Shown: positions 1 to 56,202 of the stretch, piece by piece
Layout of the letters: every line of letters begins with the position of its first letter
Numbering within the stretch: the stretch's first letter is position 1
Assembly (NCBI RefSeq): GCF_016862795.1
Contig: NZ_BONQ01000144.1
Location: 1 to 56,202, forward strand
DNA length: 56,202 nt
From: Dactylosporangium siamense
GTDB lineage: Bacteria; Actinomycetota; Actinomycetes; Mycobacteriales; Micromonosporaceae
Reading direction: 5' to 3'
Notes under the pieces: generated by a model
Database searches by the model: none
What the model saw: only the letters and a program-made list of their open reading frames with translations
What the model was told of the DNA's origin: nothing
Translations under genes and position numbers: made by a program

Positions 1-84
1 TGGGGCGAGAGCTGGGGCGAGAGCTGGGGCGAGAGCTGGGGCGAGAGCTGGGGCGAGAGCTGGGGCGAGAGCTGGGGCGAGAGC
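1..84. repeat. 12-bp tandem repeat, seven perfect copies
   Basis: The unit TGGGGCGAGAGC occurs seven times head to tail with no mismatch and may continue left of the window. Degenerate TGGAATCG-containing copies follow to about position 118. Read on the plus strand in frame 1, the unit would encode a Trp-Gly-Glu-Ser repeat. Other short arrays in this window touch stop codons, so this one may flank the 3' end of a gene just outside the window; that is inference. Confidence 0.95.
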
Positions 85-479
85 TGGAATCGTGGCCAGG
101 GCTGGAATCGGGGCGGGAGTGAGCAGGCGCAACGGGGCCGGGCCGGCGGGCGGATCCTGGGGTGGCACGCTGCCGGTGGACGGCACGGGCCGCAGCTGGT
201 GAGGGGTCTCGGGGGCGATCGGGACGGGACTCGCCGGGGGTTGGGCAGGGTCGTTCATGCCGTCGGCTCCGACCACAGCGTCGTCGTCGACGTGTGTGTC
301 GTAGGACTCGGCGGCCGCCGAAGCCGACATGCCAGCCACGGCACCTGCTCCCCCACTGTCTGTACTGTTCTCCCGCCGCACTCCGAGATCCCGCTGCGAC
401 GGCCTTACGCGACGCTGTCCTGCTGTGACGCGGACCGCTGCCCGCCCCTGTCAAACTCGCCGCCCCATCCACCGGTCAA

Positions 480-712
480 TCCCACCGAGCGCCCCGCCGA
501 GCAGTCCCGCCGGACTTCCCACCGCCCAATCCCGCCGGGCGTCCCGTCGAACATTCCCGCCGAAGTCCCCCGTCGGGCGTCCCGCTGAGCAGTTCCGCCG
601 GACGTCCACCGCCCAATCCGTCCCCACCGAGCGTCCCCGGCGAACAGGACCGCCAGGGCAGTTCCGCCGGGCTGTCCCACCGCCCAATCCCGCCCGGCGT
701 CCTCACCGAAGG
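480..712. repeat. Degenerate direct repeats
   Basis: The string ACCGCCCAAT recurs at 521, 608 and 679, each time inside a longer imperfect match rich in CCGCCGG and GCGTCCC. Spacings are 87 and 71 bp. The copies have diverged by many substitutions and small indels, which suggests an old non-coding repeat. Confidence 0.7.
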
Positions 713-787
713 AATCCCTACCGGCCAGGTCCTGCCCGGTCGGATGCGGCACTCAGGTGGCGGACGGCGACGCGGTATGGCCCAAGT

Positions 788-887
788 GGCTGACGCCGCA
801 GATGGCGGCCGGTCCAGACGCTCGGCACCACCACCCGGCAGGGCCTGCGATGCCCACCCGGCCCGGCCACCGTCTGCGGCGTCAGCC
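788..887. repeat. 25-bp inverted repeat, 50-bp loop
   Basis: Arms at 788-812 and 863-887 pair over 25 positions with two mismatches; the outer 15 bp are perfect (GGCTGACGCCGCAGA against its complement). It lies about 180 bp past the stop of the leftward HEPN gene. It could be a transcript-end structure or the remains of a mobile element. No T-run follows and no transposase is present. Confidence 0.75.
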
Positions 888-1063
888 CCCGGACCCGCAC
901 CGACCTGCGAACCCGGCCGGTCCGACGCGAGGGGACGAAGCCCGGACGGCGCCAGCTCCGCGACCGGAGCACCGCACCAGCGGCTCCGGCGAGGAGGTGC
1001 CACCGGCGAGAGCGTCGCCGCGGAGCCTGGACAGGTCGGCCGGGCTCCGGCACCGACCGCGGG

Positions 1064-1597
1064 TCAGCTGGCCAGACCCTCGAGCCTGGGCTGATAGGAG
1101 AAGCCGAGGCCGACCTCGACGACGGCGATGAACTGCTCCGCGGAGCGCATGAGGTCGTCGGCCTCCCGGGCGGTGACCACCCGCGGGATGCCCGCCTCGG
1201 CGGCGGAGCGCTTGCTGGCGCCGGCGGCGAAATAGGCCGCCCACTCGGTCAGCTCGGGCGCGACGAGCACCAGCAGCGACCAGACGCTGGTCACCCGGCT
1301 GCGGCGGCCCGGCGCGGCGGGCACTGCCCTGGCAGCGAGGACAGCGGCGGCGGCGCGCAGCGCGGCGAGGTGGGCGGTGGCGTAGCGCATCCCGTCGGTG
1401 CGGATCTCCGCCGCCTCTTCGAGGCCGCGACGGGCAAGGGTCAGCAGCTCCCGCGGGGTGCGGTGGGGAAGCGCATGCGCGGGAACCGGAAGCTGTTGCC
1501 GGGACGCACCGCCGGCCGGGCCGGCGACCGCAGGGGTGGCCGGGGCGGTCGGGAATCGACTGACGTTGGACGAGTGGGTCGAACGGTTCGTCGGCAT
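1064..1597 (-). CDS. SAV_6107-type HEPN domain protein
   Basis: A 177-residue protein resembling the actinobacterial SAV_6107 HEPN family. The first 40 residues are Pro/Ala-rich and probably disordered; an all-helical domain follows. R71 and H76 form an R-x4-H motif, the signature of RNase-active HEPN domains. HEPN proteins are typically RNases or toxin and defence components, but this branch has no assigned function that I know of. The ATG at 1597 is chosen because GAGGGAG lies six bases upstream; longer in-frame extensions give junk sequence. Two LexA-like sites lie 320-410 bp upstream with no gene between them and this start, so DNA-damage control is possible. Confidence 0.8.
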   Translation of the reverse strand: MPTNRSTHSSNVSRFPTAPATPAVAGPAGGASRQQLPVPAHALPHRTPRELLTLARRGLEEAAEIRTDGMRYATAHLAALRAAAAVLAARAVPAAPGRRSRVTSVWSLLVLVAPELTEWAAYFAAGASKRSAAEAGIPRVVTAREADDLMRSAEQFIAVVEVGLGFSYQPRLEGLAS

Positions 1598-1919
1598 CGG
1601 TGTCTCCCTCTGTGGTGCGTCGGCGGGACCCGCCATGGGTGCCCGTGGTGCGTGCGGGCCGCCGCTGGGGGAGTAGCGGTGACACGCGCGGGTCGATCGG
1701 TGCTCGGACAGCGGGGTCGAACTGCGACTCCGCCGGCCGGGCGTGGAGCTTCCCCACACCACCCCCGGCCGGCGGGCCGGCTGGGTCGCTGCCCGCCGCC
1801 CGGGGGTCGTGGGCGGCGGGCAACGACCCCACCTGAGGCCAGACCCGCGAAAATCCGGCCTCCGCGGTGTCGCGGACCGCGCTCGGGAAGAACGCCGCGA
1901 ATCGTCTTCCCGAAGCAGT

Positions 1920-1935
1920 TCGAACACTCGTTCGA
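1920..1935. promoter_or_regulatory. LexA/SOS-box-like palindrome 1
   Basis: TCGAAC-ACTC-GTTCGA is a perfect dyad that matches the actinobacterial LexA consensus (TCGAAC, four bases, GTTCGA). It faces the HEPN gene, the only gene reading away from this gap on the minus strand. Confidence 0.75.
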
Positions 1936-1990
1936 CTGGGATAAGACTACACCCGGGGGGCGGGAAAGTCGCGACGGCGCGGGAGATTTT

Positions 1991-2006
1991 TCGAACATTC
2001 GTTCGC
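1991..2006. promoter_or_regulatory. LexA/SOS-box-like palindrome 2
   Basis: TCGAAC-ATTC-GTTCGC differs from the first box only in the spacer and the last base. The two dyads are 71 bp apart centre to centre, close to seven helical turns, so both could be occupied on one DNA face. Confidence 0.7.
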
Positions 2007-2023
2007 ACGCGCCGCGGGCCCGG

Positions 2024-2608
2024 TCATCCGGCCGCGCCGACGCCGCCCGACGGGTGCAGATGGGTGCGCTCGCCGTCGTGGTCGAAGACGCAGAGGATCT
2101 CCGCGGGGCCGCCGTGCGCACCGAAGGCGTGCGGGGTCATGGTCGAGAACTCCGCCGCCTGACCCGTCTCCACCAGGATGGTCCGCTCCCCCAGCCGCAG
2201 CTCGATGGTCCCGGACAGCACCGTGAACCAGTCCTTGCCCGGATGCACCCGCAACTCACTGGGGACCGCCCGGCTGACCCGCATCTTGGCCACGGAGACA
2301 CCGTGCGGCCCCGACTCCCGGGTCAGCATCCACGTGGTCATCCCGTGCGCCACGTCGCGGCGCGGCCGGATCACCACGTCCTCGTCGTCCATGGACTCCA
2401 CCAGCTGGTCCAGCGTGGTCCCCAGCGCGCGGGCGATCGGGGCCAGCTGATCCAGGGCGATCCGCCGGTGGCCGGTCTCGATCCTGCTCAGCGTGGAGGG
2501 GCTCAGATAACACCGGGAGGCGAGGTCGTCCAGCGACCAGCCCTTGGCGATCCGCAGCCCGCGGATCCGCTTTCGAACCAGCCCGTCGAGCTCACCGTCT
2601 TGCGTCAT
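2024..2608 (-). CDS. XRE-family regulator with cupin domain
   Basis: A 194-residue repressor. A helix-turn-helix occupies about residues 9-68, including the SPSTLSRIETG recognition region. A small cupin beta-barrel follows (about 105-180), with HPGKDWFTVLSG and TPHAFGAHG as the two cupin motifs. Proteins of this architecture repress small catabolic or resistance operons and sense a small ligand through the cupin. The ATG at 2608 sits in the middle of a 17-bp perfect palindrome, which points to autoregulation. It is divergent from a His-rich methyltransferase, the likeliest co-regulated gene. Confidence 0.88.
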   Translation of the reverse strand: MTQDGELDGLVRKRIRGLRIAKGWSLDDLASRCYLSPSTLSRIETGHRRIALDQLAPIARALGTTLDQLVESMDDEDVVIRPRRDVAHGMTTWMLTRESGPHGVSVAKMRVSRAVPSELRVHPGKDWFTVLSGTIELRLGERTILVETGQAAEFSTMTPHAFGAHGGPAEILCVFDHDGERTHLHPSGGVGAAG

Positions 2609-2615
2609 ACGCAAG
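2599..2615. promoter_or_regulatory. Palindromic operator over the regulator start codon
   Basis: CTTGCGT-CAT-ACGCAAG is a perfect 7+3+7 dyad whose centre is the regulator's own start codon. A third half-site (ACGCAA) follows at 2629-2634, between the divergent starts. A repressor bound here would block its own leaderless or short-leader transcript and the methyltransferase promoter. Confidence 0.65.
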
Positions 2616-2656
2616 ATGCTATGCCACTGACGCAACTCGTGGCTATGGTCAACGGC

Positions 2657-3508
2657 ATGGCACACCACCACGAAGGCCACGCCCACCAGAAAAGCCACAA
2701 CCACGGAAGCCACAACCACAACCACGGGAGCCACGAGGCCCTCGCCGACATCCTCGACCTCGACGCCGAGGTACTGCACGAGCACCTCACCGAGGTCATG
2801 GCCTGGGTCCACGAGCGCACCGGCACCGCGGCGACAGTGCTCGACCTCGGTGCCGGCACCGGCGCCGGCACGCTCGCGCTGGCCCGCCGCTTCCCCGGCG
2901 CGCGGATCACCGCGGTCGACATGTCCCCGCAGATGCTGGACCACCTGCGGCACAAGGCGCACGCCGCGGGACTGGCCGACCGGATCCGCACGGTCGAGGC
3001 GGACCTCGACACCGCCTGGCCGGACGGCGTCGAGCAGCAGGCCGACCTGGTGTGGGCGGCCAACTCCCTGCACCACCTCGCCGACCCCGTCGGCACGCTG
3101 CGCACGATCCGCGCCGCGATCCGCCCCGGCGGGCACCTCGTCGCCCTCGAGATGGACGCGTTCCCGCGGTTCCTGCCGGACGACGCGCTCGAGGCCCGCT
3201 GCCACGCCGCGGTGGCCGAGGCACGGGCCACCGACATGCCGCACCTCGGGGCGGACTGGGCGCCGCTGCTGCGCGCGGCCGGCTTCACCGTCAAGGCCCA
3301 GCACCGCTTCGAGATCGACCTGCGACCCCCACTGCCGGAGGCCACCGGCCGCTACGCCCAGACGTCCCTGCGCCGCCTGCACCAAGGCCTCGAGGGCCGG
3401 CTGAGCCCGGAGGACCTGGCTGCACTGGAGGCGCTGGCGGAAGCCGTACCCCAGCATCCGGACCTCACCGTCCAAGCTCGACGGACCGCCTGGATCGCCG
3501 AACCGTAA
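2657..3508 (+). CDS. Class I SAM-dependent methyltransferase with His-rich N terminus
   Basis: About 283 residues. The first 30 residues contain more than ten His with Gly and Asn spacers, a likely metal-binding tail. The methyltransferase fold follows: motif I is LDLGAGTGAGT, the acidic strand end is ITAVDMS, and motif IV is WAANSLHHL. The substrate is unknown; small-molecule methylation is typical for this fold. Starts at 2621 (ATGCCACTG) and 2645 (ATGGTC) are also in frame, none with a good ribosome site. I prefer 2657 because it begins Met-Ala-His-His-His. The gene is divergent from the XRE-cupin regulator and 41 bp ahead of the EamA transporter. Confidence 0.82.
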   Translation: MAHHHEGHAHQKSHNHGSHNHNHGSHEALADILDLDAEVLHEHLTEVMAWVHERTGTAATVLDLGAGTGAGTLALARRFPGARITAVDMSPQMLDHLRHKAHAAGLADRIRTVEADLDTAWPDGVEQQADLVWAANSLHHLADPVGTLRTIRAAIRPGGHLVALEMDAFPRFLPDDALEARCHAAVAEARATDMPHLGADWAPLLRAAGFTVKAQHRFEIDLRPPLPEATGRYAQTSLRRLHQGLEGRLSPEDLAALEALAEAVPQHPDLTVQARRTAWIAEP

Positions 3509-3549
3509 GGGGTGAAGCATCGACCACTCCTGACCTGTACCCTCTGCGG

Positions 3550-4494
3550 GTGACCCACCAGCCCCGCCCCGCCACCGGTGTCGCGATGGTCCTCGCCGGC
3601 AGCTGCCTGTTCGCCGTCAACGGCACCGTGTCCAAGCTCGCCGCCGAGACCGGGATCGACGCGCCGCAGCTCACCACGCTGCGGGCGGGCGGGGCCGCGC
3701 TGGGGCTGTTCGCGCTCGCCCTCGCGTTCCGGCCGTCCCGGCTGCGGATCACCCGGCGGGAGGTGCCGATGCTCGTCGCGTACGGCCTCGCCGGCTTCTT
3801 CTTCGTCCCCATGCTCTACTTCGTCGGCATCGGCAGGCTGCCGGTCGGCATCAGCCTGCTGTTCGAGTACACCGCGCCGGTCCTGGTCGCGCTGTGGGCA
3901 CGGTTCGTGCAGGGCCACGCGGTGCGGCCGAGGCTGTGGGTGGGCCTCGCCGCCAGCCTCGCCGGGCTCGCCTGCGTCGCGGAGATCTGGGGCGAGCTGC
4001 GCCTCGACGCGGTCGGGGTGAGCGCCGCGCTCGGCGCCGCCGTGCTGCTCGCCGTCTACTACCTGCTCAGCGCCCGGGGCGTGGCCAGCCGCGACACGCT
4101 GTCGCTGACCGCGTACGCGTTCGGGGTGTCCGCCCTCGCCGGCTCGGTCGTGCGGCCGTGGTGGGAGTTCGACTTCGCCCGGACCACGGTCACCACCCAC
4201 GGCGTCCCGGTCTGGCTCCTGCTCCTGTACGTCGTGATCGGCGGCTCGATCGCCCCGTACCTGCTGCTCGCCGGCGCGATGCGACACCTGCCGCCGACCA
4301 GCGTCGGCATCATCGGCATGTCGGAGCCGGTGATCGCGACCGCCGTGGCCTGGCTGGTCCTGCACGAGCACCTGAACGTCGCACAGATCTGCGGGGGCGC
4401 CCTGATCCTGGCCGGCGTCGCGTTGGCCGAGACCGCCCGGGTACAGGCGGCCCCCGCCGAACGCCATCCCGAAATTGTCGGTGCTCCGAACTAG
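3550..4494 (+). CDS. EamA-family (DMT) transporter
   Basis: A 314-residue inner-membrane protein with about ten hydrophobic helices arranged as two EamA repeats. The second repeat carries the family-typical ending (TSVGIIGMSEPVIATAVAWLVLHEHL). EamA proteins export or import amino acids, nucleosides or other metabolites, and the substrate cannot be read from sequence. The GTG at 3550 is the first start in frame with the first helix. The YbaK-type gene begins ten bases after its stop, so it is probably the front of the operon that runs to 9545. Confidence 0.88.
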   Translation: MTHQPRPATGVAMVLAGSCLFAVNGTVSKLAAETGIDAPQLTTLRAGGAALGLFALALAFRPSRLRITRREVPMLVAYGLAGFFFVPMLYFVGIGRLPVGISLLFEYTAPVLVALWARFVQGHAVRPRLWVGLAASLAGLACVAEIWGELRLDAVGVSAALGAAVLLAVYYLLSARGVASRDTLSLTAYAFGVSALAGSVVRPWWEFDFARTTVTTHGVPVWLLLLYVVIGGSIAPYLLLAGAMRHLPPTSVGIIGMSEPVIATAVAWLVLHEHLNVAQICGGALILAGVALAETARVQAAPAERHPEIVGAPN

Positions 4495-4504
4495 AGTCGA
4501 CGGC

Positions 4505-4999
4505 ATGCAGGTACATCCCAACGTGCAGGCAATCCAGGACGCCCTCGACGCCGCCGGGGCACGCGACGCCGCCGGCACCCCGTGCCAGGTCAGGGTGCTC
4601 ACCGAGCCGGTCCCCACCGCCGCGACGGCGGCGGCCGCGGTCGGGGTCGAGGTCGGCCAGATCGCCAACTCGTTGATCTTCGACGCCAACGGCGACCCGT
4701 TACTGGTCCTCACGTCCGGCGCGCACCGCGTCGACACCGGGAAGGTCGCCGCGCTGCTCGGCATCGCCAAGAGCAGGGTCCGGCGGGCCAGCGCCGAGTT
4801 CGTCCTGGAGCACACCGGCCAGGTGGTCGGCGGGGTGTCGCCACTGGGTCACCCGAAGCCGGTGCGCACCTTTGTCGACGTCGATCTGGAGGTGTACGGC
4901 GAAATCTGGGCCGCCGGTGGCATCTCCCAGGCTGTCTTCCCGATCACGTACGAGGAGTTGGTGCGCATCACCGCCGGCACCCCCGCCGAGGTCGCGTGA
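4505..4999 (+). CDS. YbaK/EbsC-type aminoacyl-tRNA deacylase
   Basis: A 164-residue stand-alone editing-domain protein. Family signatures are visible: EVGQIANSLIF near residue 57, the VLTSGAHRVD strand-turn, and GGVSPLGHPKP before the C-terminal strand. Members remove wrongly attached amino acids from tRNA, such as Cys or Ala from tRNA-Pro. The ATG at 4505 aligns with the start of the fold. Its stop overlaps the GTG of the next gene by three bases. Its place at the head of a carotenoid operon is probably incidental. Confidence 0.88.
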   Translation: MQVHPNVQAIQDALDAAGARDAAGTPCQVRVLTEPVPTAATAAAAVGVEVGQIANSLIFDANGDPLLVLTSGAHRVDTGKVAALLGIAKSRVRRASAEFVLEHTGQVVGGVSPLGHPKPVRTFVDVDLEVYGEIWAAGGISQAVFPITYEELVRITAGTPAEVA

Positions 5000-5775
5000 C
5001 GGTCCGGCTCCACGTCTGGCGCGTCCGCAGGGCCGCGGTGCCGCTCGCGTTCTGGGGGATGGCCGTCGACCGGCGGAGGCTGCGCCGCCAGGCCGGCTTC
5101 GTGAAGCTGCTCGGCACCGGCCGGGGCAGCGACTTCGGCGCGGGCAAGGCGGACCTGACCCGCTGGGCGGCGATCATCGTCGGCGACGCCGTTGTCGTGC
5201 CACCGATGCGGGGAGCCGTCGCGAGCTGCGTCGTCACGCTGGAGCCGATCGCCAGCCGCGGCACGTGGGCCGGGCACGCACCGTTCACCCCCGACGACAC
5301 GAGCACCCCTGTCGCCCACAGGAGCCCGGCCGACGGCAAGAGCGCCCCCGCCGACGGCACGAGCAGTCCGGCCGACGGCGGGAGTGACCCGGCTGCCCAC
5401 GAACGTGATCCGGCCGGCCGCAAGAGCCGCAAGGCCGACGGCATGATCGCGGTGCTGACCCGGGCCAGGTTGAAGGCCCACAAGGCACCCGCGTTCTGGC
5501 GGGCCATCGACCCCGTGTCCAGGGTGCTCCCCGGCGCCGAGGGCATGATCTGCGCGTTCGGTGTCGGGGAGGCACCCGTAGGATTCCAGGGCACGGTCAG
5601 CCTCTGGCGCAGTGCGGCGGATGTCGTGCGTTTCGCGTACCGTCAGCCCGAGCATGCCGCCGTCGTGGACCGCACGGCCCGGGAAGGCTGGTATGCGGAG
5701 GAGTTGTTCGCCCGGTTCCGCGTGCTGGACATCACCGGCGACTGGGAGGTGATCGGTTGGAGGGACAGCCCGTGA
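4996..5775 (+). CDS. Spheroidene monooxygenase-like (CrtA family) protein
   Basis: A 259-residue protein resembling CrtA-type carotenoid ketolases: an N-terminal module (FWGMAVDRRRLRRQAGFVKLLGTGRG) and a C-terminal module (AEGMICAFGVGEAPVGFQGT followed by SLWRSAADVVRFAYR). Between them, about residues 100-150, is an inserted run of near-repeats of the form S-P-A-D-G-x-S, absent from the core family and probably a disordered linker. CrtA oxidises C-2 of acyclic carotenoids; the substrate here is unknown. The GTG overlaps the preceding stop (GTGA) and the stop overlaps the next start, so translation is coupled. Confidence 0.82.
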   Translation: MTVRLHVWRVRRAAVPLAFWGMAVDRRRLRRQAGFVKLLGTGRGSDFGAGKADLTRWAAIIVGDAVVVPPMRGAVASCVVTLEPIASRGTWAGHAPFTPDDTSTPVAHRSPADGKSAPADGTSSPADGGSDPAAHERDPAGRKSRKADGMIAVLTRARLKAHKAPAFWRAIDPVSRVLPGAEGMICAFGVGEAPVGFQGTVSLWRSAADVVRFAYRQPEHAAVVDRTAREGWYAEELFARFRVLDITGDWEVIGWRDSP

Positions 5776-6308
5776 GGCTCGTGCGGTGGCGCGGGGACGA
5801 CCTCCTCGCGCGACTCGACGACGTCATCGCCGTCTACGGGGAAGCGATGGGCTACTCGGTCCAGCTCCTGCAGACCCGCCGCGGCTACGTGGCCGGCCAC
5901 ACCCGGCGCGAGTCGTTCCAGGCGGTCGCGACCCTGGACGACGAGGACAACCTGCTCGGCTTCGGCTACGGCTACCGGGGCACGTCCGGGCAGTGGTGGC
6001 ACGACCAGGTGCGCAACGCGCTGCGCCGGGAGCACCGCAAGTTCTGGCTCGGCAACTGCTTCGAGCTCGTCGAGTTGCACGTCCGGCCGCACGCGCAGGG
6101 GCACGGCATCGGCGCCCGGCAGCTGCACGACCTGCTCAGCAACGCGCCCCAGCAGACCGCGCTGCTGTCCACGCCCGAGGCGCCGGAGGCGACGTCGCGG
6201 GCCTGGCGGCTCTACCGGCGGTTCGGCTTCGTCGACGTCCTGCGGCACTTCAACTTCCCGGGCGACGACCGCCCGTTCGCGGTCCTCGGCCGGCAACTGC
6301 CGCTGTGA
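5772..6308 (+). CDS. GNAT-family N-acetyltransferase
   Basis: A 178-residue acetyltransferase. The acetyl-CoA loop lies in LHVRPHAQGHGIGARQLHDLL, and the C-terminal RAWRLYRRFGFVDV is the usual GNAT end strand. The GTG at 5772 is preferred over an upstream TTG because GGAGGG lies seven bases before it. It overlaps the stop of the CrtA-like gene and the start of the next carotenoid gene. The substrate is unknown. Confidence 0.85.
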   Translation: MRLVRWRGDDLLARLDDVIAVYGEAMGYSVQLLQTRRGYVAGHTRRESFQAVATLDDEDNLLGFGYGYRGTSGQWWHDQVRNALRREHRKFWLGNCFELVELHVRPHAQGHGIGARQLHDLLSNAPQQTALLSTPEAPEATSRAWRLYRRFGFVDVLRHFNFPGDDRPFAVLGRQLPL

Positions 6309-7039
6309 GAGCCCTCTGGGCCGTGCTCGCAGCGCTGGTCCTCGTCGAGATCGCGTACCCGCTCGTGCACGGCGGCACCCGCGCCGCGCTGACCGTCGCC
6401 ACGGTCGTGGTCGGCTACCTGCTGTCCGTGGGGCATGCCTGGTTGTCCCGCGGCCCGCGCACCGCGGCCGTGCTCATCCTGGTCACGACCGGCGGCGGCT
6501 TCGCCGTCGAGGCGGCCGGCCGCGCGACCGGCTACCCGTTCGGCGACTACGACTACACCGGTTCGCTCGGGCCGCGGCTGCTGGGCGTGCCGCTGGTGAT
6601 CCCCCTGGCCTGGACGTGGATGGCGTGGCCGGCGTGGGTCGCCGCGGCCCGCCTCACCACCCGGCCGTGGCTGCGGACCGGTGTCGCCGGGCTGGGCCTG
6701 GCCGCCTGGGACCTCTTCCTCGACCCGCAGATGGTCGGCGAGGGCCACTGGCACTGGGACAGTCCCGGCGCCGCGCTCCCCGGCGTCCCCGACATTCCGA
6801 TCACCAACTATCTCGGTTGGCTGGTGGTGGCGTGGGTACTGGCGGCAGCGCTCACGGCCACCACCGGGAACGGCACCGACGACCGGCCGATGTACGCGCT
6901 GTACCTGTGGACGTACGGCTCCAGTGTCCTCGCGCACGCGGTGTTCCTCGGCCTGCCCGCGTCGGCCGCGTGGGGCGCCGCCGGGATGGGCCTGGTCGCG
7001 GTCCCGCTGGCGGTGACGCTGTGGCGCTCGCGATCCTGA
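6305..7039 (+). CDS. Carotenoid biosynthesis membrane protein (CruF/DUF422 type)
   Basis: A 244-residue protein with about six or seven membrane helices. Family motifs are GYPFGDYDYTGSLGPRLLGVPL and, later, WDLFLDPQMVGEGHWHW. In Deinococcus and cyanobacteria, CruF hydrates the psi-end of gamma-carotene-type pigments at C-1',2'. The next gene is a membrane glycosyltransferase, as in the CruF-CruG pairs that make glycosylated carotenoids. The GTG overlaps the GNAT stop by four bases. Confidence 0.85.
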   Translation: MRALWAVLAALVLVEIAYPLVHGGTRAALTVATVVVGYLLSVGHAWLSRGPRTAAVLILVTTGGGFAVEAAGRATGYPFGDYDYTGSLGPRLLGVPLVIPLAWTWMAWPAWVAAARLTTRPWLRTGVAGLGLAAWDLFLDPQMVGEGHWHWDSPGAALPGVPDIPITNYLGWLVVAWVLAAALTATTGNGTDDRPMYALYLWTYGSSVLAHAVFLGLPASAAWGAAGMGLVAVPLAVTLWRSRS

Positions 7040-8097
7040 CCCTCGCGGTGCTCGCGCTGACCGTGCACACGCTGGTCAATGCCCGCCTGCTGCGAAGGCC
7101 GGGCGCCGGGACGCGGCGGCACCGGGTGGCGGTGCTGCTGCCGCTGCGGGACGAGGCACACCGGGTCGAGCCGTGTCTGCGCGCGCTGCTCGCCCTGCGC
7201 GGCGAGCCCCGGCTGCTGATCCTCGACGACGGGTCCACCGACGGCACCGCCGACCTCGTCCGGTCCGTCCTCGCCCCGGCCGGCGACCGGGTCACGCTGC
7301 TGACCGGCCGCCCGCTGCCACCCGGCTGGCTCGGCAAACCCCACGCCTGCCACCAACTCGCCGAGGCCGAGGCCGGAGCTGACGTCCTCGTGTTCATCGA
7401 CGCGGATGTGGTGCTGCGGGAGGACGCCCTCGACGCCGCCACCGCGGTGCTCGACGACGCGGAGGCCGACCTGCTCAGCCCGTACCCCCGCATCACCGCG
7501 GGCAGCCTGGGCGAACGGCTGGTCCAGCCCCTGCTGCAGTGGTCGTGGCTGACGTTCCTGCCGCTGCGGGCGATGGAACGCTCACCCCGCCCGTCGCTCG
7601 CCGCGGCCGGCGGGCAGTTCCTGCTGGTCCGGCGGGCCGCCTACGACCGGGCCGGCGGGCACGCCGCGGTCCGGGACAGGATCCTGGAGGACATCGAGCT
7701 GGCCCGTGCGGTGAAACGCACCGGCGGCCGGATCGCGCTCGCGGACGGTTCGGACCTCGCGACCTGCCGCATGTACACGTCCTGGCATGACCTGAAAGAC
7801 GGCTACAGCAAGTCGTTGTGGGCGTCGTTCGGCTCGCCGGTGGGCGCGGCGGCGGTCGTGGCGCTGCTGCTCGCCCTGTATGTGGTGCTGCCGCTGACCG
7901 GCACCTGGTGGGGCCTGGCCGGCTACCTGCTGGGTGTGGCCGGCCGGGTCGCCAGCGCCCGCACGACCGGCGGCCGGGCCTGGCCCGACGCGCTCGCCCA
8001 CCCCGTCTCCGTGCTGCTGTTCGCCTGGCTGGTCGCCCGGTCGTTCCGGCGGCGCGGCCGGGTCACCTGGAAGGGACGCCCCACATGGCGACCGTGA
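7021..8097 (+). CDS. Family 2 glycosyltransferase (CruG-like)
   Basis: A 358-residue membrane glycosyltransferase. One N-terminal anchor precedes a GT-A fold with VAVLLPLRDEAHRVE, LLILDDGSTDGT, the metal-binding ADVLVFIDADVV (D-x-D), and ILEDIELARAVKR (the ED motif). Three or four C-terminal helices follow. Position directly after the CruF-like gene supports transfer of a sugar to a carotenoid hydroxyl, but the donor cannot be read. The GTG overlaps the previous gene by 19 bases, and the end overlaps the desaturase gene by 13. Confidence 0.85.
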   Translation: MALAILTLAVLALTVHTLVNARLLRRPGAGTRRHRVAVLLPLRDEAHRVEPCLRALLALRGEPRLLILDDGSTDGTADLVRSVLAPAGDRVTLLTGRPLPPGWLGKPHACHQLAEAEAGADVLVFIDADVVLREDALDAATAVLDDAEADLLSPYPRITAGSLGERLVQPLLQWSWLTFLPLRAMERSPRPSLAAAGGQFLLVRRAAYDRAGGHAAVRDRILEDIELARAVKRTGGRIALADGSDLATCRMYTSWHDLKDGYSKSLWASFGSPVGAAAVVALLLALYVVLPLTGTWWGLAGYLLGVAGRVASARTTGGRAWPDALAHPVSVLLFAWLVARSFRRRGRVTWKGRPTWRP

Positions 8098-9545
8098 CCG
8101 TCATCGGCGCCGGCGTCGGCGGCCTCGCCACGGCGGCCCGGCTCGCCGCCGCCGGCCACCGCGTCACCGTGTTCGAGCAGGCGGCCGCGGCGGGCGGCAA
8201 GCTCGGCCGGCACGAGCGGGTCACCACCGCCGGCACGTTCCGGTTCGACACCGGGCCCAGCCTGTTCACGCTGCCGCAGGTGGCCGCGGAGCTGTTCGCG
8301 CACACCGGCGGCCCCGCCCCCGAGCTGGATCTGGTCGCGTTGGATCCGCTGGTACGGCACTGCTTCCCCGACGGCACGACCCTGGACTCGTGTGCCGGGG
8401 CCGGCTTCGCCGACCGGATCGCGGCGGCGTTCGGCCCGGCGGCGGCCGAGGACTGGCGGCGGCTGTGGCGGCGCGCCGGCCGCGTCTGGGAGACCTCGTG
8501 GCGGCACGTCCTCACCGCCCCGGTGGACGGCCCGCTGCAGCTGGCCGGCCTGGCGTGGCGGCTGCGCGACCTGGCCGCGATCGCGCCCGGCCGGACGCTG
8601 CGCGGCCTGGGCCGCCGGCACCTGCGGGACCCCCGGCTGCGGATGCTCCTGGACCGTTACGCCACCTACACGGGCGCCGACCCGCGCCGGGCTCCGGCCG
8701 CGCTGCTCGCGATCCCCTACGCGGAGCTGGAGTTCGGCGGCTGGTACCTGCGCGGCGGCCTCGGCACCCTCGCCGACGCCCTCCTCAGCCGCTGCGCCGC
8801 GCTCGGCGTCACCGTCCACCTCGGCACAGCGGTCGGGTCCGTCCTCGTGGAGGGCTCCCGGGCCGCCGGGGTCGTCCTCGCCGACGGCACCGTGGTCCGG
8901 AGCGACCTGGTCGTCGCCAACGCCGACGCGCTGCACGTGTACCGCGACCTGCTGCCGGCACCACGCCGGGCGGCCGCCCTGGAGCAGCGCAGCCTCGGCG
9001 GGTTCGTCCTGCTGCTCGGGGTCCGCGGCGCGACCCCGAGGCTGGCGCACCACACGGTGTTCTTCCCACGGGACTACGACGCAGAGTTCGACGCGATCTT
9101 CGGCGCCCCGGCCCGCCCGCCGGACGACCCCGCGGTGTTCGTCACGTCGGCCGGCGACCCCAGCGCCCGCCCGGACGGCCACGAGGCATGGTTCGTCCTG
9201 GTCAACGCGCCGCCGCAGGGAGCCTTCGACTGGCGCGCGCCCGGCGTCGCCGAGGGCTACGCGGACCGGGTCCTCGCCGTGCTCGCCGACCGGGGGGTCG
9301 ACGTGCGGGACCGGCTGCTGTTCCGCGACGTGCTGACCCCCGCGGACCTGGAGACGGCGACCCGCTCCCCCGGCGGCGCGATCTACGGCACCGCCAGCCA
9401 CGGCCTCACCGGCCTGCTCCGGCCCCCGACCCGGGGCGCGGTCCGGGACCTGTTCCTGGTCGGCGGGTCCGTGCACCCCGGCGGTGGCCTGCCCCTGGTG
9501 ATGCTGTCCGCGAAGATCGTCGCCGATCGGATCGGCCCTGCGTAA
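8085..9545 (+). CDS. Phytoene desaturase-family carotenoid oxidoreductase
   Basis: A 486-residue FAD enzyme of the CrtI/CrtN/CrtD family. The N-terminal dinucleotide-binding motif (VIGAGVGGLATAARLAAAGH) and the C-terminal FAD motif (LFLVGGSVHPGGGLPLVMLSAK) are both intact. With a CruF-like hydratase and a CrtA-like monooxygenase in the same run, a CrtD-type 3,4-desaturation of a hydroxylated carotenoid is as likely as phytoene desaturation. The ATG at 8085 has GGAAGGGA upstream. This is the last gene of the overlapping run; no hairpin was seen in the 186-bp gap that follows. Confidence 0.87.
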   Translation: MATVTVIGAGVGGLATAARLAAAGHRVTVFEQAAAAGGKLGRHERVTTAGTFRFDTGPSLFTLPQVAAELFAHTGGPAPELDLVALDPLVRHCFPDGTTLDSCAGAGFADRIAAAFGPAAAEDWRRLWRRAGRVWETSWRHVLTAPVDGPLQLAGLAWRLRDLAAIAPGRTLRGLGRRHLRDPRLRMLLDRYATYTGADPRRAPAALLAIPYAELEFGGWYLRGGLGTLADALLSRCAALGVTVHLGTAVGSVLVEGSRAAGVVLADGTVVRSDLVVANADALHVYRDLLPAPRRAAALEQRSLGGFVLLLGVRGATPRLAHHTVFFPRDYDAEFDAIFGAPARPPDDPAVFVTSAGDPSARPDGHEAWFVLVNAPPQGAFDWRAPGVAEGYADRVLAVLADRGVDVRDRLLFRDVLTPADLETATRSPGGAIYGTASHGLTGLLRPPTRGAVRDLFLVGGSVHPGGGLPLVMLSAKIVADRIGPA

Positions 9546-9731
9546 GACCTCTGAACCCGTCCGCTGAGAGCAGCAGGATCGGCGCCGACACCACTCAGAT
9601 CGGACCGGTCGACGGCGGCTGACCGCTTTCAAGCAACCGTACACCAGCCCAAAAAACCGGACTCCGGAGCGTTACCAGCCATCACCTTTCGTAGTCTCGC
9701 GCGGGTCGCAGCACCCAGATCCTGCCCTGTT

Positions 9732-10421
9732 TCACGTTAATGCACGGCGAACGACGATCACCAACTGGACGAAGCCGACGGTGGTCAGAGCCGCCATAAC
9801 CACGAGTACGGCAAGGACTGTCACGTCCTGCCAGCCGCCCGCAACCGTGGCGCCCGCGACCGCGAGGAGCCCGAAGATCGTGACCAGCACCCGGGTGGGG
9901 CGCTCCGCGACCGTGACCGTGCCGATGTCGGACATGCCGGCGACGGTGGCTCTGGCCCGCACGTACTCGTGCAGCCACATCACGCCGCAGCACGCCGCGG
10001 CGAGCCAGGCCGGCCCGCCGAGGACGACCAGAGCCGCGAGCCAGGACGCCTCGGCGACGCGGTCGGCGGCGGAGTCGTAGACCTGGCCGAGGCGGCTCGC
10101 CCGGCCGGTGATCACCGCCAGGACGCCGTCGACGGTGTCCGCGACCGCCGACAGCAACACCAGCACCGCACCCGCGAGGGCCCAGCCGCGCCCGGCGACG
10201 ACGGCGAAGGGCACGGCCACGGACAGCAGCAGCCCCAGGACGGTGACGGTGTTCGGACTGCGGACACCGATGCGTGCGAGGGCGGCGCCCAGCGCGTACG
10301 ACCCGCGCAGCCAACCCCGCACGAGCGGCGGCGCGGACCTCGGGTCGTAGCCGCCGTGCGCCGCCGCCCACCGCTCGGCATAGGCGTCCCAGTCGCGGAC
10401 GTCAGACGCGGGCGGCGACAC
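9732..10421 (-). CDS. CDP-alcohol phosphatidyltransferase family protein
   Basis: A 229-residue membrane protein. The family signature runs from D95: D95-x2-D98-G99-x2-A102, then V103 where Arg is usual, x8, G112, x3, D116, x3, D120. All four metal-binding Asp are present, with the correct spacing. Members attach a phosphatidyl or similar group from a CDP-activated donor to an alcohol such as inositol phosphate or glycerol phosphate. The GTG at 10421 lies inside the end of metF (20-bp overlap), so the two are co-transcribed. The A-V variant makes the substrate class uncertain. Confidence 0.83.
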
Positions 10422-11319
10422 CGAGCTGCTGCCAGACCTCTCGCGTGGCCGTCGACCGGTTGAGCGTGATGAAGTGGATCCCTGGAATGCCCTCGCCGAG
10501 GAGCCGTTCGCACATCTCGCTGGCCAGGTCGATGCCGAGGCTCCGGACGGCTTGGGGGTCGTCGGCGACGGCCTCGAACCGCGCGGCGAGCGCCGGCGGG
10601 AACGGCGCACCCGACAGCTGCTGGGACCGGGCAATGGTGCCGATCGCCGTGACGGGCATGACCCCGGCGACGATCGGGGTGGCGCAGCCGGCCGCCGCGA
10701 CCCGGTCGCGCAGCCGCAGGTAGTCGTCGGCGTCGAAGAACATCTGGGTGATCGCGAAGTCGGCGCCGGCCCGGCATTTACGGACGAAGTTGGCGGTGTC
10801 GGACTCGATGTCCGCCGACCTCGGATGCTTGTACGGGAACGCCGCCACCCCGATGCTGAAGTCGCCGGATTCGCGGACGAGGCTTACCAGCTCCTCCGCG
10901 TAGAGCACGCCCTCCGGGTGCCGGACCCACTCCCCCATCGGGTCGCCGGGCGGGTCGCCGCGCACCAGCAGGAAGTTGCGGATGCCGGCGCCGGCCAGCT
11001 GGCCGATGACGTTGCGCAGCTCGGCGATGGAGTGGTTGACGGCGGTCAGGTGCGCCATCGGCAGCAGCGTCGTCTCCGTCGCCACCCGCTCCGTCACGGC
11101 GACGGTCGTGTCGCGGGTGGTGCCGCCGGCACCGTACGTGATGGAGACGAACGACGGCCGCAGCGGCTCCAGCTCCCGGATCGCCTGCCACAGCTGGCGC
11201 TCGCCCTCGGGCGTCTTCGGGGGGAAGAACTCGAAGGAGAACGTCGGGGCCGCCCCGGCGATCAGGTCGCCGATCGCCGCGGGTCCACCACCCATCACAG
11301 AAGGAAGTCCAGATGCCAC
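10402..11319 (-). CDS. 5,10-methylenetetrahydrofolate reductase
   Basis: A 305-residue TIM-barrel flavoenzyme that reduces methylene-THF to methyl-THF for methionine synthesis. Diagnostic segments are [18 protein letters not shown] near the N terminus with the catalytic Glu, [34 protein letters not shown], and [10 protein letters not shown] near the end. The GTG at 11319 is chosen because the residues after it (Ala-Ser-Gly-Leu-Pro-Ser) resemble the N terminus of related MetF proteins; ATG 11295 is the alternative. It corresponds in position to Rv2172c. Confidence 0.92.
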
Positions 11320-11504
11320 GTCCAGACTGTAGTGCCCCCGGCACCGCGGCCGGGAGCTCCGTCGGCACCGAATCATGTCGTACCCCTGGGGTAAAACAGA
11401 CGTCGGACGGTTCGACGTCCGCGGGCAGCGCGAAGCCCGCGGCGCCGGGCGTCCGGCTGGACCGCGAGCGGACGGGGGTCGCTGGTGCCAGGAGGTCGTG
11501 ACCG

Positions 11505-12947
11505 ATGTCTCAAAGGATCGCCCCGCCCGCTGGCCCGGGCGAGTCGCTCGGCGCGCTGCTGACCCAGCTGCGCCAGGCGCAGGGCAAGTCACAGGTGCGG
11601 CTGGCCGGGCTGCTGTGCGCCGTGTCGGGCCTGCCGACGCTCACCCGCCACGAGATCTCCAGGTGGGAGCGGGAGGAACGGGTCCCGAGCCAGGCCTGGC
11701 TGGGCTGGCTCGCGCTCGTGCTCGACACCCCCGTCGACGACCTGGAGCGCGCCGCGGCGCGGACCCGCCGGCGGAGGGAGCCAACCATGACCCCGACCAC
11801 CCCGACCACTCTGGCCACCAGAACCACCCTGGCCACCAGGACCACCCCGACCACCACCACCCTGGCCACCACGACCACCCCGACCATCAGGACCGCCCCG
11901 ACCACCACGACCGCCCTGGCCGGGACACCGCCCGCGGGCCCGGCCGGGCGGGGCGGCGCCGGGGCGCGCGGGCCGGCCCAGGCCGGCGACGGCGAACCGG
12001 ACCGGCGCGGGCGCATCGCCGAGCTGCGCCGCATGGACGACCTCCTCGCCGGCCCCGAGCTGCTCGCGCTGGTGCGCACCGAGCTGCGGGCCGCCGCGCG
12101 CGACGCCACCGCCGGCCACGGCGCCCCGGCGCAGGTCGCCGAGCTGGCCCAGCTGCACACCTGGGTGGCCACGGACGCGGGCCGGCACCCGCCCGACGGC
12201 ATCCTGCGCAGCGGCGTGCGGGCGGCGCTCGCCGCCGGCGACCGGGCGCTCGCCGGGCATCTCCTCGGCTGCCACGCCCAGGCCGTCGCGGAACGCGGCG
12301 ACGGCCCGGCCGCCCTGCGGGCCGCGGGTGCCGCCGAGCGGGTCGCGGCCGGCAGCGACCCGGCGACCACCACCGTGCTGTCGTTGCGGGTCGCGTTCGC
12401 GGCGGCGCAGGCCGGCGACCGGCGCACCTGCGACACGGCGCTCGCCGCGGCGGGGCACGCGCACGCGCGCGCCCGTGGCCGGCCCGGCCTCGCCCCGCCC
12501 TGGCTGTACTGGCTGGACGCCGCCCACGCGGACGCGCTCGCCGGCCTGTGCCTGGCCGCGGCGGGCCGGCCCGCGGCGGCGCTGGCCCACCTCACCGCCG
12601 CGCGGCGCTCCCCGACCGTGCGGTTGCGCGCGGCGGGCCTGGTGACGGCCGCCACCGCCCACGCCCACCTCGCCGCCGGCGACCTCGACGCGGCCTGCGA
12701 CGCCGCTGCCGAGGCGTTGCTCACGTGCGTGGACTCGGGCTCGTTCCGGGTGCTGGGCCGGCTGCGACGCCTGGAGCCGGCCCTGCACGCCGCCGCCGGC
12801 CCCGGCCGGCCACCGGCCGCGCTGCGCGCCTACACCGCCCTGGCCGAGTCGGCTGCCACCTGTCTGCCGGGCGCCGCCCCGCCGCCGGTGCGCCCGGCCC
12901 CGCTCCGGAGCGGCCCGGTCCGGCTCCCGGGCACCGCGGCCAGCTGA
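11505..12947 (+). CDS. XRE-type DNA-binding protein with helical-repeat domain
   Basis: A 480-residue protein. Residues about 14-75 form a helix-turn-helix ([23 protein letters not shown], then [15 protein letters not shown]). Residues about 93-145 are a Thr/Pro-rich linker encoded by repeats around ACCACCCTGGCCACC. The rest is Ala-rich and helical, TPR-like, as in Streptomyces-type large XRE regulators. GGAGG lies nine bases before ATG 11505. Target genes are unknown; it is divergent from metF. The last codons and stop lie within the first copy of a 65-bp tandem duplication. Confidence 0.8.
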
Positions 12948-13044
12948 CCCGGCACCTCCCATGATCCGGAAGACCCCAGCGGCCCGGCCCGGCTCCCGGG
13001 CATCGCGGCCAGCCGACCCGGCACCTCCCATGATCCGGAAGACC
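12911..13044. repeat. 65-bp direct duplication of a gene 3' end
   Basis: Positions 12911-12975 and 12980-13044 are 65-bp copies with three differences. The first copy contains the last codons and TGA stop of the preceding gene plus 28 bases of trailer; in the second copy the TGA has become CGA. The trailer ends in CCATGATCCGGAAGACC, which is also the left arm of the hairpin that follows. Confidence 0.92.
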
Positions 13045-13074
13045 TTGCGCATCCAGGGTCTTTCCGGATCATGG
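13028..13074 (+). terminator. Long hairpin between the HTH gene and idsA
   Basis: CCATGATCCGGAAGACC (13028-13044) pairs with 13056-13074 across an 11-base loop, with one bulged base. The stem is about 17 bp. It lies 80 bp after the stop of the HTH gene and 54 bp before the idsA start, which suits a terminator. A lone left-arm copy sits one repeat unit upstream. Confidence 0.75.
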
Positions 13075-13127
13075 AAAACCGGGAGCCGGAGCGGCGGGTC
13101 CGCCGGTTTCGGACTAGCGTCTCTGCC

Positions 13128-14195
13128 GTGACGCACCCCTTCCTCGACCGGGCCGACCTCCGCACGCGGGTGCGGGAGGCGCTCAGTGACTTCCTCCAGC
13201 GGCGGCGGAGCCGGCTGGCCGAGATCGAGCTGGCGGCGCTCGCCCCGGTCGCCGACGCGATCGAGGCGCTCGTGCTGCAGGGCGGCAAGCGGCTCCGGCC
13301 GGCGTTCGCGTTCTGGGGGCATCGCGGGGCCGGCGGTGAGGACGACGACGCGGTGGTGGCCGCGGTCGCCGCGCTCGAGCTGGTCCAGGCGAGCGCGCTG
13401 ATCCACGACGACGTGATGGACGGCTCGGAGACCCGGCGCGGCGAGCCGGCCGTGCACCGCAGGTTCGCGAAGCTGCACGCGGAGGCCGGCTGGCGCGGTG
13501 ACCCGGCCGGGTTCGGCACCGCCGCGGCGATCCTGCTCGGCGACCTGTGCCTGGTGTGGTCGGACGAGATGCTGCACCAAAGCGGGCTCGACCCGCACGT
13601 CCTGGCCAGGGCCCGGCCGGTGTTCGACGACATGCGGACCGAGGTGACCATCGGGCAGTATCTCGACGTGCAGACGCAGGCGACGGGGGACACGTCGACG
13701 GCGCGGGCCAGCCTGGTGGCGCGGTTCAAGTCGGCGAAGTACACGATCGAGCGGCCGCTGCTGCTCGGCGCCGCGATCGCCGGGGCGCCGCAGACCCTGG
13801 CCAAGGCCTATGAGGGCTACGGGCTGCCGCTGGGCGAGGCGTTCCAGCTGCGCGACGACGTGCTCGGGGTGTTCGGCGACCCGGCGGTGACGGGCAAACC
13901 CGCCGGCGACGACCTGCGCGAGGGCAAGCGGACCTACCTGATCGCGGCGGCCCTGGAGGCAGAGAGCGCGAAGGCGGCCATCGACGAGCTGCTCGGCAAG
14001 CCGGACCTGGACGCGAGCGGGGTCGCCAGGTTGCGCGAGGTCATCGAGGGCAGCGGCGCCCTGGCGAGGACCGAGCGCAGGATCGAGAACCTCACCGCGG
14101 AGGCTCTGGAAGCCCTGGCGGGCGCGCAGGTCACCGCGGAGGCGCGGGAGGTTCTGACGGGTCTGGCCCAGGCCGCGACCCAGCGGACAGTCTGA
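13128..14195 (+). CDS. Polyprenyl (GGPP-type) diphosphate synthase
   Basis: A 355-residue all-trans prenyl transferase. It has GGKRLRP (52-58), the first Asp-rich motif D94-D95-x2-D98 followed by ETRRG, GQYLD, the second Asp-rich motif at LRDDVLG (D243-D244), and GKRT. It condenses IPP with allylic diphosphates. Neighbouring lycopene cyclase genes suggest GGPP for carotenoids, and its place matches M. tuberculosis idsA2. The start is GTG 13128; the longer frame to 13071 reads through the terminator hairpin. No ribosome site is visible, so it may be leaderless. The 3' end overlaps the convergent crtYd by 65 bp. Confidence 0.9.
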   Translation: MTHPFLDRADLRTRVREALSDFLQRRRSRLAEIELAALAPVADAIEALVLQGGKRLRPAFAFWGHRGAGGEDDDAVVAAVAALELVQASALIHDDVMDGSETRRGEPAVHRRFAKLHAEAGWRGDPAGFGTAAAILLGDLCLVWSDEMLHQSGLDPHVLARARPVFDDMRTEVTIGQYLDVQTQATGDTSTARASLVARFKSAKYTIERPLLLGAAIAGAPQTLAKAYEGYGLPLGEAFQLRDDVLGVFGDPAVTGKPAGDDLREGKRTYLIAAALEAESAKAAIDELLGKPDLDASGVARLREVIEGSGALARTERRIENLTAEALEALAGAQVTAEAREVLTGLAQAATQRTV

Positions 14196-14466
14196 CCCAC
14201 AGCGACAGCGTCAGCACGATCAGCGCGAAGCCGAACGCGAGGTCCTCGACCGGGGCGTACACCAGCCGCACCCCGAGAATGTCGTCGGGGTTGTAGAGGA
14301 CCACGCCCCGCCCGGTGAGGATGCCGTTCGACAGCAGCTGGAAGCCGAAGATGATCGGGTAGGTGCACCAGAACACCCGCCCGAGCACGACCCGGCTCCG
14401 CAACGCGAACACGTCGATCAGGACGGCCACGACGACGCCGGTGGCCGCGGCGGCGGTGTAGGTCAC
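14131..14466 (-). CDS. Lycopene cyclase subunit CrtYd-like
   Basis: A 111-residue protein with three membrane helices, matching the second half of heterodimeric actinobacterial lycopene cyclases (PIIFGFQLLSNG, then VRLVYAPVEDLAFGFAL). Together with CrtYc it closes the ionone ring of lycopene. The GTG overlaps the crtYc stop in a GTGA. The C-terminal tail is Pro/Arg-rich and overlaps the end of the convergent prenyl synthase gene. Confidence 0.88.
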   Translation of the reverse strand: MTYTAAAATGVVVAVLIDVFALRSRVVLGRVFWCTYPIIFGFQLLSNGILTGRGVVLYNPDDILGVRLVYAPVEDLAFGFALIVLTLSLWVRLSAGSRPGPDPSEPPAPPR

Positions 14467-14813
14467 GGACGCCGCCGCCGGAAGAAGCCGGCCGAGGCCA
14501 TGCGCAGCAACGTCTGCCGGGTCGCCTCGAAGCCGAGGATCGCGCAGACCGGCACGACGAGGAAGAACAGCACCTCTTCCAGCGGCAGCCCACCCGGGAA
14601 CACCACGCCGGTCAGCTGCGCGGGGTCAAACGTCCAGTGCCCCGCGCGGATGGCCAGGAGGTCCCAGACGACGAACACGGCGGCGACCGGGGCGATCGTC
14701 AGGACGAGCCGACGGACCTGCCGGAGCACACCGACCTTCAGCAGCGGCTCGAGCCACAGCGCGCCGAAGAGACAACCGGCGAGCACCAGCAGGTACGTCA
14801 GATGCGGCAGCAT
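14463..14813 (-). CDS. Lycopene cyclase subunit CrtYc-like
   Basis: A 116-residue, three-helix membrane protein. The sequence LPLEEVLFFLVVP contains the conserved P-x-E-E motif of bacterial heterodimeric and fungal lycopene cyclases, and AGHWTFDPAQLTGV is also typical. It works as a pair with CrtYd. It starts four bases after the stop of the Rv2175c-like gene, so the three are one transcription unit. Confidence 0.88.
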   Translation of the reverse strand: MLPHLTYLLVLAGCLFGALWLEPLLKVGVLRQVRRLVLTIAPVAAVFVVWDLLAIRAGHWTFDPAQLTGVVFPGGLPLEEVLFFLVVPVCAILGFEATRQTLLRMASAGFFRRRRP

Positions 14814-14816
14814 CCG

Positions 14817-15164
14817 TCAGAAGCCCAGCGCCTGCGCGCGGCGCTTGACCTCGGTGGCCCGGTTGCCGCGCAACGCCGCCGCCGGCGTGCCCGGCAGGGT
14901 GTCGTCGGGCGTGTACAGCCACCGCAGCGCCTCATCGTCGTTGTACCCAGCGTCGTGCAACACCGTGAGGACGCCGGGCAGGTGCTTCACCACACCGTCG
15001 TCGCTGATGAAGTCGGCCGGGACGCGCAGCACACCGTCCTTGCGGACGGCGAGGAACTTGCGCTCCCGGACGAGCTGGTGCACCCGGTTCACCGGGATGT
15101 CGAGGCGTTCAGCGACGTCCGGCATGGTCAGCCACTCGGTCGGGCCCACAGGTTGTTCGGTCAC
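14817..15164 (-). CDS. Rv2175c-family DNA-binding protein
   Basis: A 115-residue protein with a MerR/excisionase-like winged helix (WLTMPDVAERLDIPVNRVHQLVRERKFLAVRKDGVLRVPA, written in parts: WLTMPDVAERLD then PVNRVHQLVRER) and a C-terminal helical extension. In M. tuberculosis, Rv2175c is a known substrate of the adjacent kinase PknL, and phosphorylation stops DNA binding. Here the PASTA kinase gene is likewise close by on the other strand. Unlike in Mycobacterium, the gene leads a three-gene unit with the lycopene cyclase subunits. The start is GTG 15164, with no ribosome site, probably leaderless. Confidence 0.87.
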   Translation of the reverse strand: MTEQPVGPTEWLTMPDVAERLDIPVNRVHQLVRERKFLAVRKDGVLRVPADFISDDGVVKHLPGVLTVLHDAGYNDDEALRWLYTPDDTLPGTPAAALRGNRATEVKRRAQALGF

Positions 15165-15215
15165 AGGAACACAGTGCCATGTCGCTGCGACGACAACTGA
15201 CGGAGGGGAACGGCT

Positions 15216-15809
15216 GTGGGGCTCTGGCTCAAGGTCCACCGTGAGGTCACCGGTGCCTGGCGCTCCGCGTGCTACGACGTCTACCGGCAGGTGAGCCGTC
15301 GCAAGCTGGTGCAGCTGCTGACCGACGAGACGACCGAGTTCGCGGCGCGGCACCGCGCCCGGGACGTGCCCCGCCGGCCGCGGCGGGTCGCGGCGACCAG
15401 CGGCGTCGCGCTGCTCGTCGCCGGTGGGGCGGCCGGGACCTATCTCGCGGTCGCCGGCAGCCTCACCGCGATGCGGACGCCGCCGGCGCCGCCGGCGGTC
15501 GCCGCGGCGGCCGAGAAGGCGCCGGACGTGACGGACCCGGCGACGAGCGCCGCGCCGCAGGCCGAACCGACCCGCGCCCGGCCGCAGGTGCGGCGGTCCG
15601 CGCCGCCACCGGTCCTGGCGATGCCGGCCGTGCCGCCCGCCGGGGCGCCCACGACGAACCGGCCGGAGAGCACGCCGACCCCCTCGGCGAGCCCCAGCCC
15701 CAGCGTTTCGACCAGTCCGTCACCGTCCGTGTCGGCGCCGTCGCCAACCCGTACGGCCTCGAAATCCCCGAAACAGGGACAAAGCAATGTCGGTGTGGCA
15801 GGACGCTGA
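15216..15809 (+). CDS. Single-pass membrane protein with Pro/Ser-rich exterior
   Basis: A 197-residue protein of unknown function. It has a basic cytoplasmic part (1-57), one membrane helix at about 59-81, and a long Pro/Ala/Thr/Ser-rich tail that would lie outside the cell and includes P-S-x-S-P-S type repeats. It starts at GTG 15216, 51 bp from the divergent Rv2175c-like gene, and ends 34 bp before the PASTA kinase ATG. A role with the kinase at the envelope is inference. Confidence 0.7.
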   Translation: MGLWLKVHREVTGAWRSACYDVYRQVSRRKLVQLLTDETTEFAARHRARDVPRRPRRVAATSGVALLVAGGAAGTYLAVAGSLTAMRTPPAPPAVAAAAEKAPDVTDPATSAAPQAEPTRARPQVRRSAPPPVLAMPAVPPAGAPTTNRPESTPTPSASPSPSVSTSPSPSVSAPSPTRTASKSPKQGQSNVGVAGR

Positions 15810-15843
15810 GGAATCGGGTTCACCAGCCGTACACTCGCAGCCA

Positions 15844-17826
15844 ATGGATACCACGGTCGCCGATCCCCTTCTCGGTGCGCTTGTAGACGGGCGCTACCGC
15901 GTTCGCTCCCGTGTCGCCAAGGGCGGCATGGCGACGGTCTACACCGCTCTCGACGAGCGGCTCGAGCGCACCGTCGCCCTCAAGATCATTCACCCCGGAC
16001 AGTCACACGATCCGCAGTTCGTCAACCGGTTCACCGACGAGGCGAAGACGATCGCGCGGCTCACCCACCCCAACGTCGTGGCGGTGTACGACCAGGGCAC
16101 CCACCACGGCCTGCCGTATCTGGTGATGGAGTTCGTGCGGGGCCGCACGCTGCGCGAGGTGCTCGCCGAGCGCCGCCGCCTGCAGCCGCAGGAAGCGCTC
16201 GCGATCATGGAGCAGATGCTCGCCGCGATCGCCGCCGCCCATCGCGCCGGGCTGGTCCACCGCGACGTCAAGCCGGAGAACGTCCTCGTGGCCGAGGCCC
16301 CCGGCGACGCGCACAACCTCATCGACGGCGTGGTCAAGGTCGCCGACTTCGGGCTCGCCCGCGCGGTCGAGGCCAGCGCCGACGAGACCGGCTCGCACCT
16401 CATGGCCACCGTCGCCTACGTCGCGCCGGAGCTCGTCACCGACGGCCACGCCGACCCCCGCACCGACGTGTACTCCGCCGGCATCGTGCTGTTCGAGATG
16501 CTCACCGGCCGGGTGCCCTACGAGGCGGACCGTCCCGTCGAGGTCGCGTGGCAGCACGTCGACCGGGACGTGCCGTTCCCGTCGCGATACACCCCGGGCC
16601 TCCCGCCGGCCATCGACGACCTGGTGATCCGCGCGACCCGCCGCGACCCCGGCGCCCGCCCGACCGACGCGGGCGCGATGCTCTCCGAGGTCCAGGCCGC
16701 CCGCGAGAACGTCGGCGTGGAGCTGGCGACCCGGTCCCGGCCCCTCGCGCAGCCGACGGTGATCGTGCCGCAGGTCGAGTCGGTGCCGCAGAACGTGTAC
16801 CGCACCGGTTCGATGTCGGTCGAGCCGGCCCGGCCCTCCTGGGCGAAGCTGCCCAGCCCCTCGCCCGCGCAGCCGCCGGTCCGCCGCCGCCGGGCGCAGC
16901 CGGAGCCGACCGGCCCCGGCGCCCGCCTCGCCGAGCTGCTCGCCCAGGTCAACGCCAACCCGCGGACCCGCCTCACGGTGATCGCGGCGATGCTCACGCT
17001 GGGCCTGCTCGTCGCCATCGGTGGGTACTGGATCGGCGTCGGCCGGTACACCGACGCACCGGACCTGACCACGATGAGCAGCGACATGGCCGGCCAGCAG
17101 GCCAGGGCCGCCGGGTTCAAGGTGAAGTTCGGCCCGGCGAAGTTCGACAAGAAGATCGCCAAGGACAAGGTCCTCGCCCAGGACCCGGCGGCGCACGCCC
17201 GCATCCTGGACGGCGGCACGATCACGCTGACGCTGTCGCTCGGACCGGAGATCCACAAGGTCCCCGACATCGCCGGCAAGGAGTACGACCTCGCGCTCGT
17301 CGACATCCAGGCGACCGGCCTGCAGGCGACCCGCGCCGAGAAGTTCGACGACGCGATCCCGGCCGGCTACGTCGTGGAGACCGACCCGAAGATCGGCACC
17401 GAGGTCAAACCCGGCCAGACGATCAAGATCCTCGTCAGCAAGGGCCCCAACCCGGTCAAGGTCCCCCTCGTCATCGGCAAGAACATCGAAGAGGCCAAGC
17501 AGGCCCTCGCCAAGGTGAAGATCACCGTCGGCAAGATCGAGACCGTCGACAGCGACAAGCCCGCGAACGAGGTCACCTCGCAGAGCATCGGCGACGGCAA
17601 CAGCGTCACCGACGGCATGGTCATCGACCTGCAGATCTCCAAGGGCCCCGCGCTCGTGACGGTCCCCGAGGTCCGCGGCATGCAGCTCGACCAGGCCCGG
17701 CAGATCCTGGAGTCGATGGGCCTCGCCGTCGACCCGCAGGGCTTCGGCACCGTCCGGCAGATGGACCCGGGGCCCGGCACCCAGGTCCCGCCCGGCACCC
17801 GGATCCGCCTGCTGGCGTACTTCTAG
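15844..17826 (+). CDS. PASTA-domain serine/threonine protein kinase (PknL/PkaF type)
   Basis: A 660-residue transmembrane receptor kinase. Kinase domain about 17-285: glycine loop VAKGGMATVY, K47 in ALKII, HRDVKPEN (139-146), DFG 168-170, APE 194-196. A juxtamembrane linker rich in Pro and Arg leads to one helix (about 377-400). The rest contains four PASTA repeats, which bind peptidoglycan fragments in other PASTA kinases. M. tuberculosis PknL at this locus lacks PASTA; the Streptomyces version has them. ATG 15844 is used because the kinase fold starts directly after it. Endonuclease IV overlaps its stop by one base. Confidence 0.93.
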   Translation: MDTTVADPLLGALVDGRYRVRSRVAKGGMATVYTALDERLERTVALKIIHPGQSHDPQFVNRFTDEAKTIARLTHPNVVAVYDQGTHHGLPYLVMEFVRGRTLREVLAERRRLQPQEALAIMEQMLAAIAAAHRAGLVHRDVKPENVLVAEAPGDAHNLIDGVVKVADFGLARAVEASADETGSHLMATVAYVAPELVTDGHADPRTDVYSAGIVLFEMLTGRVPYEADRPVEVAWQHVDRDVPFPSRYTPGLPPAIDDLVIRATRRDPGARPTDAGAMLSEVQAARENVGVELATRSRPLAQPTVIVPQVESVPQNVYRTGSMSVEPARPSWAKLPSPSPAQPPVRRRRAQPEPTGPGARLAELLAQVNANPRTRLTVIAAMLTLGLLVAIGGYWIGVGRYTDAPDLTTMSSDMAGQQARAAGFKVKFGPAKFDKKIAKDKVLAQDPAAHARILDGGTITLTLSLGPEIHKVPDIAGKEYDLALVDIQATGLQATRAEKFDDAIPAGYVVETDPKIGTEVKPGQTIKILVSKGPNPVKVPLVIGKNIEEAKQALAKVKITVGKIETVDSDKPANEVTSQSIGDGNSVTDGMVIDLQISKGPALVTVPEVRGMQLDQARQILESMGLAVDPQGFGTVRQMDPGPGTQVPPGTRIRLLAYF

Positions 17827-18695
17827 TGCACGGCTCGACACCGGTCGGCGGGCACGCGCCCGCCGCCGGTGGCCTCGCCAAGGCATCGTTGCGCTACGTC
17901 GAGCAGACCGACGCCACCGCCGTGCAGGTCTACGTCTCCAACCCGCGCGGCTGGGCCGTCACCGACGGCGACCCCGCCCAGGACGAGGCGTTCCTCAGCG
18001 GCTGCGAGGATCGCGGTGTCACCGCCTACATCCACGCCGCGCTCCTGGTCAACCTCGGCTCCCCCACCGTGGCCACGGTCGAGCGGTCCATCGCCTCCCT
18101 CGAACACGCCCTGCGCCGCGGCAAGGCGATCGGCGCCCACGGCGTGGTCTTCCACGCCGGCTCGGCCGTCGACGCCGTCCATGCCGAGAAGGCGTTGGAT
18201 GTGGTACGGGACGTGCTCCGCCCCCTGCTCGACCGGGCCGCCGGGCAGGGCTGGCCGCCGCTGCTGGTCGAGCCGAGCGCCGGAGGCGGCCGTTCGCTCG
18301 CGTCCCGGGTCGAGCACCTGGAGGCGTACCTCGCCGCCGTCGACAACCACCCGCACCTCGGCGTCTGCTTCGACACCTGCCATGCCTGGGCCGCCGGGCA
18401 CGACCTCGCGACCCCCGGCGGCATGACCGCCACCCTCGACGCCCTGCTCACGGCGACCGGCCCCGGCCGGCTGCGGCTCATCCACGCCAACGACTCGAAG
18501 GACCCCTGCGGCTCGACCCGCGACCGCCACGAGTCCCTCGGCAAGGGCACCATCGGCGCGGCGGCGTTCGCCGAGCTGACCCGGCATCCGGCGGCGGCCG
18601 GCGTACCGCTGATCGTGGAGACCCCCAGCGGCGAACTGTCCGCCGACCACGCCGCCGACATCGCCCTCCTGCGCGGCCTGCCGCTCCCCAGCTGA
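17826..18695 (+). CDS. Deoxyribonuclease IV (AP endonuclease family 2)
   Basis: A 289-residue TIM-barrel Zn enzyme that cuts DNA at abasic sites in base-excision repair. Metal and core motifs are visible: GAHGVVFHAG, LLVEPSAGGG (Glu ligand), LGVCFDTCHAWAAGHD (Asp and His ligands), RLIHANDSKDPCGSTRDRHESLGKG, and VPLIVETPSG. The GTG at 17826 shares one base with the kinase stop, so the two are translationally coupled. Confidence 0.92.
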   Translation: MHGSTPVGGHAPAAGGLAKASLRYVEQTDATAVQVYVSNPRGWAVTDGDPAQDEAFLSGCEDRGVTAYIHAALLVNLGSPTVATVERSIASLEHALRRGKAIGAHGVVFHAGSAVDAVHAEKALDVVRDVLRPLLDRAAGQGWPPLLVEPSAGGGRSLASRVEHLEAYLAAVDNHPHLGVCFDTCHAWAAGHDLATPGGMTATLDALLTATGPGRLRLIHANDSKDPCGSTRDRHESLGKGTIGAAAFAELTRHPAAAGVPLIVETPSGELSADHAADIALLRGLPLPS

Positions 18696-18739
18696 CCCTG
18701 CCCGGGCACGGCCCCCGCGATCGACGCGTCTCCTATTGA

Positions 18740-18759
18740 TATCACTATCGATAGTGATA
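18740..18759. promoter_or_regulatory. 20-bp perfect palindromic operator
   Basis: TATCACTATCGATAGTGATA reads the same on both strands. It ends ten bases before the GTG of the regulator gene, and a -10-like GATACT begins inside its right half (18756-18761). The regulator encoded just downstream is the obvious ligand, so the ABC operon is probably autorepressed. Confidence 0.8.
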
Positions 18760-18769
18760 CTGTTGAGTC

Positions 18770-19351
18770 GTGGAGCTGTCGAGGGACCGTTGGGCCGAGC
18801 TGGCGCTGCATCCGGTGCGCATCCGGATCCTGCGGGCCGTCGCCGGGACCCGGCTGACCACCCACGACCTGGTCGCGCTGCTGCCGGACATCCCGCACGC
18901 CACCCTCTACCGGCATCTGGCCACGCTCGTGAAGAGCGGCCTCATCGAGGTGGTGGAGCACCGCAAGGTCCGCGGCACCGCCGAGCGGGTCTACGCGTTG
19001 CCCGCGCACGGCGCGACGCTGGACCCGGCGGCCCTGGCCACGGCGACGCCCGAGGATCACGCCCGCTACTTCACCGCGTTCGTGTCGAGCCTGCTGTCCG
19101 AGTTCTCGCGGTATCTCGCCCGCGAGCGGATCGACTTCGTCGCGGACGGGGCCGGATACCAGCAGATCGTGCTCCACCTGACCGACGCGGAGCTGGCGAC
19201 GTTCGCCGCCGAGCTCAACCGGGTCATCGGGCCACTGCTCGGCAACGAGCCGGGCGAGGGCCGGGTGCCGCGCCTGCTGGCCACCATCCTGCTGCCGGCC
19301 GACCAGCCGGCGGCCACCGAGGAAGCACCAACGACGGAAGGAAATGTCTGA
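18770..19351 (+). CDS. ArsR-like helix-turn-helix regulator
   Basis: A 193-residue regulator with an N-terminal winged helix (LALHPVRIRILRAVAGTRLTTHDL, with recognition part PHATLYRHLATLVKSG) and a helical C-terminal part that probably dimerises or senses a ligand. It leads a four-gene ABC transporter operon in which every junction overlaps. The GTG lies ten bases past a 20-bp palindrome, so short-leader or leaderless transcription with direct autorepression is likely. Confidence 0.87.
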   Translation: MELSRDRWAELALHPVRIRILRAVAGTRLTTHDLVALLPDIPHATLYRHLATLVKSGLIEVVEHRKVRGTAERVYALPAHGATLDPAALATATPEDHARYFTAFVSSLLSEFSRYLARERIDFVADGAGYQQIVLHLTDAELATFAAELNRVIGPLLGNEPGEGRVPRLLATILLPADQPAATEEAPTTEGNV

Positions 19352-19722
19352 TGGCAGCAATCACCGTTACCGGAGACCTCATCGACGTCCGGTTCAGCGC
19401 CTGGGAGCGGCTGTGGATCGGGCGAGGTCGCCAGGCGATCCCGGTCGCCGGGGTGCGGCACGTGTCGCTCGTGGCCGAGCCGCTGCGCCTGGCACACGGC
19501 GGCCGGCGCGGCATCGTGGTGTCCGGCTTCCTCAAGATCGGCATCTGGGGACTGTTCGGTGGCCCCCGCCAGCTCGTGGCGGCGCGACGGGGCGAGCCGG
19601 GACTGCACCTCGTCCTGGACCCGCCGGCCGCCGGCGGGGAGTTCGACGAGGCCGTGCTCTCCGACCCGGCCGCGACCGGGATCGTGGACGCGATCTCCCG
19701 CGCGATGGCGGCCCGCGCATGA
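19351..19722 (+). CDS. Small protein of unknown function in ABC operon
   Basis: A 123-residue protein with no family I can name. The pattern is beta-rich: alternating strands such as ITVTGDLIDVRFSAWERLW and VRHVSLVAEPLRLA, then an amphipathic C-terminal helix. This loosely resembles small bacterial PH-like domains. GGAAGGAA precedes the ATG; the start overlaps the regulator stop and its own stop overlaps the ATPase start. A role with the transporter is inferred from position only. Confidence 0.72.
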   Translation: MAAITVTGDLIDVRFSAWERLWIGRGRQAIPVAGVRHVSLVAEPLRLAHGGRRGIVVSGFLKIGIWGLFGGPRQLVAARRGEPGLHLVLDPPAAGGEFDEAVLSDPAATGIVDAISRAMAARA

Positions 19723-20765
19723 CCGGCGACCGCCAGAAGATCGAGGTGAAGCACCTGACGAAGCGATACGGCGAGGTCACCGCCGTCAGCGACCTGACCT
19801 TCACCGTCGAGCCGGGCGTGGTCACCGGGTTCCTCGGGCCGAACGGCGCCGGCAAGACCACCACGATGCGGATGCTGACCGGCCTCGTGTCGCCCACGTC
19901 CGGCACCGCGACGATCGGCGGCCGTCCCTACGCGCAGCTGCGCCGGCCCTCGCGCACCGTCGGCGCCGTGTTCGACGCGAACGCCTGCCACCCCGGCCAC
20001 ACCGCCCGGGACCACCTGCGGGTCTACGCCGCGATGGGCGGCTACCCGGACGGCCGGGTCACCGAGCTGCTCGACCTGCTCGACCTCGCCGGGGCCGCCG
20101 ACCGCCGCACCCGCGGGTTCTCCACCGGCATGCGGCAGCGGCTCAACCTCGCCACGGCGCTGCTCGGCGACCCGCGGGTGCTGCTGCTGGACGAGCCCGG
20201 CAACGGCCTCGACCCCGACGGCGTGCGGTGGCTGCGCGGGTTCCTGCGCCGGCTGGCCGGCGAGGGCCGCACCGTCCTGATCTCCAGCCACGTCCTCAGC
20301 GAGCTGCAGCAGCTCGTCGAGGACGTGGTGGTGATCCGGCGCGGCGAGCTCGTCGCCGCCGGGCCCTGGTCGCGGCTCGCCGGACCACCATCGGTGCTGG
20401 TGCACTCCCCCGACGCCGACCGGCTGGCCGCCGTCCTCCGCGACCACCGGCCGGACGGCGACGCACCCCGGGTCGACGCCGCCGCAAGCGGCCGGCCAGA
20501 CGGTCATGCGGCCCGGGTCGAAGCCGCCGCGGGCAGCCGGACGGACGGCGACGCACCCCGGGTCGACGCCCTCGGTGGCGGCCGGCTCCGCGTCCACGGG
20601 CTGGGCGCACCCGAGGTCGCCGACCTCGCCGCCGCGCACCGGCTGCGGGTGCACGAGCTGGTCACCGAGCGCGCCGACCTCGAGCAACGCTTCCTGGAAC
20701 TGACCAAAGAACTGACCAACGAACTGACCGACGAACTGACCGACGACACGGGGATCGCCGCATGA
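19719..20765 (+). CDS. ABC transporter ATP-binding protein
   Basis: A 348-residue ATPase of the DRA/CcmA type that powers efflux with the following permease. Walker A is GPNGAGKTTT, the signature is STGMRQRLNLATALL, Walker B is VLLLDEPGNGLD, and the switch His is in SSHVLSE. After residue about 235 there are three imperfect repeats of the type D-G-D-A-P-R-V-D-A and then a T-x-E-L-T-x-E-L run. This low-complexity tail is unusual and probably expanded by DNA slippage. The start overlaps the previous stop (ATGA). Confidence 0.92.
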   Translation: MTGDRQKIEVKHLTKRYGEVTAVSDLTFTVEPGVVTGFLGPNGAGKTTTMRMLTGLVSPTSGTATIGGRPYAQLRRPSRTVGAVFDANACHPGHTARDHLRVYAAMGGYPDGRVTELLDLLDLAGAADRRTRGFSTGMRQRLNLATALLGDPRVLLLDEPGNGLDPDGVRWLRGFLRRLAGEGRTVLISSHVLSELQQLVEDVVVIRRGELVAAGPWSRLAGPPSVLVHSPDADRLAAVLRDHRPDGDAPRVDAAASGRPDGHAARVEAAAGSRTDGDAPRVDALGGGRLRVHGLGAPEVADLAAAHRLRVHELVTERADLEQRFLELTKELTNELTDELTDDTGIAA

Positions 20766-21559
20766 GACACCTGGTCAAGGCCGAAATCCGCCGGCTCCTC
20801 GCCACCCGCGTGTGGACCGGGCTGTTGCTCGCCGCGACCCTGCTCGGCGGCGGTCTGATGGGTGCGATGGCGCTCGTCGGGCCGGAGCACTTCGACCCGC
20901 CGATGCCCGGACTGGACACCGAGGCCGGCGTCCGGTCGATCCTCGGCATCCTCGGCTACACCGCGTTCGTGCCGGCCGCCGCCGGCACCCTCGCCGTCAC
21001 GTCCGAGTACCGGCACGGCACCGCCGCCGTCACGTTCCTGTTCGCGCCCCGCCGCTGGCAGGTCCTCGCCGCCAAGCTCGCCACCTACGGCGGCGCCGGG
21101 CTGGCCTTCGGGCTGGTCCTCGCCGGCACCGCCGCGGCGGCCCTGTTCGGCGTCGCCGCCGCCCGCGGCGTCCCGCTCGGCCTCCCGGCCGGCACCGTGC
21201 TCGGGCTGCTGGCCCGCATCGGCCTCGCCATGGTCGGCTACCTGCTGATCGGCGTGGGCGTGGGCGCCCTGCTCCGCAGCCAGGTCACGGCACTGTGCGC
21301 CGTGATCGGCTATCTGTACCTGGGCGAACCACTGCTCATGATGATCCCCGGGGTCAACACGCTGTATCCGGTGCTGCCCGGCGGCGCCATGGCCGCCCTC
21401 ACCGGCTTCACCTATCTCGCCGACGCCGTGTCGCAGGAGCTCGGCAGCACCGCCGTCCGGCTGCTCCCACCGGCCGCCGGCGCGCTGCTGCTCACCGGAT
21501 ACGCCCTCGCCGCCGCCGCGATCGCCGTCGTCCTGCCCATGCGCCGCGACGTCACGTGA
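20762..21559 (+). CDS. ABC transporter permease
   Basis: A 265-residue protein with six membrane helices and an N-terminal cytoplasmic RHLVKAEIRRLLATRVW segment typical of ABC-2 permeases. The loop EYRHGTAAVTFLFAPRRWQVLAAKL after helix 2 is also family-typical. It pairs with the ATPase just upstream (ATGA overlap). Substrate unknown. The last four codons and stop form the first unit of a 23-bp tandem repeat. Confidence 0.9.
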   Translation: MRHLVKAEIRRLLATRVWTGLLLAATLLGGGLMGAMALVGPEHFDPPMPGLDTEAGVRSILGILGYTAFVPAAAGTLAVTSEYRHGTAAVTFLFAPRRWQVLAAKLATYGGAGLAFGLVLAGTAAAALFGVAAARGVPLGLPAGTVLGLLARIGLAMVGYLLIGVGVGALLRSQVTALCAVIGYLYLGEPLLMMIPGVNTLYPVLPGGAMAALTGFTYLADAVSQELGSTAVRLLPPAAGALLLTGYALAAAAIAVVLPMRRDVT

Positions 21560-21730
21560 CCCGAAACCGCCACGTCACCTGACCCGAAACCGCTACATCC
21601 GCTGACCGGAAACCGCCACGTCACCTGACCCGAAACCGCCACGTCCGCTGACCGGAAACCGCGACGTCACGCGACCGGAAGTCGCCGCGTCACCTGACCG
21701 GAAACCGCGACGTCATGCGACCCGGAAAGG
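21550..21730. repeat. 23-bp tandem repeat, about eight copies
   Basis: Units of the form CGTCACCTGACCCGAAACCGC plus two bases follow head to tail. The first unit contains the final codons and TGA of the permease gene; the last, shortened, unit stops ten bases before the end of the convergent threonine aldolase gene. Units differ at a few positions (ACGTGA, ACCTGA, CCGCTGA, ACGCGA) and fill the whole gap between the two genes. Confidence 0.93.
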
Positions 21731-21740
21731 CCGGCGGGGG

Positions 21741-24180
<2,440 letters not shown>

Positions 24181-24230
24181 TCATCGGGACCGGCGGTTGC
24201 CGCCATCCCGCCGGTCCTACAAGCTGAGAG

Positions 24231-25604
24231 TCACATGTTGATCATGTGACCGGCGAGTCCGTGGATCGCTTCCTTGACCGCCTCGCCGAGGGTCGGGTGG
24301 GCGTGCACGTTGCGGGCGACCTCGTGCACCGTGAGGTCCCACTGCTGGGCCAGGGTCAGCTCCGGCAGCAGCTCGGTGACCTCGGGGCCGATCAGGTGGG
24401 CGCCGAGGAGCTCGCCGTACCTGCCGTCGCTGATGATCTTCACGAAGCCCGTCGCGTCGCCGAGGCCGTGCGCCTTGCCGTTGGCGGTGTACGGGAACTT
24501 GACCACCTTCACGTCGAAGCCCTGCTCGCGGGCCTGCGCCTCGGTCCAGCCGAAGCTGGCGATCTGCGGCTGGCAGTACGTCGCCCGCGGGATCATGACG
24601 TAGTCGAGCTCCATGGTCTCCGCACCGGCGATGGTCTCCGCGGCGATGATGCCCATCGACTCGGCGGCGTGCGCGAGCATCAGCTTCGCGGTGACGTCGC
24701 CGATCGCGTAGATGTGCGGCACGTTGGTCCGCAGCCGCCCGTCGACGGCGATCGCGCCCCGGTCGGTGAGCGCCACCCCGGTCGTCTCCAGGCCGTAGCC
24801 CTCGACCCGGGGTTGGAAGCCGATCGCCTGCAGCAGCTTGTCCGCCTCCAGCACCTGCGACTTCCCAGCGCTTGAAACGGTGACCTTCACGCCGTCGGCC
24901 GCCTCTTCCACCGACTCGACGCGCGTGGAGGTCAGGACCTGGATGCCGAGGCGCTTGTACCGCTTCGCCAGCTCCGCCGACACCTCGGCGTCCTCGAGGG
25001 GCACCATGCGGTCGAGGAACTCCACGATGGTGACCTTGACCCCGTAGTTGTGCAGGACGTATGCGAACTCGACGCCGATCGCGCCCGCCCCGGCGATGAT
25101 GATCGAGGAAGGCAGCTCCTCGGACAGGATCTGCTCCTCGTAGGTGACCACCCGGGACGACAGCGAGGTGCCGGGCAGCAACCGGGTGGTGGCACCGGTG
25201 GCGATGATGGCGTTGGCGAACGTGATCGTGTCGTCGCCGACCCGCAGCGTGTGGTCGTCGAGGAAGACGCCACGGTCGTGGAACTGGCGGATCTCGTTCT
25301 TCTTCATCAGGTAGTGCACGCCCTTGACCCGGCCGTCGGCGACCTTGCGGCTGCGCTGGAACGCGGCGGAGTAGTCGAAGGTCACCGACCCCTGGATGCC
25401 GAACGTCTTGGCCTCGGCGGTGAAGATGTGCGCCAGTTCGGCGTTGCGCAGCAGGGCCTTGCTGGGGATGCAGCCGACGTTGAGACAGACGCCGCCCCAG
25501 TACCTGTCCTCCACGATCGCGGTGCGCAGGCCGAGCTGGGCGGCGCGCACGGCGGCGGTGTAGCCGCCCGGGCCCGCGCCGAGGACCACCACATCGAAGT
25601 TCAT
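24231..25604 (-). CDS. Dihydrolipoamide dehydrogenase
   Basis: A 457-residue FAD-disulfide oxidoreductase, the E3 component of 2-oxo acid dehydrogenase complexes. The FAD motif is [17 protein letters not shown], the redox pair is [13 protein letters not shown], the NAD motif is [14 protein letters not shown], the second FAD motif is [17 protein letters not shown], and the C-terminal active His-Glu pair is in [16 protein letters not shown] 25604 has AAGGA seven bases upstream and overlaps the corA stop (ATGA). A TCACATG/CATGTGA hairpin covers its stop codon. Confidence 0.94.
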
Positions 25605-26566
25605 AGCCAATCCTTGCGTTTGAAGGTGACGTACAGCCCCACGGACAGCACCACGATCAGCACGGCGGAGGTCACGAAGCCCGCACGGTGCTCGAAACCC
25701 GGGAACGGAAGGTTCTGCCCGTAATAACCAGTAACAGCGGTGGGCACCGCGATGATGGCCGCCCAGCTGGTGACCTTCTTCATGATGTTGTTCATCCGGT
25801 TGCCCTGCACGGCGAGGTTCGACTCCAGGATGCTCGCCACGAAGTCCCGCAGGCTCTCGGTCCACTCCGTGACCCGCATGACGTGGTCGAAGAGGTCCTG
25901 GTAGTAGGGCGCGATGTCCTCGTCGACGAACGGGGTGCGGCTCAGGCCGCTGACCACCTCGCGCATCGGCAGCACGATCTTGCGCAGGTGGCTGAGGATG
26001 CGGCGGAGCCGGAAGTTGCGCTGCTGCACCTCGCGGACCGCCTCCGGGGTCTCCTCGAAGAGCTTGTCCTCGAGCGCCTCGAGCGCGTCGTCGAGCTCCT
26101 GCACCGCGTCGAAGTGCCCGTCGACGATGACGTCGAGCAGCCCGTGGACGAGGTAGGCGACGCCGTGCCGGGCCAGCTCGGTGGTGGCGTCCCAGCGCCG
26201 CACGACCGCGTCGACGTCGAAACCGTCGCCGTGGACCGTGATCAGCGCCCGGTCGGTGAGGAACGCCGACACCTGGTGCACGGCCAGGTCGGTGGCGTCG
26301 CCGTCGAAGCCGACCTGGTACGCGCTGAGGTACAGGTGCCCGCTGTAGTGGTTGAGCTTCGGCCGCTCCCGCGGCGAGGACGCGTCCTCGATCGCCAGCT
26401 GGTGCAGCCCGAACTCCTCCTGCACCCGCTCGTACTCCTGCGGCGACGGCGAGACGAGGTCCAGCCACACGATCGTGTCCTCGGCCTGCAGGTGATCCGA
26501 GATATCGTCGAGCGGGAAGTCCTCGGCTACCAGGTCACCGTTGCGGTAGAGCCGCGTGCGAGCCAT
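25601..26566 (-). CDS. CorA-family metal ion transporter
   Basis: A 321-residue CorA-type channel: a large cytoplasmic N-terminal funnel, a long helix, and two C-terminal membrane helices with a basic end (FKRKDW). In the canonical family the first helix ends in Y-G-M-N; here residues 282-285 read Y-G-Q-N, so Met is replaced by Gln in the selectivity loop. That may alter ion choice (Mg, Co, Zn or other). Its start is only 28 bp from the divergent thioesterase start. The stop overlaps lpdA, an unusual pairing. Confidence 0.88.
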
Positions 26567-26594
26567 GCCGTCATCCAACCAGAAGGAGGCAGGC

Positions 26595-27383
26595 GTGGCA
26601 GCGTTCACGGACGCGACGCGGGTCCGGTCCGACGGCGAGGGCGGCTTCGAGGCCGACCTTGATCCACTGTGGACCGTCGGCGGGAAGCCCAACGGCGGCT
26701 ACCTCCTGGCGATCCTCGCCCGGGCGGCGGTCGAGGCGGCCGGCACCCAGCCGCATCCGATGTCGGCGAGCGCGGTGTACCTGTCGCCGCCGGACCCCGG
26801 CCCGGCCGCCGTCACCGTCGAGGTGCTGCGCGCCGGCCGCTCCGCGAGCCAGGTCAGGGCGCGGCTGAGCCAGAAGGACCGCACCTGCGTCGAGGCGCTG
26901 TTCACCCTCGGCACGCTCGCGGCGGCCGGCGACCCCCGCTGGATCGACAGCACTCCCCCTCCGGTCGCCGCCGAGGCGGACCTGCTGCCGACGCCGTCGG
27001 AGGCGCCCGGCACCGGGCTGCGCATCGACATGCTGGACCAGTTCGAGCAGCGCATCGACTGGCAGGCGGTCGGCGACCCGGCCGGTGAGCTGCGCGGCTG
27101 GCTCCGCCTGCCCGACGGGGTCGGCTGGGACCCGGTGTCGCTGCTGTTCGCCGCGGACGCGTTCCCGCCGGCGACGTTCACCCTGGGCAGCAACGGCTGG
27201 ACCCCGACGCTGGAGCTGACGGTGTACGTGCGGGCCCTGCCCGCGCCGGGTCCGCTGCGGGTCCGCCAGCGGGCCCGCCTGCTCACGGAGAGCCTCGTCG
27301 ACCAGGTCTGCGAGATCTGGGACGCCGACGGCCACGTCGTCGCCCAGGCCACCCAGCTCGCGGCGTACCGGATGGCTGGATAG
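26595..27383 (+). CDS. Acyl-CoA thioesterase-like (double hotdog) protein
   Basis: A 262-residue protein of the TesB-like superfamily: two hotdog repeats, the first starting WTVGGKPNGGYLLAILARAA, the second around GWDPVSLLFAADAFPP and ending VDQVCEIWDADGHVVAQATQLAAYR. Members hydrolyse acyl-CoA. The GTG at 26595 follows AAGGAGG with a good spacing. It is followed by a strong bidirectional terminator. Confidence 0.87.
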   Translation: MAAFTDATRVRSDGEGGFEADLDPLWTVGGKPNGGYLLAILARAAVEAAGTQPHPMSASAVYLSPPDPGPAAVTVEVLRAGRSASQVRARLSQKDRTCVEALFTLGTLAAAGDPRWIDSTPPPVAAEADLLPTPSEAPGTGLRIDMLDQFEQRIDWQAVGDPAGELRGWLRLPDGVGWDPVSLLFAADAFPPATFTLGSNGWTPTLELTVYVRALPAPGPLRVRQRARLLTESLVDQVCEIWDADGHVVAQATQLAAYRMAG

Positions 27384-27385
27384 CA

Positions 27386-27420
27386 CTGCGCCCCGCACCG
27401 GGAACCGGTGCGGGGCGCAG
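27386..27420. terminator. Bidirectional terminator hairpin
   Basis: A perfect 16-bp stem (CTGCGCCCCGCACCGG with its complement) and a GAA loop lie between two convergent genes: the thioesterase stop is at 27383 and the leftward membrane protein stop is at 27436. It can end both transcripts. Confidence 0.9.
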
Positions 27421-27435
27421 CTGTGGGAGAGGAGG

Positions 27436-27759
27436 TTACCGCTTGACCCGTTTCCTCACGCTCTTGCTGGTGCTCCGCCAGGCGTTGACGGCCCGCTGAC
27501 GCGGCGTCGGCTTCCGGCGGCGACGCACGACCGTGACCACCGCGACGATCACGGTGGCGACTCCGGCCGCTGCGGCGGTCACCAGCGGAACGGGCCGACG
27601 GCGTGCCACGTCCTTGCCCTGCTCGGCCAGTTCGGCCGCGCGCTGCTTGGTCTTGGCGGACATCGTGTCGACCGTGTTGCCAAGGTCGTCGCGAGTACCG
27701 GTGGCCGTGTCATTGGCCCAGCCACCGATCTTGCTCCCGTTCGCATGTGTGACGCTCAT
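27436..27759 (-). CDS. Small basic single-pass membrane protein
   Basis: A 107-residue protein of unknown function. The N-terminal half is hydrophilic, with a predicted amphipathic helix (TMSAKTKQRAAELAEQGKDVA). One membrane helix (about 68-88) is bounded by Arg clusters, and the C terminus is very basic. ATG 27759 has AAGGGG upstream. Proteins of this shape occur widely in actinobacteria without assigned roles. Confidence 0.72.
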   Translation of the reverse strand: MSVTHANGSKIGGWANDTATGTRDDLGNTVDTMSAKTKQRAAELAEQGKDVARRRPVPLVTAAAAGVATVIVAVVTVVRRRRKPTPRQRAVNAWRSTSKSVRKRVKR

Positions 27760-27811
27760 CGCTGCCCCTTTCTCTCTGAGCGTCAGGTTGCCCACCGACG
27801 GGGCGGCTCAA

Positions 27812-29683
27812 TCACCGCAATGTTGTGGCGACCATCGCATGGTCCGACGTCACTGCCCTGCCGACACTGACATCGGCGCAGGTCAGGCCCCGGACGAGGA
27901 CGTGGTCGATCTGCTTGACGGGCACGTCGGCGGGGAACGTGCGCACCGGCCGGAACGCGGCGAACCCGTCGGCGTAGCCGGCGTCCGCGAACGCCCGCAT
28001 CGACGCGTCCCCGGGCTCGATGTTCAGGTCGCCGGCGATGAACGTGGGCCGGCCCGCGCCGAACCGGGTCGCGAACGCGGCGATCTCGGCGACCTGCACG
28101 AGGGGCTCGGCGTCCGGCGGCGGCTGGATGTGGGTGGAGACGACCGCGATGTCCCGGCCGCCGAACCGCACGACGACGCCGAGAGCCTGGGCACCGGTCG
28201 GCGCGCCCACCGCGGACAGCGGCACCGTCTCGACCGCACCGACCGGCAGGTTCGTCAGCACCGCGTCGCCCCAGACGGCGTCCGCGGCCGGCCCGAACCA
28301 GTACCGCATGCCGAGCGCGGCGGCGAGGACCCGCAGGTCGTCGTGGCCGCCGTTGAGCAGCCAGGCCCGGTCGACCTCGGACAGGACCACGACGTCCGGG
28401 TCCGACGCGGCGATCGCCCGGGCCGCGACGGCCGGACGGTAGGTGCCGTCGAGTCCGAAACCCATGCGGATGTTGTACGCGACGAGCCGCAGCCCCCGGT
28501 CCGGATCGCCGGGCGTGACCGCCGGTGTGACGGTGACCCCGAGCAGCGGCACGAGGAAGCACAGGGCGAGCGCGGCGAGCCCGGCCCGGCGCGGCACCCC
28601 GGCGGCGGGGACGCCCGCCCCGGAACGCAGCAGGATCCAGGCGGGGGCGACGGCGACCGCGACCGGCACCCACTGGTTCGGGTAGCCGAGGTCGTAGGCG
28701 GCGTAGTACGCGACGGCGGCGACGGCGAACACCACCATGCCGGCGACCGCCGCGTAGCCGGCCGCCGCGGCCCGCACAGGCGCGCCGTCGGCCGCCGCGG
28801 CCCGGAACGCGCGGCCGAGGGCGCCGCAGCCGAGCAGCAACGCGACGAACAACCCGTCCGGGAAGAGCCAGATGACCGCGGCGGCGAGCAGCAACACCCC
28901 CGCCAGGACCCGCTCGAAACGCCCCCGGAGCCGCCCGGTGGCCCCGGCCAGGAACCCGGCGACGGCCAGGCCCAGCAGCAACTCGGGCACGGCGGGCGGC
29001 GCGCTGCCGGCGACCGGGTCGAACCGGAACGACACGGCCACGGTCGCGATCGCCGGGGACAGGGCGAACATCCCCGCCAGCAGCATCGCCGGTCCGACCA
29101 GGAACCAGGCCGCCGCGGAGCTGCGACCGGGTGCGGCACGGTGCTGGCACCGTAGGAACCGCTGCTGGCACCAGAGGAGCACGAGGCACTCGAGCGCGAC
29201 GATCGGCGCGGCCCACCAGCGGGACTGCCAGCTGAGGTCGACCGTGCGCAGGGCGGCGTGCTGCAACGCGGCGGCGGCGAGGCCGACGGGGACGCCGACG
29301 GCTGCGGGGCCGCCGCGCACGGCGCTCGCCGCGAGCCAGGTCAGCCCGGCGAGCAGGCCGATGGAGGCGACGTAGAGCTGCGGCTGTCCACCGTGGACGA
29401 ACAGCAGCGCGAAGCGGCAGGCGGCGAGCCCGGCGGCACCGGCGATCGCGACCTTCGCCGCGTCCCATCTCGCCGCGAGCGGCACGACGGCAAACGGAAC
29501 GAGGAACCACAGCAGCGCGAAGGCGCCCATGAGCTCGGCCGGCGTCGAGGCGGCCTGCCCGAAGATCGTGATGATCGACGGGAGCCACACCCGCAGCAGG
29601 TCGACCAGGAGCAGGATCCCCGCGGCGAGCGCGGGGATCCGGGGGTCAGTCCTCGCGAACGACAACCTGGACGGCGGCGTCAT
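27812..29683 (-). CDS. Multi-pass membrane protein with endonuclease/exonuclease/phosphatase domain
   Basis: A 623-residue protein. The first two thirds contain about ten membrane helices. The C-terminal 230 residues form an EEP-fold domain with [10 protein letters not shown] (metal-binding Asn), [18 protein letters not shown] (catalytic Glu), [22 protein letters not shown], and a final TSDHAMV with the catalytic Asp-His. It may act on phospholipid head groups or nucleic acid at the membrane; substrate unknown. The ATG at 29683 overlaps the upstream winged-helix gene by 38 bp, so the two are co-transcribed. Confidence 0.85.
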
Positions 29684-30293
29684 CGTCGAGACGATAGCCG
29701 ACACCGCGGACGGTGGCGATGATCCGGGCGGCCTCGCCGAGCTTGACCCGCAGGCGCCGCACGTGGACGTCGACGGTGCGCTCGGTGCCGACCATGTCGT
29801 AGCCCCAGACCTGGCGCAGCAGCTGCGCCCGGCTGAACACGCGCCGCGGGTGCTCGCAGAGGAACAGGAACAGGTCGTATTCGCGGCGGGTCAGCGGCAC
29901 GGGCGCGCCGTCGCGCAGGACGAGCCGGGAGCCGGTGCACAGGTACAGCGAGGGGGCGTCGGCGGCACCGATCCGCTTGACCCTGGTGGGCTCGGCGGCG
30001 ACGCCGGCGTCGGTGGTCTCGACCAGTCGCAGGTTACGGCCGGTGTGCTGGGACGGCCCGTGCTGCAGCGTGTGCGCCGTCGCGGTGGCACGCTGCAGCG
30101 GCGCCGGGGTCTGCGGGCCGCGCTGGATCGACGGCTGGATCTGCTGTTTGGCCTGGCTGGCGGCGAGCGCCTCGAGGTCGCTGATCAGGCGGGATGCCTC
30201 CGGTGGGAGCTCGTCCCCGTTGAGGGTGATGTGCACGGTGATGGTGACCACCGATGGCGCTACCTCAGGAGCGCCGACGACCGAAATGGCCAT
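29646..30293 (-). CDS. OmpR/PhoB-type winged-helix protein without receiver domain
   Basis: A 215-residue protein. The C-terminal 95 residues form a transcription regulatory domain ([31 protein letters not shown], in parts: [28 protein letters not shown], then [15 protein letters not shown] and VRGVGYRL). The N-terminal 110 residues carry no phospho-acceptor receiver and are Gln/Pro-rich, so it is not a normal two-component regulator. GAGGA lies eight bases before ATG 30293. A long AT-richer gap upstream probably holds its promoter. Confidence 0.85.
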
Positions 30294-30667
30294 TTTCAGA
30301 TCCTCTCGAAAAGCCTTTGGAATGACGCCGAATCAACGGATAGCCGCTCGACAAAGGCCGTCGAAATGGTGTGCACGCCGCGAGACCCACAACGGGTCAA
30401 GGAGTACCTCATGGCACATGGCACCGACCTTACCAGCATCGTCACGCCGTGCGACAGATCTGTAACCTGCCGCACAGAATAGATCGATGACAATTTGTCT
30501 GATGTTTTCGGCCGACATTCACCGGCCATTCACGACATGTCTACGAGTCCAGCTTTGCCACCGTGCGACGACGGGTCAATCTCTTCCCGCATGCTGAGAA
30601 GATCATGAGTGAGAGTACCGACAGACCCATGCCGAGGTGCGCACATGTTGCCGACAAATCCTATCCG
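30294..30667. other. 374-bp intergenic region
   Basis: No gene is supported here. The DNA is less GC-rich than its surroundings. On one side is the start of the winged-helix gene; on the other is the end of the NYN-domain gene. It probably contains the promoter and leader of the winged-helix gene. I see no strong hairpin or tandem repeat. Confidence 0.6.
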
Positions 30668-31084
30668 CTAGATAGATTCACGTCGTCCACCATATGAGAT
30701 CGACGCGCGCAACTCACCGGGGCTGACAATACTCGCACCGAGCTCGCGCACCCGTTGGCGGAGCTCCCGGTCCGCGGTCACCACCACGACCGGACGGCGA
30801 CCCACATTGTCGGCGACGAGCGCGACGATGTGGTCGTCACCGGATTGCGGCGCGGCTTCGACACGCACACCCGCAACCGGCGGCACGCCCCGGGCGGCAC
30901 CCTCCACCACCAGGGTGATCGCACCGAGCAGCACGGCCGGCACCGTGGCGACGTCCCGCGCCGCGAGGGCGTCGCGGAGCCGGGTCGCGGCCCCGCGCCG
31001 GTCCCGCCACCAGCCGTCGGGCACGGAGCCGACGACATTGGCGCCGTCCACGACGATCAACGGTTCGGCGGATTCGGGATCCAT
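30668..31084 (-). CDS. NYN-domain (PIN-like) protein
   Basis: A 138-residue protein resembling the YacP-like NYN branch of PIN-fold nucleases. It begins LIVVDGANVVGSVPDGWW, with an Asp and Asn in the first strand, has acidic residues in QSGDDHIVALVAD, and VVVVTADRELRQRVRELGA as the fourth-strand metal site. Relatives cut structured RNA. The ATG at 31084 is the only good start. It is divergent from the diguanylate cyclase gene. Confidence 0.82.
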   Translation of the reverse strand: MDPESAEPLIVVDGANVVGSVPDGWWRDRRGAATRLRDALAARDVATVPAVLLGAITLVVEGAARGVPPVAGVRVEAAPQSGDDHIVALVADNVGRRPVVVVTADRELRQRVRELGASIVSPGELRASISYGGRRESI

Positions 31085-31155
31085 GTGAGCAGTCTTACCC
31101 GCCGGACATCCTCAGCAGTCCCCGGACCGCGCCGATGTCGAGCACCGGAGGCGCC

Positions 31156-33150
31156 ATGGAACAGATCCGAGAGACGGCCGGTGTCACCCTGCGCGCCATT
31201 GTGCGATACGTGCGCGCCAGGGGCGGCGACACCGCGGTCGCACACGTGCTCAACCTCGCCGGCGAACACGAGCCGCCCGAGGCGTACGACGACGCCCGCC
31301 GCTGGTGGTCCTACGAGACGAAGATCAACGTGTTCGCGGCGGCCGCGCAGGCGCTCGGCGACGAGTCCGTCGGGCTGCGGGTCGGGCAGAGCATCCTGTC
31401 GTACTCCGTGAACACCCCGCTGCGGCTGGGGCTGCTGATGCTCGGCGGACCGACCCAGCTGATCCGGCTGATCGCCACGACCAGCGCCAAGTTCAACGCC
31501 AGCGCCGACATGTCCACGCTGTCGACCGGACACGGCACCGCCACGGTGCAGTACCGGCTGCGCGGCGGCTACCAGCCCAGCCGCTACGACTGCGACTACA
31601 CCCGCGGGCTGCTCACCCAGCTGCCGGCGCTGTTCGGGCTGCCCGCGGCCACCGTCGCCCACGACGCCTGCCAGGTCGAGGGCGCCGAGGCGTGCGTGTA
31701 CACGGTCCGCTGGCGGCAGCGGCGGCTGCTGTCCTGGCTGTGGCGGGGCCGCCGCCGGGCCGGCGACGACAGCACCGACGACGTCCTCGCCGGGCGGATG
31801 GAGCTGCTGCAGCGCACCGTCGCCGAGCTCGTCGCCGCCGAGCAGCCCGAGCGGGCCCTCGCCGTCGTCGCCGACCGGGCCGGCTACGCCGTCAACGCCC
31901 AGGCGTTCCTGCTCGTGGCCTCCCCCGCGCCGGACCAGCCGCGGCAGGTGCACGGCTACGGGCTGACCGACGCCGAGATCGCCGTGCTCACCGACGCGCC
32001 GCCGACCAGCTTCGGCGGCACGCTCGTGGCCGACATCGCCTCGCCGAACCGCTACTACGGGTATCTCGTGGCCTACTGCGAGGACTTCTTCGACGCCGAG
32101 CGGCGGATGCTCGACGCCTACGCGAACCTCGCCGCCGTCGCCCTCGACGCCCTGTCCGCCCTGGAGACCGCCGCCGAGCGGCAACGGACCGCGGAGAGCC
32201 TCCTGGCCCTCGCCCGCAAGCTGACCCTGGCCCGGACCACGCCCGAGGTCGCCGAGGTCACCGCGGACGCCGTCCGGTCCGTGATGGGCGCCGACTCCGC
32301 GACGGTACTGCTGCACCAGCAGGGCAAGCTCCGCATGGTCGCCAACTCGGGGGCCGGCGACGGCCGGCTCCGCAAGGCGCAGAACCTCACCGTGTCCCCG
32401 CAGGACACCGACCTGTTCGACCGCTTCCGCGCCAACACCGGCCGCCCCCGCGTCTACGACCGCGGCAGCGAGGAGCCGTTCATCCTCGCCATGCTCGACA
32501 CGTTCGGCCACGACATGATGATCATCGTGGACATCGCGCTGCCGGACCACCCGTACGGCATCCTCGTCGCCGCCTACGACACCCCGCAGGGCACCACCCG
32601 CGCCCGCGAGATCATCAACCGGATGGCCGGCGTCGCGGACCAGGCCGCGACCGCGCTGCGCACCTGCGAGCTCCTCGAGGAGACCTGGCGGCTGGCGCAC
32701 GTCGACGCGCTGACCGGCCTGGCCAACCGCCGCGCGTTCATGGCCGCCCTCGACGCCGCGCTCGGCGTCGGCGAGGGCGCGCTGCTGTTCATCGACCTCG
32801 ACGGCTTCAAGACGGTCAACGACACCCTCGGCCACGCCGCCGGCGACCAGCTCCTCGCGGCGGTCGCCGGCCGGCTCACCGCCGCCGCGCGCACCGGCGA
32901 CCTGGTCGCCCGCCTCGGCGGCGACGAGTTCGTCGTGCTCACCCACGGCACGCTCGGCGCCGACGGCGTGCCGGAGCTGGCCGGACGGATCCAGGCCGCG
33001 CTCACCGAGCCGGTCGCGGTCCTCGGCGGCGGGACGATCACGGCCCGCGCCAGCGTCGGCGGCACCCGCTTCCACGCCGGCGAGGAGTCCCAGCACGTCC
33101 TGCACCGCGCCGACACCGCCATGTACGAGGCCAAGCGCGTCCTGACCTGA
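31156..33150 (+). CDS. Diguanylate cyclase with V4R-like and GAF-like sensor regions
   Basis: A 664-residue soluble signalling enzyme. The N-terminal 200 residues end in a C-x-V-E-G-A-E-A-C-V-Y-T-V-R-W pattern that resembles V4R/heme-NO-type sensor domains. Two GAF-like segments follow (about 220-340 and 360-495). The GGDEF domain starts after TWRLAHVDALTGLANRRAF; residues 588-592 read GGDEF, and RTGD five residues before it is an intact inhibitory I-site. It should make cyclic di-GMP with product feedback. ATG 31156 has GGAGG directly upstream. Confidence 0.9.
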   Translation: MEQIRETAGVTLRAIVRYVRARGGDTAVAHVLNLAGEHEPPEAYDDARRWWSYETKINVFAAAAQALGDESVGLRVGQSILSYSVNTPLRLGLLMLGGPTQLIRLIATTSAKFNASADMSTLSTGHGTATVQYRLRGGYQPSRYDCDYTRGLLTQLPALFGLPAATVAHDACQVEGAEACVYTVRWRQRRLLSWLWRGRRRAGDDSTDDVLAGRMELLQRTVAELVAAEQPERALAVVADRAGYAVNAQAFLLVASPAPDQPRQVHGYGLTDAEIAVLTDAPPTSFGGTLVADIASPNRYYGYLVAYCEDFFDAERRMLDAYANLAAVALDALSALETAAERQRTAESLLALARKLTLARTTPEVAEVTADAVRSVMGADSATVLLHQQGKLRMVANSGAGDGRLRKAQNLTVSPQDTDLFDRFRANTGRPRVYDRGSEEPFILAMLDTFGHDMMIIVDIALPDHPYGILVAAYDTPQGTTRAREIINRMAGVADQAATALRTCELLEETWRLAHVDALTGLANRRAFMAALDAALGVGEGALLFIDLDGFKTVNDTLGHAAGDQLLAAVAGRLTAAARTGDLVARLGGDEFVVLTHGTLGADGVPELAGRIQAALTEPVAVLGGGTITARASVGGTRFHAGEESQHVLHRADTAMYEAKRVLT

Positions 33151-33194
33151 TCAGGACCCGGGATAACCGCCGCGGTGCCGGGTAGTGCGCGACC

Positions 33195-34163
33195 GTGAAC
33201 CCACGGACCAGCGAGCCGCACGTCGGGATCACCCCGAACCTGTTCGGCATCGCGTACGGACTGGCCGGCCTGGCCGGCTGCTGGGGTTACGCCGCGTTGC
33301 TGGGCTTCGCCCCCGCGCTCGTCTCCGACATCCTGTGCGTCCTGGCCGCCGTCGTGTGGCTGGCGCTCCTGGTCAGCTACGTGTCGCAGGTGCCGCGACG
33401 GCCCGGCGGCTGGCCCGCCGAACTGGCCGACCCGGTGCTTGGGCCGTTCGTCTCGCTGATCCCGATCGTCGGCATGCTGCTGTCCGTCGGCCTGATGCGG
33501 CACGAACGCACGGCGGGCCAGTGGCTCTTCGGCGTCTTCGCCGCCGGCACCGTCGTGCTGGCCGCCTGGATGGCCGGCCAGTGGCTCTCCGCCGGCCTCG
33601 ACCTGGACAAACTCCATCCCGGATACGTGCTGCCGGCCGTCGCCGGCGGACTCATCGCCGCCATCGGCGCGGCCCTCGCCGGCTGGTCGGGCCCGGCGCG
33701 GGTGTTCTTCGGCCTCGGTGCCGTGTCGTGGCTCGTCATCGAGTCGATGATCCTGGCCCGGCTGTACTTCCGCCCCCCGCTCCCCCCGCAGCTGCGACCC
33801 ACCCTGGCGATCCTCGCCGCCCCGCCGGCCCTCGCCGGGCTGGCGTATCTGGCCGTCACGCGCAACCGGGTCGACGCCGTGACCTTCGGGCTCGCCGGTT
33901 ACACCCTGCTGGCCGCACTCGTGCAGGTCCGGCTCGTCGGCGGGTACCGCCACCTGCACTTCGCCTCGGGGTTCTGGGCGTTCGCCTTCCCCTACGCGGC
34001 GGTCGCCACGTTCACGCTGCACTGGGTCGCCTACGCCCACCCGCCGGGCTACCGGATCTGGGCCTGGATCGTCGTCCTCGCGATCACCGCGTTCGTCGCC
34101 GCGCTCGCCGCCGAGACGACCATGGCGCTCGCCCGGCACCGTTTCCTGCCGCAGCTGCGCTGA
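33195..34163 (+). CDS. SLAC1/TehA-family (TDT) transporter
   Basis: A 322-residue protein with ten membrane helices. N-terminal GITPNLFGIAYGLAGLAGCW, LIPIVGMLLSVGL and the later FASGFWAFAFPYAAVATFTL are typical of TehA/Mae1 proteins, which conduct anions, dicarboxylates or tellurite-related oxyanions. The GTG at 33195 is 44 bp after the diguanylate cyclase stop, so read-through is possible. It converges on the helicase operon with a ten-base gap. Confidence 0.87.
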   Translation: MNPRTSEPHVGITPNLFGIAYGLAGLAGCWGYAALLGFAPALVSDILCVLAAVVWLALLVSYVSQVPRRPGGWPAELADPVLGPFVSLIPIVGMLLSVGLMRHERTAGQWLFGVFAAGTVVLAAWMAGQWLSAGLDLDKLHPGYVLPAVAGGLIAAIGAALAGWSGPARVFFGLGAVSWLVIESMILARLYFRPPLPPQLRPTLAILAAPPALAGLAYLAVTRNRVDAVTFGLAGYTLLAALVQVRLVGGYRHLHFASGFWAFAFPYAAVATFTLHWVAYAHPPGYRIWAWIVVLAITAFVAALAAETTMALARHRFLPQLR

Positions 34164-34173
34164 ACCGCGCCGG

Positions 34174-35463
34174 TCAGTGGTCGCCGCTGAGGTGCGCCAG
34201 CATGGCCTGGTTGGCCTCCCAGCCGTCGGGGAACCGGACCGGGACGTTGAGATGGACCGGCTCGGCGGACGGGTGGGTGTCGAGAAGCTCGGCGATGCCG
34301 GCCCTGGCCACGACCACGCACGCGTGCCGGTGCCGCGAGGCGAGCACGCACAGGCGGCCCGCTTCGAGGTGGAAGGCGCTCGCGTCGCGGCGGCCGGACA
34401 GCGGGTGCAGGATGACGGTGACGTCGTACTCGCGGCCCTGCAGGCGGTTCGCGGTGTCGACGGTGACGTCGGCGGCGACCGTGCCGGCCAGGGCCTGGCG
34501 GATCGCGGCGACCTGGTCGCGGTGCGCGGCGCCGACGGCGACCCGGTCGACGGTGACGGGCCGGCCGTCCGGGGCGTGCTCGGAGTAGGCGACCGGGCCG
34601 CGCTGCAGCAGCCGGGTCACCAGGTCGGCGATCGCGGCGACCGCCTCCCGGTCGGTGCGCACCGTGTGCCGGGCCGGCAGTTCGTGCAGCGCCCAGCCGG
34701 TGCGGCGGGCGGTCTCCAGGGTCGCGTCGAGGCCGTGATCGCCGCCGAGCGCCCGGGCGGAGAACTCCAGGCGCCGGTCCGCCGGTTTCGTGCCCGCCTC
34801 GAACGGGGTGAACGGGTAGAACGCCGCCGACACCACGGACGCGGCCGACGGTGGGAGGCGCCACGACACCGGCAGCCGGTGCACGGGCAGGTCCGGGTTG
34901 TGCCGCAGCAGCACCGCGACGGCGCTCTGCATCGGGTCCCAGGACAGGCCCGCCCAGCGTTCCACGGCCACGACCGAGAAGGGGTCGAGCTGGCCCGGGT
35001 CGCCGACGAACAGCGCGCGGGAGAACCGGCCGGCGACACGCAGCAGCATGTCGGAGCGCATCTGGTACGCCTCGTCGACGATCGCCCGCTCCCAGCTGCC
35101 GTCGGTGACGGTGGCCCACTTCGCGGCGGTGCCGATGGTGACGGCGCTGGCGTTCATGTCGCTGACGGCGCCGCTGACGGTGACGGTGCCGTGCTTGACG
35201 ACGCGCTGCGCCGGGACGTAGGTCGACGCGGACAGCCGGCCGATCGCGAGGTTGGGCGCGGCCGTCGCCAGCCGGTCGATGAGGTCGTCGACCTGCTCGT
35301 TGGTCTGCGCGACCACCATCAGCCGTTCGCCGGCCTCGGCGAGGGTACGGGCGGCGCGGACCACGAGGGTCGACTTGCCGGCGCCGGGCGGCGAGTCGAC
35401 GACGACGCCCCGACCGGCGGCGGAACCGAAGTCGCTGAGAATGGACTCGATCACACCGCTCAC
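34174..35463 (-). CDS. SF1B (Upf1/Dna2-like) DNA/RNA helicase, core only
   Basis: A 429-residue helicase reduced to the two RecA domains. Motif I SPPGAGKST (24-32), Ia AQTNEQVDD, II VDEAY (129-133), III VGDPGQLDPF (153-162), IV SWRLP, V DTANRLQGREYDVTVI (336-351), and VI ASRHRHA (375-381) are all visible. This set fits the Upf1/Dna2 branch of superfamily 1. The usual 1B beta-barrel insertion is absent; a candidate barrel is at the end of the protein encoded just upstream. It is the last gene of a four-gene unit with a Fe-S nuclease. Confidence 0.88.
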   Translation of the reverse strand: MSGVIESILSDFGSAAGRGVVVDSPPGAGKSTLVVRAARTLAEAGERLMVVAQTNEQVDDLIDRLATAAPNLAIGRLSASTYVPAQRVVKHGTVTVSGAVSDMNASAVTIGTAAKWATVTDGSWERAIVDEAYQMRSDMLLRVAGRFSRALFVGDPGQLDPFSVVAVERWAGLSWDPMQSAVAVLLRHNPDLPVHRLPVSWRLPPSAASVVSAAFYPFTPFEAGTKPADRRLEFSARALGGDHGLDATLETARRTGWALHELPARHTVRTDREAVAAIADLVTRLLQRGPVAYSEHAPDGRPVTVDRVAVGAAHRDQVAAIRQALAGTVAADVTVDTANRLQGREYDVTVILHPLSGRRDASAFHLEAGRLCVLASRHRHACVVVARAGIAELLDTHPSAEPVHLNVPVRFPDGWEANQAMLAHLSGDH

Positions 35464-35494
35464 GCCGTCACCTCCGCTGCGCTCCGCTGGCCGC

Positions 35495-36979
35495 TCACGA
35501 CCAATCCTCCACGGCGTCGTTGTCGCTCGCGTGATACTCGATGACCGGCGGCGGGCCGCCGTGCGTCCACGGGGTGTCGTCGCGGCTCGGGAAGCGGCCC
35601 GGCGGCTGGTAGGCGTCGGTGACCGGGCCGTACGTGACGCGGTCCCCCACCTCCGGCACCGACCCCGGCGCCGGTTGTTTCGTGGAGCGGCCCATGCCCT
35701 TGGACAGTTCGAGGACGACGTCCACGCTGGACACCGACACGACCGTCGCCTGCTGGGCGAGGCGGGCCGGGGACACCAGGTGCGCGCCCGGCTCCAGGCG
35801 CACCGGGTCGTCGGTCTGCACCGTGATGTGCGGGCGCAGCGCCGCCTTCTTGCCCGACGTGTCGACCCGGTTCGGCGACGCGGCGACGACGGTGCCGGTG
35901 AACGCCTCCCCCGACAGCCGGAACTCGGCCATCACGAGGGGGTCGTCGAGGGCCCGTTGCGCGTCGTAGCGGGCCTGTTCGCGTTCGAGCCGGTCGAGCC
36001 GGCCGGCGGCGGCGACGGCGCTGTCCCGCCGGGGCTGCGGCAGCGCGGTCCCCTCGGCCAGGGCCATGTGGTACATGGTGAACACGTCGCGGTCCATCGC
36101 CCAGCGGGTCTCGACGGACGCGCCGGCCGGCCGGGTCCGCAGCAACCGGACCGCCTGCCAGGTCAGGTCCCAGGTGGGCCGCATCTGGTCGGCGACGGCG
36201 GCGGTGAGCGCGGCGAGCGCCCGTTCGCGGGCGAAGTCGTCAATCGAGCGGGCGACGGCGGCCAGGGCCGGGGCGAGGATCTCGTTGTCGAAGGTCGGGT
36301 CGGTGCTCGGCCCGGCCGGCGGGGAACGCAGCGGGTCCTCGGCCAGGGCCGCGGCGCCGGCGCCGTCGAGGTCGCCGGGCGGGTCGATCCACCCGAGCAG
36401 CGCGGCGAGGTTGGCGTCCTCCAGGCCGCTCTGCCCGGTCGCCCAGTGCTCGCTGAGCACCGACGTCATGGCGAGCAGCATCGAGGAGCCGGGGTGGTCG
36501 GCGCGTTCCCGCAGGAACGTCAGCCACTGCCCGAGGATCGGCACGGTGCGGTGCACCGGGTACGGGCCGAACGGCCGGCGGAACCGGGTGGAGCGGCCCA
36601 GCAGCCGCACGAACTCGACGCCGCCCCGGTTCGGCACGATGACCTGGGGCGCTTCGGCGTAGCGTAGTTTCGTGCCACCGGCGCCGGTGTCGACGCTGCG
36701 GGCGCACCCGTCCACGTAGGACAGCACGACCCGGGCCAGCTCGGCGACGAAGTCGAAGCGCTGGGTGCGGTCGCGGGGGTTGGCCACGACGAGCAGCCGT
36801 GGCTCGCCGGGGTCGGTGCCGACGATCGCGGCCAGGGGCGCGGCGGCCTCACCGGCGAGGCTGAGCGGCACCAGGACCAGCGGCCGCTCGGCGACATGGG
36901 TGTGCCGGACCGTCGTCAGGGGCTGGGCTCTGCCCGACTCGACTGCCTCGGCCCGCGCCAGCGCGGTCAGGATGCTCAC
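35495..36979 (-). CDS. Helicase-associated protein with putative beta-barrel domain
   Basis: A 494-residue protein that I cannot assign to a named family. Residues 1-320 are mixed alpha/beta and helical. Residues about 320-345 form a charged helix, and about 355-430 a strand-rich stretch (FTGTVVAAS, RPHITVQTD, LEPGAHLVSP, ATVVSVSSVDVVLEL). That helix-then-barrel pattern resembles the stalk and 1B barrel of Upf1/Dna2 helicases, which the next gene lacks. It ends 31 bp before the helicase start. The function as a helicase subunit is inference. Confidence 0.72.
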   Translation of the reverse strand: MSILTALARAEAVESGRAQPLTTVRHTHVAERPLVLVPLSLAGEAAAPLAAIVGTDPGEPRLLVVANPRDRTQRFDFVAELARVVLSYVDGCARSVDTGAGGTKLRYAEAPQVIVPNRGGVEFVRLLGRSTRFRRPFGPYPVHRTVPILGQWLTFLRERADHPGSSMLLAMTSVLSEHWATGQSGLEDANLAALLGWIDPPGDLDGAGAAALAEDPLRSPPAGPSTDPTFDNEILAPALAAVARSIDDFARERALAALTAAVADQMRPTWDLTWQAVRLLRTRPAGASVETRWAMDRDVFTMYHMALAEGTALPQPRRDSAVAAAGRLDRLEREQARYDAQRALDDPLVMAEFRLSGEAFTGTVVAASPNRVDTSGKKAALRPHITVQTDDPVRLEPGAHLVSPARLAQQATVVSVSSVDVVLELSKGMGRSTKQPAPGSVPEVGDRVTYGPVTDAYQPPGRFPSRDDTPWTHGGPPPVIEYHASDNDAVEDWS

Positions 36980-37059
36980 GGCGCCGGCTCACTGCGCTCA
37001 CCGGCACCGCGAGGCACGAGGCGCTGCAACATGGTTCGCTCGCTCCGCTCACTCACGTG

Positions 37060-38187
37060 TCAGCCGATGCCGTCGAGGCACTCGGTGCGCAGCTTGTGCG
37101 CGAAGCGCAACAGGCCGGCGATCTCCTCCTGGCCGGCGCCCGGCGTCAGCGTCCCCCGGGCCAGCCCGAGGACGGTGCCGATGCTCTCCACGCCGCCGAG
37201 GTCGTCCCGGACCGACCGGCCGAGGGCGGACGTCGACCCGGCCGACTCGTCCCGGCAGAAGAACGCCATCTCGCACGTGCCGAGGCAGTCCGGGCTGTAC
37301 CGGGCGTCGATCGTGCTGACCGCCTTGCGCAGCTCGTCGGCGGGGCGGGTGGCCTGCTGGTCGCTGTCGTAGGCGAGGTCGAAGGACAGCCCCGCCGGCA
37401 GCGCGTCGAGGATCGACTCCAGGCGGGTGAGCCGGGACAGCTGCCGCCGCAGGACGGTCAGCTGCTTGCGCACGTCGACGAGGGTGGCGGTGGGCCGGTT
37501 GGCGAAGTTCTCCGGGCAGACGAGCACCACGTCGTGCGACACCGACTCCGGCGGGTGGCCGAGCTCGGCGAGCAGCTCGCGCATCGCCATGACGTACACC
37601 GCGGACTGGGTCGCGGCGGCGGCGGTCTTGCCCGGGTCGGCCTGACCGTCGATGACCGCGAACGACTTGATCTCCACGACGTGGAACTTGCCGCCGGCCC
37701 GGAACGCGATGAGGTCGGGCTCCAGGTACGCGTAGTAGCCCGCGATCTCCAGCCGCAGCATCGGGTGGTCGAAGAGCGTCCCCGCGTCGTCCCGCTCCGA
37801 CGCGGCCCGGGCGAGGAGCGCCTTCGTGCGGGCGTACCGGACCTCGCGGCTGGCGTTGCCGCCGACGTTGGACAGGTCGTCGTAGGCGACCTCGGGGATC
37901 GCCAGGCCGAGCCGGTCCCGCAGCAGCTGCAGCAGCTCGGCGGCGCCGTCGGCCTTCACCTGCGCCTCGAACGCGTTGCCGCGGGCGATCGCGAACCGGG
38001 ACTGGCCGAAGCCGGCGGGGAAGCCGAGCTGCCCGGCGACGGCGCCCTTGTTGACCCCGGCGGCGTCCATCAGCCCACGGCGGCCGCACCCGGGGTTGCT
38101 GGTGAGGGCCGCGATGGTGCGCGCGTTGTGGTTGCGCGGCGCCACCGTGCCGCGGATGCGGTCCAACCGGTCGACCAGTGGGTCCAT
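37060..38187 (-). CDS. RecB/Cas4-type PD-(D/E)XK nuclease with 4-Cys Fe-S site
   Basis: A 375-residue nuclease. C34 lies in NPGCGRRGLM, the Cys-x-Arg-Arg pattern at the front of Cas4, AddB and Dna2 nucleases. Active-site motifs follow: RGNAFE (69-74), D158 in EPDLIAF, E172-I-K174 in VVEIKSF, and Q194-x3-Y198. Near the end C301, C305 and C311 complete the likely 4Fe-4S ligands, with C-x3-C instead of the common C-x2-C. It should cut or resect DNA ends. ATG 38187 is 34 bp after the upstream gene; 80 bp separate it from the next. Confidence 0.87.
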   Translation of the reverse strand: MDPLVDRLDRIRGTVAPRNHNARTIAALTSNPGCGRRGLMDAAGVNKGAVAGQLGFPAGFGQSRFAIARGNAFEAQVKADGAAELLQLLRDRLGLAIPEVAYDDLSNVGGNASREVRYARTKALLARAASERDDAGTLFDHPMLRLEIAGYYAYLEPDLIAFRAGGKFHVVEIKSFAVIDGQADPGKTAAAATQSAVYVMAMRELLAELGHPPESVSHDVVLVCPENFANRPTATLVDVRKQLTVLRRQLSRLTRLESILDALPAGLSFDLAYDSDQQATRPADELRKAVSTIDARYSPDCLGTCEMAFFCRDESAGSTSALGRSVRDDLGGVESIGTVLGLARGTLTPGAGQEEIAGLLRFAHKLRTECLDGIG

Positions 38188-38221
38188 GAGCGGTCTTCTT
38201 TCGGGGAAGAATTTCGCGGTT

Positions 38222-39016
38222 TCACGTCGTGCTCGCGGTACGACGCAGTCGTTGCAGACGGGCTCCGAAGAGCGCTTCGGATCCGTCCAGGCGTTCCTGG
38301 GCCCGACTGGCCGCAGCGGTGCGGTCCGCGGTGTCGGCCTCGAGGTGCACGTCGAGCTCGGCCTGGGCCAGTTCGGCCACGGACGAGGGGGTGATCCCCG
38401 CACTGCCGGCACCGGGGATGCTCGCGGCGAACCGCCACAGCAGCCGCTGGGCGTCGTGCGCGTCCTCGGGCAGCTGCGCCACCCGCTGGGCCACCTTGAT
38501 CGCGCCGATGAGGAAGTCGACGCGGGCGCTGAGCGGTCCGACGACCCTGATCTCCAGGGGCCAGGTGGACAACGCCAGGAGCCCGCGCGCCGGGGACAGC
38601 AGGTCGGCGGTGAGCGCGGGGCACAGGTAGTACGGCCGGCCGAACGGCTGGACGCGGAACGAGCGTTCCTCGTCGCGGCGCAGGCTGGTGAGGCGCGCCG
38701 CGACCAGTTCGCCCGGGAAGAAGGCGTCGTGGACGGCGATGATGAGCTTCGGCGCGGCCGGCACCGTGAGCAGGGTCAGCGCGTGGTGCACCTGCTCACG
38801 GATCGACAGCATCGGCTTGTGCACCGGCTGCGGCGCCGGCCGGGCCTGGTCCTCCAGGTCGGCGAGGGCGTCGTCCCAGGCGTGCTCCGCCTGGCGCAGC
38901 TCGGCCCGGAGTGCTCGGGCCATGGTCCGGTCACCGGTGGTGGCGGCCCGTCGCAGCTCGCCACGCAACCGGTCGATCCGCCGCTCGAGCAGCTCGATGT
39001 GGATCGGTTCGGACAC
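38222..39016 (-). CDS. Unknown protein leading the helicase-nuclease operon
   Basis: A 264-residue protein with no family I recognise. Residues 1-58 form a charged coiled coil (LLERRIDRLRGELRRAATTGDR onward, in heptads). Residues about 68-130 may form a winged helix (SIREQVHHALTLL then AARLTSLRRDEERSF). The C-terminal part is helical. The GTG at 39016 follows a TACCGT -10-like box; two direct TTCCAGCAA copies lie just upstream at about 39035-39056. As first gene of the unit it may recognise DNA or organise the complex. Confidence 0.68.
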   Translation of the reverse strand: MSEPIHIELLERRIDRLRGELRRAATTGDRTMARALRAELRQAEHAWDDALADLEDQARPAPQPVHKPMLSIREQVHHALTLLTVPAAPKLIIAVHDAFFPGELVAARLTSLRRDEERSFRVQPFGRPYYLCPALTADLLSPARGLLALSTWPLEIRVVGPLSARVDFLIGAIKVAQRVAQLPEDAHDAQRLLWRFAASIPGAGSAGITPSSVAELAQAELDVHLEADTADRTAAASRAQERLDGSEALFGARLQRLRRTASTT

Positions 39017-39126
39017 GAACGGCACGGTAGCCGGTTCCAGCAAGTTCCAGCAAAGACCAGTGTCGGCGTGTCGTGTTGCAACTTGCGCTGAAACGGTTCG
39101 CCACTGCTCCTCGATGCGCCGTCGTT

Positions 39127-40173
39127 CTACGCCGGTACCGGTTGCGCCTGGTCCTCGAGCCGGCGGTTCGATGCCCGGGTCGGCAGTGGGATGAGCTTCG
39201 GCTTGCGCCTGGCGGCCAGGTCCTCGACCCAGCCCAGCCCGAGCACGACCAGGGTGACCAGCGCGAACACCAGCACGATCTGGAGCAGCCCGCCGTAGGG
39301 GCCGAGCAGCGAGATCCCGGCGGCGACCGCGGCCAGCCGGACCGCGGTGATCACGGCCTCGTGCCACAGGTAGATGGTCAGCGCCCGCCGGTTGACCGCC
39401 TCGACGGCCGGCTCGGCCGCACCGAGGCTCAGCGCCGCGGGGGCCGCGTTGAGCATCACCAGCAGGAAGGCGGTCGACCACAGCACGTCGGCGACCGGCA
39501 CGTCGTTCATGTCGTACCCGCGCGGCCCCGGGTGGCTGTACAGGATGAACAGCCCGATGCCACCGACCACCAGGCACGCCGGCCACAGCACCTTGCGGGA
39601 GACCCGCTGCAGGGTGCCGTCGTGGTGGGCGAAGCCGAGCATCCACATCGGCGCGTACATGAAGAAGTCGCGGACCATGCCGCCGGTGCCGTAACCGGTC
39701 TCCCACATCGTGACGAGGATCCCGAACGGCACGAGCACGGTGGGGATCGGCGCCTTCCGGAAGAGCCACAGCATGACCGGCGACAGGATGATGAACCACA
39801 GGTAGGAGCGGACGTACCAGATCTGGCTGAACCAGACCCCGCCCTTCTCCGACGTCGGCGGATCGTCCAGCGGCAGGAACCACAGGACGAGGCGCCAGGT
39901 GTGCTCCAGCCCGCCCATGAAGGACATGAGCACGACGGCGAACGCGCCCAGCACCCAGAACGGCACGACGATGCGGCGCATGCGGCGGCCGATCGCCTTC
40001 AGGCCGACGCCGTCGGCACGGTCGAGGGAGGCGGCCATGAGGGAGCCGCCGAGCGCGAACATGAGGCCCATGGCCGGGAACGCGACGGTCAGCCACGCGA
40101 ACCCCAGGGTGTGGTAGGTCACCACCCGGATGATCGCGACGGCTCGCAGGAGGTCTACGTACCGGTTCCGCAT
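39127..40173 (-). CDS. Membrane acyltransferase (acyltransferase 3 family)
   Basis: A 348-residue protein with about ten membrane helices. The N-terminal RNRYVDLLRAVAIIRVVTYH is the typical acyltransferase-3 start with catalytic-type Arg and His; QIWYVRSYLWFIILSPVML and LTIYLWHEAVIT are further family segments. It transfers acyl groups to a sugar, lipid or polymer at the membrane. A 110-bp gap with direct repeats separates it from the helicase-nuclease operon on the same strand, so it is probably a separate unit. Confidence 0.88.
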   Translation of the reverse strand: MRNRYVDLLRAVAIIRVVTYHTLGFAWLTVAFPAMGLMFALGGSLMAASLDRADGVGLKAIGRRMRRIVVPFWVLGAFAVVLMSFMGGLEHTWRLVLWFLPLDDPPTSEKGGVWFSQIWYVRSYLWFIILSPVMLWLFRKAPIPTVLVPFGILVTMWETGYGTGGMVRDFFMYAPMWMLGFAHHDGTLQRVSRKVLWPACLVVGGIGLFILYSHPGPRGYDMNDVPVADVLWSTAFLLVMLNAAPAALSLGAAEPAVEAVNRRALTIYLWHEAVITAVRLAAVAAGISLLGPYGGLLQIVLVFALVTLVVLGLGWVEDLAARRKPKLIPLPTRASNRRLEDQAQPVPA

Positions 40174-40303
40174 CCCCTACAGGTTGCCCTGACGCTCTTA
40201 ACGGCAACCTTGGTTCAGCTCAAAATTGGCTGTGTTTCTTCTCAAAGATCCTAGGGAGGACAAGCCGTAACTCTTCTGGCAATCGACACTGTTCACCCGC
40301 ATC

Positions 40304-40792
40304 TCACCCGATTGCCACTTTATCGAGCGCCTCACGGAGCGACTCGAAGTCGAAGCCGCCCTCATGCGGCACGCCGTTCACGAAGAACGCGGGCGTCCCA
40401 CGCACCCCGGCGGACCGGCCGGCGGCCAGGTCGTTGTCGACCCGCTGGTAGTGCGCGCGGGTCCCGCCGGTGCCCGGGAGGCCGAACTGCTCCGCGTACC
40501 GGGACAGGTCCGTGTCCTCCAGGCTGTCCTGGTGGGACAGCAGCAGCGCGTGCATGCCCCAGAACGAGCCGGCGTCGGCGGCCGCCTCCGCGAGCAGCGC
40601 CGCCGGCATCGCCCGCGGGTGCTTGTCGACGAGCGGGAAGTGCCGGAACGCGAACCGCAGCCGCCCGGCGAAGTGCAGCTGCAGGCGCTCCACCACGCCG
40701 AATGCCCGGCCCGAGTACGGGCACTGGTAGTCCCCGTACTCGAGCAGGGTCAGCGGTGCGTCGGCCGGGCCTTGAACATGGTCGGTGTCCAT
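40304..40792 (-). CDS. DsbA-family thioredoxin-fold protein with CPYS site
   Basis: A 162-residue DsbA-like protein. The fold is complete: DAPLTLLEYGDYQCPYSG, helical insert, and the cis-Pro loop RGTPAFFVNG. The active site is C24-P-Y-S27, so the resolving Cys of the usual C-P-Y-C pair is missing. Such a monothiol form cannot perform a normal disulfide cycle by itself but can form mixed disulfides or act as an isomerase. No signal peptide is seen, so it is cytoplasmic. It lies 27 bp downstream of the EF-Tu paralogue. Confidence 0.88.
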   Translation of the reverse strand: MDTDHVQGPADAPLTLLEYGDYQCPYSGRAFGVVERLQLHFAGRLRFAFRHFPLVDKHPRAMPAALLAEAAADAGSFWGMHALLLSHQDSLEDTDLSRYAEQFGLPGTGGTRAHYQRVDNDLAAGRSAGVRGTPAFFVNGVPHEGGFDFESLREALDKVAIG

Positions 40793-40819
40793 ACCGACCA
40801 GTGCCCACCTCGGACTCCC

Positions 40820-42007
40820 TTAGTCGAGGAGTTCCGTGACCGTGCCGGCGGCGACGGTGCGACCACCCTCGCGGACGGCGAACCCGAGGCCTTCGGCCAT
40901 GGCGACCGGCTTGCCCAGTTCGACCGTCAGGTCGACGGTGTCGCCGGGCATGACCATCGTGACCTCGCCCAGGTCGACCGACCCGACCACGTCCGTGGTC
41001 CGGAAGAAGAACTGCGGCCGGTAGTTGGCGAAGAACGGCGTGTGCCGGCCTCCTTCCTTCGTGGTGAGCGCGTACACGTGGGCGGTGAACCGGCGGTGCG
41101 GCGAGACCGACCCCGGCAGCGCGACGACCTGGCCCCGCTGCACGTCGCCGCGGCGGATGCCGCGCAGCAGCAGCGCCGCGTTGTCGCCCGCCTCGGCCTG
41201 CTCGAGCTGCCGGCCGAACGTCTCCAGGCCGGTCACCACGCTGGACCGGGTGGGGCCCAGCCCGACGACCTCGACCGGGGCGTTGAGCCGCAGCGTGCCG
41301 CGCTCGACCGCGCCGGTGACGACGGTGCCACGCCCGGTGATCGTGAGCACGTTCTCGATCGGCATCAGGAACGGCTCGGCGAGCACCCGGTCGGGCACCG
41401 GGACATACCGGTCGACCGCGTCGAGCAGGTCGAGCACCGACCGCACGCCGGCCGGGTCGCCCTTGAGCGCCCGCAGCGCGGACACCCGGACGACCGGCAC
41501 GTCGTCACCGGGGAACCCGTAGCCGCTGAGCAGCTCGCGGATCTCCAGCTCGATGAGGTCGAGCAGCTCGGCGTCGTCGACCGCGTCGGCCTTGTTCATC
41601 GCCACGACCAGGTGGGGCACGCCGATGCGCCGCGCGAGCAGGACGTGCTCGCGCGTCTGCGGCATGACCCCGTCGACCGCGCTGACCACCAGGATCGCAC
41701 CGTCGACCTGGGCCGCACCGGTGATCATGTTCTTCACGTAGTCGGCGTGGCCGGGCATGTCGACGTGGGCGTAGTGCCTGGTCGCGGTCTCGTACTCGAC
41801 GTGGGCGATGTTGATGGTGATGCCCCGGCTGATCTCCTCCGGCGCCCGGTCGATCCCCTCGAACGAGGTGTACCGGTTGACGGTCGGGTAGCGCTCGGCG
41901 AGCACCTTGGTGATCGCGGCGGTCAGGGTCGTCTTGCCGTGGTCGACGTGACCCATGGTGCCGATGTTGAGGTGGGGTTTGTTCCTCGTGAACGTCTGCT
42001 TGGCCAT
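40820..42007 (-). CDS. Elongation factor Tu paralogue
   Basis: A 395-residue EF-Tu. GTPase motifs are GHVDHGKT (19-26), RGITI (61-65), DMPGH (83-87) and NKAD (138-141). Canonical bacterial EF-Tu reads DCPGH and NKCD, so both Cys are replaced (Met, Ala). Domains 2 and 3 are full length, ending in [16 protein letters not shown]. The gene stands alone, not beside fusA and rpsG, and so is probably a second copy like the divergent tuf genes of Streptomyces. GTP-dependent delivery of aminoacyl-tRNA is expected. It has its own promoter and a leader of about 200 bases. Confidence 0.92.
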
Positions 42008-42079
42008 CTGACACTCCACAGTGGATGTGTGGTGGGTGTGCAGAACCGCGCGGCCACCGTCGTGAAGGGTGGCCGGACC

Positions 42080-42123
42080 ACCCTCCTCCGTAGGTTCCGC
42101 ATGAAAGGCTGCGGGAGGAGGGT
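42080..42123 (-). promoter_or_regulatory. Hairpin in the EF-Tu leader
   Basis: ACCCTCCTCC at 42080-42089 pairs perfectly with GGAGGAGGGT at 42114-42123. On the transcribed strand the right-hand arm is Shine-Dalgarno-like in complement, about 75 bases before the start codon. It could fold in the leader and influence expression. Confidence 0.5.
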
Positions 42124-42212
42124 CAGCTTCGTAGCGCCGAGGCGCACGCGACCGCGGAGCCGGTGGCCGATAGGCCCGACTCGAAGAACGCGGTCGTGGT
42201 GATCACGCTGGA

Positions 42213-42241
42213 AAGATAGCTCGCCGTCACTCCAGCGACAA
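42213..42241 (-). promoter_or_regulatory. Promoter of the EF-Tu gene
   Basis: On the minus strand TTGTCG (42241-42236) and TATCTT (42218-42213) are separated by exactly 17 bases. Transcription should start near 42206, giving a leader of about 200 bases. Confidence 0.7.
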
Positions 42242-42255
42242 CCGGTTTACCGTCC

Positions 42256-42363
42256 GGCAGGTTTGCTGCTTCGGCAGGTGTACTGCGTGGGCAGGTGTAC
42301 TGCTTCGGCAGGTGTACTGCTTCGGCAGGTGTACTGCTTCGGCAGGTTTACTGCTTGGGCAGG
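42256..42363. repeat. 17-bp tandem repeat entering a gene end
   Basis: Six units of GGCAGGTGTACTGCTTC type, plus a partial seventh. Units three to five are identical. The array begins in the last codons and TAA stop (42348-42350) of the leftward FHA gene and extends 92 bp past it. A mutation of the stop would add repeats of the 17-bp unit in shifting frames. Confidence 0.94.
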
Positions 42364-43430
42364 CGCAGGGCGATCGTGGGCGCGTCGGCCATGACGGAGT
42401 TGGGGGCGCCGCCCTTGGCGACCGACGACGGCGGGCGGTCCGCGCGGCCGACGGTGACCTCGGGGTAGAGCTCGACCTCGTCCCACTCCCCCATCGCCTT
42501 GGGCTCACCCCGGTGCAGGTCGACCTCGCGGGGCGGGACCGAGGAGCCGGTGCGGGCCAGGACCGCGGCGCCGTTGGTGCTGACGTCGGTGACCAGGACC
42601 ATGCCGTCGCGCAGTTCGAGGCGGACGTGGTTGCGGCTGACCCGGCGGGTCGACTCGTCGTTGAGCCAGTTGCCGATGGTGATGCCGCCCGGCTCGTCCG
42701 GGGCCCGGCCGACGACGACCGGGCGGGCCGCGGTCAGCGGGAAGCGGGCGCGCACGATGCCGTCGATGCGCACCGCCATCGTGATCGCCGGCGGCCGGGG
42801 ACCGGCGTCGATCAGCCGGTCGCCGTGCCGCGGGCACAGCGGGGCGCCACTGGGCAGCGCGGGTGGTGGCTGTCCGGCACCGGCGGCGGGCGGCCGGCCG
42901 AGCGTCGGGCAGTCGGCGGCCGGGCAGCGCCAGAACCGGGCGAGCACCGGGTGCGGCCGCGGCGACGAGCCGGTCGACGGGGCCAGGGCCAGCTCCATCC
43001 CGCCGGCCGCGCCGGTGGTGAGGTAGACCGGGCCGGGGTGGCCGGGCAGCGGGGTGCGGCTGATCAGGGGCAGGCCGGTGAGCGCGGCCGCCTCCCGGAC
43101 CCGGGCACCGGTCCGGGCGCCGGGCGGCAGCATCTCGATCAGCCCGTCGTCGGACCACCGGCGCAGCACCATGCGCTCGTTGGAGGTGAAGTCGGTGTCG
43201 GACATGGCGCCGCGTTCGGCGACGGCATACAGGGCGACGTTGCCGTCGCCGAGCTGCCGGCTGAGCGCGTCGACGAACATGCCGAGGCGCAGCAGGGAGG
43301 CGGGGCGACCGCCGTCGAGGTCGACGCTGCGGGCAGCCTCCACCAGGTCGATGACCCCACCGACAGCGAGGGGGTCGACACTCAGTCTCCGCTCGACCGC
43401 GTCGAGCGCACGGCTGGTTTCGAATCGCAC
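42348..43430 (-). CDS. FHA-domain protein with zinc-ribbon-like site
   Basis: A 360-residue protein. The N-terminal 150 residues match no family I know. C169, C174, C199 and H202 could bind zinc. An FHA domain follows (about 236-330) with VVVGRAPDE (Gly-Arg), SRNH at 265-268 and TNG near 286, the residues that hold phosphothreonine. It may read phosphorylation by a Ser/Thr kinase such as the PASTA kinase in this window. The GTG at 43430 is preferred; a GATAAC -10-like box just upstream suggests leaderless expression. GTG 43448 is possible. Confidence 0.8.
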   Translation of the reverse strand: MRFETSRALDAVERRLSVDPLAVGGVIDLVEAARSVDLDGGRPASLLRLGMFVDALSRQLGDGNVALYAVAERGAMSDTDFTSNERMVLRRWSDDGLIEMLPPGARTGARVREAAALTGLPLISRTPLPGHPGPVYLTTGAAGGMELALAPSTGSSPRPHPVLARFWRCPAADCPTLGRPPAAGAGQPPPALPSGAPLCPRHGDRLIDAGPRPPAITMAVRIDGIVRARFPLTAARPVVVGRAPDEPGGITIGNWLNDESTRRVSRNHVRLELRDGMVLVTDVSTNGAAVLARTGSSVPPREVDLHRGEPKAMGEWDEVELYPEVTVGRADRPPSSVAKGGAPNSVMADAPTIALRLPKQ

Positions 43431-43479
43431 CCGGTTATCATGTCGCACCTGCGCCGCCGGTTCGACCCGGCATTGCCGC

Positions 43480-43520
43480 AAAGCCGCCGTCGACCACCTC
43501 TGCGGCCGACGGCGGGCTTT
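43480..43520 (-). terminator. Terminator after the proC-DUF2199 unit
   Basis: AAAGCCGCCGTCG pairs with CGACGGCGGGCTTT with one bulge and a 14-base loop. On the minus strand it ends in CTTT. It is 178 bp after the DUF2199 stop and 50 bp before the FHA gene start. Confidence 0.65.
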
Positions 43521-43697
43521 ACGCCGCGCTCGTCGGCTGGGGAAGGGCACCGAGCGCGGGACACGTGACGAGCGGGGGGCCACCGGTCACGGTTTGCATC
43601 AGCTTCACTGCAGGTAACGGTACGGGCAGCACACCGTGTCGGATACCGGTGAATACCTGAATGAACGAAGTGTCAGCCGGGGCGTCCAGGGACGTCC

Positions 43698-44213
43698 TCA
43701 GGCGCCGCACGCGGCGGCGATGGCCGGCAGTTCGTGCGCGTCGATGCCCTCGCGCTGCCGCACCGCGAGGGGATGCTCGTGCGCCCGGAGCTCCACCAGG
43801 GGCCGCAGGCCGGGCCGGCGCGTGTGCACCCGGACCTTCAGGCGCAGGGTCTCCGGGTAGCCGGGGATGCGGTTGGCCAGCTGGCCGAAGAACGGCGGCT
43901 CGGCGGCCCGGTCCGGGTCCTCCCACTGCTCGACGGCCCGGGCGAAGCCGGCCGCGCTGAGGCTGGCCCAGACGCTGTAGGTCAGCGCGTCCTGGGCGCC
44001 GCGGACCGGGACCTCGATCAGGCCACGGATGAAGAAGTGCTGCTCATCGAGATCGGGCAGTTCGACGAAGCACAGCTCCTCCTCGAGGAACGATGCTCCG
44101 CCGACGCCGGGGACGGCCCAGGTGTCAGGGGCGGAGAACGACCACATGCTCGGCACGTCGCCGAGGTCCACGCCGCAACACGCGCAAGTGATGACGGTCA
44201 CCGGGAGATTCAA
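43698..44213 (-). CDS. DUF2199-family protein
   Basis: A 171-residue protein. Near the N terminus CACCGVDLGDVPSMWSFSAPD has the paired Cys and following aromatic pattern of DUF2199, and DEQHFFIRGLIEVPV is a further family segment. Function unknown. The TTG at 44213 overlaps the proC stop (TTGA), which suggests coupled translation; GTG 44201 is the alternative. Confidence 0.82.
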   Translation of the reverse strand: MNLPVTVITCACCGVDLGDVPSMWSFSAPDTWAVPGVGGASFLEEELCFVELPDLDEQHFFIRGLIEVPVRGAQDALTYSVWASLSAAGFARAVEQWEDPDRAAEPPFFGQLANRIPGYPETLRLKVRVHTRRPGLRPLVELRAHEHPLAVRQREGIDAHELPAIAAACGA

Positions 44214-45016
44214 CCACTCTGCGCGGCGAGCTCCCGGGCGCGGTCGCGGGCGGCTTCGAGCGCGGCCAGGAACGCCGCCCTGACCCCGTGGTTCTCCAGC
44301 TCGCGGATCGCGTTGATGGTGGTGCCGGCCGGCGACGTCACGGCCTCGCGGAGCTTCACCGGATGCTCGCCGGACTCCCGCAGCATCACCGCCGAGCCGA
44401 TCGCGGTCTGCACGATGAGGTCGTGTGCCACCTGGCGGGGCAGGCCGAGCAGGATGCCGGCGTCGGTCATCGCCTCGACCAGGAAGTAGAAGTAGGCGGG
44501 GCCGGAGCCGGACAGCGCGGTCACCGCGTCCTGCTGGGACTCGGGGACCCGGATGGTGCGGCCGAGCGGCCGGAACATCTCCTCGGTGAGGGCGAGGTGC
44601 TCGGCGGTGGCGTGCGGGCCGGCCGAGATCGCGGTCATCGCCTCGTCGACCAGCGCCGGGGTGTTGGTCATGACCCGGACCACCGGGGTGCCCTCGGGCA
44701 GGTGCCGGGCGAAGAACGCGGTGGGCAGGCCGGCGCAGAGCGACACGACGAGCTTGCCGGCCGGCAGCTTCGGGCCGAGGTCCGCCAGGAGCACCCCGGC
44801 GTCCTGCGGCTTCACCGCGACGGTGAGCACGTCGGCCTCGAGCATCGCGGTCTCGTTGTCCACGACCTTGATGCCGTAGCGCTCGGCCAGCTCCTGGGCC
44901 CGCTCGGGGCGGCGGGCGGTGGCGAGGAGGCGGTCGGCCGACCAGCCGGCCCGCAGCAGCCCCGACAGCAGCACCTCACCGAGCTTGCCGGCACCGAAGA
45001 CGGCGATGGTCCGCAC
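44210..45016 (-). CDS. Pyrroline-5-carboxylate reductase
   Basis: A 268-residue NAD(P)H enzyme that makes the last step of proline synthesis. The N-terminal nucleotide site is IAVFGAGKLGEVLLSGLL; conserved segments include AVKPQDAGVLL, VRVMTNTPALVDE, TALSGSGPAYFYFLVEAM and the C-terminal EAVTSPAGTTINAIRELE. The GTG at 45016 has GGGAG upstream. It sits after a strong terminator that ends the phosphofructokinase transcript. Confidence 0.93.
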   Translation of the reverse strand: MRTIAVFGAGKLGEVLLSGLLRAGWSADRLLATARRPERAQELAERYGIKVVDNETAMLEADVLTVAVKPQDAGVLLADLGPKLPAGKLVVSLCAGLPTAFFARHLPEGTPVVRVMTNTPALVDEAMTAISAGPHATAEHLALTEEMFRPLGRTIRVPESQQDAVTALSGSGPAYFYFLVEAMTDAGILLGLPRQVAHDLIVQTAIGSAVMLRESGEHPVKLREAVTSPAGTTINAIRELENHGVRAAFLAALEAARDRARELAAQSG

Positions 45017-45046
45017 GAACTCACTCCCTAGGTTGGCGACGCACCG

Positions 45047-45079
45047 CGGCCCGGCCCCGGTCCAACCGGGGCCGGGCCG
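45047..45079 (-). terminator. Terminator of the phosphofructokinase gene
   Basis: A perfect 14-bp GC stem (CGGCCCGGCCCCGG and its complement) with a TCCAA loop begins ten bases after the phosphofructokinase stop and ends 30 bp before the proC start. Confidence 0.85.
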
Positions 45080-45088
45080 TGACGGGGA

Positions 45089-46117
45089 TCAGGAGCCGAA
45101 GAAGACCTCGGCCTCGGTGTAGCGCTCGACCGGGACGGTCTTGAGCTCACGGGTCGCGTCGGCCAGGGGCACGCGCACGATGTCCGTGGACTGCAGCGCG
45201 ACCATCTTGCCGAAGTCGCCCTCGTGCACGGCGTCGATCGCGCCCAGGCCGAAGCGGGTGGCGAGGACCCGGTCGAACGCGGTCGGCGTGCCACCGCGCT
45301 GGATGTGGCCGAGCACGACGGTGCGGGCCTCCTTGCCGGTCTTCGCCTCCAGCTGCTCGGCGAGCCACTGGCCGATGCCGCCGAGGCGGACGTGACCGAA
45401 CGCGTCGAGCTCCTGGTTGTGCGTCACCATCTGGCCGTCGAGCGGCTGCGCGCCCTCGGCGACCACGACGATCGGCGAGTACTGCGTCTGGAAGCGCTTC
45501 TCGACGTAGCCGGCGACCTGCTCGACGTCGAACTGCCGCTCCGGCAGGAGGATGACGTTGGCGCCACCGGCGAGGCCGGCGTGCAGCGCGATCCAGCCGG
45601 CGTGGCGGCCCATGACCTCCACGACGAGCGTGCGGTGGTGCGACTCGGCCGTGGTGTGCAGCCGGTCGATGGCCTCCATCGCGATGTTGACCGCGGTGTC
45701 GAAGCCGAACGTGTAGTCGGTCGCGCCGAGGTCGTTGTCGATCGTCTTCGGCACGCCGACGACGTTGACGCCCAGGTCGGTCAGCTTCGCCGCGACACCC
45801 AGGGTGTCCTCGCCGCCGATCGCGACGAGCGCGTCGATGCCCAGCTCGGCCAGGTTCGACTTGATCTTCTCGACGCCGCCGTCGATCTTGAACGGGTTGG
45901 TCCGGGAGGAGCCGAGGATGGTGCCGCCGCGCGGCAGGATGCCACGGACCTGTGCGATGCCCAGCTCACGGGTGTTGCCCTCGAGGGGGCCACGCCAACC
46001 GTCCCGGAAGCCCACGAACTCGTGACCGTAGGTGGAGATTCCCTTGCGGACCACGGCACGGATGACCGCGTTGAGTCCGGGGCAGTCGCCGCCCCCGGTC
46101 AGTACGCCGATACGCAT
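45089..46117 (-). CDS. 6-phosphofructokinase, probably PPi-dependent
   Basis: A 342-residue PfkA-family enzyme that phosphorylates fructose 6-phosphate. N-terminal LTGGGDCPGLNAVIRA and RGGTILGSSRTNPF are family hallmarks. Residue 104 in the G-G-E-D stretch is Asp and residue 124 in P-K-T-I-D-N-D is Lys. In this family Gly104 with Gly124 marks ATP use, while Asp104 with Lys124 marks pyrophosphate use, as in the Amycolatopsis PPi enzyme. A reversible PPi-linked role is therefore likely. ATG 46117 has GGAAGG upstream. Confidence 0.9.
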   Translation of the reverse strand: MRIGVLTGGGDCPGLNAVIRAVVRKGISTYGHEFVGFRDGWRGPLEGNTRELGIAQVRGILPRGGTILGSSRTNPFKIDGGVEKIKSNLAELGIDALVAIGGEDTLGVAAKLTDLGVNVVGVPKTIDNDLGATDYTFGFDTAVNIAMEAIDRLHTTAESHHRTLVVEVMGRHAGWIALHAGLAGGANVILLPERQFDVEQVAGYVEKRFQTQYSPIVVVAEGAQPLDGQMVTHNQELDAFGHVRLGGIGQWLAEQLEAKTGKEARTVVLGHIQRGGTPTAFDRVLATRFGLGAIDAVHEGDFGKMVALQSTDIVRVPLADATRELKTVPVERYTEAEVFFGS

Positions 46118-46284
46118 GCTAGATCTTGCCTTCCTGGTTGCGGTGCTGCCCGACCATGCTGACGGGCGCGGTCGAGCCCTCGTTGGCGACGCTGCCGATT
46201 CACAGCGCACTGTAGTCGCTCCGCCTGAACTCGCCGACGTCGCATCAGCCAGCACTTCCGGCCCGGCGGCCGCCCCGGACGGCC

Positions 46285-46923
46285 TCAGCAGCTGTCGTCG
46301 CGGATGCCGAACATCTTGGCCGACTCGTGCTCCTGCGCCATCCGCCGCAGGGCCGCGAGCAGGGAATCCCCCAGGATCGAGCCCACCACGGCGGCGTGCA
46401 GCTTGCCCTCGTTGCCGCCCGCCTGGGCGACGAAGCGCAGGTCGTGCACCGCGATCTGCTCGGCGAGGTCCGCGTACTGCTCCAGCAGGTGCTCGACATC
46501 GGCGCCGACCTGCTGGAACGCGGCGACGACCTCGGCCGCGGACTGCCGGGTGCGGGCGTTGTCCGACAGCAGCCAGCCGCGCTCCTTGATCAAGGATCTC
46601 ACCCGTTCGTGGGCCGCGGCGAGCATGGCCGGGTCGCTGGTCTCGCGGGTGCCGACGGTGGCCGGCAGGGCCCGGCCGAGCACCTCGTGCACGTCGGGGT
46701 CCGGCCGGTCCAGCTCGGTGAGCAGGTCGCGGATCGTGGCGATCGGCAGCCGGCCGATGTCCAGCAGCACCCGCACCAGACGCAGCCGCTGGACGTGGCG
46801 ATCGTCATACCTGGCCTGGTTGGGGCTGGTCAGCTCGCCGGCCGGGAGGAGCCCCTCGCGCAGGTAGTACTTGATCGTCGGCACCGGCACGCCGGTCGTC
46901 TGGCTCAGCTCAGCGATGCGCAT
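46285..46923 (-). CDS. MerR-family regulator
   Basis: A 212-residue regulator. The N-terminal MRIAELSQTTGVPVPTIKYYLREGLLP is the MerR DNA-binding start, and a coiled linker and all-helical C-terminal effector region follow. It lacks a conserved metal-binding Cys set. ATG 46923 has GGA six bases upstream. It is divergent from a two-gene membrane operon, and the shared 83-bp gap contains a nested palindrome, so it probably controls itself and that operon. Confidence 0.88.
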   Translation of the reverse strand: MRIAELSQTTGVPVPTIKYYLREGLLPAGELTSPNQARYDDRHVQRLRLVRVLLDIGRLPIATIRDLLTELDRPDPDVHEVLGRALPATVGTRETSDPAMLAAAHERVRSLIKERGWLLSDNARTRQSAAEVVAAFQQVGADVEHLLEQYADLAEQIAVHDLRFVAQAGGNEGKLHAAVVGSILGDSLLAALRRMAQEHESAKMFGIRDDSC

Positions 46924-46944
46924 CAGGGTCCTTTCAGGGTTGAC

Positions 46945-46988
46945 ATGGATAGTGTAGCTCTCCAATAGTGGAGAGCGCCGCTATCCAT
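46945..46988. promoter_or_regulatory. Nested palindrome between merR and the membrane operon
   Basis: Two dyads share one centre (46966.5): an inner pair GCTCTCC/GGAGAGC around AATAGT, and an outer pair ATGGATAG/CTATCCAT. A consensus TTGACA (-35, plus strand, 46940-46945) overlaps the left edge, with AATAGT 18 bases further on as a poor -10. Long -35/-10 spacing over a dyad is the classical MerR-activated arrangement. Confidence 0.78.
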
Positions 46989-47006
46989 ACTGTCTGGGAG
47001 CCTCTG

Positions 47007-47966
47007 ATGCGTCTCGCACAGCTGCACCGCCCCCTCATCATCTCCACCGCGGTGATGATCCTCATCGCAATCTTCGCCGGTGCCGGGCTCGCTCTCGACG
47101 ACCGGGAGCTGATCGGCGTCCCGATCTGGCTCAAGCCGTTCAAGTTCGCGGTGTCGATCGCCATCTACGCCGTCACCATCGCCTGGCTGCTGTCGCTGCT
47201 GGAGCGCCGGCGGCGGCTCGGCTGGTGGCTCGGCACCGTGATCGCCACCGCCATGATCGGCGAGATGGTGATCATCGTCGGCCAGGCGGCCCGCGGCCGG
47301 CAGAGCCACTTCAACAACCAGACCCCGCTCGACTCCATCCTGTACAGCGTGATGGGCGCCACGATCGCGATCGCCTGGATGTGCACGCTGGTCCTCGCGA
47401 TCCTGCTGCTCATCCAGCGCCTGCCGGACCGGGCCAACGCCCTCGCCGTGCGCTTCGGCCTGCTCGTCGGCCTCGGCGGCATGATGGTCGGCTTCCTGAT
47501 GACCATGCCCACCAAGGCGCAGCTCGACCGGCCCGAGGGCGAGGCGCCCACGATCGTCGGCGCGCACAGCGTCGGCGTTCAGGACGGCGGGCCCGGCCTG
47601 CCGCTGGTCAACTGGAGCACCACCGGCGGCGACCTGCGCGCCGCGCACTTCATCGGCATGCACGCGCTGCAGGCGCTGCCGCTGCTCGGGTTCCTGCTGG
47701 TGCTCGCCTCCCGGCGCTTCGCCCGGCTCAGCTTCGACCGGGTGCGGGCCCGCGTCGTGACCGTCGCCGGCGGCGCGTACGCGGCGCTCACCGTCCTGCT
47801 CACCTGGCAGGCGCTGCGCGGGCAGTCGATCGTCCACCCGGACGCGCTGACCCTCGCGGCCCTCGGCGGCCTGCTGCTGGCCACCGCCGGCGGCCTGGCC
47901 TGGGCCCTGGACCGCCCTCGTACGGTGGAGGTCCCCGCCGCACCGATGCTGAGTGAGGTCCACTGA
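47007..47966 (+). CDS. Multi-pass membrane protein of unknown function
   Basis: A 319-residue protein with about eight membrane helices and no recognised domain. Segments such as VPIWLKPFKFAVSIAIY and HFIGMHALQALPLLGFLL, with a conserved-looking His in the latter, recur in unassigned actinobacterial membrane proteins. GGGAG lies six bases before ATG 47007. The stop overlaps the ABA4-like start (TGATGG). Control by the divergent MerR gene is likely. Confidence 0.75.
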   Translation: MRLAQLHRPLIISTAVMILIAIFAGAGLALDDRELIGVPIWLKPFKFAVSIAIYAVTIAWLLSLLERRRRLGWWLGTVIATAMIGEMVIIVGQAARGRQSHFNNQTPLDSILYSVMGATIAIAWMCTLVLAILLLIQRLPDRANALAVRFGLLVGLGGMMVGFLMTMPTKAQLDRPEGEAPTIVGAHSVGVQDGGPGLPLVNWSTTGGDLRAAHFIGMHALQALPLLGFLLVLASRRFARLSFDRVRARVVTVAGGAYAALTVLLTWQALRGQSIVHPDALTLAALGGLLLATAGGLAWALDRPRTVEVPAAPMLSEVH

Positions 47967-48403
47967 TGGCCGGCACCCTGTTCCAGCTCGCGTTCCTGGT
48001 GGTCATGCCGTTCTGGGCGCTGATGATCGTCGCCCCGAAGTGGCACTGGTCACGCCGGATCGCCGGGTCGGTGTTCATCGCCCTGCCGGCGCTGGTCGTC
48101 TGGGCCCTCGCGATCGCCCCCGTCTTCAGGGACTTCGCCGCGGAGATGATCAACCCCGACCTGGCCGGCGTGCGTGCCCTGTTCGCCGACGACGACGTGG
48201 TCGCCGCGGTCTGGGCCCAGGTCCTCGCGTGGGACCTGCTCGTCGGCCGCTGGATCTACCTGGACAGCCGCGAGCGGCGGATCCATCCGGTGATCATGGC
48301 ACCGGTGCTGGTCCTGACGATCCTGCTGTCCCCGCTCGGGCTGCCGCTCTACCTGGCGCTGCGGATCCCCTTCGCCCGGCAGGTCACGACCCCGGACGCA
48401 TGA
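47966..48403 (+). CDS. ABA4-like membrane protein
   Basis: A 145-residue, four-helix protein resembling the ABA4-like family (DUF4281): FLVVMPFWALMIVAPKWHWSRR at the start and VLAWDLLVGRWIYLDSRERRIHP in the middle. Plant ABA4 is needed for neoxanthin formation from xanthophyll; bacterial members have no settled role. Carotenoid genes elsewhere in the window make a pigment link attractive but unproven. The 3' end overlaps the convergent exoribonuclease gene by 20 bp. Confidence 0.83.
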   Translation: MAGTLFQLAFLVVMPFWALMIVAPKWHWSRRIAGSVFIALPALVVWALAIAPVFRDFAAEMINPDLAGVRALFADDDVVAAVWAQVLAWDLLVGRWIYLDSRERRIHPVIMAPVLVLTILLSPLGLPLYLALRIPFARQVTTPDA

Positions 48404-48884
48404 CGGCCCAGCGGGCCAGGTTGTGCCGGGCGTCGACGAGCGCGTCGTGCCGCCCCTCCGCCGCGGGCAGGGGCGGCCGGCCCGACTCGTCCCACAGCTG
48501 GCGCAGGTCCTTGGTGAACCGGGGGATCTCCCGGGGCAGCGTCGGCATCGGACCCCACAGCTGGGCGAGCGCGACGTGGTCGTAGGCGGCATACCAGGCC
48601 CACAGCTCCAGCTCGTCGGCCTCGCCCGCGCGCAGCGGCTCGACCAGGAACTCCAGGAGCTCCTCGCGGATCCGTTCACGGGAGCGCCACGCCTTGTCGG
48701 CCGGTGACGGCAGCTTGTCCAGGACGTTGCGGCGCACCCACGGCACCGCCCGCGAGCCGTCGAACTCCGTGGAGACCGCGTAGTACTCCCGGCCGTGCTC
48801 GTCCACCACCCCGATGGAGACCAGGTCGATCAGGCGACCGTCCTCGATGAACTCACAGTCGTAGAAGTAGCGATATGCCGACAC
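48384..48884 (-). CDS. Rv2179c-type 3'-5' exoribonuclease
   Basis: A 166-residue DEDD-fold nuclease. YFYDCEFIEDGRLIDLVSIG carries the first Asp and Glu, WAWYAAYDHVALAQLWG the second Asp, and RHDALVDARHN the third Asp region with the final His/Asp. M. tuberculosis Rv2179c, the founder, trims 3' RNA ends and is found two genes from aroG. The GTG at 48884 is chosen so that the protein starts five residues before the first strand, as in the family; ATG 48893 is possible. Confidence 0.9.
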   Translation of the reverse strand: MSAYRYFYDCEFIEDGRLIDLVSIGVVDEHGREYYAVSTEFDGSRAVPWVRRNVLDKLPSPADKAWRSRERIREELLEFLVEPLRAGEADELELWAWYAAYDHVALAQLWGPMPTLPREIPRFTKDLRQLWDESGRPPLPAAEGRHDALVDARHNLARWAVMRPGS

Positions 48885-48914
48885 CGCACACATCCTGCCG
48901 GGCGGTGCCGGGCC

Positions 48915-49814
48915 TCACCGCAGCAGGGTCGCCAGCCGGGTCAGCTCGGCGTGGTCGCGGGGGGTGCCGCCGTCGGCGTGGATCCGCGCGGCGACGGCGG
49001 CGGCCTGGACGGCGGTCCGCAGCGCGAGCATCGCGGGCAGGACCGCCTCGCACTCGTCGCCCGGGACCGGCCCGGCCCGCACGTACGCCTCGACGAGCGC
49101 GTCGGCGCCGGTGCCGCCGGCGCACAGGACGGCGTGGGCCAGGTCGTACAGCAGCGGGCCCGTGCCGGTGGCGGCCCAGCCGACCAGTCCGACCCGGCCG
49201 GTGGCGGGGTCGAGCCGGAACCGGGCGGCGGCCGGCGCGCCGTGCCGGACCCCGTAGGTGAGCTGGTCGGTGACCATGATCCGGCGGACCACGGCCGCGG
49301 TCTCCACGACCGCCGGCCCGAGCCACGGCTCCATCGCCAGGTGGGGCGCCGCCGACGGCACCGCCGCCGCCTGGAACTTCGCCAGGTCCTGATGCACGAA
49401 CCGGCGCAGGCTGCGGTGCGCGGCGCCCAGCGCGGCACCCCACCACGCCTGGTCCACGGGGTCCTCGGCGCGCAGCGGCCGGCCGGGCACCAGGCACAGC
49501 AGGGCGAGGACGCCGTCACCGGCGCGCGAGGTGAGCGCGCCGTCGGCGGCCCGGACCGGACGGCCGGCGCACAGTCCGGCGGCATCGACGTGTTCCGCGG
49601 CACACAGCCCGGCCTCGAAGCCGCGCCGGGCCGCCGTGGGAGCCCATTTCACGACGAACTGGTCACTGTCCCGTGGCGACGTTTCGAGTTGCCGGTCGTC
49701 AATCTCCACCCGCCAGGCGGCGGCGCCGAGAGGAATGCACGGGCCGGGACTGCACTGCCAACTTCTGCGCAGTGTCGTGTGCACCTGGTCGGCAGCGGGG
49801 GCCACGCTGCGCAT
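48915..49814 (-). CDS. Phosphotransferase-fold protein lacking catalytic Asp residues
   Basis: A 299-residue protein with the aminoglycoside/choline kinase fold. The catalytic loop reads VRHGAPAAARFRLDPATGRVGLVGW, split as H191-G192-A193 and V211-G212-W213. Active enzymes have H-G-D and a D-W or D-F here, so both the catalytic base and the metal ligand are lost, while the following GTGPLLYDLAHA is well kept. It is probably a pseudokinase used for binding. ATG 49814 has no clear ribosome site. Confidence 0.8.
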   Translation of the reverse strand: MRSVAPAADQVHTTLRRSWQCSPGPCIPLGAAAWRVEIDDRQLETSPRDSDQFVVKWAPTAARRGFEAGLCAAEHVDAAGLCAGRPVRAADGALTSRAGDGVLALLCLVPGRPLRAEDPVDQAWWGAALGAAHRSLRRFVHQDLAKFQAAAVPSAAPHLAMEPWLGPAVVETAAVVRRIMVTDQLTYGVRHGAPAAARFRLDPATGRVGLVGWAATGTGPLLYDLAHAVLCAGGTGADALVEAYVRAGPVPGDECEAVLPAMLALRTAVQAAAVAARIHADGGTPRDHAELTRLATLLR

Positions 49815-49853
49815 TATGCGCCGATGCCGGGACACGTGCCGGGGAAACGCGGA

Positions 49854-49894
49854 TACCCGAGGTGCCGGTGCTCGCACCACCGGCGCCTCGGGTA
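49854..49894. terminator. 17-bp hairpin in a divergent intergenic region
   Basis: TACCCGAGGTGCCGGTG pairs with 49878-49894 with a single G-U-compatible mismatch and a CTCGCAC loop. It lies between two divergent genes, where a terminator is not expected. It may be part of the long leader of the pseudokinase or crp gene, or end an unannotated small RNA. Confidence 0.6.
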
Positions 49895-50031
49895 CCCGAC
49901 ACCAACCCCGCCCCCCAGCGGTCTGCGTGCTGGCACTAGCCTGCCTGCGGGCGCATGCGCGGGCTGTCGGTGAGCCGATGCGGGGGATGTACAGACTCCG
50001 ACACGCGCGTCATGATCTGGTAGAAGTTCCG

Positions 50032-50065
50032 TACTGTGCTCGTGATCACCTACCGTGATCACGAG
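50032..50065. promoter_or_regulatory. crp promoter and operator
   Basis: A TACTGT -10-like box (50032-50037) is followed at once by a perfect dyad: CTCGTGATCAC (50039-50049), CTACC, GTGATCACGAG (50055-50065). The arms contain the GTGA/TCAC elements of Crp-type sites. Overlap with the expected transcription start suggests autorepression. Confidence 0.7.
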
Positions 50066-50098
50066 TCCGATCAACGCTGCACCGGGAGGGGTTTGACC

Positions 50099-50791
50099 GT
50101 GGAGGGTCGGCTGCCAGATCCCGGCGACGCACTGACCGGTGTGGACATGTTCAGTGGTCTGGAGCCCGATGTGCGTCAGCGGGTCATCCAGGCGGCGGTG
50201 CCACGGACATACCGCAAGGGCCAGCTGCTGTTCGTCGAAAACGATCCGGGCGAATCACTCATCGTGCTCAAACGCGGTGCCGTGATGGTGTTCCGGACCG
50301 CGCCGACCGGCGAGCGCGCGGTCCTTTCCGTGGTCCGCCCGCCCGACACACTCGGCGAGGTGTCGCTGCTGGACGGGGCGGCCCGCTCGGCGTCCGCGGA
50401 GGCGATCGAGGACTGCCAGGCCCTCGCGCTGTCCCGGCACGCGTTCATCGAGCTGGTCCACGCCAACCCGCGCATCCTGGACGCCGTGATGCGCTCCCTG
50501 GGCGCGCTCATCCGGCGCCTCACCGAGCAGAACGCCGACCACGTCTTCCTCGACCTGCCCGGCCGGGTCGCCAAGACCCTGGTCCGCCTCGCCGGCGAGA
50601 CCAACGCCCCCATGGTCACCATCGAGCTCAACCAGAGCCAGCTGGCCGAGATGGCCGGTGGCTCGCGGCAGAGTGTCAACCAGGCCATCGGGTCGTTCGC
50701 CAGCCGCGGCTGGCTGCGCACCGAGGGCCGCCGGATCGTGGTGACCGACCTCAGCGCGCTGCGCCGCAGGGCCGGGATGACCGACCGCTGA
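50099..50791 (+). CDS. Crp/Fnr-family transcription regulator
   Basis: A 230-residue regulator. The cyclic-nucleotide-binding barrel includes GQLLFVENDPGESLIVLKRG and the phosphate cassette GEVSLLDGAARSASAEA (Gly-Glu, then Arg-Ser). A hinge helix and a winged helix follow (QSQLAEMAGGSRQSVNQAI is the recognition part). The Arg-Ser in the cassette fits cAMP binding. GTG 50099 has GGGAGGGG upstream; TTG 50093 or the GTG at 50036 are possible. The next gene is an adenylate cyclase, making a compact cAMP module. Confidence 0.92.
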   Translation: MEGRLPDPGDALTGVDMFSGLEPDVRQRVIQAAVPRTYRKGQLLFVENDPGESLIVLKRGAVMVFRTAPTGERAVLSVVRPPDTLGEVSLLDGAARSASAEAIEDCQALALSRHAFIELVHANPRILDAVMRSLGALIRRLTEQNADHVFLDLPGRVAKTLVRLAGETNAPMVTIELNQSQLAEMAGGSRQSVNQAIGSFASRGWLRTEGRRIVVTDLSALRRRAGMTDR

Positions 50792-50804
50792 CCTGCGTCT
50801 CGCA

Positions 50805-50833
50805 CCACCGCGTTGCGCGACGCAACGCGGTGG
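50805..50833 (+). terminator. Hairpin between crp and the cyclase gene
   Basis: A perfect 13-bp stem (CCACCGCGTTGCG and its complement) with a three-base loop starts 14 bases after the crp stop and ends 20 bases before the cyclase start. It probably limits read-through from crp. Confidence 0.82.
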
Positions 50834-50852
50834 CCGGTCGGGTCCCCGGCGT

Positions 50853-53800
50853 GTGAGGATGTGCGGGGACCCGAGTCAGGGAGTGTCGGCGATTTCCAGT
50901 CAGTGCGCACGCTGCGGCCGCCAGTCAGGCGATGGTGACCGGTTCTGCGGTGGATGCGGCGCCGAGCTGAGCCCCGCCTGCGCGACCTGCGGACGCTCGC
51001 TGAGCCCCGACGCGTCCTTCTGCACCGGCTGCGGCACCCCACGCGCCGCCTCCGGGGCGGGCGGCGGCGCCCAGGCCAGGTCCGACCGGCCGATGGGCCG
51101 CGCCACCGTGCCGATCCCGGCCACCCGCAGCGAGGACCGCCGCCGCATCAGCGTGCTGTTCGTCGACCTGATCGACTTCACGCCCTACGTCGAGCGCGCC
51201 GACCCGGAGCTGGTCCGCGAGCTGCAGAAGGGCTTCTTCTCCACCGCCCGCGAGGTCATCGGCCAATACGGCGGCGTGGTCGAGAAGTACATCGGCGACG
51301 CCGTGATGGCGCTCTTCGGCGCGCCCGTGGCCACCGAGACCGACGCGGTGCGCTGCGTGCGGGCCGGCCTGGAGCTGCAGCGGGTGCTCGCCCGGTATGC
51401 CAGCACCGGCGACGGCGAACGGGCACTGCGGTTCCGCGTCGGGGTCGCGACCGGCGAGGCGCTCGTCGACGTGGCCGCGGCCCGCGACGGCGGCCAGGCG
51501 ATCGTCGCCGGCGACGTGGTCAACACCGCCTCCCGGCTGCAGTCCCTCGCGCCGCCCGGCGGGGTGCTCGTCTGCGGCAGCACGTACACGCTGACCAAGT
51601 CCTCGATCCGCTACGAGGCGCAGCCGCCGGCGACGCTGCGCGGGCGCTCCACCCCGACCGAGGTGTGGCTGGCCCTCGCCCCGCTGCGGCGCAACCACCC
51701 CGACCGGGAGGCCGGCTCCACCCCCCTGGTGAACCGCACCCACGAGCTCAGCCTGCTGGTCAACGCGCTGCACCGGGGGCTGCGGGAACGCACCCCGCAG
51801 CTGGTCACCGTGATCGGCCACGCCGGGATCGGCAAGAGCCGCCTGGTGCACGAGCTGTTCCTGCACGCCGAGCGGCTCTTCGACGCGCCCGTGGCGTGGC
51901 GGACCGGGCGCTGCCCGCCGTTCGGGGAGAACGTGACCTACGCCGCGCTCGCCGACATCGTCAAGGCCCAGGCCGGCATCCTGGACACCGACAGCGCCGA
52001 AACGGCCAGGGAGCGGCTCGACACCGCGCTCAGCGTGATCGTCACCCCGTCGGAGGCCGAGCGGCTCGCCGACGCGCTCAGCCCCCTCGTCGGCCTGCCC
52101 GGCCCGAAGCTCGCCCCGGACGAGACCGAGTCCGCCTGGCGGCGCTTCGTGGTCGCGCTCGCCGCGCACCGGCCCACCGTCCTGGTCTTCGAGGACCTGC
52201 ACTGGGCCGACGAGTCGATGGTGCGGTTCGTCGAGCGCCTCGGCGCCTCGGTCCGTGACGTGCCGCTGCTGCTGCTGTCCACGGCGCGGCCGGAGTTCCT
52301 GGAGCGCAACGCGAGCTGGGCCGGCGCCATCGCCGGGTCGGTCACCATCACCCTGCCGCCGCTGCGCGACGCCGAGATCGCCACCATGTACGCGCACCTG
52401 CTGGGCCAGGCGGCGTTCCCCGGCCACTCGCTCAACTCCCTCGTCGAGCTGGCCGACGGCAACCCGCTGTACGCCCTCGAGTACACCCGCATGCTGGCCG
52501 AGCAGGGCAACCTGCGCACCTCCGACGCGCTGTCCCGGGTGCTGCCGATGCCCGACAGCGTCCACGCCGTCATCGCCAACCGGGTCGACCTCCTGGAGGC
52601 CGCCGACCGTGCGGTCCTGCAGGCCGCCGCCGTGGTCGGGATGAACTTCTGGCCGGGCGCGGTCGCCGCGGCCATGAGCCGCCCCGCCGACGGCATCGAG
52701 CGCTCGCTGCGCCGCCTGGAGCAGCGCGACCTGATCCACGAGCAGGCCGCCTCGACCATGGAGGGCCAGACGGAGTACCGGTTCGGCCACGTCCTCGTCC
52801 GGGACGTCTGCTACCAGCGGCTCCCCCGCACCGAGCGGGTCGCCCGGCACGAGCTGACCGCCGCCTGGCTCGACAGCGTCGCCGCCGACCGCGACACCGA
52901 CCTCGCCGAGGTGGTCGCCAACCACCGGTACACCGCCTACGAGATCGCCGGCTCGCTCGGCCTGGACGCGCCCCGCTACAGCGTGCCGGCCCGCGACGCC
53001 CTGCACCGGGCGGCCCGCCGCACCTATGCGCTGCACGCCCTCGACGCCGCCGCGGCCCACGCCGGCAAGGCCCTCGCCCTCTGCGACGACACCACCGACC
53101 AGGGCGAGCGGCTGCGCATCGCGCTCCTCGCGACCGAGATCGCCTTCTACGCCGACCCTTCCTCCTTCCTCGGCACGGACCCGGCCACCGGCGGCACCGA
53201 CCAGCTCGCGGTCCTCGCCGACCGGCTGTACGCGGCCGGCGAGCAGGCCAGCGCCGCCCGGGCCTGGACCATCCGCGGCCAGGCCGCCTGGCTGCGCGCG
53301 GACCGGCTCGGTGCCCTGTCCTGCCTGGACCGGGCGGTGGAGCTGTTCGACGAGCTGCCCGACGCGCCGCAGAAGGCCGACGCCTACGCGGAGCTCGGCC
53401 GGCTGCACATGTCCAACTTCGAGGTCGAACCCGCGGTGGCCGCCGCCAGCGCCGCCGCGGAGATCGCCGACCGCCTCGGCCTGATCGAGGTCGCCACCAG
53501 CGCCCGGATCACCATCGGCACCGCCCTGTTCCAGGCCGGGGACCGCTCCGGCCTGGTCGAGCTGCAGGCCGCCCTGGAGGTGTGCCGGGAGCGGCGGCTG
53601 CTGTCGGAGCACCGGGCGATGCGCAACGTCGCCTGGGCGCTGCTCGAGGACGGCGACTGGACCGCCTCCGCGGCGATGTACGAGAGCAGCCGCAACACCG
53701 TCCCCGGCAGCCACACCCTCGCCACCGGCTACTCCAACGTGGCGCAGGTCGCGTACTTCACCGGTGACTGGGCCGCCCTGATCGACGTGGCCGAACGGGT

Positions 53801-54446
53801 CCCCGCGTCGGAGTGGGACCTGCAGGTGCGCGGCGCCCACGCGTGGATGAAGATCCTGCGCGGCGAGCCCTTCGTCAACCCGGAGGAGATCGAGGACCTC
53901 GTCGCCGCCGGGCGCCGCAGCGGCTTCTACCGCCTCCAGTGGACCGTGCTGGGCCACGGTGCGCTCTGCCGGGCGCTGCAGGGCCGGGAGCGCGACGCGG
54001 AGGCGCTCGTCGTCGAGCTCGCCAAGACCTGGCGCGAGGTGCGGGCCATCGCCAGCGGCGAGTGGATCGACGCGACCGCGCACGCCGCCGTCCTGGCCGG
54101 CCGGGTCGCGATGATGGCGATCCGCGACATGCTCGCCGACGTGCCGCACCCCACCCCGTGGGTCGAGGCGGCGATGCGGACCATCACCGGGGCGATCGCC
54201 TTCGTCGACGGCGACTTCGCCCGGGCCGCCGACATGCACCTGGCCGCCGCGGAGCTCTACGGCGAGATCCCCAACGCCTCCGCCCGCATCCTGTCGCTCA
54301 CCTGGGCGGTCCAGGCGCTCGGCCGGCTGGGCCCGGACTCCGCCGACCGCCTGGAACCGTGGCGCAGCGAGCTGGTCGCCTTCGCCACGCAGGCCGCCGC
54401 GCCGCTGCTGCTCGAGCTCGCGGAGCTGCCGCCTACGCCGCTATAG
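50853..54446 (+). CDS. Class III adenylate cyclase fused to ATPase and TPR-like regions
   Basis: A 1197-residue signalling protein. Two zinc ribbons (C18/C21/C32/C35 and C43/C46/C57/C60) precede a cyclase domain (about 96-275) with all catalytic residues: metal Asp D105 and D149, adenine-selecting K145 and D221, and N224 and R228. Next is an AAA/LuxR-like ATPase (Walker A G322 to S329 in GHAGIGKS; Walker B VFEDLHWAD near 445), then a long helical TPR-like part. It should make cAMP, gated by ATP and partner binding. GTG 50853 is used; GTG 50883 also precedes the ribbon. Confidence 0.92.
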   Translation: MRMCGDPSQGVSAISSQCARCGRQSGDGDRFCGGCGAELSPACATCGRSLSPDASFCTGCGTPRAASGAGGGAQARSDRPMGRATVPIPATRSEDRRRISVLFVDLIDFTPYVERADPELVRELQKGFFSTAREVIGQYGGVVEKYIGDAVMALFGAPVATETDAVRCVRAGLELQRVLARYASTGDGERALRFRVGVATGEALVDVAAARDGGQAIVAGDVVNTASRLQSLAPPGGVLVCGSTYTLTKSSIRYEAQPPATLRGRSTPTEVWLALAPLRRNHPDREAGSTPLVNRTHELSLLVNALHRGLRERTPQLVTVIGHAGIGKSRLVHELFLHAERLFDAPVAWRTGRCPPFGENVTYAALADIVKAQAGILDTDSAETARERLDTALSVIVTPSEAERLADALSPLVGLPGPKLAPDETESAWRRFVVALAAHRPTVLVFEDLHWADESMVRFVERLGASVRDVPLLLLSTARPEFLERNASWAGAIAGSVTITLPPLRDAEIATMYAHLLGQAAFPGHSLNSLVELADGNPLYALEYTRMLAEQGNLRTSDALSRVLPMPDSVHAVIANRVDLLEAADRAVLQAAAVVGMNFWPGAVAAAMSRPADGIERSLRRLEQRDLIHEQAASTMEGQTEYRFGHVLVRDVCYQRLPRTERVARHELTAAWLDSVAADRDTDLAEVVANHRYTAYEIAGSLGLDAPRYSVPARDALHRAARRTYALHALDAAAAHAGKALALCDDTTDQGERLRIALLATEIAFYADPSSFLGTDPATGGTDQLAVLADRLYAAGEQASAARAWTIRGQAAWLRADRLGALSCLDRAVELFDELPDAPQKADAYAELGRLHMSNFEVEPAVAAASAAAEIADRLGLIEVATSARITIGTALFQAGDRSGLVELQAALEVCRERRLLSEHRAMRNVAWALLEDGDWTASAAMYESSRNTVPGSHTLATGYSNVAQVAYFTGDWAALIDVAERVPASEWDLQVRGAHAWMKILRGEPFVNPEEIEDLVAAGRRSGFYRLQWTVLGHGALCRALQGRERDAEALVVELAKTWREVRAIASGEWIDATAHAAVLAGRVAMMAIRDMLADVPHPTPWVEAAMRTITGAIAFVDGDFARAADMHLAAAELYGEIPNASARILSLTWAVQALGRLGPDSADRLEPWRSELVAFATQAAAPLLLELAELPPTPL

Positions 54447-55140
54447 GCTGCTCGACCTTCGCCGGCTCAGGGGCGCTCTTCACCTTCTGTGCGTACATGT
54501 CGATGTACTCGCGGCCGGACAGGGTCATCAGCTCATACATGATCTCGTCGGTGACCGCCCGCTCGATGAACCGGTCCCCCGCCATCCCCGCGTAGCGGGA
54601 GAAGTCCAGCGCCGGGCCGAAGCGGATGTGGACGCGCTTCAGGTTGGGCAGCCGCTGCCCGATCGGCTGGACCTTGTCCATGTTCATCATCGCCACCGGC
54701 ACCACTACCGCGCCGGACTCCAGCGCGAGCCGGGCCACGCCGGTCTTGCCCCGGTACAGCCGCCCGTCCGGGGAGCGCGTGCCCTCCGGGTAGATGCCGA
54801 AGATGCCACCCGCCCGCAGGATCTTGAGCCCGACCTCCAGGGCCGCCCGGGCCGCCTTGCCGCCCGACCGGTCGATCGGGACCTGACCCGTGCCGGCGAA
54901 GAACAGCTTGACGAGGCGCCCCTTAACACCCTTTCCGGTGAAATATTCGGCTTTGGCCGGAAAGGTGACCCGCCGTTTGACGCTCAACGGCATGAAGATC
55001 GAGTCCGCGAACGACAGGTGGTTGCTGGCGATGATGACGGGCCCCTCGGCGGGGACGTGTTCGAGTCCCTCCACCTTGGGGCGGAAGATGAGCTTCAGCA
55101 CAGGCCCGAGGACGATGTACTTGAGGAACCAGTAGAGCAC
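54433..55140 (-). CDS. 1-acyl-glycerol-3-phosphate acyltransferase-type protein
   Basis: A 235-residue PlsC-family enzyme that acylates lysophosphatidic acid or a related lipid at the membrane. Motif I is NHLSFADS (N-H-x4-D), motif II GTGQVPIDR, motif III FGIYPEGTRSPDG, and motif IV VVPVAMMNMD. A hydrophobic N-terminal stretch anchors it. It corresponds to M. tuberculosis Rv2182c. The GTG at 55140 is the first start; the 3' end overlaps the convergent cyclase gene by 14 bp. Confidence 0.92.
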   Translation of the reverse strand: MLYWFLKYIVLGPVLKLIFRPKVEGLEHVPAEGPVIIASNHLSFADSIFMPLSVKRRVTFPAKAEYFTGKGVKGRLVKLFFAGTGQVPIDRSGGKAARAALEVGLKILRAGGIFGIYPEGTRSPDGRLYRGKTGVARLALESGAVVVPVAMMNMDKVQPIGQRLPNLKRVHIRFGPALDFSRYAGMAGDRFIERAVTDEIMYELMTLSGREYIDMYAQKVKSAPEPAKVEQPIAA

Positions 55141-55319
55141 CGCTCAACCTTCCAAGATCTGCCGACAATCGGTGATGACCGTCGCAAAGAGCCTACGAAC
55201 CAGTTCGGCACACCACAACGCACTCCCGGAAGCACCACTGCGCATGTCAGGATTTCGGTCAGCGGTTTTTTCGCGGCGGACCCGGTCGTCGCGGTGTCGG
55301 CCGCGGGGAGGGGCAGGCG

Positions 55320-56153
55320 GTGCCAGGGGGTGGGGCGCGGCGCGGCCGGCGCGACAACGGCCTGGTAGCGCAGGAATATGCGGTGGTCGGAGACGTTGAC
55401 CCTCGTGTCGGTGAGCATTTGCTGGACGTCCTCGCGGCCGGAGGGATCGCGGCATATCTCCAGCCTGCCACCGATCTGCACCCCGTGACCCGCACCACGA
55501 CCCTGCCCGCCAGACCCACCGACCGGCTCTACGCTGACCGTGACCATCTCGCCACGGCCCGTGACTTCCTCAGCCAGCTCACCGCCGTGCCCGAGCAGCA
55601 CACCCCACCCGCCGAGGCCGCCCAGCCCGCCAAGGCGACTCCCGCCCCGGAGGCCAAGACGAGCCGCACCTCGGACGACGAGACGTTCGCCAGCATCATC
55701 GCCGGCTTCCACACGACCGTCGATCCGACCAGTGCGCCCTGGCCCGCCGCCGAGGACCTCGACTCCTCCGGGTCCACCGCCGCCGACATGGACACCGAGC
55801 CGGCCCCGCGGCCCCCGATGCGACGCGCCTCCGACGCCGTGGACCGCACCCTGCTGGACGGGCTCGACTCGTTCGGCGCCGACCTGCCCGACGACGAGGA
55901 CGACGAGGCCGGCTACACGCCCCCGCCCCCGCCGCCGCTGCCCAGGATCGCGCCGTCGACCCTGCTCGCCGTCATCGGCCTGGTGGGCGGGCTGGTCCTG
56001 CTGATCTGGCCCGACCTGCTCCCGGTCTTCGGGCCGCAGTCGACGCTGTTCCTGGGCTTCGCGCTGCTGCTGAGCGGCTTCGTCTCCCTGGTCCTGCGCC
56101 TGCGCCCCGGCGACGAGGAGGACGACGACCCGGACAACGGCGCCCGCGTGTAG
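55320..56153 (+). CDS. Membrane protein of DUF308-like type with acidic cytoplasmic domain
   Basis: A 277-residue protein. A small alpha/beta domain (EYAVVGDVDPRVGEHLLDVL, then TDRLYADRDHLATARDFLSQL) is followed by a long Pro/Ala/Asp-rich linker, a poly-Pro stretch (about residue 202), and two membrane helices at the C terminus with an acidic tail (GDEEDDDPDNG). Function unknown. The GTG at 55320 is used; GTG 55383 has a better ribosome site (AGGA) but would cut the first strand. A 9-bp tandem array starts at the base after its stop. Confidence 0.75.
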   Translation: MPGGGARRGRRDNGLVAQEYAVVGDVDPRVGEHLLDVLAAGGIAAYLQPATDLHPVTRTTTLPARPTDRLYADRDHLATARDFLSQLTAVPEQHTPPAEAAQPAKATPAPEAKTSRTSDDETFASIIAGFHTTVDPTSAPWPAAEDLDSSGSTAADMDTEPAPRPPMRRASDAVDRTLLDGLDSFGADLPDDEDDEAGYTPPPPPPLPRIAPSTLLAVIGLVGGLVLLIWPDLLPVFGPQSTLFLGFALLLSGFVSLVLRLRPGDEEDDDPDNGARV

Positions 56154-56189
56154 CTGTTTCTGCTGTTTCTGCTGTTTCTGCTGTTTCTG
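56154..56189. repeat. 9-bp tandem repeat directly after a stop codon
   Basis: CTGTTTCTG occurs four times without mismatch, beginning at the first base after the TAG stop of the preceding gene. The sequence is far lower in GC than its surroundings. Confidence 0.95.
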
Positions 56190-56202
56190 CCGCGGCGGCC
56201 TT

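What the first reader, a model, noticed from the sequence alone, without database searches (positions are those of the whole stretch)
34174..39016. Four-gene operon that looks like a disassembled Dna2 nuclease-helicase
In transcription order the operon encodes: an unknown coiled-coil protein; a RecB/Cas4-type nuclease with a four-Cys Fe-S pattern (C34, C301, C305, C311) and full active-site motifs; a 494-residue protein ending in a helix plus strand-rich segment like a stalk and 1B barrel; and a bare SF1B helicase core that lacks that barrel. Dna2 has the same order in one chain: Fe-S nuclease, barrel, helicase. Seen: motifs, gene order, spacings of 31-80 bp. Known: the Dna2/AddB/Cas4 Fe-S nuclease family. 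Inferred: that the proteins form one DNA-end-processing machine for repair or phage defence. The four genes sit inside a region otherwise ordered as in M. tuberculosis, as an inserted module would.
Basis: partly seen in the sequence, partly recalled or inferred. Interest (0 to 1): 0.88.

Follow-up and report, generated by a model that had tools for sequence, protein, structure and literature searches.

The report
Split Dna2-like nuclease-helicase operon
Four neighbouring genes in a soil actinomycete look like an iron-sulphur DNA-cutting and DNA-unwinding machine that elsewhere is made as one protein chain but is divided here into separate parts, which stay together across many species and whose mobile copies often sit among genes that defend bacteria against viruses and plasmids.

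Summary
In detail: four co-directional genes, A (unknown), B (Fe-S RecB-type nuclease), C (new family) and D (barrel-less SF1B helicase), form one operon. B, C and D behave as one unit: all three occur in 70 of 121 Micromonosporaceae genomes, and the two discordant genomes look like assembly edges. This fits a divided counterpart of Dna2/Bad-class enzymes. That C holds the stalk and 1B barrel is plausible but unproven; structure prediction was off. In 9 of 114 B homologues the catalytic lysine is lost while the cluster cysteines stay. Mobile copies sit among defence genes; conserved chromosomal copies, this window's type included, do not (149, 2 and 28 PADLOC families for mobile, conserved and random neighbours).

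The parts
38222..39016 (-). gene A: 264 aa; family without reliable Pfam, NCBIfam or PADLOC assignment; coiled-coil-like N-terminus by eye; optional member (34 of 121 family genomes)
37060..38187 (-). gene B: 375 aa RecB/Cas4-type PD-(D/E)XK nuclease with four-cysteine Fe-S pattern C34, C301-x3-C305-x5-C311 and a complete active site
   Evidence: one of 20 family members matches Pfam PDDEXK_1 at E 0.0014
35495..36979 (-). gene C: 494 aa, new family; C-terminal long helix then strand-rich segment (propensity only), conserved TPWTHGGPP and acidic tail; homologous to the C-like protein beside D-like helicases on Rhodococcus and mycobacterial plasmids
34174..35463 (-). gene D: 429 aa bare SF1B (Upf1/Dna2-type) helicase core, AAA_11/AAA_12/AAA_30
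39031..39073 (-). block upstream of A conserved in 6 of 7 aligned Dactylosporangium loci, with two TTGCTGGAAC-like direct repeats; probable promoter or operator (inferred)

Best explanation
Genes B, C and D encode a three-subunit Fe-S nuclease-helicase, a divided counterpart of the single-chain Dna2/Bad-class enzymes. D is the 5'-to-3' ssDNA motor (polarity inferred from the SF1B family). C is its obligate partner; it probably carries the stalk/1B-like part that D lacks and ties the motor to B. B is an iron-staple RecB-type nuclease that receives the unwound strand. A is an optional fourth protein, perhaps regulatory or DNA-binding. The complex processes DNA ends; the mobile copies most likely act on invading phage or plasmid DNA, alongside SbcCD, Wadjet or an SMC-like ATPase, while the task of the conserved chromosomal copies, such as this one, is open. 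Shown: gene linkage, co-occurrence, natural B-C fusion, the C-D module without B, conserved Fe-S and helicase motifs, partner genes shared with some single-chain nuclease-helicases, defence-gene neighbours of the mobile copies. Inferred: physical complex, strand polarity, barrel in C, function.
For: Presence in 121 Micromonosporaceae genomes: B 71, C 71, D 71 (D at E <= 1e-50), all three 70; the exceptions look like assembly edges: the C hit of G419 has the coordinates of L054, whose contig ends 2 bp later, and the D hit of G488 starts at base 4 of its contig. D is kept although it lies 34-65 kb from B-C in six compared genomes (G204, G439, G476, G404, G442, G462). Natural B-C fusions of 701-747 aa followed by D in L165, L169, L171, L173, four genomes. 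C-like then D-like genes, same strand, within 600 bp in 36 of 38 compared plasmid records; C homology by hhalign probability 94.5, E 8e-8 over 349 columns. Ten TIGR03491-type single-chain nuclease-helicases share D's helicase core (hhalign probability 99, E 2e-18), and single examples share its partners: Jet genes 151-154 bp after D in L157 and L158 and after the single chain in L197; SMC-like ATPase and small partner beside ABCD in L026, L028, L049, L054, L059 and beside the single chain in L149; SbcCD beside ABCD in L019, L057, L059, L108, L157, and an SbcD-like exonuclease with a large ATPase beside the single chain in L199. Neighbour proteins of non-conserved loci matched 149 PADLOC families at 1e-20 (115 proteins), against 28 for 115 random control proteins and 2 for 112 neighbours of conserved loci.
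Against: No structure model; no detectable sequence link of C to a known 1B barrel or to the middle region of single-chain proteins. B against the single-chain nuclease domain gives only probability 1-4% in hhalign, though it beats 60 of 60 shuffles. 9 of 114 B homologues have lost the catalytic lysine and at least one further active-site residue. C-D pairs exist without B. Conserved chromosomal copies, those of Dactylosporangium among them, do not lie among known defence genes. A is found in 33 of 71 C-bearing genomes. PADLOC counts are of families, not members; I chose the 30 mobile-type loci, and three of them (Nocardia) share neighbours. Of 13 TIGR03491 loci fetched only one had a shared partner, leaving out a GmrSD-like gene in L147. 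In L199 the ATPase next to the exonuclease did not match SbcC.
Confidence: 0.62

Rival explanations
1. The complex is a chromosomal DNA-repair or replication-fork enzyme of large mycelial actinomycetes; its presence among defence genes is secondary or reflects plasmids and islands carrying repair genes.
For: Conserved chromosomal loci: 10 of 12 examined loci of one unnamed genus (f4/g8, which I take to be Streptomyces) share one context; Micromonospora and Actinomadura likewise keep theirs. Neighbours of nine such loci, Dactylosporangium included, matched only 2 PADLOC families in 112 proteins. SbcCD neighbours are repair proteins too.
Against: Patchy presence (71 of 121 genomes in one family, 14 of 396 in the phylum sample); horizontal transfer on the C tree (second Dactylosporangium copy with Virgisporangium 100/99, Micromonospora CB01531 island copy with Paractinoplanes 100/100); neighbours such as PglW, HmaA-like, pPIWI-RE parts, DarTG, a GmrSD-like protein and Wadjet at other copies.
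Confidence: 0.35
2. B is mainly a structural or DNA-sensing subunit; the nuclease is dispensable and the core is the C-D motor.
For: Fe-S cysteines kept wherever the columns are present while catalytic K is R in 9 of 114; C-D modules without B on plasmids.
Against: 103 of 114 homologues, the window included, keep all ten key residues.
Confidence: 0.2
3. The genes are co-inherited but independent; no common machine.
For: B-C and D lie apart in Micromonospora-type genomes.
Against: B-C fusions, near-perfect co-occurrence despite unlinking, frequent 4-bp overlaps (B-C 37 of 80, A-B 42 of 60, C-D 16 of 60).
Confidence: 0.05

Closest known systems
Bad (bacterial DNA2-like helicase-nuclease, Geobacillus stearothermophilus; PMC7430649, sections 14 and 22 read)
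   Same: Fe-S RecB-type nuclease first, a middle part of unknown fold, SF1B helicase last; sporadic distribution; methyltransferase neighbour, which the authors take as a hint of restriction
   Different: One chain; ABCD is three or four chains; the Bad middle domain could not be compared with C here
Eukaryotic DNA2 (PMC4716839, passages found by search)
   Same: Order nuclease, stalk and beta barrel, helicase 1A/2A; Fe-S cluster shared with AddB
   Different: One chain with N-terminal OB domain; barrel in C unproven
TM0106/TIGR03491-type single-chain nuclease-helicases of actinobacteria and rhizobia (for example L142, L149, L197-L200)
   Same: Helicase homologous to D; cysteine-bearing nuclease; in single examples the same kinds of partner genes (L149, L197, L199)
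   Different: Single chain; middle region (RNase H-like by my reading) not C-like; nuclease only marginally alignable with B
AddAB / Cas4
   Same: Fe-S RecB-type nuclease pattern
   Different: AddAB has UvrD-type motors (recalled); D is Upf1/Dna2-type

Membership tests
Dna2/Bad class nuclease-helicase | RecB-family nuclease with four cysteines spanning the domain | tested here: met
   (sequence pattern; no cluster was measured)
Dna2/Bad class nuclease-helicase | SF1B helicase with Upf1/Dna2-type motifs | tested here: met
   best PDB profile matches are SMUBP-2, DNA2 and UPF1; Pfam AAA_11/AAA_12
Dna2/Bad class nuclease-helicase | nuclease and helicase in one polypeptide | tested here: not met
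   separate genes in the window; only B-C fusions seen among the called proteins
Dna2/Bad class nuclease-helicase | stalk and beta barrel between nuclease and helicase | tested here: inconclusive
   helix then strands in C by propensity; no Pfam barrel match; weak profile signal
Bad (Geobacillus) | conserved central domain homologous to that of Bad | not testable with these tools
   no Geobacillus Bad sequence was in hand; not searched for directly
TIGR03491-type single-chain enzymes | central region homologous to C | tested here: not met
AddAB | UvrD-type helicase subunits | tested here: not met
   D matches AAA_11/AAA_12, with UvrD_C_2 only at E 0.12
Cas4 | linked to CRISPR adaptation genes | not tested
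   no dedicated search for cas genes was made
Any known defence system in PADLOC 2.0.0 | A, B and C match system models | tested here: not met
   no match at E 1 for A, B, C; D only partial matches to helicase parts
Defence-island system | enrichment near known defence genes | tested here: inconclusive
   met for non-conserved contexts (149 vs 28 PADLOC families in 115 vs 115 proteins; specific systems); not met for conserved contexts (2 families in 112 proteins)

The most novel reading that the evidence does not exclude
An unrecognised multi-subunit bacterial Dna2-like complex in which a new protein family (C) supplies the missing 1B/stalk part to a bare helicase in trans. It can be built as B-C-D (nuclease form), C-D (plasmid form with VWA and AAA genes) or with a catalytically dead Fe-S subunit, and its mobile copies fill the same slot next to Wadjet and SbcCD-like genes as some single-chain nuclease-helicases: a bacterial parallel of MRN plus Dna2 end resection used in immunity.
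Probability: 0.38. Interest if true: 0.82.

Novelty: new variant of a known kind. Interest (0 to 1): 0.7.

Why it matters
DNA2-class enzymes are studied as single chains in which barrel, motor and nuclease cannot easily be taken apart. A natural system that splits them, swaps or drops the nuclease, and keeps the Fe-S cysteines when catalysis is lost would show what each part is for. The neighbours shared by the split form and some single-chain forms (Wadjet, SMC-like ATPase, SbcD-like exonuclease) give a testable hint that Dna2-like DNA-end processing is a recurring helper module of SMC-type immunity against plasmids and phages.

Tried and rejected
Tried without result: structure prediction (switched off); PDB profile searches for A, B and C (only weak or repeat-type matches that I take as chance); a relation of the PAP2-like gene before B in the f4/g8 genomes to A (rejected, hhalign probability 0.2); C as homologue of the middle region of TIGR03491-type single chains (rejected); a complete B-C-D fusion (not seen among the called proteins of the loci held); phage records carrying C, the plasmid C homologue or D (no match); a two-gene TIGR03491 form in L143 (second gene showed no D-like helicase). 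'Class-2 Bad' in my notes for TIGR03491-type proteins is my assumption; PMC7430649 does not name that family in the sections I read. Rejected: AddAB membership.

Changed on re-checking: the distances of D from B-C are 34-65 kb; the ATPase in L199 did not match SbcC, so that example is an SbcD-like exonuclease with another large ATPase; conserved contexts were scanned and are not defence-like, for which I lowered the best explanation from 0.66 to 0.62, raised the repair rival from 0.30 to 0.35 and lowered the novel case from 0.40 to 0.38.

Papers: PMC7430649 passages and sections 14 and 22; PMC4716839 passages; all others only in search listings with abstract starts. I found no paper on this operon in searches (open-licence library only).
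Full report
What is there. On the minus strand of the window, in a genome whose nearest relatives are Dactylosporangium, lie A (39016-38222), B (38187-37060), C (36979-35495) and D (35463-34174) with gaps of 34, 80 and 31 bp. A, B and C have no reliable match in Pfam, NCBIfam or PADLOC; D is an AAA_11/AAA_12-type SF1 helicase. With a 15-row profile the best solved relatives of D are SMUBP-2, DNA2 and UPF1. B carries RecB-type nuclease motif residues and four cysteines; one of 20 members matches Pfam PDDEXK_1 at E 0.0014.

Linkage. A scan of species genomes with B kept the best 80 of 118 confirmed loci, all Actinomycetota by title. All 80 also hold C; 60 hold D; 56 hold A, B, C and D in the same order on one strand. 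Of the 20 loci without D, five end within 2 bp of C (L026, L050, L054, L061, L068); the other 15 are the Micromonospora chromosomal form B-C. Many gene pairs overlap by 4 bp. The unit appears in many gene neighbourhoods. On a tree of 53 C proteins a second Dactylosporangium copy groups with Virgisporangium and a Micromonospora island copy with Paractinoplanes, so it moves between lineages (support 100/99 and 100/100; three long branches are flagged elsewhere in the tree).

Co-occurrence. In 121 Micromonosporaceae genomes B, C and D (D at E <= 1e-50) are each found in 71, and all three in 70; A is in 34 (tabulated; Fisher p about 1e-31 for C with D, not corrected for relatedness). The two exceptions look like contig edges. 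In six compared genomes of two unnamed genera of the Micromonospora form, D lies 34 to 65 kb from B-C, yet no component is lost. In a broader sample C is in 14 of 396 Actinomycetota genomes.

Fusion and sub-modules. In L165, L169, L171 and L173 B and C are one protein of 701-747 aa followed by D. On Rhodococcus, Mycobacterium, Mycolicibacterium, Xylanimonas and Cellulosimicrobium plasmids a D-like helicase (31-36% identity) is preceded by a protein of about 400 aa homologous to C (four-row profile, hhalign probability 94.5, E 8e-8); in the three such regions looked at a VWA-like gene lies upstream, with an AAA ATPase annotated before it in two, and in Euzebya a DNA methyltransferase. Of 38 compared records, taken from the listed D-like rows, all 38 hold the C-like gene and 36 have it directly before D on the same strand; in two it lies about 1.6 kb away. 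Left out of that count were Euzebya (its C-like gene is), the Arthrobacter, Pseudarthrobacter and Paenarthrobacter rows, two low-identity Rhodococcus rows (H101, H102), Embleya, Nonomuraea and the two Streptomyces plasmids (true D), rhizobial, Skermanella and archaeal rows, and unlisted records. In Paenarthrobacter the arrangement differs. So C is a partner of the bare helicase in two arrangements.

Fe-S kept, catalysis sometimes lost. Among 114 B homologues (not all independent) C301, C305 and C311 are present in all and C34 in the 112 where the column exists; 103 have all ten key residues. In nine (L100, L165-L169, L171-L173) the catalytic lysine is arginine and at least one further active-site residue is changed; two more (L110, L182) lack only C34, probably because my gene start was short.

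Relation to single-chain enzymes. Among the weaker plasmid matches of D are helicase halves of single-chain TM0106-type RecB nuclease-helicases. D and the helicase of ten such proteins align with probability 99. Their middle region is not like C. Their nuclease aligns with B in motif order but at probability 1-4%, beating 60 of 60 block shuffles; the C C-terminus against their stalk/barrel region likewise beats 60 of 60 but with probability about 1% and 30 columns. Some have the same kinds of partners: Jet genes start 151-154 bp after D in two Streptomyces plasmids and after a single-chain enzyme in an Arthrobacter plasmid, although the Jet proteins are only distantly alike; an SMC-like ATPase with a small partner flanks ABCD in five loci and a single-chain enzyme in L149; SbcCD flanks ABCD in five loci, and in Mesorhizobium an SbcD-like exonuclease (E 2e-13) with a large ATPase that did not match SbcC flanks a single-chain enzyme. 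Of the thirteen TIGR03491 loci fetched (L142-L154) only L149 showed the ATPase pair, L147 showed a GmrSD-like gene, and none showed Jet genes or SbcCD in the short flanks; by annotation the Rhizobium loci L198, L200 and L201 showed none of them.

Defence setting. From 30 loci outside the large conserved contexts, chosen by me (three Nocardia loci among them share neighbours), I scanned 115 of 229 neighbour proteins, and 115 of 206 proteins from 14 random regions; they matched 149 and 28 PADLOC families at 1e-20. Generic kinase and helicase models appear in both. In a later check 112 neighbours of nine conserved-context loci (f4/g8 genomes L103 and L109, Actinomadura L009, L023, L045, Micromonospora L071, L081, Dactylosporangium L005, L007) matched 2 families. 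Specific neighbours of the mobile copies: an HmaA-like protein, PprPDDEXK and PprRE (L100), PglW (L182), DarT and DarG, a GmrSD-like gene between C and D (L028), Hhe/PDC-S37-like (L049), RhuM between C and D (L031), Jet genes (L157, L158). The proteins taken from L177 and L063 matched no PADLOC family. So the defence link holds for the mobile copies and is not seen for the conserved ones, to which the window belongs.

Place in the genome. In L206, L207 and L208 the EF-Tu paralogue (window 40823) is 1 to 3 kb from homologues of window 22768-24162; in the window about 17 kb, including the operon, lies between. In L205, L209 and L210 that arrangement was not seen in the fetched stretch. This supports an inserted segment larger than the four genes; M. 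tuberculosis order was not tested.

Interpretation. The best reading is a divided Fe-S nuclease-helicase with D as motor, C as its obligate partner and bridge, B as Fe-S nuclease, and A as an option. Whether C contains the 1B barrel, whether the proteins form one complex, and whether the purpose is defence or repair remain to be shown. Gene calls outside annotated records come from my own codon-usage caller.

Noticed in passing
L059:6262-9023, also L026, L028, L049, L054, L149: A pair of genes, an SMC/Rad50-like ATPase of about 800 aa and a partner of about 125 aa, beside ABCD operons and beside one single-chain nuclease-helicase; PADLOC resemblance only to parts such as mad3 and LmuB.
   Followed up: partly
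window 39031-39073; L006 about 9133-9162: Conserved block upstream of A with direct repeats; in D. vinaceum (L006) nearly the same block appears as its reverse complement, bounded by TGGT/ACCA, like a small inversion (read by eye).
   Followed up: no
L155, L156, L159, L160: Plasmid module with VWA-like and AAA genes (or a DNA cytosine methyltransferase in Euzebya), a small protein in some, C-like and D-like genes; function unknown.
   Followed up: partly
window 40823-42007: An EF-Tu gene, apparently a second divergent copy; 39 of 41 family genomes have an EF-Tu match at 1e-150, 14 of them two.
   Followed up: no
L174 and L178: A DarG-like macro-domain protein lies in the 20-kb stretch around the D gene in two genomes where D is apart from B-C.
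   Followed up: no
L177:5423-8260: CHAT-domain protein of 946 aa next to the second Dactylosporangium copy of the operon.
   Followed up: no
L201:4744-8140: On a Rhizobium johnstonii plasmid the TM0106-type nuclease and its D-like helicase are two overlapping genes rather than one; may be a frameshift.
   Followed up: partly

What the first reader, a model, noticed from the sequence alone, without database searches (positions are those of the whole stretch)
34174..39016. Four-gene operon that looks like a disassembled Dna2 nuclease-helicase
In transcription order the operon encodes: an unknown coiled-coil protein; a RecB/Cas4-type nuclease with a four-Cys Fe-S pattern (C34, C301, C305, C311) and full active-site motifs; a 494-residue protein ending in a helix plus strand-rich segment like a stalk and 1B barrel; and a bare SF1B helicase core that lacks that barrel. 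Dna2 has the same order in one chain: Fe-S nuclease, barrel, helicase. Seen: motifs, gene order, spacings of 31-80 bp. Known: the Dna2/AddB/Cas4 Fe-S nuclease family. Inferred: that the proteins form one DNA-end-processing machine for repair or phage defence. The four genes sit inside a region otherwise ordered as in M. tuberculosis, as an inserted module would.
Basis: partly seen in the sequence, partly recalled or inferred. Interest (0 to 1): 0.88.

Follow-up and report, generated by a model that had tools for sequence, protein, structure and literature searches.

The report
Four-gene split Dna2-like helicase-nuclease operon
A soil actinomycete carries a four-gene operon whose proteins together hold the same parts, in the same order, as the single-chain DNA-repair enzyme Dna2, and relatives of the operon are common in related bacteria, where they look switched on by DNA damage in one large genus.

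Summary
On the minus strand, 39016-34174, lie a winged-helix-like protein (CC), an Fe-S-type PD-(D/E)XK nuclease (NUC), a 494-aa middle protein (BAR) and a bare SF1B helicase core (HEL). HEL's best solved relative is DNA2. The genes travel together: CC-NUC-BAR-HEL in order in 72 of 80 named loci; NUC, BAR and HEL in the same 11 of 216 genomes. NUC is in 117 of 121 Streptomyces genomes, so no inserted island. Two promoter types appear: CTGGAA repeats at 10-bp pitch before CC (85 of 99 CC-first loci, 0 of 22 others, 8 of 1225 controls), and, before CC-less Streptomyces copies, a box like the mycobacterial PafBC DNA-damage promoter (exact -35 part in 34 of 40; 11 of 1225 controls). Accessory Streptomyces copies sit beside SbcCD, Wadjet or pPIWI-RE genes. 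Best reading: a multi-subunit Dna2-like helicase-nuclease for DNA-end processing, also drawn into defence. Complex formation and activity are untested. New variant of a known kind.

The parts
39035..39060 (-). Direct repeats at 10-bp pitch upstream of CC: CTGGTC (39060-39055, degenerate), CTGGAA (39050-39045), CTGGAA (39040-39035); proposed operator
   Evidence: Pattern CTGGAAN4CTGGAA with at most 2 mismatches in 85 of 99 CC-first upstreams, 0 of 22 NUC-first, 8 of 1225 controls (84 of 97 after removing duplicates); window letters
39024..39029 (-). Proposed -10 element TACCGT, 7 nt before the GTG start (leaderless-type promoter)
   Evidence: TANNNT then 5-8 nt and A/GTG in 84 of 85 repeat-bearing upstreams, shuffled rate 2.9%; at the called start 79 of 97 CC-first versus 141 of 1130 controls
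38222..39016 (-). CC, 264 aa: helical hairpin (3-58), three helices (72-122) plus beta-hairpin (131-149), winged-helix-like; proposed DNA-binding regulator
   Evidence: AlphaFold pLDDT 89.2; before NUC in 72 of 80 named loci that also keep BAR and HEL in order; the winged-helix reading is from secondary-structure order only, fold searches matched the hairpin alone
37060..38187 (-). NUC, 375 aa: RecB/Cas4-type PD-(D/E)XK nuclease with four-Cys Fe-S (iron-staple) pattern
   Evidence: Residue conservation over 121 rows; no Pfam, NCBIfam or PADLOC hit at E<=1, no PDB hit at E<=1
35495..36979 (-). BAR, 494 aa: DnaQ-like fold (about 31-300) without exo I acids, long stalk helices, UPF1/Dna2-type 1B barrel (about 349-453)
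34174..35463 (-). HEL, 429 aa: bare SF1B (UPF1/Dna2-like) helicase core
   Evidence: Pfam AAA_11/12/30; profile best PDB hit DNA2 5eaw, E 2.7e-16; motif residues conserved in 119 rows

Best explanation
The operon encodes a multi-subunit bacterial Dna2-like helicase-nuclease. Shown: NUC carries the RecB-family site and the four-Cys pattern; BAR carries a DnaQ-like fold without exo I acids followed by the stalk and 1B barrel that HEL lacks; HEL is an intact SF1B core; the three are co-inherited in fixed order; CC-bearing operons have a leaderless-type promoter with helically phased CTGGAA repeats; the CC-less core copy of Streptomyces has instead a promoter box resembling the PafBC/P1 DNA-damage promoter of mycobacteria. 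Inferred: BAR supplies HEL's missing barrel in trans and bridges HEL to NUC; HEL moves 5'-to-3' on single-stranded DNA from a free end and feeds it to NUC, which cuts it; the dead DnaQ-like domain is a scaffold or single-strand holder; CC binds the repeats and autoregulates the operon. The core copy would process DNA ends or flaps in genome maintenance; accessory copies beside SbcCD, Wadjet or pPIWI-RE would serve DNA-targeting defence or care of linear replicons.
For: Barrel and DnaQ-like fold in BAR. HEL profile to DNA2. NUC residues kept in 114-121 of 121 rows. Same 11 of 216 genomes hold NUC, BAR and HEL; CC-NUC-BAR-HEL in order in 72 of 80 loci. Distance correlation of NUC/BAR/HEL 0.946-0.958 over 114 loci (no control gene). 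A natural NUC-BAR fusion in L034 in the Dna2 order. NUC in 117 of 121 Streptomyces. P1-like box before NUC: exact -35 part in 34 of 40 Streptomyces loci against 11 of 1225 controls, and in 6 of the 7 first loci. SbcCD beside 11 of 15 accessory copies, pPIWI-RE-type genes beside the other 4. Operator statistics.
Confidence: 0.63

Rival explanations
1. It is chiefly an antiphage or anti-plasmid defence system that spread among actinomycetes and became fixed in Streptomyces.
For: Accessory copies sit beside Wadjet genes (L197, L203, L204) and pPIWI-RE genes, on plasmids and near contig ends (L189-L191).
Against: The main copy is in 117 of 121 Streptomyces with constant flanks in 7 loci and a DNA-damage-type promoter box; no defence genes flank it in the window (9 genes); tblastn found no relative of BAR or NUC in 50,697 phage records.
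Confidence: 0.2
2. The proteins do not form one machine: HEL with BAR acts on RNA or DNA as UPF1/IGHMBP2-like helicases do, and NUC acts apart.
For: The barrel matches IGHMBP2 best; nuclease residues are lost in some copies while HEL is kept; NUC lies with BAR but away from HEL in G009.
Against: NUC-BAR, not BAR-HEL, is the pair seen fused (L034) and the pair that stays adjacent when HEL moves; HEL's best PDB relative is DNA2.
Confidence: 0.2
3. BAR's DnaQ-like half is an active exonuclease with shifted catalytic residues, so the operon holds two nucleases.
Against: The two exo I positions hold no acid in any of 123 rows (4 gaps each) and the exo II position is E or D in 27; positions were matched from aligned ranges only.
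Confidence: 0.1

Closest known systems
Bad, bacterial DNA2-like helicase-nuclease of Geobacillus stearothermophilus (PMC7430649; abstract, introduction, first results section and discussion read)
   Same: Fe-S iron-staple RecB-family nuclease and SF1B helicase in that order, with a central domain absent from eukaryotic DNA2
   Different: One chain in Bad, three or four genes here; here the central protein has a DnaQ-like fold plus barrel, and a separate regulator-like protein and operator are added. Bad itself was not compared by sequence.
TIGR03491 (TM0106 family RecB-like nuclease) + RNase_H_2 + SF1B helicase fusions of actinomycetes, 1092-1224 aa in 15 examples
   Same: Order nuclease, RNase H/DnaQ-type domain, helicase in the 3 of 15 that were scanned; HEL aligns to their helicase part, E 5.7e-29
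   Different: Single chain; a D and E that fit an exo I DxE motif (D322, E324) are invariant in 15 rows; no significant profile match to NUC or BAR; 3 shared genomes where 20 are expected of 296 (not significant by genus)
Eukaryotic DNA2 (PDB 5eaw)
   Same: Fe-S nuclease, 1B barrel, SF1B helicase in order (order recalled and from PMC7430649); best PDB profile hit of HEL; barrel superposes at 2.5 A over 89 aa
   Different: Single chain, no DnaQ-like domain, no CC protein
IGHMBP2 / UPF1 / Senataxin SF1B helicases
   Same: 1B barrel and stalk (IGHMBP2, Senataxin and Sen1 rows), helicase core
   Different: Barrel and core in one chain; no nuclease (recalled)

Membership tests
Dna2-like helicase-nuclease | RecB-family nuclease with four-Cys Fe-S pattern | tested here: met
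   Cys and catalytic residues in 114-121 of 121 rows; the cluster itself is not shown
Dna2-like helicase-nuclease | 1B beta-barrel and stalk before the helicase core | tested here: met
Dna2-like helicase-nuclease | SF1B helicase core | tested here: met
Dna2-like helicase-nuclease | All modules in one chain | tested here: not met
   Separate genes in the window and in the loci; only NUC-BAR is fused, once (L034)
Dna2-like helicase-nuclease | 5'-to-3' helicase and ssDNA nuclease activity | not testable with these tools
   Needs purified proteins
TIGR03491 TM0106 family | Match to the curated model | tested here: not met
   No TIGR03491 hit for CC, NUC, BAR or HEL at E<=1
TIGR03491 TM0106 family | Profile-level homology of the nuclease and RNase H parts | tested here: inconclusive
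   hhalign E 0.27 (NUC; only the Cys-cluster region aligned) and 0.26-0.78 (BAR)
Active DEDD exonuclease | DnaQ/RNase H-like fold | tested here: met
Active DEDD exonuclease | Exo I and exo II acidic residues | tested here: not met
   No acid at positions 37 and 39 in 123 rows; E or D at 122 in 27 of 123 (letters); positions inferred from aligned ranges
Known antiphage systems in PADLOC-DB 2.0.0 | Match of component proteins | tested here: not met
   CC, NUC, BAR no hits at E<=1; HEL only partial helicase matches, best MkoA E 8.1e-13; 0 of 13 diverse NUC members
PafBC/P1 DNA-damage promoter (Streptomyces core copy) | tTGTCRgtg - 8 nt - TannnT (consensus from PMC5656591) | tested here: inconclusive
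   -35 part exact in 34 of 40, 8-nt spacing kept, at most 1 mismatch over the whole in 34 of 40 against 8 of 1225 controls, but the whole is exact in 0 of 40

The most novel reading that the evidence does not exclude
Actinomycetes own a multi-subunit Dna2-type DNA-end resection machine. In Streptomyces its core copy belongs to a PafBC-type, LexA-independent DNA-damage response; elsewhere it is autoregulated by its own DNA-binding subunit through a helically phased repeat promoter. It takes the place of the single-chain fusion found in relatives, and in accessory copies it is paired with a bacterial Mre11-Rad50 (SbcCD), mirroring the eukaryotic MRN-DNA2 partnership and serving as a DNA-processing module of Wadjet or pPIWI-RE defence.
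Probability: 0.3. Interest if true: 0.88.

Novelty: new variant of a known kind. Interest (0 to 1): 0.75.

Why it matters
Dna2-like enzymes in bacteria are described as rare single chains of unknown role (PMC7430649). A multi-gene form that is core in Streptomyces gives an easy host in which to ask what such enzymes do, and lets nuclease, barrel and motor be removed one by one. Whether Streptomyces has a LexA-independent DNA-damage response was left open (PMC9380542, passage); the conserved PafBC-like box of this operon makes that directly testable. The accessory copies beside SbcCD and DNA-targeting defence systems join the question of bacterial end resection with defence.

Tried and rejected
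Tried without result: Pfam, NCBIfam and PADLOC for NUC; BAR had one chance NCBIfam match (E 0.088) and CC only weak sub-cut-off ones. Solved-structure profile searches for NUC, BAR and CC gave chance matches only (best E 0.11, 2 and 0.084). Fold search of CC matched only its hairpin. SOS-box scan: no enrichment. Sigma-70 and terminator scan of the window: none. The PDB entry 9kwf, a weak HEL match, was not followed.

Rejected: fresh insertion; phage origin. Mutual exclusion with TIGR03491 fusions is strong by genome (3 shared, 20 expected, Fisher p 1e-8) but not by genus (3 shared; 14 and 40 of 106 genera; 5.3 expected, p 0.24), so it may be phylogeny alone. A TIGR03491-plus-helicase gene pair suspected in L184 was wrong: the second gene is HtpG. 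Of 20 TIGR03491 loci fetched, 15 gave single chains of 1092-1224 aa; the other 5 did not and were left out of alignment A9.

Literature: listings (titles and abstract starts; open-access PMC only) showed no paper on this operon. PMC3702460, PMC10482375, PMC5656591 and PMC9380542 were seen as passages; PMC11804915 as a listing only.

Searches showed it to be the Streptomyces core promoter. For this I raised the confidence of the best explanation from 0.60 to 0.63 and interest from 0.72 to 0.75, and lowered the defence rival from 0.25 to 0.20.

Genes outside the four were called with a home-made codon-model caller; starts may be off.
Full report
What is there. The window lies in a Dactylosporangium-like genome (the closest named relatives of BAR and NUC are Dactylosporangium proteins, 93% and 98% identical). 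Four minus-strand genes run from 39016 to 34174 with gaps of 34, 80 and 31 bp. Relatives are often tighter: NUC-BAR and BAR-HEL overlap by 4 to 11 bp in many loci.

NUC. No model in Pfam, NCBIfam or PADLOC matches it at E<=1. In 121 rows (119 distinct) C301, C305 and C311 are in all, C34 in 117, E74 115, D158 119, E172 116, K174 114 and Q194 119. This fits the RecB-family signature with the four-Cys iron-staple pattern that PMC7430649 describes for AddB, DNA2 and Cas4; the exact spacing was not compared. Apart from the truncated L080, K174 is lost in L032 and L033, and E172 and K174 in the accessory copies L193, L194, L200 and L201. L034, whose NUC remnant is fused to BAR and is not among the 121 rows, reads VAVRTY in place of VEIKSF.

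HEL. A profile of 13 members finds DNA2 (5eaw) first among solved structures (E 2.7e-16), then IGHMBP2 and UPF1. Motif residues are invariant or nearly so in 119 rows, apart from two N-terminal gaps.

CC. The model (pLDDT 89.2) shows a helical hairpin, then three helices and a beta-hairpin, the order of a winged helix; fold searches did not confirm this.

Do they travel together? In 216 genomes drawn from the phylum, NUC, BAR (E<=0.001) and HEL (E<=1e-20) occur in 11 each, the same 11; in G009 HEL lies about 36 kb away. CC, searched with the window's protein only, was found in 3. Of these 72 have CC-NUC-BAR-HEL in order on one strand (in L066, L068, L073 and L110 HEL lies 1-2.4 kb further on), 5 NUC-BAR-HEL without CC, 1 BAR-HEL, 1 with HEL inverted and 1 without HEL in the stretch; some incomplete ones are at contig ends. 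Pairwise distances of NUC, BAR and HEL correlate at 0.946-0.958 over 114 loci, and with CC at 0.86-0.90 (no control gene). L034 has a NUC remnant and BAR in one 745-aa frame.

How widespread? BAR is in 58 of 296 genomes of the class, 14 of 106 genera. NUC is in 117 of 121 genomes of the genus of G063, which a later protein search names as Streptomyces (G063's BAR is 100% identical to a Streptomyces achromogenes protein on a contig of the same length). Seven of these loci share flanks and have no CC called. Seven Dactylosporangium loci share the acyltransferase next to CC (L052 and L060 are one genome). Nine window genes around the operon give no PADLOC hit at E<=0.001.

Single-chain relatives. 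Fifteen fusions were aligned; three were scanned and have TIGR03491, RNase_H_2 and SF1B helicase in the operon's order. Only HEL aligns significantly to the set; NUC and BAR do not. TIGR03491 matches over the cut-off share a genome with BAR in 3 of 296 cases where 20 are expected, but by genus the deficit is not significant. Geobacillus Bad has a central domain of unknown fold, and a second class was noted in Mycobacteria and Rhodococcus (PMC7430649); equating that class with the TIGR03491 fusions is my inference.

Accessory copies. I followed 13 second copies (L189-L201) and two plasmid records (L203, L204). Left out: a 40-residue match in G585, the fragment L202, L042 (fetched earlier) and L205, an 11.85-Mb replicon without SbcCD or Wadjet matches. 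SbcD and/or SbcC lie beside the operon in 11 of these 15 (broken in L198 and L204; L189 and L190 are the two ends of one genome); Wadjet genes follow in 3 (L197, L203, L204). The other 4 (L193, L194, L200, L201) have genes of 546, 391 and about 1127 aa beside CC; those of L193 were scanned and are pPIWI-RE components, the rest go by size and order. Among the earlier loci SbcCD relatives were found only in L031, L042 and L079. L189 and L190 lie about 20 kb from the two ends of a 10.7-Mb contig, L191 within 6 kb of an end.

Promoter of CC-bearing operons. Over-represented CTGGAA words turned up in a search upstream of the first gene. Pairs at exactly 10-bp spacing occur 52 times in 121 operon upstreams and never in 1225 control upstreams. 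With at most 2 mismatches the pair is in 85 of 99 CC-first, 0 of 22 NUC-first and 8 of 1225 controls; with 3 mismatches 89, 3 and 108. Without duplicates it is 84 of 97, 0 of 22 and 8 of 1212. The 14 CC-first misses include L042, L061, L079, L189, L190, L192 and L195; the NUC-first set includes contig-end loci and copies where CC may have been missed. In 84 of 85 a TANNNT element follows 5-8 nt before a start codon (shuffled rate 2.9%), most often 4-8, 17 or 27 nt after the pair, in steps of one helical turn. In the whole window genome the exact pair occurs 4 times against 2 for the reversed control, so this looks like a local operator.

Promoter of the Streptomyces core copy. The seven CC-less loci have TTGTCAGTG (L049 TTGTCAGCG) just before NUC. 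I fetched the upstreams of 40 further genomes, hand-picked from the 117: the exact -35 part TTGTCRGTG is in 34 of 40 against 11 of 1225 controls and 0 of 99 CC-first; with the 8-nt spacer and TANNNT, at most one mismatch in 34 of 40 against 8 controls, at most two in 39 of 40 against 25; exact in 0 of 40 against 4 (test windows 411 nt, controls 310 nt). The mismatch is the first T of the -10 (CAGACT, AAGACT, GAGACT), and the start codon follows 7 nt later in the printed loci. The published consensus of the LexA/RecA-independent P1 promoter is tTGTCRgtg - 8 nt - TannnT (PMC5656591); PafBC acts on it in M. smegmatis. In S. venezuelae an initial motif search suggested no conservation, and the question was left open (PMC9380542). 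I read the box as a PafBC-type promoter with a changed -10, which would make the core operon DNA-damage inducible; that is inference.

Mechanism and verdict. The parts and their order argue for a Dna2-type helicase-nuclease assembled from subunits, with BAR as the bridge. Core-genome status and the damage-type box argue for genome maintenance; the accessory copies argue that the module was also drawn into DNA-targeting defence next to SbcCD. Complex and activity remain to be shown.

Noticed in passing
L043-L049 and L210-L249, upstream of NUC: A PafBC/P1-like box (TTGTCAGTG-N8-NAGACT) before the CC-less Streptomyces copy, 7 nt before the start codon; absent from the window's CC-first type.
   Followed up: yes
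L193, L194, L200, L201 (accessory copies): NUC has lost its catalytic E and K (VVLIRSF) and a separate PD-(D/E)XK protein of the pPIWI-RE set lies next to CC (scanned in L193 only).
   Followed up: partly
L197, L203, L204: Wadjet genes directly downstream of HEL, SbcCD divergently upstream of CC (broken in L204).
   Followed up: partly
L034:8362-10599: NUC remnant and BAR fused in one 745-aa frame; the nuclease site is degenerate.
   Followed up: partly
window 40820-42007: An EF-Tu-family protein (395 aa) lies near the operon and is found there in other Dactylosporangium loci.
   Followed up: no
L189 and L190 (G573): The operon plus SbcCD, with identical core proteins, near both ends of one contig, as in terminal inverted repeats.
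   Followed up: no
L192:13445-16594 and L194:13235-16411: Large genes downstream of HEL in accessory copies: one without any Pfam or PADLOC hit, one an SNF2-type helicase resembling defence helicases.
   Followed up: no
NZ_LT559118.1 (L205): An 11.85-Mb Nonomuraea replicon filed in the plasmid collection is probably the chromosome.
   Followed up: no
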